Of a DNA stretch of 64,000 bases, positions 1-64,000 are shown piece by piece. The translations under genes were made by a program, and so were the position numbers. Each line of letters starts with the position of its first letter. The stretch's first letter is position 1. The stretch is from contig NW_006767436.1 of the NCBI RefSeq assembly GCF_000264995.1, positions 2,541,519-2,605,518 on the forward strand. Reading direction: 5' to 3'. Origin of the DNA: Punctularia strigosozonata HHB-11173 SS5 (Eukaryota > Basidiomycota > Agaricomycetes > Corticiales > Punctulariaceae). The notes beneath the pieces were generated by a model that saw only the letters and a list, made by a program, of their open reading frames with translations, was not told the origin of the DNA and ran no database searches.

Positions 1-237
1 ACCGTACTGCTCAAATAATTTGTCCACGACGAAGCATTGACGGAGGCGGACAACGTGCGTCAATAGCCAGAAGTCGGAGACCGCGGCATACCAAGGACCA
101 GGGATGAAACGAAGGGGAGAGTACGCGAGGCGATAGACGATCTTGACGATAATGAGGAAAGCCGAGAGGGCGAGAGCGATAGCTGTGATGTTCGACGGTG
201 ACCAAGGAGAGTGGAGGGGTGAGAAGTAAGAAATCAT
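1..237 (-). CDS. Cytochrome P450, N-terminal exon (partial)
   Basis: Reading leftward from an ATG at 237, the first 79 codons stay open to the window edge, so only the start of the gene is present. Residues about 17-36 form a single hydrophobic membrane anchor. A basic stretch and the proline hinge PLRFIPGPWYAAVS follow, and then an aromatic-rich segment ending LFEQYG. This order is the standard N-terminus of microsomal class II P450s, which sit in the ER membrane and take electrons from P450 reductase. The I-helix, ExxR and haem-Cys motifs lie outside the window, so neither the CYP family nor the substrate can be named. The start is set by the only ATG that precedes the anchor in frame. The gene is divergent from the auxilin-like gene to its right. 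Confidence 0.82.
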   Translation of the reverse strand, partial: MISYFSPLHSPWSPSNITAIALALSAFLIIVKIVYRLAYSPLRFIPGPWYAAVSDFWLLTHVVRLRQCFVVDKLFEQYG

Positions 238-1453
238 GTCGCGAATATTGTGGTGGTAAGAACACGCCGACGCCGGCGCGTGGAGGGATCCAGGGAGTAG
301 TAGAGTACCGGAGAGGGGACGCAACGCTGGATGAACAGGACGGCGCTCCGGGTTCTTATTCGAACACTGACGAAGCCAAGCATGTCACGGAAACTGGACG
401 CTTTCGGGCATTACAACTGCCACGCTGTTGTCCGATGTCTTTTGGACGTGAACATCGTAAACCAATACGCCACAGACGTCGGTTACCTCCGCGGCAGAAA
501 GGATCCAAACCATTTCAGTTCTCGGGCGGCTGAAGGTTGACTCCGCACAGGCTATGTTCCACATGATACCGAGGCACGAAGGGGTTCGGGCTATGGAATG
601 TAGCCGCTGGCATGGGAGCGTCGTGCCCGACCACGTCCCCATGTCCCTGATGCTTGGCGATAACAGACGTGTCTGGCTGTAACACATCCTAAGAGAGGTA
701 TCAGAACAGTGGCGCTCCCATGGCATAGAAACCTCGTAAGGAAGCGATACATACTCCTACAACACGCCAGCCCGCGTGCATCGGCGGAAAACCTGAACGT
801 CGTCATCGTGACAACATGAGCTTGCGGTTGTTGACATAGATGACAAGTTTGTCTCTGTCGAACATGTATGTTGAGTCACCTCATGACAGAGCTTTCACAA
901 TCATGCTATGTTCAGACCAAATGCGAAGAGGCTGCTCGAACTTCATGTTCTAAGCTTGGAAATGATGCGGAGCACATCCGTAAACAACGACGATCAATAA
1001 GATCACAGCGAGCAAGCCACCCCAGCATTCTAATGTGTATGCGTTTCATCGAGACACGCACATGTGGAACAGCCACGAGCTCTACTCGCAGGGTATCGTT
1101 CATCGTCGAGGCCAACACATACACGGGCTAAGGTTCCGTTCGACGGTTGCCAAAGCGCCTACACTCATTCCTATCTCATCGAAGAAACCCGCGGGAAGGA
1201 TCGCATTAGGAGGCTTCAGCTGGCGCCAACACTAACGGAACAGAGGAGCAACGGGCCGTCGGTGGTTCGTCGTCGAGGAGAGGAAAAGAGACGGGATGAA
1301 GTAAGGCCTCTTGCGGGATTCCCACGATCAGTCCGGTCACTGAGCTCGTCTCGGGGCACTCATAGGGAGCGGAAGGGCAGGACTGTGTCGCGTTTCTGTG
1401 TCTAATCCTCTGATAACTCTAGCTGGTCTGGATTGTGTTCTGCGATAATACCC
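238..1453. other. Intergenic, divergent promoter region
   Basis: This 1.2 kb lies between two divergently transcribed genes, the P450 and the auxilin-like gene. I see no conserved reading frame with splice sites, no tRNA and no repeat. It presumably carries both promoters. No clear TATA box was assigned. Confidence 0.5.
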
Positions 1454-4378
1454 ATGTCTGACTCCTTTGCCGATCTCTGGAATGCGACCGCTCCCGTCAA
1501 GCCCGCCGCAGCACCTCCTCGTACCCTTGGTTCCTCCCCATCTCCAGCCAACGGCCGGTCACCCCCTCCAAAGACCGACGTCTTTGCCGCCTTAGCCGGC
1601 TCGCGACCGATCACGCCGGCCCAGTCTCAGGCCCGCAACAATGCTGCCAAACCGCCCCAGCAGGGCACGACCAAACCTATCAGCACGTCCAGGTCTGGCG
1701 ATGCTTTCGGCGACCTCTTCCAATCAACCTTGGGTTCCGGCCCGGGAGGTGCAGGGAACCCGAACATGACAATCGCTGAGCGCGCTGCGAAGGCGGAGCA
1801 GGATAGATTGAGGCAGCTAACGCAGCAACAAGAGGCGAGGAAGGCGAACGCACAGACATGGGCAGGCTTGGATAGTCTCGGCATGAGCTCAGCTTCGTCC
1901 TCAATACGCGCGCAGATCCCGACTCAATCCGTCCCGCCGGCGGAGGATGACGATTGGTTGTTTGGGTCGACGTCGACGTCAAACACCACCAACGCGTACG
2001 CCGCCAAGTCCGCTCCTGAAGCAGCTGCCGAAGACTGGGGTCTCGACGACGCATTCACCTCCTCCGTCCCCGCTCGTCCTAAACCAGTCAAAGCAAACGC
2101 AGCCCCTGCCACATCCTCCAGCTCTTCCCAACTCCAATCTATATGGAGCCTTGAAGACGATCATCCTGCTGCATCCTCATCGTCCCATGTACCACGAGCA
2201 CGCGTACGTTCCGACTCCCCGAGCAATGACTTCGATTTCGGAAGTCGCGAGGACCGACTACTCGGGCACGAGTCGGATGATGACGATCATGGAGATGATC
2301 TTCTGGGCTTCGGCAAACCTGCTGGCAGTCGTCCGCGGCGAGGGCAGGCAAGTGTTCAGAACATCCCTCGGCGTCTGCTTTTTAGCTGATTGACTCTGCT
2401 CTTAGGCTCCCGCTCGACAGTCGGCCTCTCCCGCGCTTGATTCGCGGCCCGCTCCATCGTCCCGGGCAGCGTCGCCGCCGCCCCATCTCGTTGGGCAATT
2501 GGTCGAAATGGGCTTCGCACCGCAGCAAGCGCGCAGCGCCCTGATTGCGACCGCCACGGATAGCGGCTTCAATGTCCAGACGGCGGCCGAGAGCCTGCTC
2601 TCCTTTGACGACGACGACCAGCCCTCCGGACAGTCTGCCCTCGATGCTCGACCTCGGCCTCCCGTAACGTCCGGAGATAGCAACAGGGCCCGGCCCCTCC
2701 GAGCTGAGAACCGGCGCCAAAGTCCCGCAGGTGCTGGCGAGGAGCCTGATAGCGGCGAGTTCCTTGCACAGGCGAGCAAGATTGGTTTCAGCATGTTTAG
2801 CAAGGCGAACGCGCTGTTGAAGGAGGGTCGGGAACGTGCACAGAAGGCCTACGAAGAAGCGGCGAAGGCTTATGAGGAGAGCAAAGCCGCGAGGGGTGGA
2901 GCGGGGAGGAGCGGCACACCGGCTTCTACTCGCACAGACGGAAGACCGAAATGGATGCAAGACGCAGCTGAGAGGGAGGTTCGAGAAGGAGAAGATGAAT
3001 GGGGCTTACCTACTAGCTCGAGCAAGGATCGTGTCGCAGGCGAGGCGCAGCGCGACCAGGGCCGACGAAAACCTCAACCGGCACAGGAAATTGAGCGCAA
3101 ACCAGAGGTCAAGACGGATGACTTGCTGTCCTCCGATGCACCTACGGCATATGTCTCGCCTTTCCGACACCGCTCACGGCCCAAGCAACCCGCTCAAGTA
3201 GCAACTCCGCCTCAAGCTTCTCCTCCGACTACCCAACCATTGCGTCGATCGGCACCGCCGACACCCTTACAAGCACGCAACTTCCCTACCGCATCATCCT
3301 CCGCAATCTCCACCGCCGTTCGCCATAAGGACGTGGGTGCGTCGAAGTTCAAGCTTGGTCAATACGCAGATGCCGTCGATGCGTACACCCGCGGCATCGA
3401 TGCACTGCCGTCAGGACATATTCTCCTCGTTCAGCTGCTGAACAACCGCGCCCTCGCTCGGATTAAGGTCGGTGACGGCAAAGCGGCTGCAGACGACTGC
3501 ACTGCGGTGCTCACCATGCTCAATGGCTGGGATCCCAGCCGCGAAGAACGGATCGTGAAGCTCACAATCCAGTCATCCAACTCCAGCAATCCCGCGAGCA
3601 ATGCTTCCGGGTTTGACGCCCTGGATGCGCTTAATGGTGGCCTGGAAGCATCCAACAGTTCGCTAGCAAAAGGAGGTACCCGTAATATTGAGATCGACCT
3701 TGCGGATGGGATAGCGAAGGCGCTTAGACGTCGCGCCGAAGCTTACGAGGCGTTGGAGCGTTGGTCACAGGCGCGTGAAGATTGGGAGAAGCTCGCCGGA
3801 ACGGGCTGGGTTCCGTCCAACACGAGGTCGGAGGCCTTACGCGGTATTGGTAGATGCAAACGCGGCGAGGCGCCGCCAGAGGCTTCCTCGTCCAAGGCCG
3901 CGCCGAAGAGTAAGCCCGCTCCGAAGCCTGCCCGGCCTTCGCCCAGACGGGGCCCTACCCCCCCTTCGGCCGCTCTTCAACGCCTCCAGGCTTCCAACGC
4001 CGCGCAGGATGCGGAGGAGAATCAGCGCGCGGAGCTGAAGGACACTGTGGACGCGCGGCTGCTCGCGTGGAAGAGTGGAAAGGAGACCAATTTGCGGGCG
4101 CTCATCGCGAGTCTCGATATGGTACTTTGGCCCGAGCTCGGATGGCAGAAGGTTGGTATGCATGAGCTCGTGAGCCCTGGTCAGGTCAAAGTGCGATATG
4201 TTAAGGCGATCGCAAAGGTGCATCCGGATAAGGTTTGGGTTACCTTGCTCGTCCCATTTGCCCATGCTGACAGAATGACACATAGTTAAACGTCAACAAC
4301 ACGACTTTGGAGCAGAGGATGATAGCAAATGGTGTATTCGGGGCTCTGAATGAAGCATGGCTTGCCTTCAAGCAATAG
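1454..4378 (+). CDS. SWA2: Auxilin-like J-domain cochaperone (Swa2 type)
   Basis: Three exons (1454-2347, 2406-4232, 4286-4378) give 937 aa. The order is a low-complexity N-terminus with acidic/aromatic clathrin-adaptor-like motifs (for example DDWLFG), a UBA domain at about 326-372 (LVEMGFAPQQARSAL), TPR repeats at about 600-745, and a C-terminal J domain with HPD at about 904-906 followed by the usual final helix ending NEAWLAFKQ. UBA-TPR-J is the architecture of fungal auxilin Swa2, which recruits Hsp70 to strip clathrin from vesicles. The first intron (2348-2405) must start with GC: the only frame-preserving donor is AG|GCAAGT. The next intron (4233-4285) falls just after the HPD lysine, so the J domain is joined by splicing. 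The start is the ATG before SDSFADLW; an ATG 21 nt upstream is in frame but fits less well. Confidence 0.93.
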
Positions 4379-4848
4379 CCGGCGACGAACAAAGATGCGG
4401 CAGTAGCAAATTGGTTGTAGCTCATTGTCCTCTAGAACGGTGATTTATGGAACGTTCACGCCGCAAACATAATCACGCCGTGGCAGGGCTTGATTATGTA
4501 GGAAGACGATTCATATTTTGAACGACATCTCTGAAAGTGATTGCCACGTGGCAAAAATGGCGAAGTCCCCCAGTCCACCGAGCTTGCGGATGCGCAACAG
4601 GATAGTGCTGGACCATATGCATCCATCTCATATGTCATACTTATTACCTGCCAGGCCTTCGTCTCTCTAGAGCTCACGCATCGTGCTCATAATATGTGAC
4701 ATGGGAACAGCTTACAAATGACGTACGCAACCTACAAGCCTTATCAGTTCTACATACCGCCAGCTTTCCGTCGAACTCCCCTTTCGTCGCATTCTTGTTC
4801 ATATCGTCAGCATCGAGCGAAATACTATCCCAACATACTTACCTCGCC
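4379..4848. other. Intergenic
   Basis: This 470 bp lies between two plus-strand genes. It should hold the 3' end of the auxilin transcript and the promoter of the first methyltransferase. No gene, repeat or clear core-promoter motif was recognised. Confidence 0.45.
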
Positions 4849-6089
4849 ATGGCCGATGTCCAGATCACCCGGGAAGTACGCCCAGAAAAAGACGTCATCC
4901 CTGAACTCGACACTTCGCGTCTGCAACTTTCGGACACCGAGTGGCAGTTCTTGTACTCAGCGATCCCTGGTGATCAAGATGAAATCAAGTGGAAGATACT
5001 AGAGATCCAACGAGAGTGCGTTATTTGAGCTGATTCCCTAGCTCGCTATTCCGAGCTTGCTTTTGTCCAGGGCATAGTGAGGGCGTTAACGTTAGAAGCC
5101 TCGCAGCATTTTCGCGCTGATCGATATGATTGATGAAGCTCGCAATGGCCATATCCCTGCATACATGGCTTTCACTTTGTGTGTTTGATGATGCGGCGGA
5201 ATGAAATATATCCCCGCGTCATCGAAGCGGCAAAGGGAGGTGACACCATATTCCTGGACATCGGATGCATGAGTGCGTCTTTGTGATTGTAACTTCCTTG
5301 AGATCATGCTGACGCACATTACAGTGGGAAGCGACGTAAGATGTCTTGTGCAGGACGGATATCCCGCCTCGAATGTGCTGGCCACGGACCTGCACCAGGA
5401 GTATATCAATCTCGGTCACAAGTTGTATGAAGATGCGAACTCGTGTAACATCCGCTTCTTCGCTTCCGATATCCTGGAGCTCTCATTGGATTCGCCCTCG
5501 CTAACATCGGCCGTCGCCTTATCTGATGTAACAAACCTCGCCCAACTACGCAACAGGCTGGTGCACGTTTATACCGGCGCACTCTTCCATTTGGTAGGGG
5601 GACAGATCTTATCTGTTTATGAACATATATACATACTGATTATGGATACTACGACAGTTTGACGAACCTACGCAATATGCTATGGCATTGCGAGTTGCGC
5701 TGCTCTTAAAGAGAGATACTGGAGCTATAATCTTCGGAAGACATCAAGGACGTGAAGAGGAAGGTCTGATACCCGGTGCGCTTGACGATGATGTTCAACG
5801 GTGATTGCACGCGCTCATGTAGTTCGCATAGATCATATGAGCAGGTATGTACTTGAAACGTCATGTTCTTCGAGCCCTCCTCTCAGTAGTATGCAGAGTG
5901 CGCTACGGGCACTCCCCTGAGTCGTGGAAGAAGTTGTGGAAACGGGTCTTTGGGAATCTGGAAGGCGAAGACTTTGCACAGAACCGAGTGGAGGTGAATG
6001 CACAATTAAGCCAGTCTTTAGCAATCGCAGCACGAGGAGGAGAACAACGTATTCATCATATGATGTACTGGAGCGTATTGATTAAATAG
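4849..6089 (+). CDS. AusD-type SAM-dependent methyltransferase, copy 1
   Basis: Five exons (4849-5015, 5139-5272, 5325-5593, 5658-5800, 5897-6089) encode 301 aa. After a short charged N-terminus (VIPELDTSRLQLSD) comes YPCIHGFHF, then the SAM-binding motif I FLDIGCMMGSD, GYPASNVLATDLHQEYI, a VYTGALFHL segment, IIFGRHQG and the C-terminal RYGHSPESWKKLW. This series is typical of the AusD/Trt5-like methyltransferases first known from fungal meroterpenoid pathways and abundant in basidiomycetes. The substrate is unknown. No polyketide synthase or terpene cyclase lies nearby, so a pathway role is inference only. Exons 2 and 3 have exactly the same lengths (134 and 269 nt) as those of the paralogue at 14889-16073, which shows recent common origin. 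The first intron (123 nt) is longer than most here. Confidence 0.9.
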
Positions 6090-6216
6090 GCAATGAGTAT
6101 ATAACGGAGTTTTTTTATTGTGCTCTGTATCCGCTCGCGAATGTAAGCGCCATGGGTTTGATGTGCTGTCTTCTAACTTATGACGTCACGCAATCGCTAC
6201 TTGCGCAGCTACCGCG

Positions 6217-6954
6217 ATGACCTCCTACCCACCCCCACCCGGATCGCCTCCCGCGCGCACTCAATACCATCCACCTCCTGGTGCGCCGGAGCCGTACACT
6301 CACCAGTATGCCCCTCCCCCTGGATCACCTCCCAGTCGAACAGAAGATATCGATAAAGCGGAGGAAACTCCTACGGAACCTCCCCCGCCTTACTCCAGAA
6401 CGGCGCCAGCGCAAAGCCCTGGGCCTCAGTCAGGGCTTGTGGCATTGTCTGTTTCATTCTCGGCCGTTCTCAAGGATCGTACCGGACCTTTAGACCCCCC
6501 GCCGTCGTGTTTCTCCACGCCGTCCCCGATACGGATCCGATCCCATTCGTTTACTCCGTTCCGCATTCCATCCGTCTCTTCCTCGATCACCGACGGATTC
6601 CAACCGTTGTACGCCCCTGATCAGCTGGGATCGCATGGTATCGGCGAACACGACTGGGCGGAGTTTCTCGTCGGACTCGGCCTAGCTGCCCGCAACGCTG
6701 GCTCGACAAAGGTACCCCTCAGCCTCTCTGGGGTTCGCGGTTTTGCATCCACACTGACCGCGGGGCGCGGATTTGCGGGTCGCCAATATGATCAATCATT
6801 CGTCAAATCACCTCTGGAAGAAACCAAATTATTGCTGGATATCTGGCAGGGAAGTGCCTTTGAGCGTCGCAAGCTCCGTGTCGTACTTCAGCCTCGAGAA
6901 GAAGAAGGCGGTAGCAGAAGAGAAGGTTATGACCTGGTTGTGGAAGCTTTGTAG
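6217..6954 (+). CDS. Proline-rich conserved basidiomycete protein
   Basis: This is a single-exon gene of 245 aa starting 128 bp after the methyltransferase stop. The first 65 residues are disordered and proline-rich, with repeated PPPGSPP-like units and a PPPPYS motif of the kind bound by WW domains. The rest is a compact domain with DGFQPLYAPDQLGSHGIGEHDWAEF and a C-terminal FERRKLRV segment. I recognise this overall layout from uncharacterised Agaricomycete proteins but know no function. There is no signal peptide or membrane segment. The ATG at 6217 is the first in frame and sits in a good context. Confidence 0.78.
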   Translation: MTSYPPPPGSPPARTQYHPPPGAPEPYTHQYAPPPGSPPSRTEDIDKAEETPTEPPPPYSRTAPAQSPGPQSGLVALSVSFSAVLKDRTGPLDPPPSCFSTPSPIRIRSHSFTPFRIPSVSSSITDGFQPLYAPDQLGSHGIGEHDWAEFLVGLGLAARNAGSTKVPLSLSGVRGFASTLTAGRGFAGRQYDQSFVKSPLEETKLLLDIWQGSAFERRKLRVVLQPREEEGGSRREGYDLVVEAL

Positions 6955-7302
6955 GTTAACAACTTCAAGTCGATCCATAACATTCTGACTGTACGGTGCA
7001 TCGCTTGGTTGAACGAGCTGTTTTGTACTATCGGATAATAGACAACGTAAGAAAAGGATGTAGACATATTCATTCAATTGCAAAGCAGATTCACAGATAG
7101 ATGCGAGCAGCAGCTGACAGCATAACGAGAGCAACACAATGCGACGATTAGTACATGAGCGCTGGGAATATCGATGAAGTCCGTGTATTATATCGTGAAT
7201 ACTTTGCTGAGGACCGACGAGAGCTGTTTGCTCTTCACGCCTGTAATATGTTTTGTCCGAGTGAATGACCAGAAAGACACGAGCTGTTCTCAAGCTTGCT
7301 GT
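6955..7302. other. Convergent intergenic region
   Basis: This 348 bp separates the 3' ends of a plus-strand gene and a minus-strand gene. Only 3' untranslated sequence is expected. I see nothing else in it. Confidence 0.45.
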
Positions 7303-8010
7303 CTAAGCAACGGCTACGAGAAAATCGCATTGCCATATATCTTGAGAAACGTAGCGTAGATTCGCAAGGTAAACGTCATCCATTGAGATCGCCGAAGGAC
7401 CAAGTCTCCATTGCTTATTGAAGGGAGTGTCGTACTGGAGCTTCTGAACAGAGGACGCGCTCGTTTTTAATCAGTGCGACATGAATAAATGACGAATGCA
7501 TTCACCTCATAGACCTGGGAGAAGATTTTGGCAATTTGGCGCACTACATCTGCACGAGAAGCAGGCCCACCTGGACCAGAAAGTACGAAAGGCAAGGTGC
7601 GCTCTCCGCTCGTGTATCCAGGCCACTGCATTCGAACCCATATTTTAATAACGAACAGACAATCAACAGGAAAACCGTACCCTGATCCTGAGAGACGCTT
7701 TCTGCGTTCCAGGAGGGAACGCCGGGAGGCCGTAGTTCTGAAGGACGCGAGCAAGTACGGGAACACTGGTGTCAGGCAAAAGTTGGGCAAGCGAAAGTGG
7801 AAGGTAATTGGCGTTGATGGCGTTGAGCGGAATAACCGGAGAAGCGGAGTTCGAACTCGAAGTGGAGGACGACTTAGCCTTCGATTCGGGAGCATCTTGA
7901 GGTACTGGGACAAGACTAAGACCTTGGCCTGAGCTGCCGGCGGGTGTCGTTCCATGGCCGGCTTGCGGGGTGAACTCGGTGTAGATTTGCTGGCGGCCAG
8001 GACCGGACAT
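7303..8010 (-). CDS. Conserved hypothetical protein, 196 aa
   Basis: Three exons (8010-7681, 7625-7506, 7443-7303) with GT-AG introns of 55 and 62 nt give 196 aa. The N-terminus (MSGPGRQQIYTEF) is followed by a serine-rich linker at about 40-60 and a segment NYLPLSLAQLLPDTSVPVL. Exon 2 gives TLPFVLSGPGGPASRADVV, and exon 3 ends with DIWQCDFLVAVA. All three exons keep one frame and the splice sites are canonical, which is the main evidence that the gene is real. I do not recognise the family and see no signal peptide, transmembrane helix or catalytic motif. Convergent with the proline-rich gene. Confidence 0.68.
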
Positions 8011-9091
8011 GTCTACAAGCGCTCGAGGAGGAGTAGAGTATAATAGAGTATACGAGGCTAGGATAGCACCGTAAAACGATTGCAGACGAGAGTACTGGCG
8101 ATTTCGAATGGGTAGCCAGTCCATCTCGACGAGAAACTTATACGCATAGCAAGAAACAGTGGCTTTCCAGACAGTAGAGAGTGCCTCTGAAAGAGATCTA
8201 AAGACCCACAGAGAGAGAGAATGCGTGGCGTCCAGAGTAAGCAGTCGATCATCGAGAGGGCACAGGGCGCAACCGTATCAAGCCTCGTTCCGGGCAAGAG
8301 CCACGTCGTCGCCATAGTTTCATAAGTCATCCGTTGTACGCCATCATCTGTCTTCTACATCGTTTGACGTTGACTTGTCTTTTACAAACAGCGGTTATCA
8401 TGAAAGAGTTCAACATCGGATGTGCAACGCGTCGGAGAAAGGAATGAGAAGCCATGTGTAGCACCGCCACCATGTCCCTCGCGATCTCCGATAGACTTTG
8501 AATTTGATCGGTAATATGATTTTCCTACCCTGAGGGCACATCATCTACGTCTGCGACCGCCAGTACCGTAATCTAGAAGCCACCCTGAAGAGCCGTCTGA
8601 GAACAAGATCGTATATGCGCTACGCAATATGTGCACCGAGACCAGTGTGGGCCAATGTTGAATGTAGTCCGTCTTTGTTCGTCAACTACAGCACTGCAGC
8701 GCATGTTCGCCGCCCACGAAGGGGTGAAAGAATGCCAGCATGCGGTTGCATCGTGGGTTTTGGCTTTTTATGTTCCAGTCTCTCCCGGTGGGCGTACTGG
8801 AGGCGGGGAATACATTGTCCCTCTATCCCCCTTTGAATAGCTGTGCACGATTGTCTGCGTCCTCAGCCCCTTCGTGAAGCGCGCCTCGAATACGAAGCGG
8901 TAGATGATAGGCATTCGAGCGTATGTGCATGAAGGTTCGTCAATGTGGTCATCCGAATGTCGTATTGGACATTTAATCGTACAGACATCCCACCAAAGGG
9001 GTCAATACAAAGCTCTGCAGCGTTTTCAGACCTTTATCATACATCCCGATACCTCAAAGCCTACGAGCACGACGACGAAGAAGAGGATCCA
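8011..9091. other. Intergenic
   Basis: About 1.1 kb between the start of the 196-aa gene and the 3' end of the alcohol oxidase gene, both on the minus strand. Several short open frames occur, but none has family-like composition or splice support. No repeat or RNA gene was seen. Confidence 0.4.
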
Positions 9092-12000
9092 TCAGCGGAC
9101 TTGAGTAGACGCGACACCCTTCGGAGCCGGTGCGTGAGGGACAGGTGCGTGAGGAACCTTGATTTGCAAGCCTATAACAACCCTTAGCCGGGTGATCTTC
9201 ATATCGCAAGAGGTGGCGGTACGAACCGAGGTCTTCTGCCAGTATGTCGGCGCCTTTCTCCCCTACCAGCAAGGCAGAAGAGTAGGTGTTGGTTCCCAGG
9301 TTATCGGGGCAGATACTCAAGTCGATGCACTTGAGGTTCTCGGTGCCTGGAAGGATATTGTTCAGCAAACCTATATATGACGACCAGGTTCCAGCGCACC
9401 GTAGACGTTGAGACGGTGGTCAACGACACCACCTTTCTCGCGAGGCTTCATGGCTTTCGTTAAGAGGATCAGTATTCTACACTCCCAAGAACATGCAATG
9501 GAGACATACCACAGGTGCCCAAGCTGTGCCACGTCGTCTCGACGTGATCTGCAATCCAGTCGTCGATGGCAGCGTCGTCCTCTTTGGTATATTTGATGTC
9601 GTTGTGAACCTTCGAAGCGTCGTACGGATCGCTCGGCCTAAGCATATCGATATGAGCAATGAAGATGTTATGCGTCACCTTTCTTGATCTACCTGTGCCA
9701 CGTTCCCATGTGGATCCCGACAGTCAAACCCTCGGGGTAAATCTCTTTCGCAGTCTGAATGTCGATGTCCCTCGTTGCGGCGGGTGACGCAGGGTGGAAG
9801 TGAGGGTGGTGCGAAGACAATTCGCCGCGGAAGGCTGATGGATAAATGTCAAGCGCGTCCTTTTGGTCGACCATACAGCATACCATCCATCCGGCGAGCC
9901 ACCTCCCTCGTCTTCTTGTAGCTCCACCGAATCGGGGCGAAGTCAGCCTTGTTGTTCATGAAACCACTGTCGAAGTTCGGCTCCTTGTACGGGTTCGGGG
10001 AGGAGATGTGGATCTAGATCGGACGGAATCTGAGAACAGTGGCAGTACGATCGATGGCGTCCTTACCTTTCCGCGGCTAGCCGGGTATTCCTAATGTTGT
10101 GGAGAGGTGAGCTCATGATTTGGGTTGGTGCTTACGCATAGCTTACCAAGTACTGGAACCTGCAACACGTGCATAAGACTCAATCCGGAACGCAGATATC
10201 GAAACGTACATAGTCATGTATTTCCCGGGAGGAAGAAGGGTGTGGTCGGCGTAGGCTAATGGGGCATGTCAGCAAGCAGGCCGAAGGGGATTTGGCAGAC
10301 GTACCGCCGGCGACGATGGAGCCAAACCTGGAAACGTAGGATCAGTCTATGCTCGTGATTCGGGTCCGGGATGACGTACATGACAGGCTTGTCAGGCTTG
10401 TCCTTGAAGTAGCGGTCCCAAAGCTCATTGAATTCCGGCCCCATCTCCTTGAGCTCCGCCTCAGTCGGCCGGATCTAGAGAACGGGCATCAGTTTATGAC
10501 AGATCAGCAATACATGCTCACGCGCCTTGAACCCAGCATCGATCGCATTCGAGGACAGCCTCGCCTTCTCGGGGCTTGTCTCCCACTCGGCGAAGAGCTA
10601 CGAACAACTTCATGTTAGCCGAGGGAATTGAGGAGAAAATTTGACCTTGCCTCTCTCTGGACCTCTTTGACACCACGTAAGAAATCGTCAGTAGTCATGC
10701 TCTCGTTGGATACGCGGTAAACTGGAAGTCATCATGAGATCCGCTGTGAGAACTCGGACTATTCCAGAGACATACGAGAAAGGGTCGTGTAGTGGTCCTG
10801 ATATTCCTCGCTGTAACAGAGGTCAGAATCATCCCGATGCTAGCCCAGAAAGACAGCGTACCCGACACCTGGAAGGTCGCTGACAACGGGAATGCCCAGC
10901 TCCTGCAGCATACGGGAGTTGCCGACGCCAGACCGCTCCAATATCTGGGGGGTTCCAAGAGTCCCAGAGCTCAACACGACGTAGCGGCGAGCGCGAACCT
11001 GGATGACAGCGTCAGCTCTGCGTCGATGTCCTGATCATCAGAACGCTTACAATAGTCTCCTCGACGGCGCCACCGCTGACCCTAGGCCGAGAAGGAACGT
11101 ATGCTACGCCAACGGCCTTGTTGCCCTCGAAGATAACTCGAGACACCCTAGCATTGCAGCGCAGGTACAGGTTGGTCTGAACGTCCATGACGCTGTGGAC
11201 GTAGGCTGCACGGGAAGCACTGAGATCAGTGTATCAAAAGTAGATTTGAATCACTATACCTGTAGCGGCATCACTCCGCCGTCCAGTCTCACGGTCTGCA
11301 ATCTGGCGTGAACATAAACCTTGGGGGAGGACGTGCAGGCGTACTGATATATTTGGCCCAAATTTCCGCGCCATGAGCAGTTTCGAGATCTTGGATGTCG
11401 TCTAGCATAGATTCATGGCATTAAAGTCATGAGCTATATTGGATGGAAGAATTTCGCGTACCACTGTACGGAACTCCGATAGCATGCGCAGCGCGCAAGA
11501 AGTCCTGAGCCAAGGGCCTCACCTGTCCACCATTGCTGATAGCGATGGGCCCGTTGTAACCTGATGACCGTAATCACGTAATCAGTTTCTGCGCGATGTG
11601 TTTGTCCACGACAGCTGTTCACCGTGGGTGTCGTTGTTCGCCGGCTTCTGGTAATTCTCAAGCTGGAGAGCGCGGATATGTTGAGACCGTGTTGAGTGAC
11701 AGAGATATATGTGCGTACGCGTTTCATGAGAGGAAGGAGGTCCTTGGCAGCCCATCCTTCAGCGTTGAAATCATCTACACAGAGGCGTGTCAGGGGTATG
11801 TAATATGGTGTGTGTGTGAGTTGTGGACCTACCCCAATCGGAGGCGGAAGCCTAGCGCCAGCCATTATTTTAGTCATTGTTGACGTTTAAAAAATAGTGC
11901 ATCATACCCTAGTGTACATCTGATGCGCCGTCGATCAATACGTCCGAACGATTCGGTCGAGGATATAAGACTGACCTGGAAATTTATGCTGGAATGAAGC

Positions 12001-12652
12001 ATCAGCATCGCCGTTATCATGAGTAGCCATCCCGACTCACCTGCTACCGCCACCTAAGATGTTTGCACAGCTGTACATCGTCTTAAGCCAGTCGGAACTT
12101 GTTCGGATACGGAATGACTTACGGGACGATGGAGCGCCTTCCGCGCAGGTGAGACGACTCCATTGTATCCGTGTAGAACGTCGCCTTGTCATTGCTGCAA
12201 TAATGTCAGTGGATCGTCGTATGTCGGTCACGGGCATACTTACGTGCCGTTCCTCTGCATGTTGCGGACATAGATACCGGGCCTGGGGGATAGCGTGTCA
12301 GCAGAACATCACTGAAGAAAGACGGTCCGAGCTCACCGATAGACCCACGGGTCGTCTCTGTTGTTGGCGCCGCCTATGGGGAGTTGACATGTCGTGACGG
12401 TGGACCTAAGGCGGCGATGGCTTACCCTCAATAAGCATGACCTTCAGGTTGGGGTCAGCGTAAGCCAGACGGCCCGCGACTACGCAGCCTGTGGGGAAGC
12501 GTTGGAGATGGGCCGGAGAACATGACCATAGCAACTACGAACCCGCAGGGCCACCTCTGCGAATTATAGTCGGGCGTTAAAGGTCGACGACGACAATATA
12601 GAAACCGTGCGTACCCCGCGACGATTACGTCGACCTCCTGTGGTTGCACCAT
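9092..12652 (-). CDS. AOX: Alcohol (methanol) oxidase, GMC flavoprotein
   Basis: I resolve 31 exons: 12652-12615, 12556-12543, 12488-12426, 12373-12337, 12282-12244, 12194-12123, 12070-12041, 11988-11976, 11919-11908, 11851-11833, 11774-11719, 11662-11623, 11560-11462, 11401-11345, 11295-11260, 11205-11051, 10998-10862, 10810-10776, 10721-10651, 10597-10526, 10474-10380, 10327-10305, 10255-10210, 10159-10147, 10090-10067, 10013-9884, 9834-9693, 9637-9510, 9453-9400, 9346-9227, 9171-9092. They sum to 1950 nt, or 649 aa, the family length. The FAD motif [15 protein letters not shown] lies at 11-25; the catalytic pair is His560 (TTWHSLGTC) and Asn603 ([10 protein letters not shown]). The enzyme oxidises methanol and short alcohols to aldehyde plus H2O2, and in wood-decay fungi is a suggested peroxide source. 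The tail ends in the basidiomycete-type [12 protein letters not shown] run. Two introns (10598-10650, 10475-10525) are read as GC-AG. Confidence 0.95.
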
Positions 12653-13959
12653 GATTGGTTTCGTTCAGAGTAACAGTTGAAGTAAGATTGGAATCACAAA
12701 GGAGTCCTTCCACGGTGGGGGCGCATTTGTCGGTGGTTTATATCTGCATTTCGTCCCCGATCACGCACAGCTGAAATGTCGGCTATGTCAGCAATGTCAG
12801 CTGGCCCGCGCGTGAGGTCACCAGAAGGTTGATAGCGTCTGCGCACAAAGGAACGGAAGGGCACCGGCGAACGGACCTTGGCCGTTCCTGCATCGAGAAG
12901 AGCCAATCGCTCCCTGCCCAGGAAGAAAGCTCTCAGCGACGATATAGTCGAAGGCGTCACCAGGTATAGCTGTGGAATTGAATCGTCGTCTTCCTGATAA
13001 CATGAGACGCAGGTATCGGCGAAGCGAGGCTATAAGAGATGTCGCTACCGCTCGCCAGCCAATGAAGCCTAGCGAGTGGCGAGAGAGCTACGATTGCACG
13101 AATTCACATCCTGCGGGCCGCGCTGCGCAGGTCATAGGAACGACCAAGCGTTGAAACTGAGCGCAGAGAAGAACATGGAAGACAGTTTGAGTTTTCGACG
13201 CCTGGCTTGCGAACTAAGTGCCGCATATGCGGCAAACGCTGTCTTGATCCCGTGGGTAGCAGGGTGGAGTATGCTGATCGGTCACCGTGACCAAGAATCA
13301 GAGTTCCGTAGCAATCAAGGGCGCCAGTAAAGACGTTCGAAATGATCAATGTATCCACCGTTCGGTATGCCTCGCATGTTATTCGCCGGAGGGGGAACAT
13401 TGCTGTAACCAATGAAGACCGTAGTCAGGCAGCAAAACCCCCCATCGCAGTCTTCGAGCTGCGGAGGACAGCCAATGGAAAGGGCGAACCAGTTGGAGAA
13501 TGGAATGAACACGAGACCCGCATGCGGGGTTCCTCGAGGACAGTCGTCGCACGGATCATGAGAATGGGCAGTAGATTGGTTCCACCGAGCTGAACTTAAT
13601 TGCAGTTCGCAGTGCATGTGACGGCAAAGCGGGACGGCAAGAACGGAGGGATACACACAAACATGTTTACGAGAGTAGGACTTTGGGTGTCCAGTTGAGG
13701 ACGAAGTGAACGAGCGATAATGTAGGACGACGAGTAGTGCCGGGAGGAAAGGGGGAAGACCTTGATGACGTGGCTAGGATATGAATCTCATAGACGATGT
13801 CCATGCATCCTGGTGCGGATCAGTGCATAAGCCTCGGAGCAAGCCTTGCACAGGCTAGAGGTTGGTTGAGAGGTTGGTCGAGAGATATTGCCGCGAAGTA
13901 GAGAACGTGGCGGTGACCCACATCTGACTGAATTCACGACAACTTTACTCTTCACCGCG
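12653..13959. other. Intergenic, divergent promoter region
   Basis: This 1.3 kb separates the divergent alcohol oxidase and cupin genes and probably contains both promoters. A short minus-strand stretch near 12910-12960 reads DAFDYIVAES, which resembles the start of GMC oxidoreductases, but nothing consistent follows. No other coding signal, repeat or RNA was seen. Confidence 0.45.
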
Positions 13960-14327
13960 ATGCTCTCCCAAGCGGATGCAGAAACTCAAGTGCGGTCTTG
14001 GGGCTTCTCACACGTCTTTACCTGGACAGATAGCCCGTGCGTCTCAGCAAGCGTCCTCAATTGAACCAGGTTTCTCATGCGATCCTCGGGACTCAACGAA
14101 CGCGGCACTATGGTCCACCCAGAAACGCGCACTACTCCCCCCACTCGCACGCGGGACTCACAACACATCTAATCCTGGATGGGAAACTCACGATCACGTA
14201 CCCGAGAGACGATCCGAACGGTATCCGAGAGACATTTGGGCCAGGGGAAAGGCTAGACGTGCCAGCGCGGAAGGTGCACGAAGTGTGGATTGGGGATACG
14301 GGATGCACGTATGTTATAGGTGAATGA
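13960..14327 (+). CDS. Small single-domain cupin protein
   Basis: Two exons (13960-14036 and 14123-14327; 86-nt intron) encode 93 aa. After a short lead (VRSWGFSHVFTWTDSPNAHY) comes SPHSHAGLTTHLILDGKLTI, then the second cupin motif with FGPGERLDVPARKVHEVWIG and a final CTYVIGE. HxH plus a later His is the metal-binding set of the cupin_2 conserved barrel. Proteins this small may be enzymes or binding proteins; the substrate is unknown. The gene is divergent from the alcohol oxidase and lies upstream of the second methyltransferase. Confidence 0.86.
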
Positions 14328-14888
14328 GTCGTAACCACAAAGAAGGTATGCTCTCATTCGAGCCTTGCGTTCCTGAACTCTGGCCAATCGCGACCGCAGT
14401 TCTCTTCATGTATTGTAACCCGGCATAGTACCAAAACGATCCAACCTTGTTTGCTTCCGGTGGTCCATCTCGACTTCCTCAAGCACACGAAGCTCTAGGT
14501 GCTCTCTGGACCCGGCGTCCACGATTGCTCATATGGCTGGAGGTTATCGCCAGAGCCGGCACCGCTAGCTATACTTGTCCCGTGCTGAATAAGCAGTTAC
14601 ACTTCTTCGGTGACGACCAACCATGCCCCGGCCGCTGTTACATAGGTATGCAACACACCTAGCCATCGAACCGAAAGCGACGAAGACGAAGCTGACAGGA
14701 TCCTCGCTCTCGCACCAGCTTCGGCGGTCACTGCCTCAGGACTGCTGCCGCATTACTTCGGTATCTAATCTGATAACAGTCCCTAAACTTGGCATCGGCA
14801 GCCCCGCATTTCGGCAGGCCACCAGATAAACGCTAGCACTGTTCGATGCTGAGGTCGCAACCACTTTCCCTCTGTCTCTCACTGAAGC
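14328..14888. other. Intergenic
   Basis: 560 bp between the cupin and the second methyltransferase on the same strand. I found no coding segment with splice support, and nothing resembling the upstream region of the first methyltransferase by eye. Confidence 0.4.
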
Positions 14889-16073
14889 ATGGCTGATCTC
14901 AAGATCACTCGACCAGCTCAGCCGCCGCCCGAGTTGATACCAGCTCTAGGTAGTCATGAGCTGGAGCTGGACTTGTCAGATCCCGAGATGGCTTTCCTGC
15001 GAGAGACCATGTCCGGAACGGAAGAGGAGATCAGGGCGAAGATCATTCGTACTCAGAAAGAGTGAGTCTCTTCTCAGCCTTCAAGTAATCAGGAGTACTT
15101 ACTTGTGTAACAGTCTATAGTACGACCCATCCAGCCGAAACCGCCTTGACTGCGCTTGGCTCACATTCACTATCTAGCGCCCAATTTCCGTACATGTGCA
15201 TCCGAGCATTTCAATTTGTGGCCACGCGGATGGCCAGGCATCCAGTATATCCTCAGGTCCTCCGCGAGGGTCGGACCGGAAACACGATCCTGCTGGATAT
15301 TGGTTGCATGAGTGTGTACATCGCTATCCGCTGTACCTGCGCTCTCAAACTTACGTCCAGAGCGCAGTGGGCACGGACGCCAGAAAAGCGGTCTACGACG
15401 GTTATCCTGCGGAGAAAGTGCTGGCATGCGACCTTCGTCTCGACTTTATCGAGATCGGCTACGGCCTCTTCGAAGATAAGGACAAGTGCAGGATCCATTT
15501 CTTCCAGTCGGACGTTTTCGAGATCCCGCTCGACGTTTCGTCGCACGACGCGCCGGTTCCGCTGAAAGAAGTATCCCGCCTAGAGCACCTCCAAGGGCGA
15601 GTCGACCACATATACACCGGCGCCGTGTTCCATTTGGTGCGATAGGCTTGCATGATCTCGGGTACGCCATTCTCAACGGGCAGTACAGTTTGACGAGTCA
15701 ACGCAAGTCGCGATGGCGTTAAGGCTGGCTACCCTGGTGCCCAAGGATCGGCCTGCGATCATCTTTGGTAGGCACCGAGGTCAATTTACGGCAGGATTGA
15801 CGCCTGGTATGTCGCGTTCGTTCAGTTGCCACACCCAAACACTGATGTTGCGATGTGAGATAATATGGGGCGGTGAGTGATGCCTTGTTTTGCCTTGTCA
15901 TCTAGGGCTTACACGCTGTGTCTGCTAGGGGACCACGTTACATACACTCTCCCGAATCGTGGAAGGCACTGTGGGAGAGCGTGTTCCGTGACACGCATCA
16001 GCAAGTGACGGTTGCTGCTGAACTCGTGAACGAACGCCAAATGGTCTGGAGTGTGCACATTTCTCCCAAATGA
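14889..16073 (+). CDS. AusD-type SAM-dependent methyltransferase, copy 2
   Basis: Six exons (14889-15061, 15178-15311, 15368-15636, 15689-15806, 15860-15872, 15929-16073) give 283 aa. Motif I is ILLDIGCMMGTDARK, followed by GYPAEKVLACDLRLDFIEIG, HIYTGAVFHLFDEST, AIIFGRHRG and RYIHSPESWKALW, matching copy 1 throughout. The fifth exon is only 13 nt and supplies DNMG before the RYxHSPESW block; copy 1 encodes the equivalent block without that upstream intron. The substrate is unknown. Lying 9 kb from copy 1, with the alcohol oxidase and cupin between, it looks like a duplicate separated by rearrangement or insertion of other genes. Confidence 0.9.
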
Positions 16074-16319
16074 TTCCAATGACCATATGTATGGTCTTAA
16101 ATATTACACAACGGAGGTATATCTAGGGCCCGATGAATCACGGACGACTGCTTGCTATGAGTACAGGATGCGCTTACGATCAACAATGGTATGTATATCT
16201 AAAGCATATTAACCAAGGGGAATCTGGACAAAAGACACGAATGCGCGAGGATTAGTTTATAGGGAACCCCGTATTTATGGTCCCGTCAGTGTGATGAACA
16301 TGCGTTAATGCATGCGCTA

Positions 16320-19300
16320 TTATGTGGGTATTGGGTGTTCAGGGGGTGAGCGCGGTTCTCGACCCGCCCGACGGTCTTCTCTTCGTTGCCGTGCTAGGTC
16401 GAGGACCGCCTTCAGATCCCTGTGGTATCGAATATAAGTACCGATAACGTGGAGGGACGATCAGGACACGTACTTGAGCATGATCGGTTTGGCGAGCACG
16501 CGGTCCGCACCAGCGGCGATATAACTCGCTTGGTCTTCTGTCAACGCCGTGCCCGTACAGCCTGAGCCAGAACGTCAGCACGGCAAGGGAAACAAGACTT
16601 ATTCGCACATACCGATGACAAGGTCCTTACGTCCTCGGGCTCGCAGCTCCTTCACCGCTTCCTCGCCGGTCATGACGGGCATGTAGTTGTCCAAGCTGAT
16701 CCAATCGTACGGTTTCTTCGGATCGCCGCCGAGGATCATGTCGAGCGCCTGCTGACCGTCGCTCGCCGTATCGATTCGACACCCAAGTTTCGTCAACATC
16801 CTCGCCATGAGCGTTCTGCGAGGTCGTTAGCGGAATTCTCTTCGACAACAACACATAATGACATCACCTCGTCATGCCGTCGTCATCCACGACGAGTACA
16901 TAGAGCGGGTCATCCGCATCGGTGCTCGCCGCCTGTGTGGGTGGACCTACCGGCGGGGATGCCGGCGTCGAGGTGATGCTGGGAGGCGCAGTGGCAGGCA
17001 AGCTATCATACCTCGTCGACCTCGTAAGCTAACCGTGGAGATCTCAGGAATACTCAGTCCCTCACCTCGGCAAAGGCGTCGTGTCCTTCAGATCCACCGG
17101 CGGCAAAGACGGTGGAAACTCGCTGTCCGTCGTCGTGTCGGTCTTGCGTGATATTCCAGACCCGAACGACGTAGGATGATGCACCGGCTGGGGGGGCACC
17201 GCCGCCGTTCCGTCCTTCTCGGGCAACCCCGACGCTGCCGACAGCGCAGGCGGCACCCCACCCATCGACGATTCATCACGGATCGCCGGCGAGGGCAAGA
17301 ACGCAGACCTCTCCCTCGCAGCTTCCACCTCCTCCGGCGTCGCGACCGAATACGCGAGCTCGACCCAGAACATCGCGCCCTCGCCCTTGCGCGAGCGCAC
17401 GCCGAGCCTGCCGCCGCTGAGATGCACGATTTGACGCACGATCGCGAGGCCGAGGCCGGAACCCTTACCGCTCAGCTTGCCCACGCGCGTCTGCACGAAC
17501 GGTTGGAAGAGCCGATTGTCGACGAGGTCCGACGGCCGAATGCCGGGCCCGGAGTCGTGGACCTCGAGCCGGATCACGAGTCGTCGCTCGCCGTCCCGCG
17601 GGGACGCGCGCGGCATGCGGCCTTCCTCGGCCTCCACGAGCGCCATTTCCTTGTCGAACGGGTGACCGTGATCTTCACGGTCCTCCACATCGCGAGAGGG
17701 TGATGGTGGCGTAGGCACCTCCGACGTCGGTGCGATGACCTTCGAGACGATTTTGATCGATCCACCGTTTTCAGGGGTGAACTTGACCGCGTTGCTCGTC
17801 AGGTTTGTGAGGACCTGGCGCAGCCGAATTTCATCGCCGACGACCCAGAGCCCATCGTCTCGGCCTTCGTGCCAGGACTTGGCGAGTTGATCTAATCGCG
17901 GGTCCGTTTCCACTTTCAGGTCCAAACCCTTGGCAGCGGTTGCGACTCCGAGGCCCCCTACAACAGAAGAGATGGCGCGATGGAGGTTGAAGGGCCGGGG
18001 AGAAGACTCGAAGCGGCCCGCATCCATCTCTGTGAACAACGCTCAGTCTCATTCCGATGTGGCTGTATGCAGAGCACCGACTCTGGAGATCCAGAACGTC
18101 GTTGAGGACCTGTTGCATCATGGTCAAGCTCGCTTCCATCGCGTAGATCTCGACGCTCTGGTTCGAGTCGGCGGCGGCTCGGAACGCGTTGGACGTCTGC
18201 AAGTTCTGGTATGCGAGCACTGCGCAGGCCATCAGTTTGTGGCTATAAAAAGGACGTCTCATACTTACTGGCGGTGTTCAGAGGTACTCTGACTTCGTGA
18301 AAGATGTACGACGCGAACCGCCTCTTGGCTTGACTCGCCTTGCTCTCCGCGATTTGGGCCTGAATGTGAATGGTGAGCACGGTACGATTAAACCAGAGAC
18401 AACGCCGATACCTTTTGCTGCGCCCGATAGGCGACCTTAAGCTGCGAATTGAGCATGTACATCCGACGATCTGTCTAAGATGGAGCCACAATCGTCCCGG
18501 GTAAGGAGAGCGACAATAGAAGCGAAGGATAGGGGTATACCATTTCGCGCGTGTAGTGCAGTCCTTGCATGAAAACCGAGAAAATGGCCTTAGGTAAACA
18601 GCATAAGTAGCGGCATAGAAGGGGTGGTAGTTTGGGACCTACGAAGCTGATCACGTTTCTGGAAAAAATCGACTGCACCGGGATGACGAGCACGAGCAGG
18701 AGGATAAAGACGACGGCCTGGATGATAAAGTTGTACAGCCTCTTGCTGATGACGAAGAGTCCTAATGCCGGCAGCGCGGTATTGTAGTACATCATGGCGA
18801 GGAAGTCCTTGCCGTGGCAGGTGTTGTTCGGGTGGTCGAAGAAATCACATTGATGTATTTGTATGAGTTCGGTGAGCCCGCAGTACCACACTGCGATCGT
18901 AAACCATATTTGGAAGATGATCGGATGCCTGGCGACGAGATATGAACGGGAGCATGCTGGATAGCCGAGCAGGACGTACCGCCTAGGCATGTTGAAGATG
19001 ACCATGAAGGGCACCGGCAGAGTGAAGAAGGTAAGTCCTCCGTAGTAGGTATACTTCTCGTAGGGGGTGACGGAGTGATTCAGGATGAGGTACAGGATCC
19101 AGTTGAGGTAGAGATAAAGGGCGGCGTAGACGGCGATAGGTTTGTTGGAATACCATGACAGTTTCTGGTATTCGAGCTCTCGCTCCGGGTCTTCGAATCT
19201 GGGCGGATTTCGTTCAATACGCAAAGACCAGACGAAGGAGCTTGTCGTATATACCTTGGTTCGAAGAAACTCCAGAGCCTGGAGCCAAGCCTCCACGCCA

Positions 19301-19791
19301 TGCTCCTGTCGCCTTGATCTGCTTCCCAAAGGGACAGTCGATGGATGGAACCGCCGTTGGAATCCGACTGGCGCGTGGTGGACTGCTTCGGAGGAACACC
19401 GGACGCGGAGTGTTGGGAGCCATGGGTCTGTATCGTGGAATGTATCAGTGATCTGGTACGCATATAGGGCTGAAGGGCGCTTGTACGTCGGCATCCTCCA
19501 ACTCGTGATCGACTACGACCTCGTCCAGCTTCCAGTCCTCGTCTTCGGCCTCTCTCCGGTGACCGGTCAGGAACTGTGGGACGCTCGTGCTGCTCTCTGT
19601 GTTGCTGAGGCCGTCAGAGGGAGAGCCGGTAGAGGCCTGGGTGATCTGGGAGAGGAGCTTGGTGAAGGTGCGCCATGGCGAGCTGCCTTCTTGCTTTGCG
19701 AAGGCGATGGTGCGCTTGTGGTCGCGGGCGCGGGCCTTGGCCCAGGCGGTAGGTGCCGGGGGCGGCTTGGGCGGGTACGGCTGAGGGTGGG

Positions 19792-19822
<31 letters not shown>

Positions 19823-19966
19823 GATGGGTGTCGACTGGCGAGGGGGCGATCGAGGGCGGTTGTCGCCAGGGACGTGGAGGGGGAGGACGTCGGGGACGGT
19901 GTGGGTGGTGCGCTTGCTGAACGGGAGGAGCATCCTGCGCGAGCTGGCGCTGGACGGGGACGGCAT
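16320..19966 (-). CDS. Membrane-bound hybrid histidine kinase
   Basis: Thirteen exons (19966-19487, 19427-19255, 19198-18980, 18928-18643, 18588-18541, 18474-18412, 18359-18269, 18219-18082, 18029-17066, 17020-16868, 16815-16613, 16561-16474, 16419-16320) give about 1001 aa. A proline-rich N-terminus is followed by several membrane helices (about 235-400, for example FIIQAVVFILLLVLVIPV) and a coiled stretch. Next come an H-box with His444 (FHEVRVPLNTA), an ATPase domain with LTNLTSNAVKF, DSGPGI and GSGLGLAI, and a receiver domain with acidic triplet VVDDDG, phospho-acceptor Asp914 (SLDNYMPVMTG) and a late Lys (VLAKPIM). It would autophosphorylate on His and pass phosphate to its own Asp, then to a Ypd1-type carrier. 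The signal is unknown. An upstream in-frame ATG at 20098 could add 44 residues. Confidence 0.92.
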
Positions 19967-20516
19967 CCTGGCGGGGAGGATGCGCGCGTCGACCGAAGGG
20001 GCGTGGCCATCCCGCAAACTTCGTGACGGTGAGAAGCGGGGCAACGGATCTGGCCCCTGACGTCGTTCCCGCCCGATCGCGCTTGCCACTTGCCGCATTG
20101 GGAAGCCATCCCGCCGGGTTCCTGAGTCGTACCAGTTTCCTCGCCCTGCTCCTGGCGTCGTGGCCTACTAATCATTACTTATTCGCCAACCCGCCCGTGG
20201 TAGAAGGCATCTCATACTTATATGTGTCTCATGCTCTGGCTCTAGGATGTGCCGTGGATGAGCAATGACACCGCACACATCACGCGCTCGCCCACGTGCG
20301 CGCTCCCCGGCCATTGGACCAGAGCAATGCGGAGGCGGTTGGATGAAATGCAAGTGAGACACGTCGGATATCATCGTAAGACACGCGTTCATTTATGTAC
20401 ATGCGGTGAGTATACAGGCACACAGCTGAAACGAGCGCCCAGGGCAATGCGACATGCACACGCTCCTCAGATAGACGCCGGCGCCGAGCCTCTCACACCC
20501 GTCCCACACCGCTGCC
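19967..20516. other. Divergent promoter between histidine kinase and DENR genes
   Basis: 550 bp between divergent genes. The left end could be coding if the kinase starts at 20098. A run reading cttatatgtg near 20216-20226 is AT-rich but I do not assign it as a TATA box. No other feature was seen. Confidence 0.4.
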
Positions 20517-21412
20517 ATGTCCGCCGCAGATCCCTCCACATCCGACGCCCCCAAGCAGCCCATCCCGCCCAAGCAGGTCCTCTACTGCCACAGTCAGTCT
20601 CCGCGCTCTGCTACCGTCACCTTGACCCGCCGATCTTACCACACCTCTCGTTGATCACTTTTCATTCGCGCCCGCAACCTCGTCCTCGGCCGTACAGTCT
20701 GCACCTTCCCGCCCGAGTATTGCGAATTCGGATCGAGCATCACAAGATGCAAAGAGTGGCTACAGTCGACCCATCCGGAGCTCTACGACAAGTATTGGTC
20801 CGAAGGTCCGTGCCTGTTATCCGCCCTTCGTCTCGGACGACGTCCCGTTCACACCGGTACCGCTAGAGGCCTTGCAAGCCAAGCTAGGCACTCTCTCGCT
20901 CGAAGCCCAGACCAAACTCGAGAAGGAGGCCGCAAAGAAGGAAGCCAAGGCGGAAGCCAAGGCTGACGCCGCACTGAAGAAGAAGATGGCGAGCCAGGTG
21001 CGCGAGACCGCCGTATCGGGGAAACCCACCTGAAACTGAGCGATGCCCCGCACAGGTGACTATAAAGCGGATTCAACGAAACAAGAACAAATACGTGACA
21101 ACCATCCACGGCCTGGAAGCTTTCGGTGCGACGCCTCCCGCTCTACCTCTCCGCGGTCTCACATCACCGACCATCTTTGCAGAGATCGACCTCAAGAAGG
21201 CCGCCAAACTCTTCGCCCAAAAGTTCGCGACCGGCGCCTCCGTCTCGAAGAACCCGCAGGGGCTGGACGAGATCGTCGTCCAGGGCGACGTCTCCGACGA
21301 CATCCAAGATCTCCTCGTCAGCCCCAAGGGCAAGGACCTTCCCATCCTAAAGGGCGTCCCCGACGCCAACATCGAGCTCGTCGAGGAAAAGAAGAAGAAG
21401 GGCGGAGACTGA
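20517..21412 (+). CDS. TMA22: Density-regulated protein DENR (Tma22)
   Basis: Five exons (20517-20592, 20698-20805, 20867-20997, 21056-21125, 21183-21412) encode 204 aa. The N-terminus carries a Cys-rich element, YCHICTFPPEYCEFG. Then come WLQSTHPELYDKYW, a Lys/Glu/Ala-rich helix, and a SUI1 domain beginning VTIKRIQRNK and continuing HGLEAFEIDLKKAAKLFAQK, GASVSK and IVVQGDVSDDI. DENR pairs with MCT-1 (Tma20) to recycle 40S subunits after termination and to aid reinitiation. The fourth intron (21126-21182) has no in-frame stop and would be read through in a naive annotation. Removing it restores the conserved AFEIDLKK junction. Divergent from the histidine kinase. Confidence 0.95.
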
Positions 21413-21519
21413 GCGCCATCGAAGCTTTCCCGCCGAACGCGTGTCATCATCTGTACTACTAGCTAAGACAAATCGCTACTTTTGAACGTCGATTCCTCGC
21501 CCGCCCGTACCGCTGTGAC

Positions 21520-24500
21520 TCAGCGAGAGGCAGCCCGTTGAGTCGCTTCGCGGGAAGGGTGAGTCCGAGTGGTATGCACCGTCTCGTCAAACGTCACTCT
21601 GCTCCCCATCGCGTCTCGCCACGTTTCACTTTGCTCGCCTAGGTAGCCTTCGCGTCCGTTCGTGACTTCCTGGTGCGGCTCCGCAGGCAGCCGCGGTATT
21701 TCGAAGGAGCCGCCGTCATCGGATACTCTGAGGGGCTCAGCCCCTACTAGTCTGGATAGAAGATCCTGTAGCATCGCTGGTTTTGCGTGAGGTTCGCGGT
21801 CATCTCTCTGCAGAAGAACCTCTTCCGAGAGCGGATGGTCCACAGATGCTCGCAAATTGTCGTGAGAGATATCCGGCGACGGTTCGAGATGTACCCCGGA
21901 GTCTTCGACCGTCATTGACGGCGCCTCATAGCCGTTGCACTGCTGTCCATTTGAACGAGGCATTTCCGTGATGGGCGCGGCCTGGGGTATGACAGGTTCC
22001 GGGAATTCCATGTAGCTGGGGTACTCTCCCGGCCATCGGGGACCGACGACGCTGCGGGGGTGATACGCCGGGGGTGCCAAACCGACGTCCCCGCCTCCGA
22101 TGCCGAACTGCATCCCCGCGTGAACGAGATGAGGAATTGAAGCGAAGCGCGAAGGTAATGGACGAGGCCCTCTGAAACCGACGACGGGTCGTTGACGAGG
22201 GGGCGGGACAGGCAGCGGAGGAAGCATCCTGAACCCGCCAACGAAAGCATGAGACCGCGATTCTACGATCGGGGTCGCTGGTTCGATATCTTCGGCGGAC
22301 GAATAGCTGATCGGGGTATTGGGCCGTGAACGCTTTGAGAGCGGTATGTAGTCGAAGAAGGAATACAGCGCCTCCATGTCTCGTATGGCCCACCGCTCGT
22401 CGAACGTGCAGTACAAGTGCCGGAAGTGATCCAGCATGTCTTTATCGCCGAATCCGAGCTCTTGTGCGGTCAAGATCTGGTGTACGAGCGCTCGAGGAGC
22501 CAGTTCGCGGTGATGACCGGCAAATCGGATGAGCTTGATCCACGGCACGCTGAGACGGTGAGCACCGATGTCGGGATCGCTATCCCGCAATCGGACCTCC
22601 TCCGATATCGCGTGCGTCACCATTGCCAGAAAGGAGGTCGTGGCAGACTGGATCCGAGACGTGCTGCCTGACGTGTTGTGTGCCCGCAAGTTGGTGACGA
22701 CCGCTATCACTGCCCAAAACACGTCTCGGGCTCGCTGGGAAGTCCCCAGCGTTTCCGTTTCGCCGAATGGCGAGCTCGCCCGCAGGCATTCCACGAATTC
22801 TGTCGGGGTACAATCTGTCGGTTTTCATGAGTTCGAATTCGCCGCGTGAATCAGACGGAGTGCTTACCGTTCCAGTCCGCTTCGTCTATGCTGAGCAGAA
22901 GGGAGATGATCACCGCAGTTCCGTCCATTGAGTCGGGCCAGCGGAGTCGAGAACTATCGAGCAGCGTCTTCAAAAGCAGACTGCAGAAAGGCGCTTGCAG
23001 TTCGGGTCGCAATCCACTCAGGATACGAAGCATACAGAGCGTGCTGACATGCATATGTTCCACATTGTTTACGGTGAAAGGAGCAGTGGCACTTGGGAAG
23101 GGAACCTCGGATTCCTTCAGAATACGCTGAACCCCCGAGGCTAAGAGCTCGAACATGATATGCAGTTGCGTCGCGTTGAGACCCGAAAGCGGGAGTCGGA
23201 CGTTTCGCCAGGAGAAGCTGAGCCAATCCAATCCGCCGTCTTCGGTCGTGTCATATGCGCACGCAACTTCAATGGCGTCTAAAGCTGGAACTGAGCCCTT
23301 GTGAGCGATGCCGATGACCTCGCATATTGCGAGCCAGTAGGCATGGAGCCGTTTATGTGCATTATCTGGCCATGAGTAGAGCGCTTCATCGTCCTCCGCT
23401 GACTCCCCTTCGGCGCGAGTGCGCAACCGCGGTCCTGGCAAGCTAATAATCAGGCTTGTGATAATATCGGCGCTCAGCTCCTCGTGAGCTGCAGTCCACA
23501 ACAGAGATCTGCACTTCCACGTTACTGCGTGCACGGGATCGGCGCCCACCGAAGGGAGCCATAGGTCTCGTTGAGTCCAACTTCCATTGTCGTATAGATC
23601 GGGATGCTTTCTGGACCATTGATGAAGTATCTTCATAAATCTAAGCCGCCAACCATTCTGAATTCTAGAGGTAGATACCAAGGCCTGAAACCGTTGACCC
23701 AGTGAATATCTTGCACTATATAGCGGCCGGACGCTTGCAAGCAAAGCCCAGCCCAGTGGTGTTTTGTAGGGACACGCTTCCATCACGAGCGGCATGAGGA
23801 TCGTAAGCATAGCAGACGTGATAGAGAAGCCAACAGCGATGCCGGCAGCGATTGCCACAGCGTGGTTGATAGGCCATAGCAAGGCTACCAGACCGCCAAA
23901 GAAGAAAATGACCGAAATTTGTAGAAGAGTGGGTAGGAACGTTACGATGGTCGGCACCTTCCAGCGGATCATAGCTTGATATCTATATTGTCGAAGGTGG
24001 ACGGCGTGTTCGACCGGCGCGATGGTAGTCCATAACGAGTATTCCCGTAACCATTGTTTGACGATGATGCCCAGCAGCGCTGAACACAAGGCTGCGATGA
24101 GACTGAGAAACCATAGACAATTGATCACGACGACGGATGGGTCTGGAGCGAAGTGGTTTATAGTAGCCGTAGCGTTTGTTGGCAGCGCAACCTGGCCTTC
24201 AGACACGTTGTGAAGTTGCTGAGAGATATCGAGTAGAATCTGAACCGTGACTTGCCCCGTGTCAATCTGGAGCTGGGAATATGTCTCAACCAGAAACGCT
24301 GTCAGCACAGCTGAGAACAGTCCAGCCTAGGATGGCACATTGGTTAGTACAAATGAGCAAGAAATAAATGGCATAGACTTACAAATATCAGCAAGCTGTC
24401 GATATCACCCGTATGCCCTTCAATCATAGCCTTATCATGCTCCTTCATACGACCATGAATATAATTCCAGGCGGGCCCCCCCGTTTCCTGAACTCCTGTC

Positions 24501-24784
24501 TGCTATCATGTTTCAATTCCGTTAACCGTCAACTTCGAGCGCGCAGATACATACAGGTTCGGGGTCCAAAACCATCTTCTCGTTTATCGCGTTCTCATGC
24601 ATAGTATGACGCGCATCGGTTCGAACTGGCACGAAACGACCAGAAACTCCTCTCTGGTGAAATATGATGCAGGACACAAGCATATCAGTATGAATGCTAC
24701 AGTTCGCGTATATGACGCCGCTGAACTGACCTCTCGACCTTCCTCCAGTTCTTCGAGTTCAACCGACTCTCGGCGGCTCGTCAT
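21520..24784 (-). CDS. DUF6535 integral membrane protein
   Basis: Five exons (24784-24731, 24653-24555, 24499-24383, 24326-22868, 22814-21520) give 1007 aa. A charged N-terminus leads to a Trp-containing block ending GDIDSLLIF. The DUF6535 core follows, with AGLFSAVLTAFLVETYSQLQ, a helix pair around VINCLWFLSLIAALCSALLG with VKQWLREYSLW, and further helices VPTIVTFLPTLLQISVIFFF and IAVGFSITSAMLTILMPLV. A long soluble C-terminal half follows. DUF6535 proteins are expanded in Agaricomycetes and have no known function. The exon junctions preserve the family blocks exactly (SLLIF|AGLFSAV; DWN|DCTPTEF), which supports the model. Divergent from the phosphatase gene, with DENR on the other side. Confidence 0.9.
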
Positions 24785-25264
24785 GGATGTGATGTGGGAG
24801 ATTAGACGCGTACGCTTGTAATCAGCGCCGTAGTGGGTCTAGAGGTTCTATCATGGAGGCCCAGAAAGCTATACAGAACTGTTGGCGGATTGGGCGGCGA
24901 GCGCTAAAAGAGCTGGAGTCATTTTCAGCGCTTCAGCGCTTATCGCTGAAGAAAGCCAGGGCAGGTGTCCTCTCGAGGAGTATGTACAGAACATTGAATT
25001 GTCGGACACTGATCGATGTGGTTCCAGCTGTTTTCGTTGCGATGCGAGTCCAGAGCTTTCAAATTTCAAGCTTCACCGTTTCAGTGAACCGTTCACCGTC
25101 GGCGGAGACTTGGCCATTGAACCGATCACGTGAATAGTCGTTCAATATTCCGAGCCTGGAGTCAATCGCAGTTGCATCGTGAATTGCTCCGTTTCACCAA
25201 CTGCAAAACATCGTAACCGTATTCTCCTGACGACATCTCGGACAACCGTGCCAAACGAAGAGTC
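24785..25264. other. Divergent promoter region
   Basis: 480 bp between the divergent DUF6535 and phosphatase genes. It contains an imperfect inverted stretch near 24925-24945 (agcgcttcagcgct) but no coding signal. The rest looks like unique promoter sequence. Confidence 0.4.
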
Positions 25265-26546
25265 ATGACCAGCGACCTCGATAGGTGCCGTACAGCGACA
25301 ATTGGCTTGGCTCGCCCTCACCAAGAGTCAGTCAGATAGAGCAGCTTAAGAGATGCGAAATCATCTCAGAGGAGCAAGTCAAACGCCTCTGCATCAAAGC
25401 CCGAGAGATATTGATAGAGGAAGCGAATGTGCAGCAACTAGACTCACCCGTTACGGTGCGCACTCTCGTCATGCGATGCATCATGCATATATGCTACTTC
25501 GTTGCTCATGACATACGACACGATAGATCTGCGGGGACATACACGGACAGTTCTTTGACCTACTCCAATTATTCTCTACTGGTGGCTCAGCGCCTGATAC
25601 TTCGTACCTTTTCCTCGGCGACTTTGTCGATCGCGGTTTCTACTCCGTCGAGACATTCCTCCTACTCCTCGCCCTCAAAGTACGATACCCGGATCGCGTC
25701 CACCTTATCCGGGGCAACCACGAGTCACGGCAGATCACGCAAGTCTACGGATTCTATGACGAATGCCAACGGAAGTACGGCTCGGGAAGCGGTGTGTGGA
25801 GATGGTGTTGCGAAGTCTTCGACTATCTGGCACTGGGGGCAATCGTCGACGGACGGGTGTTCTGTATCCATGGAGGACTGAGTCCGAACTTGCAGGCTAT
25901 CGATCAGGTAAGCATGTGTCATCGGCCCTGCGAGATGTATCTCTGAACACAGCACGGTAGATCCGAGCAATAGACCGCAAACAGGAAGTACCGCATGATG
26001 GTCCCATGTGTGATTTACTGTGGTCAGATCCAGATGGTGTGTACATTTTTCAGCGTTCAGCATTCCGTCTTGCGATCGATGCCTTTGGGTCCCGTGGTTT
26101 TAACGGCGCCCACAGATATCTCTGGCTGGGGCCTATCCCCGCGAGGCGCAGGTTTTCTCTTCGGCGCCGATATCACCAAAACCTTTGCTCATAATAACCG
26201 GTAGGTTACGCCGGAATGCTATGCAACCGTATCGGCTAAGATGGCTGTATCACAGGATCGACCTCATCGCTCGTGCCCACCAACTCGCGATGGAAGGGTA
26301 CAAGATGATGTTTGACCGAACCATCGTGACCGTCTGGAGTGCTCCCAACTATTGCTATCGTTGCGGCAACGTAGCGTCCATCCTTGAACTGGACGAGAAC
26401 CTAGGACAGGAATACAAGGTCTTCTCGCATGCGCCTTCGGTACGCGATTGTGTCATTTGCATCAGACCTGCATAGCCTGACGACGAAATACACAGGACGT
26501 TCGATCGGTGCCGGCTAAACGCCCCCTTGCTGACTATTTCTTGTGA
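25265..26546 (+). CDS. PPP-family phosphatase catalytic subunit, PP4 type
   Basis: Seven exons (25265-25284, 25332-25455, 25527-25907, 25961-26036, 26116-26200, 26256-26439, 26496-26546) encode 306 aa, the exact size range of PP4/PP2A catalytic subunits. All metal-site motifs are present: [37 protein letters not shown], and later RAHQLAMEG with [12 protein letters not shown]. It ends RPLADYFL, the methylatable C-terminus. The [16 protein letters not shown] block and [15 protein letters not shown] favour PP4 (yeast Pph3) over PP2A proper, although PP6-like assignment is not excluded. PP4 acts in DNA-damage recovery and nutrient signalling with regulatory subunits. The first exon is only 20 nt, so the start ATG lies in a separate tiny exon (MTSDLD). 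Confidence 0.93.
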
Positions 26547-27092
26547 CCAGGATCGGGTCAGGAAACTGATATTAGCGTGTCATTTGTATGTACGAGTAGG
26601 CAGACTGGTGCGAATGGTGGGTCATCCGACTTCTGTTGAAACAGCATCTGCCTGGGAATAGAAACTTCCAAACGCTTGTATACGCCCATTACCACGGGTA
26701 GATGTGTGATATATCGCCTTGCCGAGACGACTCATTGCGACTCAGCCATCGGATCAATCCCCGGATACCTGCACAGCTTCGCGAAATACGCCATGTCTGA
26801 GTCGTGATGGCAGTACCTGGCGCATAGCTTCCGTTCGGGGTTAGCTTCCGCAAAGTCGTCTACCGTCCTAGAAGCTGTCCGTACCATCCGGAGTTACGGG
26901 GCCTTACATGGCTTATAACACCGGGCGAAAAGACTTATAAGTGGCATCCAGGTCTTCCTATTCCCCAGATCCATCGCGCTCGACCCGGAGCGTATCTTAC
27001 CACACTACCTGAGGACGTTTCTCTGCCAAAAAGTGAGATCCATAGATCCTTGTGCGTTCGGCTGTGACTTACGCCACCATCCCAGACACGAG
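26547..27092. other. Intergenic with TATA-like elements
   Basis: 546 bp upstream of the four-helix membrane protein gene. The sequence cttataa occurs at about 26912-26918 and again at 26934-26940, roughly 150-180 bp before the ATG, and either could act as a TATA element. No other feature was seen. Confidence 0.4.
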
Positions 27093-27458
27093 ATGGTCTT
27101 CGACGCGTCGATTAACCTCCCCTACTACGTGCTATTCCACGCCATTGGATTATGCGGGATAGGATTGTACCATGTGTACATCGGAACACCTCGAGACGCG
27201 TACGCTATTCGCGGCATCACCACCTTCGCGCTCGCCGTCGCGTATCTCGTCACGGCCTACATGCCCATCGAGGAGAACCAATTTCTCCACGCCAGCGCAC
27301 CGGTGCGCATGCTCATCGGCGTCGTCGCCGCGACCGCCGCATTGACGGGAAGGGGGGACAAGAAGCTGCTATGGGGCACGGCGCTATGGGATGGCGTCGG
27401 TGGTCTCATCCTCGGATGGCAGTTGGGCCGGTACGATGGCCGGGTTGGAAGCTATTGA
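27093..27458 (+). CDS. Small four-helix membrane protein
   Basis: A single exon of 121 codons. Four hydrophobic helices are evident: YYVLFHAIGLCGIGLYHVYI, GITTFALAVAYLVTAYM, VRMLIGVVAATAALTG and LWGTALWDGVGGLILGWQL. The helices are joined by short polar loops, and the protein ends with a basic tail. No signal peptide or catalytic motif is visible and I do not know the family; similar small four-helix proteins occur in fungi without assigned roles. The Met chosen is the one directly before the first helix; an in-frame ATG 60 nt upstream would add a Cys/His-containing lead with no obvious purpose. The gene is convergent with the aspartic protease. Confidence 0.75.
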   Translation: MVFDASINLPYYVLFHAIGLCGIGLYHVYIGTPRDAYAIRGITTFALAVAYLVTAYMPIEENQFLHASAPVRMLIGVVAATAALTGRGDKKLLWGTALWDGVGGLILGWQLGRYDGRVGSY

Positions 27459-27701
27459 CAGTCGACGAAGTACGGCGGCGCCGACGAATTTCAGTCTATA
27501 ATCCACCAACCTAATCGCCTATAATATTCGCAAATCTTGTAATCGCGCTCTGTTGTTGTCGCTTTCGCATATCACGTCTGTGTTTGTTCGTCCATCGTTC
27601 CGTCTTTACTATCGTGAGATGTCGGTAATGTACATGACTCTACAGCGTGCGTGAAGTCCGTGTGAGGTATCTTGAAGATCATGAGGTATACTGGAGATCG
27701 T

Positions 27702-29131
27702 CTAAGAGAGCTCAGCGAAGCCGACCGCATCCTTAGAGAAGGAGAACGCAGTGTAGACGTTCTTCATGAAGCTGTCACCGAGGAGCCAGACGTCGTCGCC
27801 GAGGCCGAGGTCCTGCGCAGCGAGAGCACTGACACACTCGCCGGAGCCGCTCTCGGTCTCGCCGAGGGAAAGGCTGTGAGAGAAGTGGTGCGTCAGTTCT
27901 CGGACGACAAATAGGGGATAATGGAGCGACATACTTGTCAGAAGAGATCTCCCAGTCCTTGCCACCCCAGTTGAAGGAGATCTTCGGGGGAGAGTCGCAC
28001 GGGTAGCTGTAGTAGCCGTTGGTGGAGTCGTAGAGCTTCGAGCCGGAAACGGCAGCGAAGACCTTCTTCACCGAGGCCGGGGGACCGTACATGATACTGC
28101 ATAGAGGCGTCAGCACCAATGCGAGATAAGAAGGATACAGCGGGAACTCACGTAGTTCCGGAGTCGATGATGGTATCAAAGCCGGACACAACCGTCTTGG
28201 AGCCGACTTTGGCCTTGGCGCCGGTCGCCTGCCAGAAGCCGGAGGAGGTGTCGACGTCGTGGTACTCAATCGAGCCCGAGTACTTCGAGCTGTCGGTGCC
28301 ACCGAGGTATAATTCGGATCCAGAGGACGCGAGCTTGAAGCCGAACTCGTTCTTGGACGCCGTGCCCTGGCTGACCGCCTTGTTGAAGAACGGCGTCTTG
28401 CCAAGGTTTGAGATGCTGGGGTATGCGAGGCCTAGGAGGCCGTCGATGGGGTCGTCCTTGAAGCTGCTGGAGAGCGTGGTCACGGGCGAGAAGTACTGGC
28501 CGGTGACCTTGATGCCGGCGACGGTCACGGTGTCGGAGTACTTGGGGCCAGAGACCGTGGAGCCGTCAGCATATTCAATCTCGAAGGTGCCGCTCTTCTT
28601 GGAGCCCGTGGAGGACTTGGACGCGGTGTACTTCTTCTTGGAGGAGCAGGCCGAGCTCGAGCATGAAGACGAAGGGACCCACAGGTCAGATGACCCGGCT
28701 ACCGGAGGGAGGTCGTGAGCTGAAGTCCGCGCGCGAGAATGCAGATACGTACTGTCGAAGTCGATGAGGAACGACTGCGCGGGCGTGCCGATGGAGATCG
28801 TGCCGGCCCACTCCGTGTCGTCGTCCTCGTCGGTCAACTTCTCCTTCTGCCGCTTCTCGAGGACGGAAGCGGGGACCTTGGCGAGAGGCTTGATCTCGGC
28901 TCCCTGGCGCAGGCTGCCGCCATTACGCTGGAGGTTGATCAAGTTCTGGCGGTACTTGTTCTGCACCTTCACGGTGGACGCGATGGCCTTGGAGTGATCG
29001 AAGGTGCCATCGGACTTGGTGAGGGAGCCACGCTTCTGCAGCGGGAGGGCGATGCCGGTGTCGCGCTCGACGGGCGAGGCAGACGCGATGAGGGCAAGGG
29101 TGACAGCGATGAGGGACGCTTTGCAGAACAT
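27702..29131 (-). CDS. Secreted A1-family aspartic protease
   Basis: Four exons (29131-28753, 28698-28152, 28096-27935, 27873-27702) give 419 aa. A signal peptide (KASLIAVTLALIASASP) is followed by a propeptide with dibasic sites (LQKRG, LEKRQ) where a Kex2 protease could cut. The mature enzyme has both catalytic motifs, FDTGSSDLWVPSSS and IDSGTT, plus YADGSTVSG for the flap and GLLGLAYPSIS. This is a pepsin-like endopeptidase acting in acidic medium, probably secreted for nutrient acquisition. The first intron splits the catalytic DTG codon (FDT), so correct splicing is needed for activity. A TATA-like element lies about 100 bp upstream. A decayed relative is at 62606-63321. Confidence 0.95.
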
Positions 29132-29996
29132 GGTTGTCGACGCCGAGGGTGTAGATCTGGATGAACACAGATGCTAGTTGAGCAGGAGAAGGACCTGGAC
29201 TGAGGATTCGGGGGGTTTGCACGCACATTATATACCATTTCGCGTCCTTCGTCGCGTAGGATGCTGACCACGAGCACGTATGGCGATTGTTGGACGAAGG
29301 CGATGCAGCTCATGACGATCACTGTGCGCCTTGGTTCCCAACCTGTCCGGACGCCAGGAAGCGGAGGTGTGATCTCGGTCGATGCTTGTTCCATGTGTAC
29401 TCTAGCTAAAAATACACGGGGCCCGATGGTGGTGCTCGCGGTCGCTAGTTAGCTGACGGCGCGTTGGACATGATAGTAACTACTGTGTCGGCGGGGATCA
29501 TGCCGTGCCGTGGGGTGGTGATCCTGATGGCGGAGTGCAGGCGCCTTGTCGACCCAGATGGAGGACTCCTCAGTCCTTCGGTCCAGTTGTTAGAGCCGCT
29601 GATCGTGAACGGTTCTTCGCAGACACAACCCTCCAAAGGAGATCGCCGACATATGCATGCAGCCAGCCAGAAGTGCCGTCGGAGCCGGCGTGCAGGTGAT
29701 TTCTTCGAGCGGCAGTTATGTCGCTAGCCATTGAAGCTTGAAGTCGCATGGCACGTCCATGTGTTGTCCCATGTGCATTCAATCGGGTCGCACAGTCCGA
29801 ACGCAGAGCTCGGTCAAGCGCCATGTGTACGGGTGGGCGGAGGAGACGTGGGAACGACATCGTGCCACAACGCTCGATCCGGGTACTTATACATGGATCT
29901 GAAAGGATGCGTTTCATTCATTCGAGTCACAGTAGTCATACAGGTCCACGAAAATATACTACGGCCCGCGCGCTGAGAAGAAGTCAAGGCACTGAA
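29132..29996. other. Intergenic between protease and LPMO genes
   Basis: 865 bp on the 5' side of the protease gene and 3' side of the AA9 gene. It contains the protease core promoter (see the TATA entry). Short open frames on both strands lack family character. No repeat or RNA was recognised. Confidence 0.45.
29228..29234 (-). promoter_or_regulatory. TATA box of the aspartic protease gene
   Basis: Read on the minus strand the sequence is tatataa, an exact TATA match, about 100 bp upstream of the protease ATG at 29131. The spacing leaves a 5' leader of about 60-70 nt, which is plausible for a fungal secreted-enzyme gene. Confidence 0.6.
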
Positions 29997-31714
29997 CTAG
30001 ACGCCGTTCGTCGGCACTGCCATGGCAGCGGACGGCGAGACTGTCGTGAATTCCCTCTCGAACGAGGTGCGCGTGGCATCGAAAGCTGTCGGAGCTGGCG
30101 TCTTGTATGCACTTGACCATGCAGGTACGTACGTCTGCGTGACAGTTTCCGTGCCAGTGACGACGGTGACGGATGTTTGTAAAGTTGCTGATGAAATACG
30201 GTGAACGCTCGATATCTGTATCCAATCGATAGTACTGACCTGTCTGGAACCCGCTCCCGATCCACGTCGACCAGTTGGGGGCGGTGGTGTACCCTGGTGA
30301 GATATCAGCGGTCAAAGACAAATATATATACTCGGGGCATCGCTAACCAGAGGGTGAGCCGTAGACAGGAGGCGTTGGCGATGGCGCAGCTCCGCTCCAC
30401 ACTATAACGAAGCTCGGTTGCAGCCGAACAAGTTCCTAGTCGAAGCGGAACGTACCTGTTGGTCCGGGGACGGTATATGGAGGCAGGGGCGTGTTATAGA
30501 TCTGGCTCGGCTATTAATGATTCCGCAACATTCGAAGACAACGGGGAGTCACGTTGTATAGAATTCCGGGGTCGTTGTAGCTACGAATGCGATAGTTCAA
30601 CGCCGGCACCGTCGAGTACACGTAGAGAAGCTCTTACCCGTATGCACCTGGGAAGCCGACACCGACTGGGAGGGTGGTTGTTCCGGATCCGAGTACCTCG
30701 AGCTGAACGCAGCTATCGAAGAGAAGAGGGTATAGAATCAGAATTGATCATGAATATTACATACAATCGCTTACCCGACGTAGACCTGGGCGCCAAAGTT
30801 CTTGTTCGTGAGACGCGAGATCTCAGCCTGATGCAAAGCGCTTCACAAAATAAGTGGTCGTCAGCCGTCGTGCGGCTACAATATAGATATATACCTCTCA
30901 CATGAGATCAGAGCGGAGGAGGTAGAAACCAGGAGCGATACCAGAGGGTATCTGCAAGTCTTGCTTGCCTTGCCGCATGTTCAGCTTCTGACCAGTATAC
31001 CAGGTGCCATCAGCAGAGAGGCCTTCTTCTTGGATCTTGACCTGCGGAATGCGGCTGTCAGCACTCGGCAAATAGGCGTCATAGAATGAATTGTACATAC
31101 CCAGCTGTTGTTGGTTGGCGGGTCGGGTGACAGATATATACTCGACGGCCCGAGGTGGGACGTGGCGATGATATCGTCAGAGGTGTTGCGCCAGTTGTGG
31201 TGCCATTCAAGACTACGCTAGATTGTGAGCATGACGGTCCGCGCGCATGTATACGGTACGTACGTGACAATATCCCCGGGGTGTACTGGAACTGTGTGTG
31301 GGTTCTGGACGTCGCCCAAGACATTGCAGCGCAGATCTACATAACGCGCTTCAGCGGCGCGGAAAATTATGACCAATAACAGAGCAATACCGATTGAGGT
31401 CAGATCTTGTACGGGAGAGTTATTGTACCTGGGATGTGGGCATGCTTAGCATACCAATACGGTCATTCAAGAATGTCAATCACCCGGCGCTTTGCCCCTT
31501 CGCAGGGTTCGCTGGTAGAGGGGGGTCATTGTACGCTGGAAGCCTGATTCCGACGCCGCTCGACTGATCCACTCCGTTAACCCACTATGTTCTTATTCAA
31601 ATACCGGCCACGCAGACTATGTAACGATACACTCACAACGCTCCAGATAGTGGTATGAGCGCACGCGACTGCTGCAAGAGCAAGCGCGTGAATCGACGAC
31701 GTAAAGAGTCTCAT
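29997..31714 (-). CDS. AA9 lytic polysaccharide monooxygenase
   Basis: Thirteen exons (31714-31637, 31584-31484, 31428-31391, 31336-31264, 31212-31101, 31041-30902, 30840-30775, 30712-30638, 30580-30553, 30501-30456, 30401-30348, 30293-30240, 30187-29997) give 351 aa. A 19-residue signal peptide ends at ALAAVACA|HTTIW, so the mature protein begins with His, the first copper ligand. Further family blocks are VWVNGVDQSSG, LRCNVLGD, VHPGDIVTLEWHHNW (second copper-site His), APGFYLLRSDLIALHQAE, AQVYVGCVQLEVLG (axial Tyr) and DPGILYNIYN. The enzyme cleaves cellulose or other beta-glucans oxidatively using a reductant and H2O2 or O2. Instead of a CBM1 it has a Ser/Thr/Pro-rich tail of about 90 residues. 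The nearby alcohol oxidase could in principle supply peroxide, but that is inference. Confidence 0.94.
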
Positions 31715-32741
31715 GATGGCCAGGGAGTTGCACGCTGGAGGTTTAAAGTGCGTCCAGCCTCGCTTATGAACGTTCATTCAGAGACGAGGGAAGATGTGGA
31801 AAAGTGTTGGCGGAAAGTCGGTCCGTGATGTTTGGCATGCATCCAGCGTCAACGGTTGAATGGAAAGAATTTGGGTGGATTATGCGTGATGACACCAGCC
31901 AGATCTCCTAGTGAATGTACCATCTCCAAACGTACAAGGTGTAGCTTCCGACAAAGCGAGGATCTCCCGATTCATAGTCAGATCACCGGACTCACCAAGC
32001 TATAATCGTCAAAATGTGATGTCAGAAGCCAGCGTTGGAATTCAATGCTCAAAGGAAGCCGCTGCGGCGTATGACAGAGACCTCCGACGAAGGCGAGACA
32101 ATTCCGAAGTCGTGGAGAATGGACGACCTCAGCACGAGCAGGGGCCCGGTACGCTGGATGCATGATATTGCCTTGAGTATTCTTGCAATTTAGAGAGAGA
32201 AGCCGTATGTTGAATACGCAGATAAGGCGTACAGGGAGTGTTGTCTGCCTACGTGCTCTGTGCGATTGCAAGCCGTATACATGGTAAGTTGGATTCGTGC
32301 GAGGCGGCATGCGGACTTGCAATTGGCTAAGGTTGAGCTCGCCGGATCAGCGTCGGGCCGCCTCAGGGTGGGCCTGTGCAACATCGAGGTGCGGCATCGC
32401 GCTTCGTGTCGGCCACTGTCGGCCAGCTCTTGACGGCGATAGATTACATGCTCTTGTCAAAGTAATACGGACAACTCTAGAAACAACAATACTTCAGTGC
32501 GGATATGAGATATTCTTTCCATCGTGCTCTGCGCATGTGAATCTATCATGCGTCGTGTACGGACAGGCGATCCTGCTGGTGACGGCGCCGATGGGCCGAG
32601 TGTCTTCTAATTCCGAATGAGAGTACGTCTGATAAATCGCACTTGCCTATCTTTTGCTCAGCCGTATCGAGGAGGTGTCCGACCCTCCGTAGTACTTCAC
32701 TACAGCAACACAGGGAGAAGCTGGGTAGTGCGACTGGCAAG
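31715..32741. other. Divergent promoter region
   Basis: 1.03 kb between the divergent AA9 and transporter genes. I found no conserved coding segment. It probably holds the regulated promoter of the LPMO gene. No named regulatory site was assigned with confidence. Confidence 0.4.
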
Positions 32742-34856
32742 ATGGCGACTGCAGGCTTCTTGATCTACAGCGGGATTATGCCTCTTCTCAAAATGTGCGT
32801 CTCGAGGACTGCGATATGTCATGGAAATACTAAACAGTCTCACAGGTTCCTCACCATCTTCTTCGGCTATGTGCTCGCAAAGAGGGATCTCTTTCCTCCC
32901 GCAGCAACACGGGGGGCCTCGCAAGTCACCATGAATGTATCCTTGCCCGCTCTCATCTTCGCGAATATCGTTCCTGCATTCACGCCTCAGAATGTCTCCG
33001 CCATTGGACCACTTATGCTCATAGCATTCATCTACGTGCTCATCGGTTTCACCTTCGGACTGTTAATCAGAGAGGTGTGCTACGTTCCGCGAAATTTCTG
33101 GCAAGGCATAGTCGTTCTATGCGGGCTTAGCAACTGGGGGAACTTGCGTCAGTCCGTGCATCATCCGATCGTTCCAGCTTCCCTGACGTAGTCGTGCAGC
33201 GAACGCAGTGGTGACGACAGTCACTCAGCAAAAACCTTTCAACGGCGATTCGGATTCCGCGCGTGAGTACACCGATTTCATCAAGGCGGCACTTACACTT
33301 AGCCCCGAGTTCGCAGTGGGCGTATCTTACGTGGCGATATTCATCGTCTGTTATCATATATGCTTTTGGGTTTTCGGCGCAGCCGCTTCGCTCGCGTGGG
33401 ATTACAGGTAAACAAAAAACGCAGCATATCTATGTCAGTATCATTGCTCAATACGATATCCCAGACCGGCAGTTCCTCAGGGCAGATATGCAGAAGTCCG
33501 AATCGCCTGGGATCAGAAGCCCATAGGTGGATGGATTGCACGATATCTTCTGCGCCGGCGGCCCCTTCCCCTTCCTTTCCGTCCGGTTTCCCCAACCCGC
33601 AGGGAGGAGAAGGAGAAAGGCCCCGCTCCGGAAGATCGAGATGTAGAGCAAGCTGAACTGGGCGATGTTGTAGAAGTCGAGCCGGAACCATGTAATTCCG
33701 CGATTGCAGACGACAACGATCCTGACATCAAGCTGGCTCGCCAAGTGTCCCACCTCTCCACGCCCTCATTCCGGTCACGCCGAGCATCGGCCGCATGGCC
33801 GTCCTCGTCAAGGCCTCATGTCCATACCCAGGCGCCCCAGCAGCAGTCTTTGCCTGCGGAAACCGTCTGTCCCGAGGACCTTCCTGGTGATGACCGATCA
33901 TCGGCGTCCTCCTCCACATGCAGTTCAGCTTTTGGTCCAATACTCAAAGCTATTGCCCCGCTACGGGTGGTCATCACGCCCATTACGTTGACAATCGCGA
34001 TCTCGCTGCCAATTGCCTTGATCACGCCCCTCAAAGCGCTATTTGTTGACGTCTCTGCCATAAGCGACAAATACAGTAGTGGCAGTTGGCGTGGGCCCGA
34101 TGGAAAGCCCGTGCTCAACTTTGTCATTGACACAGGTAGGAGTATCATTGCAGCAACGATCGCTCTGTTGAACTCACGAACCTTCAGCATCTTTCCTAGG
34201 TTCCATAACCATTCCAATGGCTCTGGTATTACTCGGCGCGTCTTTTGCAAGACTGCGTCTATCGCGTCCCGTTTCACGACTACCCATCGTAGCCATGTTT
34301 GCGGTGGCCGGTGCGAAGTTATTCGTGCTTCCGGTGATCGGTGCGCCACTCTTTTCTGCGATGCTGGCCTGCATCCCTTAGTACGTTCACAGGCGTCTTC
34401 ATCGTGCAAGCAATGGTCCGCCGCGGACTCATCGCTGAAGATGCCAAGGTTGAGCGATTCGTAGCAACATTCCTGAGTGGAACTCCAGCCGCCGTCAAGT
34501 AAGCCGCTCGTTCTCACTTCTTGGCGCATGATCTAACTTCGTCGCGGTGAAGCCAACTCATTGTATCGCAACTATATTCCCCAGATGGGAACGTTGACAC
34601 GTTATCGGTCAGTAGCTTCCGCTTCCGCTCAGAAGGTTTTCTGAAACTGACAGTTAATTGCTACCTCTCAGGCATTCCTTCTCGTGCAATGTACGCACCT
34701 TTCGGAAAGGATCTGTCACAGTTGCTGATATCGACAATAGATGCATTGATGTTCTTTTCATCCTCGTGAGTTTTTCATACTCTCCATCTCGACCCTTCGG
34801 CCACCTTCTCAGCGTTTTTCAGAGCTTTGACTGCTGTATCGCTTTTGCTGCTCTGA
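32742..34856 (+). CDS. Auxin-efflux-carrier (PIN-like) family transporter
   Basis: Ten exons (32742-32794, 32846-33147, 33200-33407, 33465-34135, 34188-34340, 34393-34498, 34553-34607, 34672-34690, 34741-34765, 34823-34856) encode 541 aa. The first five helices include VTMNVSLPALIFANIVPAF and IVVLCGLSNWGNLPNAVVTT, the conserved crossover of the membrane transport (Mem_trans) family. A long hydrophilic loop of about 180 residues with Ser/Gln-rich stretches follows. The second helix bundle then has ITPITLTIAISLPIALITPL, FLGSITIPMALVLLGASFA and the C-terminal AFLLVQYALMFFSSS. Fungal members are ER or plasma-membrane carriers of uncertain substrate. Exons 8-10 are 19, 25 and 34 nt. Several introns lack in-frame stops, so splice choices rest on family conservation. 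Confidence 0.9.
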
Positions 34857-35081
34857 CGACTCCTCGGCGATCTAACCCTAAGGTTAAACCTCGGTCGATA
34901 GGCGTTCCTAGACAGCGTGAACGTCAACTAGCTCCACAATAAAGGAAGACTCCCTCACTCATAGAAGGTGGTAAGTACACGTATGAAAGACACGTTATCA
35001 TTGCAAAGTCGTGAAGTAGATCTTCATTACATGTGCCCAAGTCCTAGGAATACATATGAAACAATCGTAAAGCTACCACCA

Positions 35082-37390
35082 TCATTTTCCCAAGCTGGAT
35101 CGAATGACGTTCTGCAGCGAATATCCATCGTCCTGCCAACAGGGTCAACTGCGTAGAGGAAGCAGGCACGGATTGATGCGTACCTGGTCCATGGACCACG
35201 TAAAACAGCCGGCCATACCAGAAGACTTCGCATATGCCGCCTTGTCTGCGAGCGAATATGTATCGTCGTAGGTGACGACAGTGGACCTCGACGTGTTGAA
35301 GAGGAACTGTCCGAGGAAGGTTAGTGTTGTATGATGTGGCAAGAAAACGGTCGTACGTACAGGTGTATCCGAGCAGTCATCCCAACCTGATTAAAGTGGG
35401 TCAGTGAAACGTTGTTTTAACTCGGTATAGCGTTCACGCCCGTACCCTCGGTATAACCATTGGCTTGCACATAGACACTACCGCTCTTCTTCAGTGCACC
35501 TAGGGCTATTATCTGGTTGAAAGCGATTTGTTGACCTGAAAAACCGTCGTGAAACTGTTCAGACAATGTACCGTTCGCACACAAGCAAGACTGACCGAAG
35601 TATGAACTGAGGTCACCGGCGGCAGCTTCGGCGTGTATCGTGGTAGATGGACGCGCCCGCTCGTGTTTGTTGTTCAAGAAGACGGGCTCTTCCCCAGGAA
35701 CAACCGCCGTCGGCTCTTTGGACGCGGCAGGTAAGGGGCATGCAGGAACGCGTGCTTGATGGATCGAAGGCACAAAACCCGCAGGAGGCATAGCTATCTT
35801 GGTCAATGTGGTCTTGGTACTCTTGCTCACGTATCTAAGAGATACGTCAATAACGTTCACAGCCGCGACCTGGCCCAGACTCACCCATACAACGGAAGGC
35901 CGAGGAGAAGTTTGTTAGCGGGCATCTTCGCTTTTGTCCATGCAGCGAACGCCGCTTGAGCGGACGCTTGGGGTTGCGTTGCATTTCCGCAAAGGTTTCC
36001 GAGCGGCGCATTCGGACCCGGAGTAGCCGAGGCGCCCCACACGTCGTAGTTCCTAACAGACGTGAGGTTCTGACGATGACTACAATTATCTTGTTAACTC
36101 ACATTATATTCACGTATGTCATTTGAGCAGCGTAAGCGCTGACGTCTGTAAGGGGACTGCCATTCGATCCCAACCACGGCTGTTGGGTCACGGCGGCGGA
36201 GATGATCTGCATATATTGCTTGGATCGATGCTATCAGCTGCGGATAGGAAGGGGAAATACCTTGGAGGAACCAAGGGCGGTGCGTAACGACTTGAAGAAG
36301 CTCAGTAGGTTGGCAGAGTCGGAAGACGAGAATGGGTTGCCGGCGCCCGAAGAGTTGGGATACTCCCAATCGATATCGATACCTAATATCCAAAGCAAGG
36401 ATCAAGACACAATAATGCATCGTTCGGACTAGAAACTGACCAGCCAAGCCATAAGTGTTAACGGCGCTCACGGCCGCATTCACGAATTTCGTTCGGTTTG
36501 CGGATGTCGACATGGCCTGCGAGAAGTAGTACGAGCCACCCCACCCCCCTGAAACCCACATGTTAGTTCATCCACAACGCCATTAATATCAGATCGCATG
36601 CACGTACCGATGCTCAAGACGATCTTTGTGCCCTTTCCACTGCTGTTCGCCGCGCTCACCAGGCGCTTCAGGGTGCCGGTAGCTCCATCGTCCCAGGAGA
36701 TGGTAGAGGAAGAGTTGGGTGTCGCAAACGCTATGTGGTTACCGTTAGCCTCGTGTGCACGGGGTACCAGGGCCGACAGGTGGCCAAGACGTACCGAAGA
36801 AGAGGATGTCGAACTTGGAGAAGTCGATGCTCTCCGGCGCAAGAGTGTCGGCGGCCCAGTCGGGGTAATAGGAAGCAGCAATCAAGCTAGACGCCGCCGC
36901 TTGAACTTCGCCCTGAGCCTCTTTGAGAGAAAGGGCGGTCTTGCGGGACAAAGTAGACGGTAAGGCATCTTCGGGATGCAGTGCAGGACGCTTGGACGAC
37001 GTAGTTGGAGGAGAAAGAAACGCATCCAGAAGAGGAGAACTGGTCTTGGAAGATATGAGGTCAGATAGGTACAGTCCTAGGCCTGACTTGCGCTCTGAGA
37101 TGAGCGCGTCGTCAACCCAAGCGGATGGGACAAAGTGGGTGGCCAGAATGCGCTTGGGCGGAAGGCGATGCGGATCACCAAGAGCTTCGTGAAGCGCGAC
37201 AAACTGGGGGTCATACGTACATGAGACGACAGCAACGACATGCGCGGAAGAGACTCACTTCAGAGTATCGTTTGTGAAGTTCATAGCTCGTGCCGTCCTC
37301 GCGTTTGACCGCGATAGTGTAAACCACATGCGGCCTTGGGCTGGAGGAAGTCGTGTGACCAACAACCGAGACGTTCTTGATGTCGGCCAT
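35082..37390 (-). CDS. PX domain fused to GH18 chitinase-like domain
   Basis: Twelve exons (37390-37259, 37203-36795, 36730-36608, 36548-36441, 36382-36261, 36206-36103, 36052-35885, 35834-35596, 35535-35446, 35386-35361, 35306-35184, 35132-35082) give 564 aa. Residues 1 to about 110 read as a PX phosphoinositide-binding domain (HVVYTIAVKREDG, KRYSEFVALHEAL, LPPKRIL). After a linker the GH18 barrel begins IAASYYPDW, with KIVLSIGGWGGS, catalytic GIDIDWEYP (acid Glu264), MTYVNIMNYDVWG, LLLGLPLYG and MAGCFTWSMDQ. One exon (37203-36795) carries the end of PX and the start of GH18 in one frame with no Met between them. No signal peptide is visible. The first Asp of the usual DGxDxDxE motif is Ala here. 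A Ser/Pro-rich insert of about 70 residues sits in the barrel. An upstream in-frame ATG is at 37477. Confidence 0.85.
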
Positions 37391-39346
37391 GTTTTCTGTC
37401 GCGGTCTGAGAGACGGGACAAGCAGATGAACCAGACTTTAAGTACAAGGGCGTCGCTGTGGCGATCGCCGGCGCCACCTGTGAGCTAGACCAGAGCGGAA
37501 GCCGCGGACGGAGGGCCTATCGTCGTCCCGCGGCGTGACAAGTCTGGCCAACAGGCCCGGAAACATCGTCATGAGTTTCGGCTGCCACATGGGGTTCGAG
37601 AACGCATGGACAGAGACATGGCCTCCTCCCCTATGCGTCGACCTCTGGATCGTGTACTCCGTCCTTCCGCTGCACGTGTTGGTTACCGCTGATATCCGGA
37701 GGTTCCGGTGTGAGCAGTTGTCTCGGTTTCTGAACGGCATAGGCTATATGAAGCCTTAGGAAGCGTATTCCAAGCCTATCACCTGAGTCCGAAGGCTTCT
37801 TGAGATTGACCGGAACCCTACGTCACGGTAAAACAAGGAGGACCGGTCAATCATTTGCTCCAGTGCTCCAAGACGTCAATCAAAATACATTGGCGCTCGT
37901 GGAATAGAGTCGCAAGTTGAGGCCAAGAGCAGCTGTCGCGGGACAGTCTGTTCACGACGTTGACACGGATCGTCGATGGCGCATGGGTCAACTGGATCAG
38001 CAGTCGAAATGAACCGTGCGCGGGATGACGATGGCTATGACAGTAAGCCCAGACAGTCGAACAGCGTTATCGAGCCGCGGTCGGTCAGACATGTCAAGGA
38101 CAGCAAGTTCGGATACTCCGAGCCTGCGTGCGGAGATCAGCTTCCGGTCGGTATGGAAGAGAGCAGTGTGGGAGAAATCTAAGTACAAACGCCGGTCACT
38201 ATATATCTTATCTTCCCGGACGCCTCCTGTTTATGTGCTCATGATCAAATCCCGGTCCATACACCTGAATAGGTCCAAGCCTCCGTTCTAACAGGTTTCC
38301 GGCGGAGAAACCTGAATGTAGCATCGTCGCTCAGCGTCGCCAACCGACGATATGGTGGGCGCTGGCGCTGACTGCCCACATGGTGCCTTCAAATGGGCTT
38401 GACCAGCCACCTGTTTTCTCTAGGGCGAATCATCATATTCACCTCGTTGCATTACGGAGGGCGGGGTAAATATAAGGAGGCATGCCAACCTACTACGATG
38501 TGTATCTCTACTTGCACGCTCGATAACGCCTATGTCTTGCTGCCCACTACTGATGGGGCCCGCTGCACATGCTGTGCCCGGTTTCGAGATTGGGTATATG
38601 TGGCTGGTTGTTGCTGCCTATGCACGAGAGACGAACACACCTCGTGTAAGGGCGTCCGGACACCTTACTTCGAGTTTTTACTTGAACTCATCCGGACCAT
38701 CTACATCATCCCGTGCCGAAGCTTCCAAGTCCGACTCGGGATGTGAGGCCTTGTCCCGAGCGCTTGAATGTACTTCGGTATGGACATATCGCCGAGAGAC
38801 GGCCGCTTGCTAACTTCTGCCCAAGTTCGCGAGCTCGTGCTGAATGTACGATAGGTTTCATTCATAGCGCTGGCATGGTGGGACTGCAGCAACAGCGATA
38901 AGAATCGGGTGAATTATGTGTAAAGATGAATCGCACCGTCGCAAGTGCACATGCTGTCGCAATTGACTACTAGCTCGAGTAGCACTGGATGCTCCCAAGC
39001 GGGCCGATCTCAAGGAATCGAAAGCGATCATGAAGCGTAACGGTAAGTATTCGGATCGTGTGCAGAGCAGCTTCGTGAGTCCATCGATTTTTATACCCCT
39101 CGACGGGGGTGCGCAATCCATTACATCAGTAAGCACGAACGGCATCCAGGGAGATTGTTTCGGGTGCGCGCTGGATGATGATGTTGGTTTATGTACCTGA
39201 AGGTCAAGCTGAAGGTGGTTGGCCGTATCAGCAGCGCTCAAGTCATGCTTCCCACGATTATAATTTATGATCTGCAACAGTTTTCATCGATCCTGTGCAA
39301 AGCTCTACCCCGGGCCTGCTTGCTTTCCTCCTCATCGCCGTCAGCC
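37391..39346. other. Long intergenic region
   Basis: Nearly 2 kb between the divergent PX-GH18 and Arb1 genes. I read both strands and found no family-like frame, no splice-supported exon series, no tRNA and no obvious repeat. An AT-rich run (attataattt) at about 39257-39266 lies about 85 bp before the Arb1 ATG. Confidence 0.4.
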
Positions 39347-41648
39347 ATGGCACCCTCCGCATCCAAACAGAAGCGTCTTGCTGAGAAGGCTGCGAAAGGT
39401 GCCGCCAAGAGCAAAGGCAAGGGCACCGATGCGTCCTCCACCACCGACACCCCCACTGGCAGCACCAACGGCAGCACCGCCAGCACGCCGATGACCAGCT
39501 TGTCTGCAGCTACCAGCAAAGAAGATCTCAGCGCGATGGAGAAGCTGAGGATTGCCACAGATCGGTGTGTTATTTGTCTTGCAAACCTACATCGTCCCTT
39601 GTCCACGTCCTTGGACGATTGAATGCGTCTCATGTACGAGCTCACGCTGACGGACGTTGCTAATATACAGGAGCGCAGCCGGTGTGCTCGTATCCGATCC
39701 CAAGGGACGCGACATCAAGATCGACTCGTATACGCTGTCTTTCCATGGTCGGTTATTGATCGAGAATGCCGAGATTTCGTTTAACTACGGCAATCGTTAC
39801 GGATTACTGGGAGAAAATGGTTCGGGAAAGGTAAGCAAAGCTCTGATCTTTATGTGTTCATACCCAGCATCAGATAGCTCACTCATCATCACGCAGTCCA
39901 CTCTTCTGCAGTCCATCGCAGATCGCGACATTGAAATCCCCGACCACATCGACATCTACCTCGTGCGGGGAGAGGCAGAGCCCTCAGATGTCAACGCGCT
40001 CGATTTCATCGTTGCATCCGCGAGGGTAAGTAGTATCACCGAGCCAAGGCATCGTAGGTCGCCTAACATTGTCTTCCAGGAAAAAGTGGCCAAACTCGAA
40101 GCCCGCATAGAAGAACTCTCCATCGCAGATGACCCGGACGATGTCGCCCTCGATCAGGCCTATGAGGAGCTCGAAGAACTCGACCCCTCCACTTTCGAGA
40201 CTAAGGCCGGCTCCATCCTTCACGGTCTCGGCTTCACGCAGCAGATGATGCAAAAGCCTACCAAAGACATGTCCGGTGGTTGGCGTATGCGCGTCGCCCT
40301 TGCCCGAGCGTTGTTCATCAAGCCTCATTTGCTATTACTTGATGAGCCTACCAACCACTTGGATCTCGGTGCCGTCGTCTGGCTCGAGGCATACCTCAGC
40401 ACGTATAACCACATTCTCGTCATCACATCGCACTCCCAGGATTTCATGGATGAAGTCTGCACCAACATCATGGACCTGACCCCGAAGAAGAAGCTGGTGT
40501 ACTACGGTGGTAATTACTCGACTTACGTGAGAACGAAGTCCGAGAACGAGGTGAATCAGATGAAGGCGTACCAAAAACAACAAGACGAAATCGCGCACAT
40601 CAAGAAGTACGGTATTGAGGTTGATTCGTAGCTGGCCATGGCGCTGACGAGATCTCCAGGTTCATTGCGTCCGCCGGTACATACGCTAATCTCGTGAAAC
40701 AAGCCAAGTCCAAGCAGAAGATCATCGACAAGATGGAGGCGGACGGCCTTATCGAGAAGATCGAGAAGTCGCGCCAGCTCCGATTCCACTTTGAGGACAT
40801 CCACAAGCTGCCGCCTCCTATCCTGGCTTTCGACAACGTTGCGTTCTCCTACTCCGGCAAGAAGGAAGACTACCTGTATCAGAACCTGTCTTTCGGTATC
40901 GAGTGCGTATCTCTGTCTTTGTTGCGAACATATCGCTCATAATGTCTTTCAGTATGGACTCTCGTATCGCCATCCTCGGTGCCAACGGTACCGGCAAATC
41001 GACGCTCCTTCACCTTATCACCGGAGCTTTGCAACCCTGCGAAGGCACCGTTTCCCGGCACGTCTCCCTCAAACTTGCCAAGTACTCTCAGCATTCGGCG
41101 GACCAGCTACCATACGACAAGAGCCCGATTGAGTACTTCCAGGCCCTCTTTTCCCAGAAGTACCCGGAGAAGGACTTGCAAGCGTGGAGAGCGCAGCTTG
41201 GGCGATTTGGTCTTTCGGGCCAACATCAGACATCGCCGATTGCTCACCTTTCCGACGGTCTCCGGAACCGGTGAGTGTAATCCAGCGTCCCCGGACGAGC
41301 AGACGCTCACTCGCGTGCCCCAGTGTCGTGTTCGCACAGCTTGCCATGGAGCATCCCCACATTCTGTTATTGGATGAGCCGACGAACCACTTGGACATGG
41401 AATCCATCGACGCGCTTGCCGTCGCGATCAAGGAGTTCGAGGGTGGTGTGGTCATTGTATCGCACGACTTCCGACTCATCAGCCAGGTCGCCGAGGAACT
41501 GTGGGAGGTGAGGGACCGCAAGATCCGCAACCTCACGAAGGAGGACATCACCATCGTCGACTACAAGAAGTCGCTCATGAAACAGTCGGAGGCCGCGATC
41601 GAGAAGGCGAAGCTCATCAGCAAAAATATGGCGAAGGCCAAGACATAG
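39347..41648 (+). CDS. ARB1: ABC-F ATPase Arb1 (ABCF2 type)
   Basis: Seven exons (39347-39564, 39671-39830, 39897-40025, 40080-40606, 40660-40902, 40953-41270, 41324-41648) encode 639 aa. A Lys/Ala/Ser/Thr-rich N-terminus precedes two nucleotide-binding domains and no membrane domain. NBD1 has GENGSGKST at 120-128, [15 protein letters not shown] and [15 protein letters not shown]2 has GANGTGKST at about 435-443, [13 protein letters not shown] and [11 protein letters not shown]. The LSDGLRN signature in NBD2 is characteristic of Arb1/ABCF2. Arb1 shuttles between nucleus and cytoplasm and is required for 40S and 60S ribosome biogenesis. The first intron lies before the first conserved block; the second splits the Walker A motif after its Lys. 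This is a housekeeping gene with no sign of decay. Confidence 0.96.
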
Positions 41649-42142
41649 ATGGGTACACACACGTCCCTTCGGCTCATTAGTATATCTGCCTTCGATTAGT
41701 TTGTTCACTCCCCATCTCGGATGTAGCTACACATTGCAGATGTATAACCACCTTGTGCACGCCATGTACTTCTATACCCCATCACTTAGACGGTTTCGAT
41801 ATCCATGTGCGCCCCGGGAGAGCAGTTTGCACGGAATGAGATATCTACATCATACAAACTATGTACTCTGGTACACTGGTCTATTGCGCACGTAAACTAA
41901 CGAATGTGAGACGCGGATGGGATGGACGGGCGAGGACATGGCGAAAGGTCAGGACGTGAACGTGTGGTGGAAGATTGTTGCGGCAGCATGGGGTGGATGA
42001 ATGAACACGAACGAAAGCAATGCAATATGGTTACAATCGATAGCTACACAATGCATCCCAGTAAAAAGGAAAAGAGGAGCAAAACGACTTCCGACGGCGA
42101 GGAAGGAAGCATGGCGCGGTGGTGATATCTGAGGAGCCATCC
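41649..42142. other. Convergent intergenic region
   Basis: About 490 bp between the 3' ends of Arb1 (plus) and the C2H2 gene (minus). It should hold both 3' untranslated regions. Nothing else was recognised. Confidence 0.45.
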
Positions 42143-45100
42143 TTAGCCAACGACGGTACCTGCGTCACCACTCGTCCACATGTCTCGAGTGTGTCCTGAC
42201 GCGCCGTGCCCGTGTAGGCCGTGCTGAGTTTGATGGATAGCGCTGGGGAGATGAGAGACCTGGCCGACTAAAACTTGAGACGAGTGCGAAGTATCGTATT
42301 CTACCGCCTGATTAAAGCGAGTTTGTTGAATGAGGTGGGCTGCCTGATGGTATGAAGCGACCGGGGACGGGTTCAAGGGGTGAATGTACGTCTGGTGAGA
42401 GTATGTCGCTTCGGCCTGCTGGCGAAGCTGGGTCGCGGCTGCGGACGGAGGGTACGAGTGATCCATGGTCGAGATCGCGACTGCGGGTTCCAACATCGTA
42501 GTGTGAACGAACGACGGGTGTCCATGCTCCGAGGACTCTGGCCTAGAAGCGTAGTGATCCTGCATCTGCGGCGGAGGGGAGGAAGCCGGTGGCTGTTCCG
42601 GGAACAGGAGGCGGAACACAGGCTGAGAATCTCGTTCATGATGGCCGTACCCTTCGTTGACCGGCATGCCTACGAATCCACCCTGCACGTGCGAGACAAC
42701 GGGCAGTGGTGGTGAGGCGTACCGGCTACCAGGAGCGACGGCCGGGATACTCGGATGCACTTGAGAAGCTGCAAAGTCGACGTAATCGGAGTCGGGATCC
42801 GCGTACTGAACGTACGAATGAGATCGAGGGCGTGCGGCGTTGTGGTCTGCGTGATGCACATTATGTACGGCGCCCACGTAAGTGGACGGCATATTGACCT
42901 CGGCCGTCACGGCACCAGGAGGAATCGCCGTTGTCGTTGTAGGTACAATCGGGCTTTGGCGATGACCCTGAGGAAGAGGCTGGTAGGAGCTGGCAGGGGG
43001 CGGGACGTGATCGAAGTAGTCGCCAGAAGTGTGCGCGTAGCCAAACCCATCTATAGCAGGCTCCTCGGGGGTATTACTTGCAGAAACAAATGGAACAGAA
43101 GCAGGGTCATCGGCAGATCTGGCGGCGTGGTCATGACTATATTGGAACTCGTTGTAGGCAGAGCGGTCACCCGAGGGTAGCACAGCGGCGGCGTGAGGAT
43201 AGCCTGCCATAGGCACCGGCGAGACTGGACGGGAAGCTGCCGTAGGTAAATGCCGGCTAGTCGGGCGAGAATCGTAGTTCGGGATGGGTGGGCCACCAGC
43301 TGTCTGGGAGTCGCCGTAAAGGTCTCCAGAGTATGTCATGCTATCCTGAGGGTGAGCGTTGGAGGCCGATGGCGTCGCTAGCGCACGATCCTGCTGGAGC
43401 ACACCATACTGATCGTACTGTTGGAACACCTGCGCGTGAGGCTCCTCATACGCGGGATAAGCTCCAGACGTCTCGAGGGGGAGCTGATCTGGCGAATGCT
43501 GAACAGCGTGAGCCACATTCTGTTCAGCGTCTGTGGAGGATCTTAGAAATTGAGGCGCAAAGACGGGTTCGCCTGAGCCACGGCCTTCCAGGGACGATGG
43601 ATTCGCGGGGTACTGTGAGGATGTGTCCGGCGCATGCTCGTATTGGTAAAGGTAATTTTCCTGGTGGGCATATGTAGCCCCTTCAGCGAGGTAACCGGCG
43701 GCCGGAGATCCATCGGTCGCAGTGTGAGCGTCCGCTCCCTCTTGCGACGTGGGAGCGTCGTCGTGCTGCATACCATCCAATGACACATCTGCTGCGACCA
43801 TACCGGGCCCACCGGCGCCAAATGCGCCATAGGCCACCGGTGCATACCCCAAGGCGGTCGCAATCGTAGCCTGCCTCGCCTGTTCCTCGTAAGCTACGAC
43901 GCCCGTTCGCCCGAATCTAGCCGCAGGACGAGGCATTCGTAGACCGTTATCGGGATCCGTCGCCCCAGCGAGGGAGGACGAGTTCCCGGAGAGGGTATAG
44001 TGCTGCAAGGTCTGGATGTGGATCGCATCGCCGTTCTCGGAAGCGACATGCACAACAGGCATGGGAGGCGGAAACGGGACGGCTGGCGATCGCGTTGCTT
44101 CTCTCGAGTCAGGACGAGCGTCCGCGGGGGATGGTGCTGATGCCGGGGAGGCCGAAGAGCCCGAACCGGACGTGGAGGGAAAGGGTCCGCTAGGAACCGC
44201 AGACCGATGAGGGGAGAGCGTCCGACCGTACGCCGAAAACTCTGCTGAACGCGCGATACGGGCAGATAGTGGCGCTTCTACCAAGGGCGGAGGCGTATCC
44301 GGCGGGCTCGGCACGTTCGGGTGGGTGAGATCGATCGGCGATTCTCGTCCGCCCCCTGCCGTGGACAGATGGTGGGCCAGAGTACCCGGAGCTGTTCCGG
44401 GAGAAGCACGAGGCGATCGTGAGGCAGAGCTCGTCTCGGGGGACGGGGAGGGGGAGGGATGGCGAGTGGGGGGTACAGCCATCCGTATGCGGAGCTCGCC
44501 AGGATTGGCGCGGACGCGGCGCCGGGGGAGAAGAGTCGGAGAAGGGAGGCGTATCCGGACTTCTTCCTGAGGGCTTCCGGGGAGCGCGCCAGGATCTCCC
44601 GCCGCAGGCTTGGATTGGATTCGCCTCGGTTTGGACACGTAGGAGGGCCCTTTCGAGGCGATGGATCGCGAAGATCGGGATGCAGAGCTCGGTCCAGGTG
44701 GGCGGGACGGCGACCTGGAAGGCGAGCTTGATTTTCGGCGCTGTTCGGAGATTGCCGCTCGGGTGGTGCCGCTGGATGCACGACGGGATCCAGGCGAGAG
44801 GTGGATGCGGTAGCTAGAAGGAGTCGAGCAGTCAGTTACGATGCGTATCGAGCGAGCGCGAAGAGGGACGAATCGTCTCGACGGTGAGAAGAAAGGCTAA
44901 ACAGCGTGGAAATCGTTGAACGAATATGCACATCGAAACGGCGGATCGCGAGAAGGGCGTACAGGCCGAGTACGCGGTAAGCTGAAAGAGAGGACCAGAG
45001 TACGGGGGAAGGGTTCGAGCGACGTGATGGGCACAGACACAGAACGAGCGCAGGGGAAGACGCGAAGATGTATGACGTACTGTTGCTGAAGGTTGTCCTG

Positions 45101-45382
45101 TCGCGAACAGCGGGTTTCGCAGCCCGGGAACGGGCACTTGTGGTTGCGTTCCCCGGTGTGGATGCGGGCGTGTCTGGCGAGATGGCCGCTGGTGCTGAAG
45201 AGGCGGCGACAGACGGCGCACACGAACGTTTTCTTCTGGGCTTCGGCGACGGACCCGACGAGTTCCATCTCGTGGTCGTCGTCTACGAGCGGGGGAGAGT
45301 GGCCCCCGGGGAGGTCCTGGGGGATGGTGTAGGGGGCTGTGGAGGTGGAGGGCCTGTCCCTGCTGGTGGACTGGCGAGGCAT
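42143..45382 (-). CDS. C2H2 zinc-finger transcription factor
   Basis: Two exons (45382-45081 and 44813-42143) give 990 aa. Two adjacent fingers lie near the N-terminus: FVCAVCRRLFSTSGHLARH with ARIHTGERNHKC, then CPFPGCETRCSRQDNLQQH with YRIHLSPGSRR. SGHLARH and CPFPGC resemble the fingers of yeast Nrg1/Rgm1/Usv1-type glucose and stress regulators, so a DNA-binding repressor or activator is likely; the target is unknown. The remaining 850 residues are disordered and rich in Pro, Ser, Ala, His and Gln, as in fungal transactivation regions. The single intron is 267 nt, several times longer than others here. It splits the codon of the first zinc-binding His of finger 2, so an unspliced message cannot make that finger. 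Confidence 0.92.
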
Positions 45383-48361
45383 AGCATCCCTCTCGTGCGG
45401 GTGGCGGTGGGGTTAAGTAGCGAGCGGATCGCGGGGAATGGCGGCTGCGCTCTCTGGACGCGCGCACAACGTGTCCGGCGGCGAGCGAGAGGGAGGGCGG
45501 CGGTGAGGAGGCCCAGCGAGACGCGGGCCGGGATTGGCGTGTTGGCAATTGAACGCAGGCGCTCGCTACGTTATGTATATTTTTCGTCAGCCCTTTAGTC
45601 TTTCCTGCCTTGTCCGCTGCGTCGGCTCGGTTATGTCGAATCTGATGTCCGCGATCTGAGTCGGGCGAGATAACAGACTATAACAATCGCCTTCTGCCAA
45701 CCCGAGCTGGTCTCGGTCTTCATCAGAACTGGCCCCCGGAAAGCACACCGCTTCCCCCCAGAAGACCGTTTCTGTCTACTATCGCGGACGCTCGGCTAGC
45801 TGCCTCGCGCCACTATAATATCCAGAGGTGTAGCGACCGCGTCCGTCGTTCATGACCGGGCTCTCCGACGCTCACCGCAGGGCACCTCCGGTCACCAGCG
45901 CAACTCGCTGTGTCGGACAATCTCGGATCCACCCTCACTGAAATCGCGGTACCTCGCCTCCGCCACCATAGCGGTCCTCGCCCGTTCGCGAACGATTGCC
46001 GCACCGTGGGCCTTCCCACCTGCACCTTCCTTGACCTGGCCGATGGATCAAGGAAGTGCAGGACCCGTTTCAGGACGCGGGTCATCCCAAACCTGGACTG
46101 GCTCCTTCACATCGCGACTCTTTCATCAGCTTTTGTGCATTACGGCAGCAGCACATAGCGCTTCAACTCGCAAGTCGCGATATATCGCCCCGATGGCAAG
46201 GCATGCAATCCGCGGCCATAAGCTTGCGGTCCGATATGAGCGTGCCACCGGTCCGCTGCAGGCGATTGCTTGGAGGAGAGCTGCTCGCAAGGCGCTTCCC
46301 CACCGCGAGCCAGAATTTATTGCGTGCTCCGGAGAAGCTCGCGTCGTTCGGTCCATCCGCGTGATGTTCGCATCGTCAAAATAATTCCGGTGCGTGTTCG
46401 ACAGAGCTTTGACCGCAACTTCACGTGTTTCATGACGGGCTGGGCTTATGGCAACGTAGCCTGCGCTTTGCACCAGCTGACACTCGAGCGATAACATGCA
46501 TGCTTTGCCTATGGGAGACCCAACGCTATATTTGCGTGGCGATGAATTCGCGCAGCTCTGCATCCCACATCCGTCTGGTTGGCGGCCGGAAACCGGCATC
46601 GGCCAAACGTTCAAGCAACCCCGCGCAGGCGGCGATAAATAGTATAGACCTGGGAGAGCCCCGAGAAAGCACACGGAGCAACACGTCAATGAGACGAGCA
46701 CCCCCATCGCAGGGAGCTGTGCCAATCTATCGCAACGCCCGAGTCGCATGACCGGAAACGGCAGCACAAATCTCACTTTGGAGTGTCGGATCCGCTTCCT
46801 GCCTTTGATTCGTAGCTTCGGTAAAATATCGCAGGAACTCGGCCTCCCCCTGAGAACATCAGAACAGCAAGCCGTCCCGGCGGGTGCGCGAACGGCACTA
46901 TTCTCGCAGGGCGCGTGAATGAACTCCGCTCTATTGCGCTAATTCACCACAGATTAACTCAGCCGCACCCAAGGTAAATCGAGCATCCGGGATGCTTCGC
47001 CATTTGACGCCACCAACCTCAGCAGGTTCATCGCCTTGTGCTCGCAGGTCGTCCTATGCGAACATAAGGCCAACCGTAGCAAGTTGTAGCTCCTCGTACG
47101 TACAGCGCCAGTGGAGGCGTCCTCAGGAAATGAGTCATGATGGCACGGGTGTATTCCTACTGCCTATCGCCAGCTCGGATGCCGTGGACTGGCGCGGCAT
47201 AGCGAACGTCCTAAACCGCCTTCGTACCGGTATGTACGCCCTCCGCACTGAGTCCATGTACTTACTTGGGAATTTGACGCTCGCGGCCTGATTGGTCGGC
47301 GGTTTGTCGACAATCATTGCCGATGAATTGCCAGGACGCTCGCGTGGCGTCTATCTTTGCGCAATCGACCGAGATTACGAGCTTGCTAGGAATCTCCCTT
47401 ACCGGCGAATATGCCGGATGATCGTTCGATGGACAATCAGCACCCTCATGCTCGCAGGTACGCGAATCCCCGAGGGCTGCCGTAACGTCGATCCTTGCAA
47501 ACAACGCCGTATTCCTGGCACTGTCGAAGATTCATTTGACGACAAGCACGTTCATCGCGGGGATGTTTCACGTTCCGCATGAGGGCCAAGTTTTGGGTCT
47601 GATAAGCCAATGCGCTGCGTGGAAGTGCGTGTAACTAGACCTCTTCCGCGCGCTTCTCATCTTCCAAAGTAGATACTGGTACAAGATCTCGGCATGTTGG
47701 GGAACATGATGAGTAATTGCGTCCGGGCTGAGATGTTACTGGCTCGCCATGTTTATGTGCCCTGATTGTCCTTCACGAGGTCTAAGCATGCGTTTCCATT
47801 TTCAGCAAAGAGATCTCCTGTTCCTACCGATCGCAAGCAACCCTCGATATTTCCTTCCCTACAACATGGAAGATCAATTGACCGTGCTGGCAGGCGCCCG
47901 TGCGTACCCTCTTGTGCAGGTTCAATGAAAGACTTCTTTCCTAGAAAATGATTATGAAGAAGTGTCAAACCTCTACATGAAGGAGGGATGATGTGCGAAA
48001 CGTTTGTATCCTGAAGATGCGGTCATGGATTCGTATATGGCCGCGTGCACGTTGAGGATCGGCGTCATTCCATCTCTCACGTAAAGCCAGGGTAAATATA
48101 TGCGCATTGACATCCGTGCCGCCTTACTACAAAAAGCTATTTCGCGGAAAGACTCCAATAATGTCCTTGATTCCTCACCAAGTAAACATGAGTGATAGAA
48201 TATTCTACGAATGAACTACGAACAGTTCTAGCGCAAATGTCCACGTCATAAATACGAGCGCGCATCGCGGTACGCTCCGTGTACCCGCTTGTCCGTCATA
48301 GCGAAGCCGAGGAGGAGGAGCAAGTCACAGCAGCAAAGAAAGGATGCAGTCTCCGGACCCC
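45383..48361. other. Gene-poor 3 kb region
   Basis: The longest region without a recognisable gene, lying 5' of the zinc-finger gene. Open frames of up to about 216 codons exist on both strands, but their composition is Arg/Ala/Ser-rich and shifts frame-independently, as expected for antisense or chance frames in GC-rich DNA. I found no reverse-transcriptase, transposase or tRNA signature and no terminal repeats. Long upstream regions are common for fungal regulator genes. A non-coding RNA cannot be excluded. Confidence 0.4.
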
Positions 48362-49165
48362 TCAGACAACATCGAACTTCAAGCCGGCGACGCGATGAGT
48401 GTGGTCTTCGTGACTAGGGCCAGCTTCATAGTCAGGAGGTGGACCGTGCTGAGCGGCGTGCTGGCTTAGCAGAGCGTCATTGTCCTCCGCCCCCGGATTC
48501 TGATCAACAACAACCTGCCGAGAAGACTCGCTGTTCGTCGAAGGGCGTCCGTGATCTCCAGACGAAGAACCCATCGCGGTCATAATAGGCGAAGTTGCGT
48601 CAGCGCTTTGCCGCATCACCCTTCGATCTCCGGGGTATCTCTCCCACACGAATCCTCCTGCGAGAGCGTTCAGCTGCGGACAGAGACGAAAATGCAGGAT
48701 TGAACTAACCTGTCGAAGTTGGCTCGAACGGTGGCACCGACGACGGATCGCTCTTGGTCTCACTGAAATCCCGTTCCACGTCCTTGCTCACCGGCATCGG
48801 GATGAACTGGTAGAAGAGCATAAGTTTTCATCAAGGCGATATTCTACGTAAGGTCTTACTGTTTGTGGTAGCATCATCGTTTCCTCCTGCCGAGGTGTCA
48901 CGCCCTCCAGATTGACATGGCCACGTTTGCGCTCTTTTCGTCTCCGTACTCTCTTCCTCTTCAAATGCACGAAACACAAGATGATGAGGAGCAGGACGAC
49001 GAAGACCGCCACGACGGTCGCTGCAATAGTGACTGCGCTCGAACGTGAGCTCGAACTGGTCCGATCGTCGTCGTCGTCATCGTCGCTGTCCGACCCGTCA
49101 TCGCTATCACCATCGTCGTCGTCGTCGTCGTCGTCGCGCCTGGTGATTTCGTACCAAGAGGGCAT
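48362..49165 (-). CDS. Single-pass membrane protein with poly-Asp segment
   Basis: Three exons (49165-48860, 48806-48710, 48657-48362) encode 232 aa. A short start (MPSWYEITRR) is followed by a strongly acidic stretch (runs of eight and seven Asp, with Gly/Ser between), then a Ser-rich spacer. One transmembrane helix follows (AVTIAATVVAVFVVLLLIIL), then a very basic stop-transfer patch (KRKRVRRRKERKR) and a polar tail with PPDYEAGPS. The acid-outside, basic-inside pattern suggests an extracytoplasmic acidic N-terminus. There is no cleavable signal peptide, so the helix would act as signal anchor. I do not know the function; similar short single-pass Ser-rich proteins occur in Agaricomycetes. 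The poly-Asp is encoded by a GAC microsatellite. Confidence 0.78.
49065..49138. repeat. GAC/GTC trinucleotide microsatellite within a CDS
   Basis: Two runs of (gtc)n, read as (gac)n on the coding strand, are separated by a degenerate stretch. They encode two Asp blocks in the protein of 48362-49165. The runs are in frame, so length changes would add or remove Asp residues without frameshift. Confidence 0.85.
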
Positions 49166-49588
49166 GGCTGAGAGCAGTGAAAGAATCCGGCTCGCATGTC
49201 ACTCTTATGTAGTCGACAACCTGCACACGCACTGGACCGATCGATGCTTCTTGGGCACTGTCCCGGTCGGAGGCGAAAATAGAGAAGCAGCGGGCCTGCG
49301 TACTGGAAGTAGAAGTGCAGCGAGATGTTCAGTAGCAGCAATCAGGCATAGCCCCTCGAAGAGGGTACGGCCTTTAGGCCCGCTTTAACGCCGACGTCTT
49401 GCAAGTATGCACCGTGCGGGCTTTGGTTCGCCTACGCAATCCGTCGGTGTTAGAGCAAGCAAGCAGGTTCTCAAAGCTGCAGAAGGCAATAACATTGCAC
49501 AGCAGCACGTACTAATCGTCCATACGGGCAATTCAATCAAGGTGCCAGCATTTAGTCGATTGCGGTAAATGTGACATTGATATCGCTT
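49166..49588. other. Intergenic
   Basis: About 420 bp between two minus-strand genes. It should hold the GH92 3' untranslated region and the promoter of the poly-Asp protein. Nothing else was recognised. Confidence 0.4.
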
Positions 49589-52500
49589 CTAATCGAAGCC
49601 ACCTGTGCTGAGTGATGGTGGCAAGGCGTCAGCGGTCGGCCCACACCCTTGCGTGATATCCGTTGTGAGCTCCAACTCGATTGTAGCACCTTGCTCAAAG
49701 GCATCCCACTCGATGAAGCAGTTACTCTTCCACGGTGTTCCATCGATTGTAACATTCTATGGACGAATACGTCGGTAAGACGCGACGGCACGTTCGCTGC
49801 GGGTAAATTTACCTTTACGAAGACCTTGCCTCCAACGCCGTCGGCAGGGTTTCCTTCGAAATTGGTGCTTATTATGGTCGTCGTGGTGTTGAAAAGAGGG
49901 TTGAAGAATGAGATCTTGGGGAAGTACGGCGAGGACAGGAGATACTGGCGCGTAGCAGGTACAGGATACATTCCTGCGAGGAAAAACGCGGCAAAGCTTC
50001 CCATAGCACCTGTGCATCAGTGGGTGAGCGCACAATCTCAAAGGCACCAATCGCGAGGGGAATCGACACTAACCAGAATCTGCAATAAGGTGAGTGAGGT
50101 CACATCGAACAACGCGAGCGGTATTGCAACCCACCATCATTTCCCGGTAGACCATTGTCGGATGTGTTGAACGACTGCGCGATGATTTGTCTCGATCTTT
50201 GCGTGCTGAGGCCGGGGCGATTTGCGTAATGGTATTGGTACGGGATTTGTTGCGAAATTTCGTCAGTGACATCAAAGTAGCTCTGTATGCGGTCAAGTCA
50301 TGCCAACATGAGGGTGACAACGTCGACTTGCCTGATTGAAGATGAAGTCGAGTCTTGAGATGAAATCGTCCGGCCCTCCCTGCAGTTCGATGAGCTTGGC
50401 GGTATCCTGGGGTACAAACTATGGCAGAGTTGTCATGTCAGTTCACCAGAGCATATTCGGCTCGAGCATACCTGCGAATACTATACGGAGCATTCAGTTT
50501 ACGCCAGACCCGAACGAAGGACTACGTGACATACCACTATAGGCGAACTCTCGTAAAAACCGTCGTGGTTTTGTGCATTCAAAAAACATGTCGCGTGAAG
50601 AGGATCGTTGACACTGCAATGCCTCGGATCCGTGAAGTTGAACGTGCCATTGGCAAAGCGAGGCTTTTCGGAGTTTAACATTGGCTACCAGAACTGCTCG
50701 AACGCTGACTAACCTGCACCATGCCCTTCACCGTCGAGGGAGCACCGGGGACGGTAATGCTTGGATTCCAGACGTTATCGAAGTTTCCGGCGCGTTGGGC
50801 GTACTATTATGGATCGATTCAGTTATTCATTGAATGGTCCAACAATGTTACCTTGGTCCCGTCTGACGACTTGTTCATGAGTTTAGCAACTTGGGATATG
50901 CTGAAGTCATTGAATGCGTACTAGAACGGATTGTCATTAGCGATATTCGAGTAGAATACACTAGTATGCGACTCTTACTTCCAACGTGCGGGAGACCTGC
51001 TTGGAGTTCGTGCCGCTAGGCTCGGTGACGTCCGATGGGATGTAGCCTAGCGTACGTTGGTCAGGATTGGTGGATCGCAGGAACGTTCAGAGTGAATCTA
51101 ACCCAGCGACTTCCAAATGTTGACCTGTCGGCCCTGCAAATCCCAGTCCGGAGGTTGATCTTCGGCGTCCGCCAGGAGTGATGCGTATAGAGCGTCCCCA
51201 GAGACATTGAGTGCGTCCAGGTGGTTCGGGTACCTGAGATGAGGATAAGCGGCGTACGCTAAGTCAACAGCCCGCCGCATACTTCACGAAAAGTTCGGCA
51301 ACGATCGGATCACCATCTGAGCGGGCCGGCTAAGTTCGATGGTCTATGATGAAGGTAAAGACTAAGGCTCTCACTGCTGCCGCCTTGAATCCACTGCTGA
51401 ACGGTTGCTCCACGACACTCAGGAAGCCATCCTGGTATCCGTCGCTCGGTTAGACGTGAGAACACAAAGGAAGATGCACACGAGACGGACCTTCATGCTG
51501 CTGAATGTTAATCATCCCTCTCACAATCCGGGCGAAGTTGACAGGGTCGTGCAGAGACATTAAAGGGAACAATGAACGGAATGTGTCCCACTGAGTCACA
51601 AGGGTGAGATCATGACTAGAGGTGACCAAGGGCAACATACATTGCAGTAGAAGGAATCGTAGTACGGTTCGGTCGATGTCCAGCGCGGATTTTCGTCCGT
51701 GTCTAGGTTTGTCGTCAGCAGCTATGGCGATAGCAGATGCAACGAGGGCTCACAGTCAGCGGGAACGACATGGGTCCGGTACAGCTGAATCAAATGGTGA
51801 GCAAAGTCCACAAGTTGAAGAAGCTCGGACTTACGGACGAATAGAACAGAGACGTAATGTTGTCTGCAACTCCTGTAGTATTTACTTGTATGCGACCAAG
51901 TATATCATTCCATGCCGCGCGCGCGGCTGTGCTGACGCTATCGAAGTCAAAGTCCGGGATCTCGGATTCCGCGTTGGCGCAGGCCTGGTCAGTGGAGATG
52001 AAGGACACGCCGACGCGTGCGAGCACGGTCATGGGATCAGAACCAGCCGGACGGGAAAAGGTGAACAAAGCGCCGAGTTCGTCCCTGAAACCTACAGGAC
52101 AGATCAGAACCAGCCGTGTCCTGGGGCTACGGGGAAAACCTACCGCGATACTGCTGCCTGATGTTCGTCATGCCTAGTATGGGGCCGTTTGACAACCACG
52201 TCCCGAACTCCGTAGGAGGCCCGAGGTCAAAACCGTCTCCTTTGAAGTCCACGCATGTGAAGGCGCTATAGCGTCCCGGACCAAAGCTGGCTTGGAATTC
52301 CGCTCCACCTAGGACATATCGATGAGACGATGATCGTCCGCATTCTGCGTCAAGCTTACCGACAACACGCGAGGTGTTGGGGTCGAGCGTCATGATAGGA
52401 ATAGTGCTGCTCTGGAGTCCGTCGTTGGAGATGTCAACTACCATGCGCGGCTGGGTCACACTGGCCGGAAAAGTGTAGCGATGAAGAGCGGTTCGGCGTG

Positions 52501-53220
52501 TAGCGGTGAGCTCCACGCGAATGCCCGTTGTCTGAAATGCGAACATGTTAATGGACAAGACAAACCAAAAGGTCCAGGTCCTTACGAGATTGGTGGAGAA
52601 ATATCCTGGCGATGCGCTGTCGTCGGGGAGGCCTACGCGTGCGCACGTTCAGTTTCATGTCGAAAAAGGGACGGAGATACCACCGACCATTGCTCAGTAC
52701 TTTGCGAAGGACCTTGCGTCCGTTTTCAGACGTTTGGCATTCCTCGAAGCTGTTGCAGGAAGCGATCGGAAACAATTTGAAGTTGGACAACGAGGCCGCC
52801 TGAGACGTGTCTGAGCTCCTGCATCTCCAATGGGTAGAGCGAGCTTACACCACCGGTTCCCTGGTCGTGCAACTGCGAGAATCCTACGACATTGAATTGG
52901 GGATCGCGATCATAGCCAGCTTGCTACGGGTGGGAAGGAGAACGATGAGCTCATGCGGTAGAGCGGGTTGATGTTACCAACATTTCCGGGAGAATCGGTG
53001 TCCATGCCGGGTTTAGCGAGTCCATGGGGGAGGGTTGCTCCTACGAGATGGAGGTTGAATTACGGCAGAGCTCGGGGTAAGGGAGAGGCGGACCTGGGAA
53101 GACGTGACCTCCCGCAGTAGTGCCGATGAACATGTTGACCAAAGACGCAGGATCGTCTATTTGGCCCGCAACATGGTTGACGGCAGCGAGAGCGAGGGTA
53201 ACGAAAGCTAGGAGAGCCAT
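49589..53220 (-). CDS. GH92 alpha-mannosidase, secreted
   Basis: Twenty-three exons (53220-53094, 53040-52978, 52919-52849, 52799-52688, 52632-52586, 52531-52144, 52091-51835, 51784-51754, 51702-51641, 51590-51491, 51431-51375, 51316-51283, 51233-51103, 51046-50979, 50920-50852, 50803-50714, 50663-50535, 50480-50472, 50418-50332, 50282-50135, 50079-50074, 50009-49813, 49756-49589) give 816 aa. A signal peptide (AFVTLALAAVNHVAG) leads to VNMFIGTTAGGHVFPGATLP, then GFSQLHDQGTGG, TEPYYDSFYCNWDTFRSLFP, LPECRGATVQQW, LPGNDDSGAMGS and VTIDGTPW, the hallmark series of GH92. These exo-acting Ca-dependent mannosidases trim mannose from N-glycans or mannans. Two exons are only 9 and 6 nt. The 6-nt exon supplies part of the GNDDSGAMGS block, which confirms it. 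The intron 50283-50331 begins with GC (CAG|GCAAGT). Confidence 0.95.
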
Positions 53221-53976
53221 ATCCGAAAGAGAGCGCAGGGCGTCCAGAGGCAGCGAATGCGCTGGAACGCGGGGCGGGTGGGGGTCATGAGCCGGTCTTG
53301 CTGGGGGAGCTATAAGGCGAGAGGTTGCTCAGGACGGGGAAGGGGCCTTCTTGGAACTGTCTGAAACGACCGAAGATGAACAGAAGGCGACGGCTTCTGG
53401 TGGTTCTTCGAGATCACGAGCGGTAAGAGCGGGCGCCATCGCGGGCCAAGGTGGGCAAAGATGGACACGCAGGCTGAGGACGAAGCGCGTTGCTGCATGG
53501 TCCAGCGCAGTTCCCCCTTCGCCGCCCTTCCTGCGCATACCGCCCGACGGAGAGAAGGGCGGAAGAAGGGACGCGTCGGGTCATGTGATGGCAACCCATC
53601 GCCCGGCATAGCCACCCAATCAATGGCCGCAATGCCGGCATCGACGACGCGACCGACGCGAGCTCAGCTGCTCGACCACCATCGAACGCACATCGGTCAC
53701 GCGACGACCACGACCATATCGATATTGCATCTCGCGGGGCAAGTCGACTTTGGTCTCGGGTAGCGCCCTGCTCGCCGCCCCCTCCCGCCGTGCTCACACT
53801 CGTACCGCCATCTGCGCCTTCGATGAGATCAAGCACTTCCATCACCGCCCGCCCCATCATGTACGCCAAATTTACGCGTTATAGAGGGCGTCCATTGCCG
53901 CGTTCACGCTCCTGGATGTGTCGTGCTCTCCTCTCTCTTTCGCTGGACCTTAGCACCTCAACTACGAACAAGGGCT
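53221..53976. other. Divergent promoter region
   Basis: About 750 bp between the divergent GH92 and surface glycoprotein genes. A tataagg at 53311-53317 lies about 95 bp from the GH92 ATG but is in the wrong orientation for a strict TATA match. The signal-peptide exon of the glycoprotein gene should lie in the right part of this region, but I could not fix it. Confidence 0.4.
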
Positions 53977-55414
53977 ATGCCGATCGTCAACTTCACCAGT
54001 GAGGCACTCGACGGCTGTCTGCGACTCATGGGCTCTGACGACGCGAGACTTCAGTCCCTGACAGCAGTCCTTGGATCACCTACTCCCCTGCCGGCGCATG
54101 GGGAGATTCTGACCTAGCAACGCAGTTGTACACCAACGGTACCTTCCATTTCACCCAAGTCGCTGTATGTCCCTTGTGCACTCTACGGTCCTGCCCTCAC
54201 TGACGAGGCGACTAGGGTGCAAGCGCCAACTTTGCCTTCAATGGCTCCGGTGTATGGCTCTACGGCGCTCAGCGCCCGAACCACGTACGCGTGACCCTAG
54301 CTCCCTCCCGATTGCTGGCTCACTAGCACTCCCTTAGAATGTCTATACTGTCGCTTTGGATGGCGTGAACAGCACCGCGAACGGCCACACTGACGAAAAC
54401 CCCGGCGTCTTCAACTTTACGCTCTTCAGCTCTCCCGCTTCCGGCTTGACACTCGGACACCATCAAGTCAGTTTAATCAACACCCCTACCTCCAATGGTT
54501 ACGTCGACATAGATTGGGCTGTGATCGAGGTCGGAGACGGCAGCACCAAGTTCGTACACTCTGTACCTGCGACCGACATGGTTTTCTGACCGCGACACCT
54601 AACAGCACCATTTCCAACGACTTCTGGTTGGACGATACCTCCGCCAACTTTACCTTCGACAAGAACTGGTCGGTGGGCAAGAACAGCCTTTCACCTCAGT
54701 ATTACAATTCCACGTTTTTGTGCGTGCATATACCGATGTGCCGTATACGCTGCTCACTAGCATGCCATGCAGCCTAGCCAATGCTCCGAATGCCGCCGCC
54801 ACTCTCACGTTCTTTGGTCAGTTTGGTCTCCTTACCGACAATGCGCGACGCTCACCGCCAGCAGGCAATGCCGTCTCCGTTTATGGTGCCACATCCGGTA
54901 ACCACGGGCCTTATTCCGTCTCTCTCGACGGCCTTCCTGGGCAAAATTATAATGGTTCCCAGATCCATTTCCGGCCACAAATGCTGCTGTACTACGCCTC
55001 GGGCCTACCTACGACGCAGCACTCATTGGTGCTTACCAATACCGGCAACGGATCAACATTCACGGACATCGACTTTGCCATCGTGTCCAGGTGGGACTCC
55101 GACGTTGCTCTGGCAGGCGCACTGCAGCCGACGACAACGACATCAAGCATCCCCAGGTAAGCTGAACCGTGTTTGGGCCGGATAACATCGCTGATTGCTC
55201 GCGTATCGCCTACACCAGCACGCGCTCCGTGTTCACTACTCCGATCGGCACTCTTCCTGGGAGGCAGACGACTACGTCTATTTCATCGTCAGTTTCCGCT
55301 TCTACGACAACGTCGAATGCTGGTCAATCAATGCGCGTTGTGAACAAGGGCGGGCTTATTTCACTTTGCGCGACCTTTGCGCTCGTTGTACTGCCGTTTG
55401 CGACTGTACTGTAA
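53977..55414 (+). CDS. Surface glycoprotein with C-terminal anchor (5' end uncertain)
   Basis: Eight exons are supported: 53977-53998, 54055-54164, 54216-54284, 54338-54549, 54606-54719, 54773-54816, 54865-55156, 55219-55414. From the ATG at 53977 they give 352 aa, starting MPIVNFT and running into IPDSSPWITYSP. Two similar beta-rich units follow, each with a short aromatic block (GSGVWLYGAQRPNHNVYTVA and NAVSVYGATSGNHGPYSVSL) and many NxS/T glycosylation sites. Then come a Ser/Thr-rich stalk and a hydrophobic C-terminus (LISLCATFALVVLPFATVL), which may be a membrane span or GPI signal. The family is common in Agaricomycetes as uncharacterised secreted or surface proteins. These normally begin with a signal peptide, so a short 5' exon is probably missing from this model. 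Confidence 0.8.
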
Positions 55415-55518
55415 CATCTCAAATGGCAAACATGAGGTCAATGATAGTTTTGCTATGCAACGCGCATTAATAACTTTACACGAGGTCGGTGATGTGGAAG
55501 GCTCTTCGCTGACAACGG

Positions 55519-56380
55519 CTATACCCCGATCTCATCCAACCACAACTCCATCTGGGTACGCGCCTCTTGGCCCATGGTATCGTGAACCTGAAGCCAATGG
55601 ACGCCTCCTCTCGTCCACCGTGACGAACCTCCTTGGCTTCCAATTTTTCCCAGGCGATGATCTCTTTTCAGAGATACGATCTCTGAGGGAGAGCCGAGGA
55701 TCGCGATGGGAAACTTCGGTTCATACGTAAACTCAGGAAGAGGGGTCGGCAAGCGCGTTGAGTGAGACGAGTAGCTGGTAGCGAAAGATGTGTTCGAAGC
55801 AGGTGGTGAAATCATGATTAGGCCTGTAGCCGGGTTGGATTCGACGTAGCTTTGGGCGATGAGAGTGCCTCCATCCCTTGCAATCAACACGGGTGCAAAC
55901 GGAATGGCAGTCAGGCGTATATGCGAGCGCAATTCTGCGGCCAGGGATCCAATCAACAACACGACAACGAGATCACTGCGCTACTTGCCTTGCATAAAAT
56001 GAGACATCAATGCTTCTGAGGATCCTATTGTCTCTGGGCGGCCGAGGTCTATCTCCAGGCAAGTGTAGCCTCGTTCCGCAAACATGCTCGCGAAGTCGCG
56101 CATGCTAGAAACCAGGTGTTCAGCGGGAAACATTCCTGCAGCAGCTTCAGAAGACTCACCTCTGAGCGCTCGCCCCATCCCATGCGCTAGACGATAGGAA
56201 GACTAGCGGAGTGGGCACTTCTCGAGGTGAGGTAGCCGGAGGCGTGCGGATGGTATACGCAGTGACATTCCCGCCCTTTGATGCCGACGCGGTCCCGAAG
56301 GAAAATAATCCGCCGAGGCTGAAAGCCGCGCTCAGTTGCGGTCGTACGCGGACGACGAAGCTGGCTGAGGACAGGAGCAT
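55519..56380 (-). CDS. Alpha/beta-hydrolase-like protein with altered nucleophile
   Basis: Three exons (56380-56160, 56104-55989, 55934-55519) encode 250 aa. The N-terminus (LLSSASFVVRVRPQLSAAF) is hydrophobic and basic, possibly a mitochondrial presequence. The body reads TPLVFLSSSAWDG near the oxyanion strand, GYTCLEIDLGRPE, then PFAPVLIARDGGTLIAQSYV, GLIMISPP, FPIAILGSP and a late VHWLQVHD. The strand order fits a small alpha/beta hydrolase. At the elbow, where GxSxG is usual, the sequence is ARDGG, so Asp133 replaces Ser; catalysis by this route is doubtful or uses Asp as in dehalogenases. The second intron (55935-55988) is GC-AG with perfect AG|GCAAGT. Convergent with the glycoprotein. 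Confidence 0.75.
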
Positions 56381-56485
56381 GATCGTCGAGCGACGAGGAC
56401 GCGATAGCCACGTGAAGTACAGATGCAACTTGAATGGATGTAATCACCGCTTCATGCTCGACTTATCTATCTTCTCGTACTGACC

Positions 56486-59428
56486 ATGGCCAAGAAAAAG
56501 ACTGGGAATGCGACAAAGGCTGCCGCCAAGGCAGCGAAGAAGGCCAAGGCCACACAAAAGATCGAGCGAAAGGAGAAGAGGAAACAGAACAAGACCAAAG
56601 CCGAGGACGACGACGCCGACGACGACGATCTCGAAGGAATACTAGACAAGGTACCTCGCAACGCGAACATATATATAAACAAAATAATCTGATTTGTATC
56701 CTATCAGTAGATGCGGAGAGACTGGGAGGCGGCACATACCGTCAGCGAGGAGCTCGTGGAAGGACCGCCGAGCAGAAGAGTGAATGCGACGCTTACCCCC
56801 TGTCCGATTGGACCTCATCTATGGTGCATCGGGGGCGAGTTCTTCTCTGAGGACGGTAAAGCGGTCAGTGCATCGCTTGATGCGGGCTTCGTCTAGTTAA
56901 TCCCTTTTGCTCAGCATTTCTACAAAGACGTCTTCAGATACACTCCGGAGAAGGTTAGCAATCACCGTGATTGATACAGCAATGTTGACATTTGAACAGG
57001 ATGAATGGCGCAAATTCGTATCTCCCACCTGTCCTGATCCCCGCTCTGCACACGCTGTCGCAGCTAGCCCCGCCGGCGGCGGGAAGTTGTATCTCTTCGG
57101 TATCGTGCCCTTCACATGTTTACGAAAAGGGCCGGATGTTTACAGACATGAAAGGTGGCGAATACTCGTCATTGTACCAGAACACGTTTCACCATTACCG
57201 CGACTTCTGGTGTTTCGATATCTCTAGCCACGTTTGGGACCGTATCGATACCAAGGTTCGGCCATCCGCACGTTCGGGTCATCGGTGCGTGCATCTGTTC
57301 TCGCACGAAACCCATATGCCATGTTAGTCGTGCAACGTTCCTGGCTCGTTTACATCGCTACAGGATGGCAATGTGGAAGCAGTACATCTTCCTGTTCGGA
57401 GGTTTCTATGATCCAGGAATCACGAGTACGTCAGACTACGCACCACTGTCATCTGGCGTAAATATAAATAACCTCAATCGTTTCTTCTCCAGCACGCTAC
57501 CTCGATGACTTGTGGGTTTTCGACACCCAGTACTACCGTTGGCATCACGTCGAATTCAAGGAGAATGACCGCCGCCCTTCGTCAGTCCAACAAGCCTGAT
57601 ATCTGGCCCCCGAACACGACCCTGAGTACATACAGCCCACGCAGCGGATTCTCGTTCCTGCCAGCCGCGGACGGGATTTTGCTTCACGGTGTGTCTATCG
57701 CACGTCGTGCAAGTGACACAGCTGCTGAGAATAGATTAGGCGGGTATTGCAAGGAATACGCCAAAGGGAAGCGCCCCATTGGTGTCATGCTCGATGACAC
57801 CTGGTTTCTCCGGTACGTCAACCACCAGCGCCTCAAGACGTCTCGTTGATACGGGCCGTAGTATCACCGCCTCAAGCACAGACGACTCTGCCTCGTCGAC
57901 TCCTTCCACATCCCCAAGACCGTCTAAGAAGGCGAATGATGCACTACCGCTTTTACTGAAATGGGAGCGACGGAAGCGACCTTCGACTGCGTACGCTCCT
58001 TCGCTCCGCTCAGGCTGCACCATGGCACTGTGGCCCGCAAAGGGCATGGGTGTTCTATTCGGAGGCGTGACCGACGAGGACACGAGCGAAGAAACACTGG
58101 AGAGCACTTTCCATAATGATCTGTGAGTAGAATTGCCTTGGTTTCTCGGAATTGGACATGACTGCTTACGCAATTCGCAGCTACGGATATCAGATCGCGG
58201 GAAATGGACGTTGGGTATCAATGACCCTCAAGAAGCCTAAAGAGAAAGGGAAAGGGGCGAAGAAGAAGCAATCAAAGCGAATGCACGAACAGGCGGATCG
58301 TGAGGATGTCAGTGATCGGGAAGGCGGCAGCGACGAGGTACGACGATGGACCCTGATGAATCAGCGCGTTAAAGCTCCGTCCAGGATATCACCAGAACGG
58401 ATACTAAAATCGCGATCAAACTCCCTGAGTCGAGGCCGGAGCCACAAGGCGTCTCGGACGACCCCACCTCAACAATACCCCTTCCGCGATATAATGCCAT
58501 GTTGGCCGTCCTGCGCAACAATTTATATATGCATGTTGCCCGGACATAATCGTAATACGCACCACTGACACTGGTTGTTCTAGATACGGCGGCATATTCG
58601 AAAGTCGTCGAAGAGAATACACGTTGGACGACTTTTATACCATCGCCCTCGACAAGATGGATCGATACATATGTCTAAAAGAAAGTGGGATTCACATACC
58701 AAAAGAAGAAGAGGAGGAGAGCAGTAGCGAGGAAGGGGATGACGAGAGCGACGACGACAGCGAAGTCAGCCCCGACGGTGAGCATCGAGAAAGCAGCGAT
58801 ACGGAAGACGAGCGGGAGATGGAAAGCGTGCGTGAGGATGAGCAAGAATTCGCGACGGGCATTGTTCTGGCATCTGCGCACGAGACTGAAGATACGGTGG
58901 TCGATAACGAAGTTCGTGCATCAGTATCGGCAGTGGGCGATCCTTTATAATCTTCACGCTTATCTTCTCACTACCAGGACACGCTGAGAGCACGAGCGAC
59001 CGTCTTCATGGGTGTTTCCCGAGATACGACACGTTCGGCGGAGGATGCGATTAGCACGCCTCTGCCTGGAGAGACACTAGCCATGTTCTATGCTCGATCC
59101 CGTACGTGTGCTGATGCATCCAACTCCGACAACCCTCACCCATTTGACAGGTGATTACTGGGCTGGAAAGGCGTATGGATCAAGCGACAATCGTGGCAAG
59201 TTGCTGCGTCGCGATGGTTTTACCCTAGCAGAGGAGAGATATTGTGAGCACAGATTGGCACTGAACACTTGTAGGATCTGCTTATGCACATTCACAGCCG
59301 AATATAAACCATTGCTGGCAGAAATCGAAAGGATCCTAGCTGACGCTGGGCTAGATGAGGAGGAGATCAAGCAAAGCGCCGCTTCCGGACCTACTGGAGC
59401 AATGGGGCAGAGCCGAAATCGCCGGTAG
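56486..59428 (+). CDS. KEL3: Kelch-repeat protein with DUF4110 (Kel3/KLHDC4 type)
   Basis: Sixteen exons (56486-56650, 56711-56863, 56915-56953, 57000-57099, 57155-57284, 57364-57425, 57493-57580, 57636-57688, 57740-57812, 57862-58122, 58181-58337, 58385-58530, 58584-58923, 58978-59101, 59151-59243, 59298-59428) give 704 aa. A Lys/Ala-rich N-terminus (MAKKKTGNATKAAAKAAKKA) precedes kelch blades: GPHLWCIGGEFFS, GGKLYLFGGEYSS, KQYIFLFGGFYD, MGVLFGGVTDED and NNLYIYGGIFES. An acidic linker follows, then the C-terminal DUF4110 block PLPGETLAMFYARSRDYW. This is the Kel3 arrangement; the molecular role is poorly known. The intron 58531-58583 seems to start with GC, the only choice that keeps LYIYGGIFE in frame. 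The end of exon 13 could be at 58923 or 12 nt earlier. Confidence 0.93.
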
Positions 59429-59800
59429 TGTAGGCTTCCCCGGTTGCACGAGGAGTGGGGAGATACTATAGCGTGATGCTTTGTTGACCATGATCTCGAA
59501 TTCACTCTTCCTCATCCACCGAGGGTTAGGGACGACTTCTGAAGGGTATATATGCAGAAACAAAGCCTGTGTACCACTAACAACACAAAAAATGACATTG
59601 GTGGTGCATCGATAGTACTTAGGCGGAAGGACCATCCGGGTCGCTTCCGACTTCAGCTCTACAGCAAGCATGGTGATGGTATATGCAACTGAGGGTGGTC
59701 TATTGTACACAGCGTGGCTAGAGATCAACCTTTTCTTCGACGAAAGCAAGCATTGAAAGCGAAAGATCGAAAGCAAGAAATTTTTGTATCGTTCCCTAAA
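59429..59800. other. Convergent intergenic region
   Basis: About 370 bp between the 3' ends of the kelch gene and the F-box gene. Only 3' untranslated sequence is expected. I see nothing else. Confidence 0.4.
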
Positions 59801-61494
59801 TCATTTCACCTGCGGACTTCCCACCAGCCCGCCAGCCCTCTGCAAATCCCTGACCCGGATGCTGTCCCCCTTCCAATTTTCGATGTACACCCCGCGCTCA
59901 CCGCACCTCCTCACCGTGTCCAGCCAGAACTGGACCACTGCGCGTCGCGGCCGCTCCTTGCTGTCACCCGGAAGCTTTCGCATCTCGTCCGAGGCGGCGG
60001 ACAGATCGCGGACGAACCGCAACTTCGGAAACCGTTCCGGGGAGAGCAGGACTTTTACCTGCTCTGCCAGCGGCCTCAACACCGCGTCCTCGCCCTCCTC
60101 CGGATAGTCCCAGTCTGAGCCTGCAGGGAACCGGGCAAGCGCGCGTCCGATCCAGACGTCGAAATCGCGCACGCCGATCATGCGCAGAGTGGGGTGCGCC
60201 GGTATGAGCGGGTGCGCCGGGGCCCAATTCGGGTCGGTCCAATTCCATTCGGCGTCGCAGCTCACGACGAGCTCTTCAAGACTCGGAGTCCAATCAGCAA
60301 GATAGGCGCGGACTTCGCGCCGCGCGAGTTCGTCTGCGTTCCCGGTGCGTGAGATGGCGGTGAGCGCGAGGATGGCGGGGGAGTGCGCGAGTTCGAGCTG
60401 TTTGAGTGAGGCCCCGTGTTGGAGGAAGAAAGCGCGCACGCCGGCGCGGGCGTAGGAAGCATCGGCGAGGAGGACGCAGAGCGATGTAAGCGCGGGGAGG
60501 GTCCAGGTGGCGATAATGCCAAAGGTGGCGTCCGCAAGAGAGAGCTTGAGTGCGCGAAGGGCTGGGAGGTTTAGGCCCTCTGAGTGCGGCGCGTGCGCAC
60601 GCACAGCGATCGGAGGGTCCACGGCGAGCGTCGTGAGCTCGAAGTACTCGAGCTGCGCGAACCGGCCGCTTGGTGTCAGAACGGGCGAGAGCTCGACGTC
60701 GAACGGCGTGTCGTCGTATGTCGTCCATGCGAGCCTTCGGAGAGGAGGTGCGTCGGCCGGGCGTGAACGCGCGAGGAGTCGACCCATCGCAGCGGGATCC
60801 GCGAGCATGTGCTTTCCAGCATAGCTCGAGCGCCGGATCGAGACTTGGTCCTCGAATGCTTCGGCGTAGCGCGCGTGGTGTAAAATAGTGAGCACGTCCG
60901 CGGGGTCGCAACGGTGGAGTAGGTCGGTCTCCAATCGTATGCGGGCGATCCATAGCCCAGGGGAGCGAGGAGATAGGGGCCAATCCAGGGAAGCGTCGCG
61001 CCTGAGGGCAAGCGCGAGGAGGTGTGCCTGGGCCGCGCTCGTCAGCCAGACGAACTCGTAAAGCAGTTCGCGCATCTGCCGATTCCAGATGGAGTTCACG
61101 AGCGATAGGGTGCGCTTCATCTGCATCGCGCGGAAGTGCGCGGCACGAGAGAGGGCGGGGGCGGCCATGAACGACGTATCCGACGGGAATGGGGAGGGGA
61201 TGGTAGCGAAGCGGAAGATGAGGAGCCATAGCTCGGGCGGGAGCATGGTATAATGCGGCGGGAGTGCCGTCACCCCAGTGCGGCGGGTGCGCGCGCGTTG
61301 GCGTATCCTGTGTGGGGAGGACAACGTTAGCGCAGCTCGGGGTGCGTGTTGCGTTCGGCCACAACGTACCTAATCGCCATGAGCCTTGGCTTGCGGACGG
61401 CGCGGACGAGCGCGGTGCCGACTGTATTGACCGTGGTCGTCGTGGACAGTGACGAGGCCGTCGAGCGGGACACGACGACGTCCTTGAGAGCCAT
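59801..61494 (-). CDS. F-box-like protein
   Basis: Two exons (61494-61370 and 61307-59801) encode 543 aa. The first exon is a basic Ser/Thr-rich lead (MALKDVVVSRSTASS). The second begins with an Arg-rich run and the F-box-like core MLPPELWLLIFRFATIP, then VNSIWNRQMRELLYEFVWL. Leucine-rich segments such as LNLPALRALKLSLADATFG and PALTSLCVLLADASY follow. This layout, an F-box-like motif followed by degenerate LRRs, is very abundant in Agaricomycetes. The F-box would bind Skp1 in an SCF ubiquitin ligase, and the LRR part would choose the substrate. The 62-nt intron (61308-61369) joins the two exons in phase. Confidence 0.85.
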
Positions 61495-62605
61495 GCCGAG
61501 AGCTCGTCGTTCTCGTCGTCGTCGTGGGCCGCGTTGGCGCTGACGGAGGATAGGGCAAAGCCTGTGAACGGGGCAGCGCGGCGACCTGGGGCTCGTAAGT
61601 AATCGCTCCGGCGCGTGTCGCTCGGTCTGGGCCCAATCCGACGCGCGGATGTATTCTTAGCTTGCGCGAGCCAATCCGAGCCAATGGCCGTCGCCGCGTG
61701 TCGGTAATGGCCGCCCTTCGCGTTGTTCTCCTTTCGTCCGGCGGCGCGAGTGCAAGCGCCTCTCCGTGTCGAGTGGGTGTTATATCCTCTTCGATCCATT
61801 GCCTTGCGGTCGTAGGGTGTCCTCAAAATTTCAGGTGACCGTGAGGCGGACTGCTTTCTGCACGCCGGGCGCCCGAAGAACCTACCCTAGGTATTCTAGG
61901 TAGTATCATGATGGGCTCAGTCTATCTATACTAACCCTTTGCACAGGACCCGCTACCGTCATCGTGGAGCGCCGTGATCATCATCGACCGTGCAGATAAG
62001 CCTGCGCCGTCCCAGCCAACAACATGTCAAGCACTAGTTCCATTCGATGGTATCAGTCGCTTGAGACCAACATCCTGTCACCGCCTCCTCAGCGGTTGCG
62101 CAACCCCCGACGATCCGTTGAAGCGCCGATCTCCAAAAACCTGTGATATCAACAAAGTGTGTGTTGACATTCGTAGACCCATCTGATTAGTGCAGCCGTT
62201 CATTTACTCTCACGTCCAGGATATCCCACGGCGCCATGTTCAAAGAAGCTTAGACAGCTCGAACCATCGTCGCCTGCACATGCCAAGCAGGGCCTGTAAC
62301 AGGATTCAGGACACGCAAAAGGCCCCGAAAGCATCTAACCTGGTCGCATTTCGGCCTCCAGATTAACACGAATGTTGTACTAATCATACATCTCTCTTCT
62401 ACGCCGTTTACTGACGCCGGCAATATTTAGCACCGGTGAATGTACGCAACCTGGCATAAAAGTATCGTGGCCACCGTTACAAGTCCGCGCTCGCAAAGAC
62501 CAGCGTCGCCCTGAACAAGGATGTACATGGGCACCGCGTAGCAATGTCGAACGTCCGCGTCGAGCGTCGACATCATTTCACCCTGTCCAGAGACCTTCGC
62601 CGAAT
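61495..62605. other. Intergenic
   Basis: 1.1 kb upstream of the F-box gene, ending at the start of the aspartic-protease relic. The N-terminal half expected for that protease (signal peptide, DTGSS motif) was not found here. No repeat or RNA was recognised. Confidence 0.4.
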
Positions 62606-63321
62606 ATGACCGCATGGAACGATGCCGGCATCGAGGGAGGCCTGTTAGGCCTCCCGTACCCCGCGCTCACGACAGTATACAACGAGATCCTCGATACTCC
62701 CGCGAACCTCGTTCCCTACAACCCCTTCCTCTTCAGAGCTATCAACCAGGGCGCATCGTCAACGCCAGGCGAATCCAGTGGATCTCATGACACGTTGCAG
62801 GGCTAACGCAAGTTTCCCAGTGTTCTCAGTATCTCTTAGCCCTGGCACGTTCGCGGACGAAGGAGGCGGCGACGAAAAGCCCAACAAAGGCGTGCTCGCA
62901 TTGGGCGGAGTCGCGCCTGTATCGGTCACGAACGCGACCGCCTCCGCCCCCGTATTGCTTTTCAGTGGATTCATACCGAACGCCAAGACGGATGTTTGCT
63001 ACGGCGTGACGGTGGATTCCTGCGAGATCCCGAGTTCAACTGCGCTGTCGACGCAAATCTTCGACATCTTGAATACGGGGACGTCGCTCTCGTTCATACC
63101 CACTCCCGTACGTGCACATCAATCTTCTATTGCTCATATTAAGGCTATTCCTGAACCGCTTGGCATCGCTTTGGCAGATCGTCTAGGCGGTAATGGAGAA
63201 GTTTGTTCCAGGTGCGACCGTGCAAGACGACGTGTTCTTTGTCAGCTGAAACGCTACTGCCCCAGACTTTGCGGTCATGATCGGCGACGGCGTCGAGTAC
63301 GCAATTGAAACGTTATCCGTC
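62606..63321 (+). pseudogene. Decayed A1 aspartic protease fragment
   Basis: Three segments resemble the middle and end of a pepsin-like protease: GGLLGLPYPALTTVYNEI near 62626-62680; FPVFSVSLSPGTFADEGGGD then VLALGGVAPVSV at about 62813-62930 and DICYGVTVDS-like sequence after; and FVPGATVQDDVFFVS from about 63200. The N-terminal lobe with the first catalytic Asp is absent. The second catalytic motif, normally DTGTS, reads NTGTS (Asn codon 63072-63074), which would abolish activity. In the third segment a TGA at 63247-63249 interrupts the frame just before NATAPDF, where the family has Cys. The relic belongs to a different subgroup from the intact protease at 27702-29131. A sequencing error could explain the stop but not the missing half. 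Confidence 0.72.
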
Positions 63322-63397
63322 CAGAGCCCGCCAAAAGTGGCTATTCCAAACGATCGACCATACATCGTCAACTGGGTATCATAGTATAGTAAAATAA

Positions 63398-64000
63398 TCA
63401 TCTTCGCCATGGAGCTCCTCGTGACTATGCACCATCTAACCCGAGTGAAAGAAGGGTTAGCAGGGTTCCTGAACGACATGCAGTGAAGCATACCCAATGG
63501 GAAATAATTGCGGAAATCAAAGAGACTGCCTCTTGTGAGATTTCCGACAACACCAGCGAGGAGATACTGAGCTCCTCAGATTGAAGGTAGCTGCCACCTC
63601 CCTTGTCGTTGAGCTTGAGAATGATGAATATCCACGCACGTCCATTCGTCAGGACACCGCGAATTATAGGTTTCCTGAGTAAAAGTAATGATGAAAATAG
63701 CATCGCACAAGAATCCAAGACTTGATTGACCTTGCGGTCCTTGCGCACGCTAACATCTCCCCGACAGCTTGCGGTACGTGATGTTGAAGGAGCTGGTCGG
63801 GACCTTTGGCTTCAGAAACAAACAAGGCAGACTCGTCATTCTTCAAGTGCTGCAAGAAAGGGTTTCGCAAGTATATATCTGCAGGATGTTGAGTACAAGC
63901 GTTCAGACGACGGACGAAGGAGACGTACTGGCTTTATGAGCGGACATCACTACAGCTGTCCAATCTATGTATCCGGAGAGTGTGTGGGCACTCGTGTTAC
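63398..64000 (-). CDS. Conserved basidiomycete protein, 3' part (5' end beyond window)
   Basis: Three 3' exons are supported (63849-63731, 63674-63494, 63424-63398; GT-AG introns of 56 and 69 nt). They read SFLQH/HLKNDESALFVSEAKG, HHVPQAVGEMLACARTARKP joined to IIRGVLTNGRAWIFIILKLN, then SYLQSEELSISSL, SAIISHW and a short terminal exon ending APWRR. The VPQAVGEM, RGVLTNGRxWIF and QSE blocks recur in long uncharacterised Agaricomycete proteins that I recognise only by pattern. They have no assigned function that I can support. Upstream of 63849 an ATG-containing segment lies at about 63940-63965, but its splicing is unclear, so the 5' boundary is open. The last exon abuts the protease relic on the other strand. 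Confidence 0.65.

Follow-up and report, generated by a model that had tools for sequence, protein, structure and literature searches.

A predicted leaderless GH18 chitinase-like protein with an N-terminal PX domain, encoded in what is most likely a white-rot Agaricomycete

The window analysed here, a 64,000-nucleotide stretch of genomic DNA, encodes a 564-residue protein that combines an N-terminal PX domain with a GH18 chitinase-like domain. As judged from the sequence, the residues we take to line the PI3P pocket of PX domains and the GH18 DxDxE core are both intact in this PX-GH18 protein, a point that is new here. The reading we tentatively prefer, at somewhat less than an even chance, is that of a leaderless GH18 protein tethered by its PX domain to PI3P-type membranes, which would get to the wall or septum through unconventional export or the breakdown of a compartment. 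The phosphoinositide tether is supported by the predicted domain content, and the route to the wall is suggested by analogy.

Read from the genomic sequence, the gene occupies the minus strand from 37390 to 35082 and comprises 12 exons with an uninterrupted frame. Its coordinates, the limits of exon 2 and the protein length are as given in the initial annotation. Introns measure 50-64 nt; ten of the eleven show GT and AG ends, and the donor of the eleventh reads GTACGG. The exons are as follows.

Exon 1, 37259-37390, minus strand: start codon and residues 1-44, the N-terminal half of PX, ending in RYSE; donor GTGAGT, phase 0; aligns with the PX of a Vam7 homologue.
Exon 2, 36795-37203, minus strand: C-terminal half of PX, linker (approximately residues 109-152) and first GH18 barrel strand in a single open frame.
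Exon 3, 36608-36730, minus strand: GH18; the exon end falls within the SxGG motif, with S220 here.
Exon 4, 36441-36548, minus strand: GH18; terminates at GLA, ahead of the catalytic motif.
Exon 5, 36261-36382, minus strand: GH18 catalytic motif GIDIDWEYP (D260, D262, E264).
Exon 6, 36103-36206, minus strand: GH18.
Exon 7, 35885-36052, minus strand: GH18; NYDVWG (Y335, D336) and C354.
Exon 8, 35596-35834, minus strand: GH18; carries an extended loop relative to paralogue L009.
Exon 9, 35446-35535, minus strand: GH18.
Exon 10, 35361-35386, minus strand: GH18; C503.
Exon 11, 35184-35306, minus strand: GH18; FTWSMD, the last barrel strand (W544).
Exon 12, 35082-35132, minus strand: C-terminus and stop.

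A Pfam search with the whole protein assigned GH18 (PF00704) to residues 155-549 (194 bits, E 6.5e-57, profile positions 4-317 of 317) and PX (PF00787) to residues 33-108 (24.9 bits against a cut-off of 21.6, E 3e-5), the two being separated by a linker of ~44 residues. The initial annotation had staked its PX call on such a profile search, and the domain passes. The call depends on the splice, since the single frames around exons 1 and 2 fall short of the cut-off: the unspliced frame around exon 2 (36745-37254) reaches 13.2 bits, and that around exon 1 (37211-37516) returned no Pfam family. Exon 1 gains independent support from the Vam7 homologue L005, which aligns over residues 4-97. The spliced model and Pfam together confirm that exon 2 encodes, in one frame, both the final part of PX and the strand that opens the GH18 barrel. 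At third codon positions, GC stands at 0.574 for PX, 0.523 for the linker and 0.648 for GH18; the intron value, 0.490, is taken over all positions, so the comparison is not a strong coding test.

No methionine separates the two domains, as had been claimed. Met residues fall at positions 1, 234, 327, 333, 376, 404, 538 and 546, with none from 2 to 233, so translation from an internal start could not yield the whole barrel. The absence of a signal peptide also holds as far as hydropathy and a leader-exon scan can tell, neither of which made a hydrophobic leader visible. Specifically, the 8-residue hydropathy of the first 30 residues, a crude measure, is 1.71, compared with 3.09, 2.73 and 3.04 in paralogues L009, L011 and L013. 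The scan required an ATG from 39400 to 37210, an 8-residue hydropathy of 2.2 or more and a GT[AG]NG donor, joined to any AG from 37203 to 36930. It returned no leader-exon candidate for the GH18 part within that range, which stops short of the barrel start near 36880, and it had no positive control. By these two measures, the protein shares with Cts1-type chitinases the trait of a GH18 domain that lacks a signal peptide. A misjoin of a PX gene to a normal secreted chitinase with a missed leader exon would fit the modest, splice-dependent PX score and the other GH18 genes of the genome, of which six of seven look leader- or anchor-bearing by eye. However, exon 2 crosses the joint in one frame, PX extends over exons 1 and 2, the stretch ahead of residue 234 offers no alternative Met, the scan yielded no candidate, and the same PX-chitinase pairing is reported in other fungi in the available text of PMC8097845. 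The bridging exon and the scan, empty over the range it covered, lead us to disfavour a false joining of two genes or an overlooked leader exon, which we regard as very improbable.

The genome searched spans 33.6 Mb in 32 contigs and contains 18 GH18 matches, grouped by position into at least eight genes. The six whose N-termini appear by eye to carry a leader or anchor are L009, L011, L013, L012, L017 and, with an anchor, L010; the seventh of the other GH18 genes is L018. At L010 (C3:2057298-2061263), the upstream frame reads by eye as a polar stretch with a single hydrophobic segment after it, so the product may be a chitinase anchored in the membrane as a type II protein. PX was found for one of the eight GH18 genes, that of the window, and the ten PX matches of the genome coincide with no GH18 locus; the intron-split PX of the window gene is missing from that ten-match list and was recovered by protein search. 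The class II peroxidase extension family gave 11 matches. The best of them, L030, has as its closest relative manganese peroxidase 1mnp (511.7 bits), which we take to be the enzyme from Phanerochaete chrysosporium. Class II peroxidases mark white-rot Agaricomycetes, and by this gene content the genome is most likely that of a white-rot Agaricomycete.

The gene maps to 2576600-2578908 of the 2607555 positions of contig C4, ~29 kb from the contig end and perhaps near a chromosome end. Its convergent downstream neighbour (32583-33188, plus strand) matches the Mem_trans transporter family (PF03547; 48 bits for the first piece), and a further plus-strand frame at 33412-34461 gave no Pfam family. 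On the other side, a plus-strand frame at 39651-40628 has ABC_tran and ABC_tran_Xtn matches; its product is presumably an ABC-F-like ATPase.

A protein search of residues 1-124 against the whole genome (E up to 1, best candidates scored) recovered, apart from its own gene, a single further locus, L005/L029, which matches at 40% over residues 3-98 (E 9.2e-11). In the alignment with L005 (36% over 100 columns), the PX domain is N-terminal in both proteins. Two matches identify the L005 protein as a Vam7 homologue, one to the PX domain of yeast Vam7 (1kmd, E 1e-9) and one, from its C-terminus, to the SNARE chain 1gl2 of syntaxin 8 (E 9.4e-7); Pfam gives PX only, with no SNARE family at the C-terminus. 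It differs from the window protein in having a SNARE-like C-terminus and no enzyme domain. When the window PX was compared with seven PX fragments of the genome (seven of the ten matches, the omitted ones being L008, which is short, and two that had no loci), the Vam7 homologue scored 61.2 bits against 30.8 for the best of the other six, its fragment being the longest, which favours its score. By these comparisons, the Vam7 homologue supplies the closest PX found elsewhere in this genome, and this point too is new here.

Among solved structures, a designed CISK-PX gives the best match to the window PX (E 1.2e-5), followed by p47phox (E 3.8e-4), and yeast Vam7 itself matches weakly (E 0.57), so a PI3P preference is not secure. 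The putative phosphoinositide-pocket residues R41, Y42, K61 and R82 are all present, and the alignment places the same residues in the Vam7 homologue. We take them, from the p40phox and SNX3 PX-PI3P structures, to be the Arg-Tyr of RYxxF, the Lys after PP and the Arg of the following helix.

The GH18 part retains S220, D260, D262, E264, Y335, D336 and W544, which we assume to be the active-site positions of the family, with D260, D262 and E264 forming the DxDxE core. The first Asp of the longer DxxDxDxE motif is replaced by Ala257, the paralogues L009, L011 and L013 having Asp here. We considered whether Ala257 marks a dead enzyme and rejected this, as Ala also occupies the position in 60 of 80 bacterial relatives, the best of 582 relatives (Asp in 16, Ser in 2, Leu in 2), with DxDxE intact; in view of that count, the first Asp does not define the family. 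These relatives were drawn from a pattern scan of genome contigs, and all 80 cover the motif. DxDxE is present in 80 of 80, a conservation that is partly built in because the seeds included DIDWEYPN. As to a PX-GH18 fusion outside fungi, none of the matches among the best 80 of 582 relatives starts before residue 95, and that of L068 starts exactly there, within the PX end. Viral contigs yielded no relatives (four pattern matches, none confirmed).

The intact core bears on a pseudo-chitinase or lectin that would stay permanently in the cytosol, bound to endosome or vacuole, where it would bind chito-oligosaccharides or free glycans and signal wall damage or contact with a competitor without hydrolysis. 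A protein with no visible leader suits this reading, as do the PX chitinases described in the available text of PMC8097845, one of which, from P. chrysosporium, is expressed but inactive and another, from Ganoderma boninense, is up-regulated with oil palm. Set against these are the intact DxDxE and other active-site residues of the window protein and the commonness of Ala257 among the bacterial relatives, and we consider the reading unlikely. The initial annotation had suggested an endomembrane-bound, cytosol-facing enzyme or a lectin-like sensor. The fusion, the missing leader and a plausible tether on the cytosolic face stand. A sensor is conceivable given the inactivity reported for the P. 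chrysosporium PX chitinase (PMC8097845, as far as its available text goes), but, with DxDxE intact, the PX-GH18 sequence lends no support to lost catalysis.

The best solved relatives of the GH18 part are the chitinases 5gzu/5gzt, together with the fungal 5xwf from Rhizomucor miehei, which is the best fungal GH18 among the seven solved sequences listed (176.7 bits). The solved Rhizomucor chain has 378 residues, and its residues 7-364 are matched by the GH18 part only. In exon 8 (35596-35834), the GH18 loop after GLPLYG exceeds in length those of L009 and the Rhizomucor chitinase. A weak likeness to endoglycosidase profiles (12.6 bits and E 0.11 for the EndoS barrel, cut-off 27; 26.7 bits for the NCBIfam EndoH model, cut-off 300) and a Vam7-like PX, which suits a vacuolar site, would fit an enzyme of the cytosol or endosomes that hydrolyses free glycans or chito-oligosaccharides, such as one resembling endo-beta-N-acetylglucosaminidase that recycles glycans or wall fragments at the vacuole. 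However, both scores lie under their cut-offs and the fold is common to the two kinds of enzyme; the NCBIfam ChiD chitinase model is the better match (97.8 bits, though far short of the 750 it demands), and the closest proteins of known structure carry the name chitinase. This role seems doubtful.

Two cysteines of the GH18 part, C354 and C503, each align with a cysteine in all three paralogues aligned, and both are missing from the Rhizomucor 5xwf segments compared. From this joint retention and loss, we infer that they may form a disulphide. A cysteine pair kept from secreted relatives could fit an eventual oxidising environment, or could be mere inheritance from the secreted paralogues.

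According to the tethered, leaderless reading that we prefer, the GH18 glycoside hydrolase would be made in the cytosol, and the N-terminal PX would hold it to PI3P-type membranes, whether endosomal, vacuolar or septum-associated, on their cytosolic side. Contact with chitin would most likely follow only once the protein had left the cytosol, either exported unconventionally at septa or hyphal tips or released as a hyphal compartment broke down. The PI3P preference, the membrane site and the enzymatic competence of the protein are all features that we infer. Delivery to septa or tips and unconventional export are suggested by Cts1 and Jps1 of Ustilago and by the PI3P endosomes at its septum, as these are described in the published excerpts; the export step is a guess from analogy and the weakest link of the proposal. 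A bolder form, which we hold to be rather improbable, is that white-rot fungi possess a self-targeting leaderless chitinase that would ride PI3P membranes to septa or tips for export independent of the ER, an in-cis solution that would have arisen independently of Ustilago Cts1 and Jps1, its PX having been taken from a Vam7-type vacuolar SNARE.

The closest known systems are other PX chitinases. The initial annotation had presented the PX-GH18 pairing as one that is not a described architecture, and this was wrong: the available text of PMC8097845 reports PX-carrying chitinases in G. boninense, where the gene is up-regulated during the interaction with oil palm, and in P. chrysosporium, so the architecture was already known and the same fusion, for which a search of related genomes had been advised, is in print for related fungi. 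As in the window protein, PX and chitinase are combined there in one protein of white-rot fungi. The P. chrysosporium protein (Karlsson, Stenlid and Lindahl 2016) is cited there as "expressed but chitinolytically inactive". This report counts against our proposal and poses a puzzle, since the window protein, likened to it by architecture as described in that source, retains an intact DxDxE and its other catalytic residues. Fungal GH18 subclade A-III has no enzymatically characterised members according to the part of PMC8042737 available, and five of ten P. chrysosporium GH18 genes are placed in A-III by the corresponding part of PMC2614207. For the window gene, the Rhizomucor chitinase as best fungal structural match is no more than suggestive of A-III membership. 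The terms "PX domain" and "phox" do not occur in the main text of PMC7358432, PMC8042737, PMC2614207, PMC5428031 or PMC10179651. The present gene is of value as a clean and testable example of a kind that has received little study.

Ustilago maydis offers the second comparison, which bears on the general question of how leaderless chitinases get to the wall. UmCts1 is secreted without a signal peptide (PMC10179651, in its available text), so that it and the window protein are both leaderless GH18 proteins; phosphoinositide binding is attributed to Cts1 and Jps1 and is predicted for the window PX. In the accessible portion of PMC12167484, Cts1 is described as binding PI(4,5)P2, as Jps1 does, and PI3P-containing early endosomes as collecting at the Ustilago septum. 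We do not claim the window protein as a Cts1 orthologue. It counts against our proposal that Cts1 and Jps1 prefer PI(4,5)P2 rather than PI3P and that the available text of PMC6386918 describes endosomal shuttling of Cts1 as unobserved; the same text names Cts2p as the yeast homologue of Cts1, and such orthology is doubtful. Ustilago needs a lipid-binding partner, whereas with a chitinase that itself bears a phosphoinositide-binding domain, a single gene is enough to test directly how membrane identity is linked to the delivery of chitinase. In Ustilago, the partner Jps1 is a distinct protein that binds PI(4,5)P2 without a canonical lipid-binding domain (PMC12167484, same portion), whereas the window protein carries a canonical PX in cis, and this PX would do in cis what Jps1 does in trans for Cts1.
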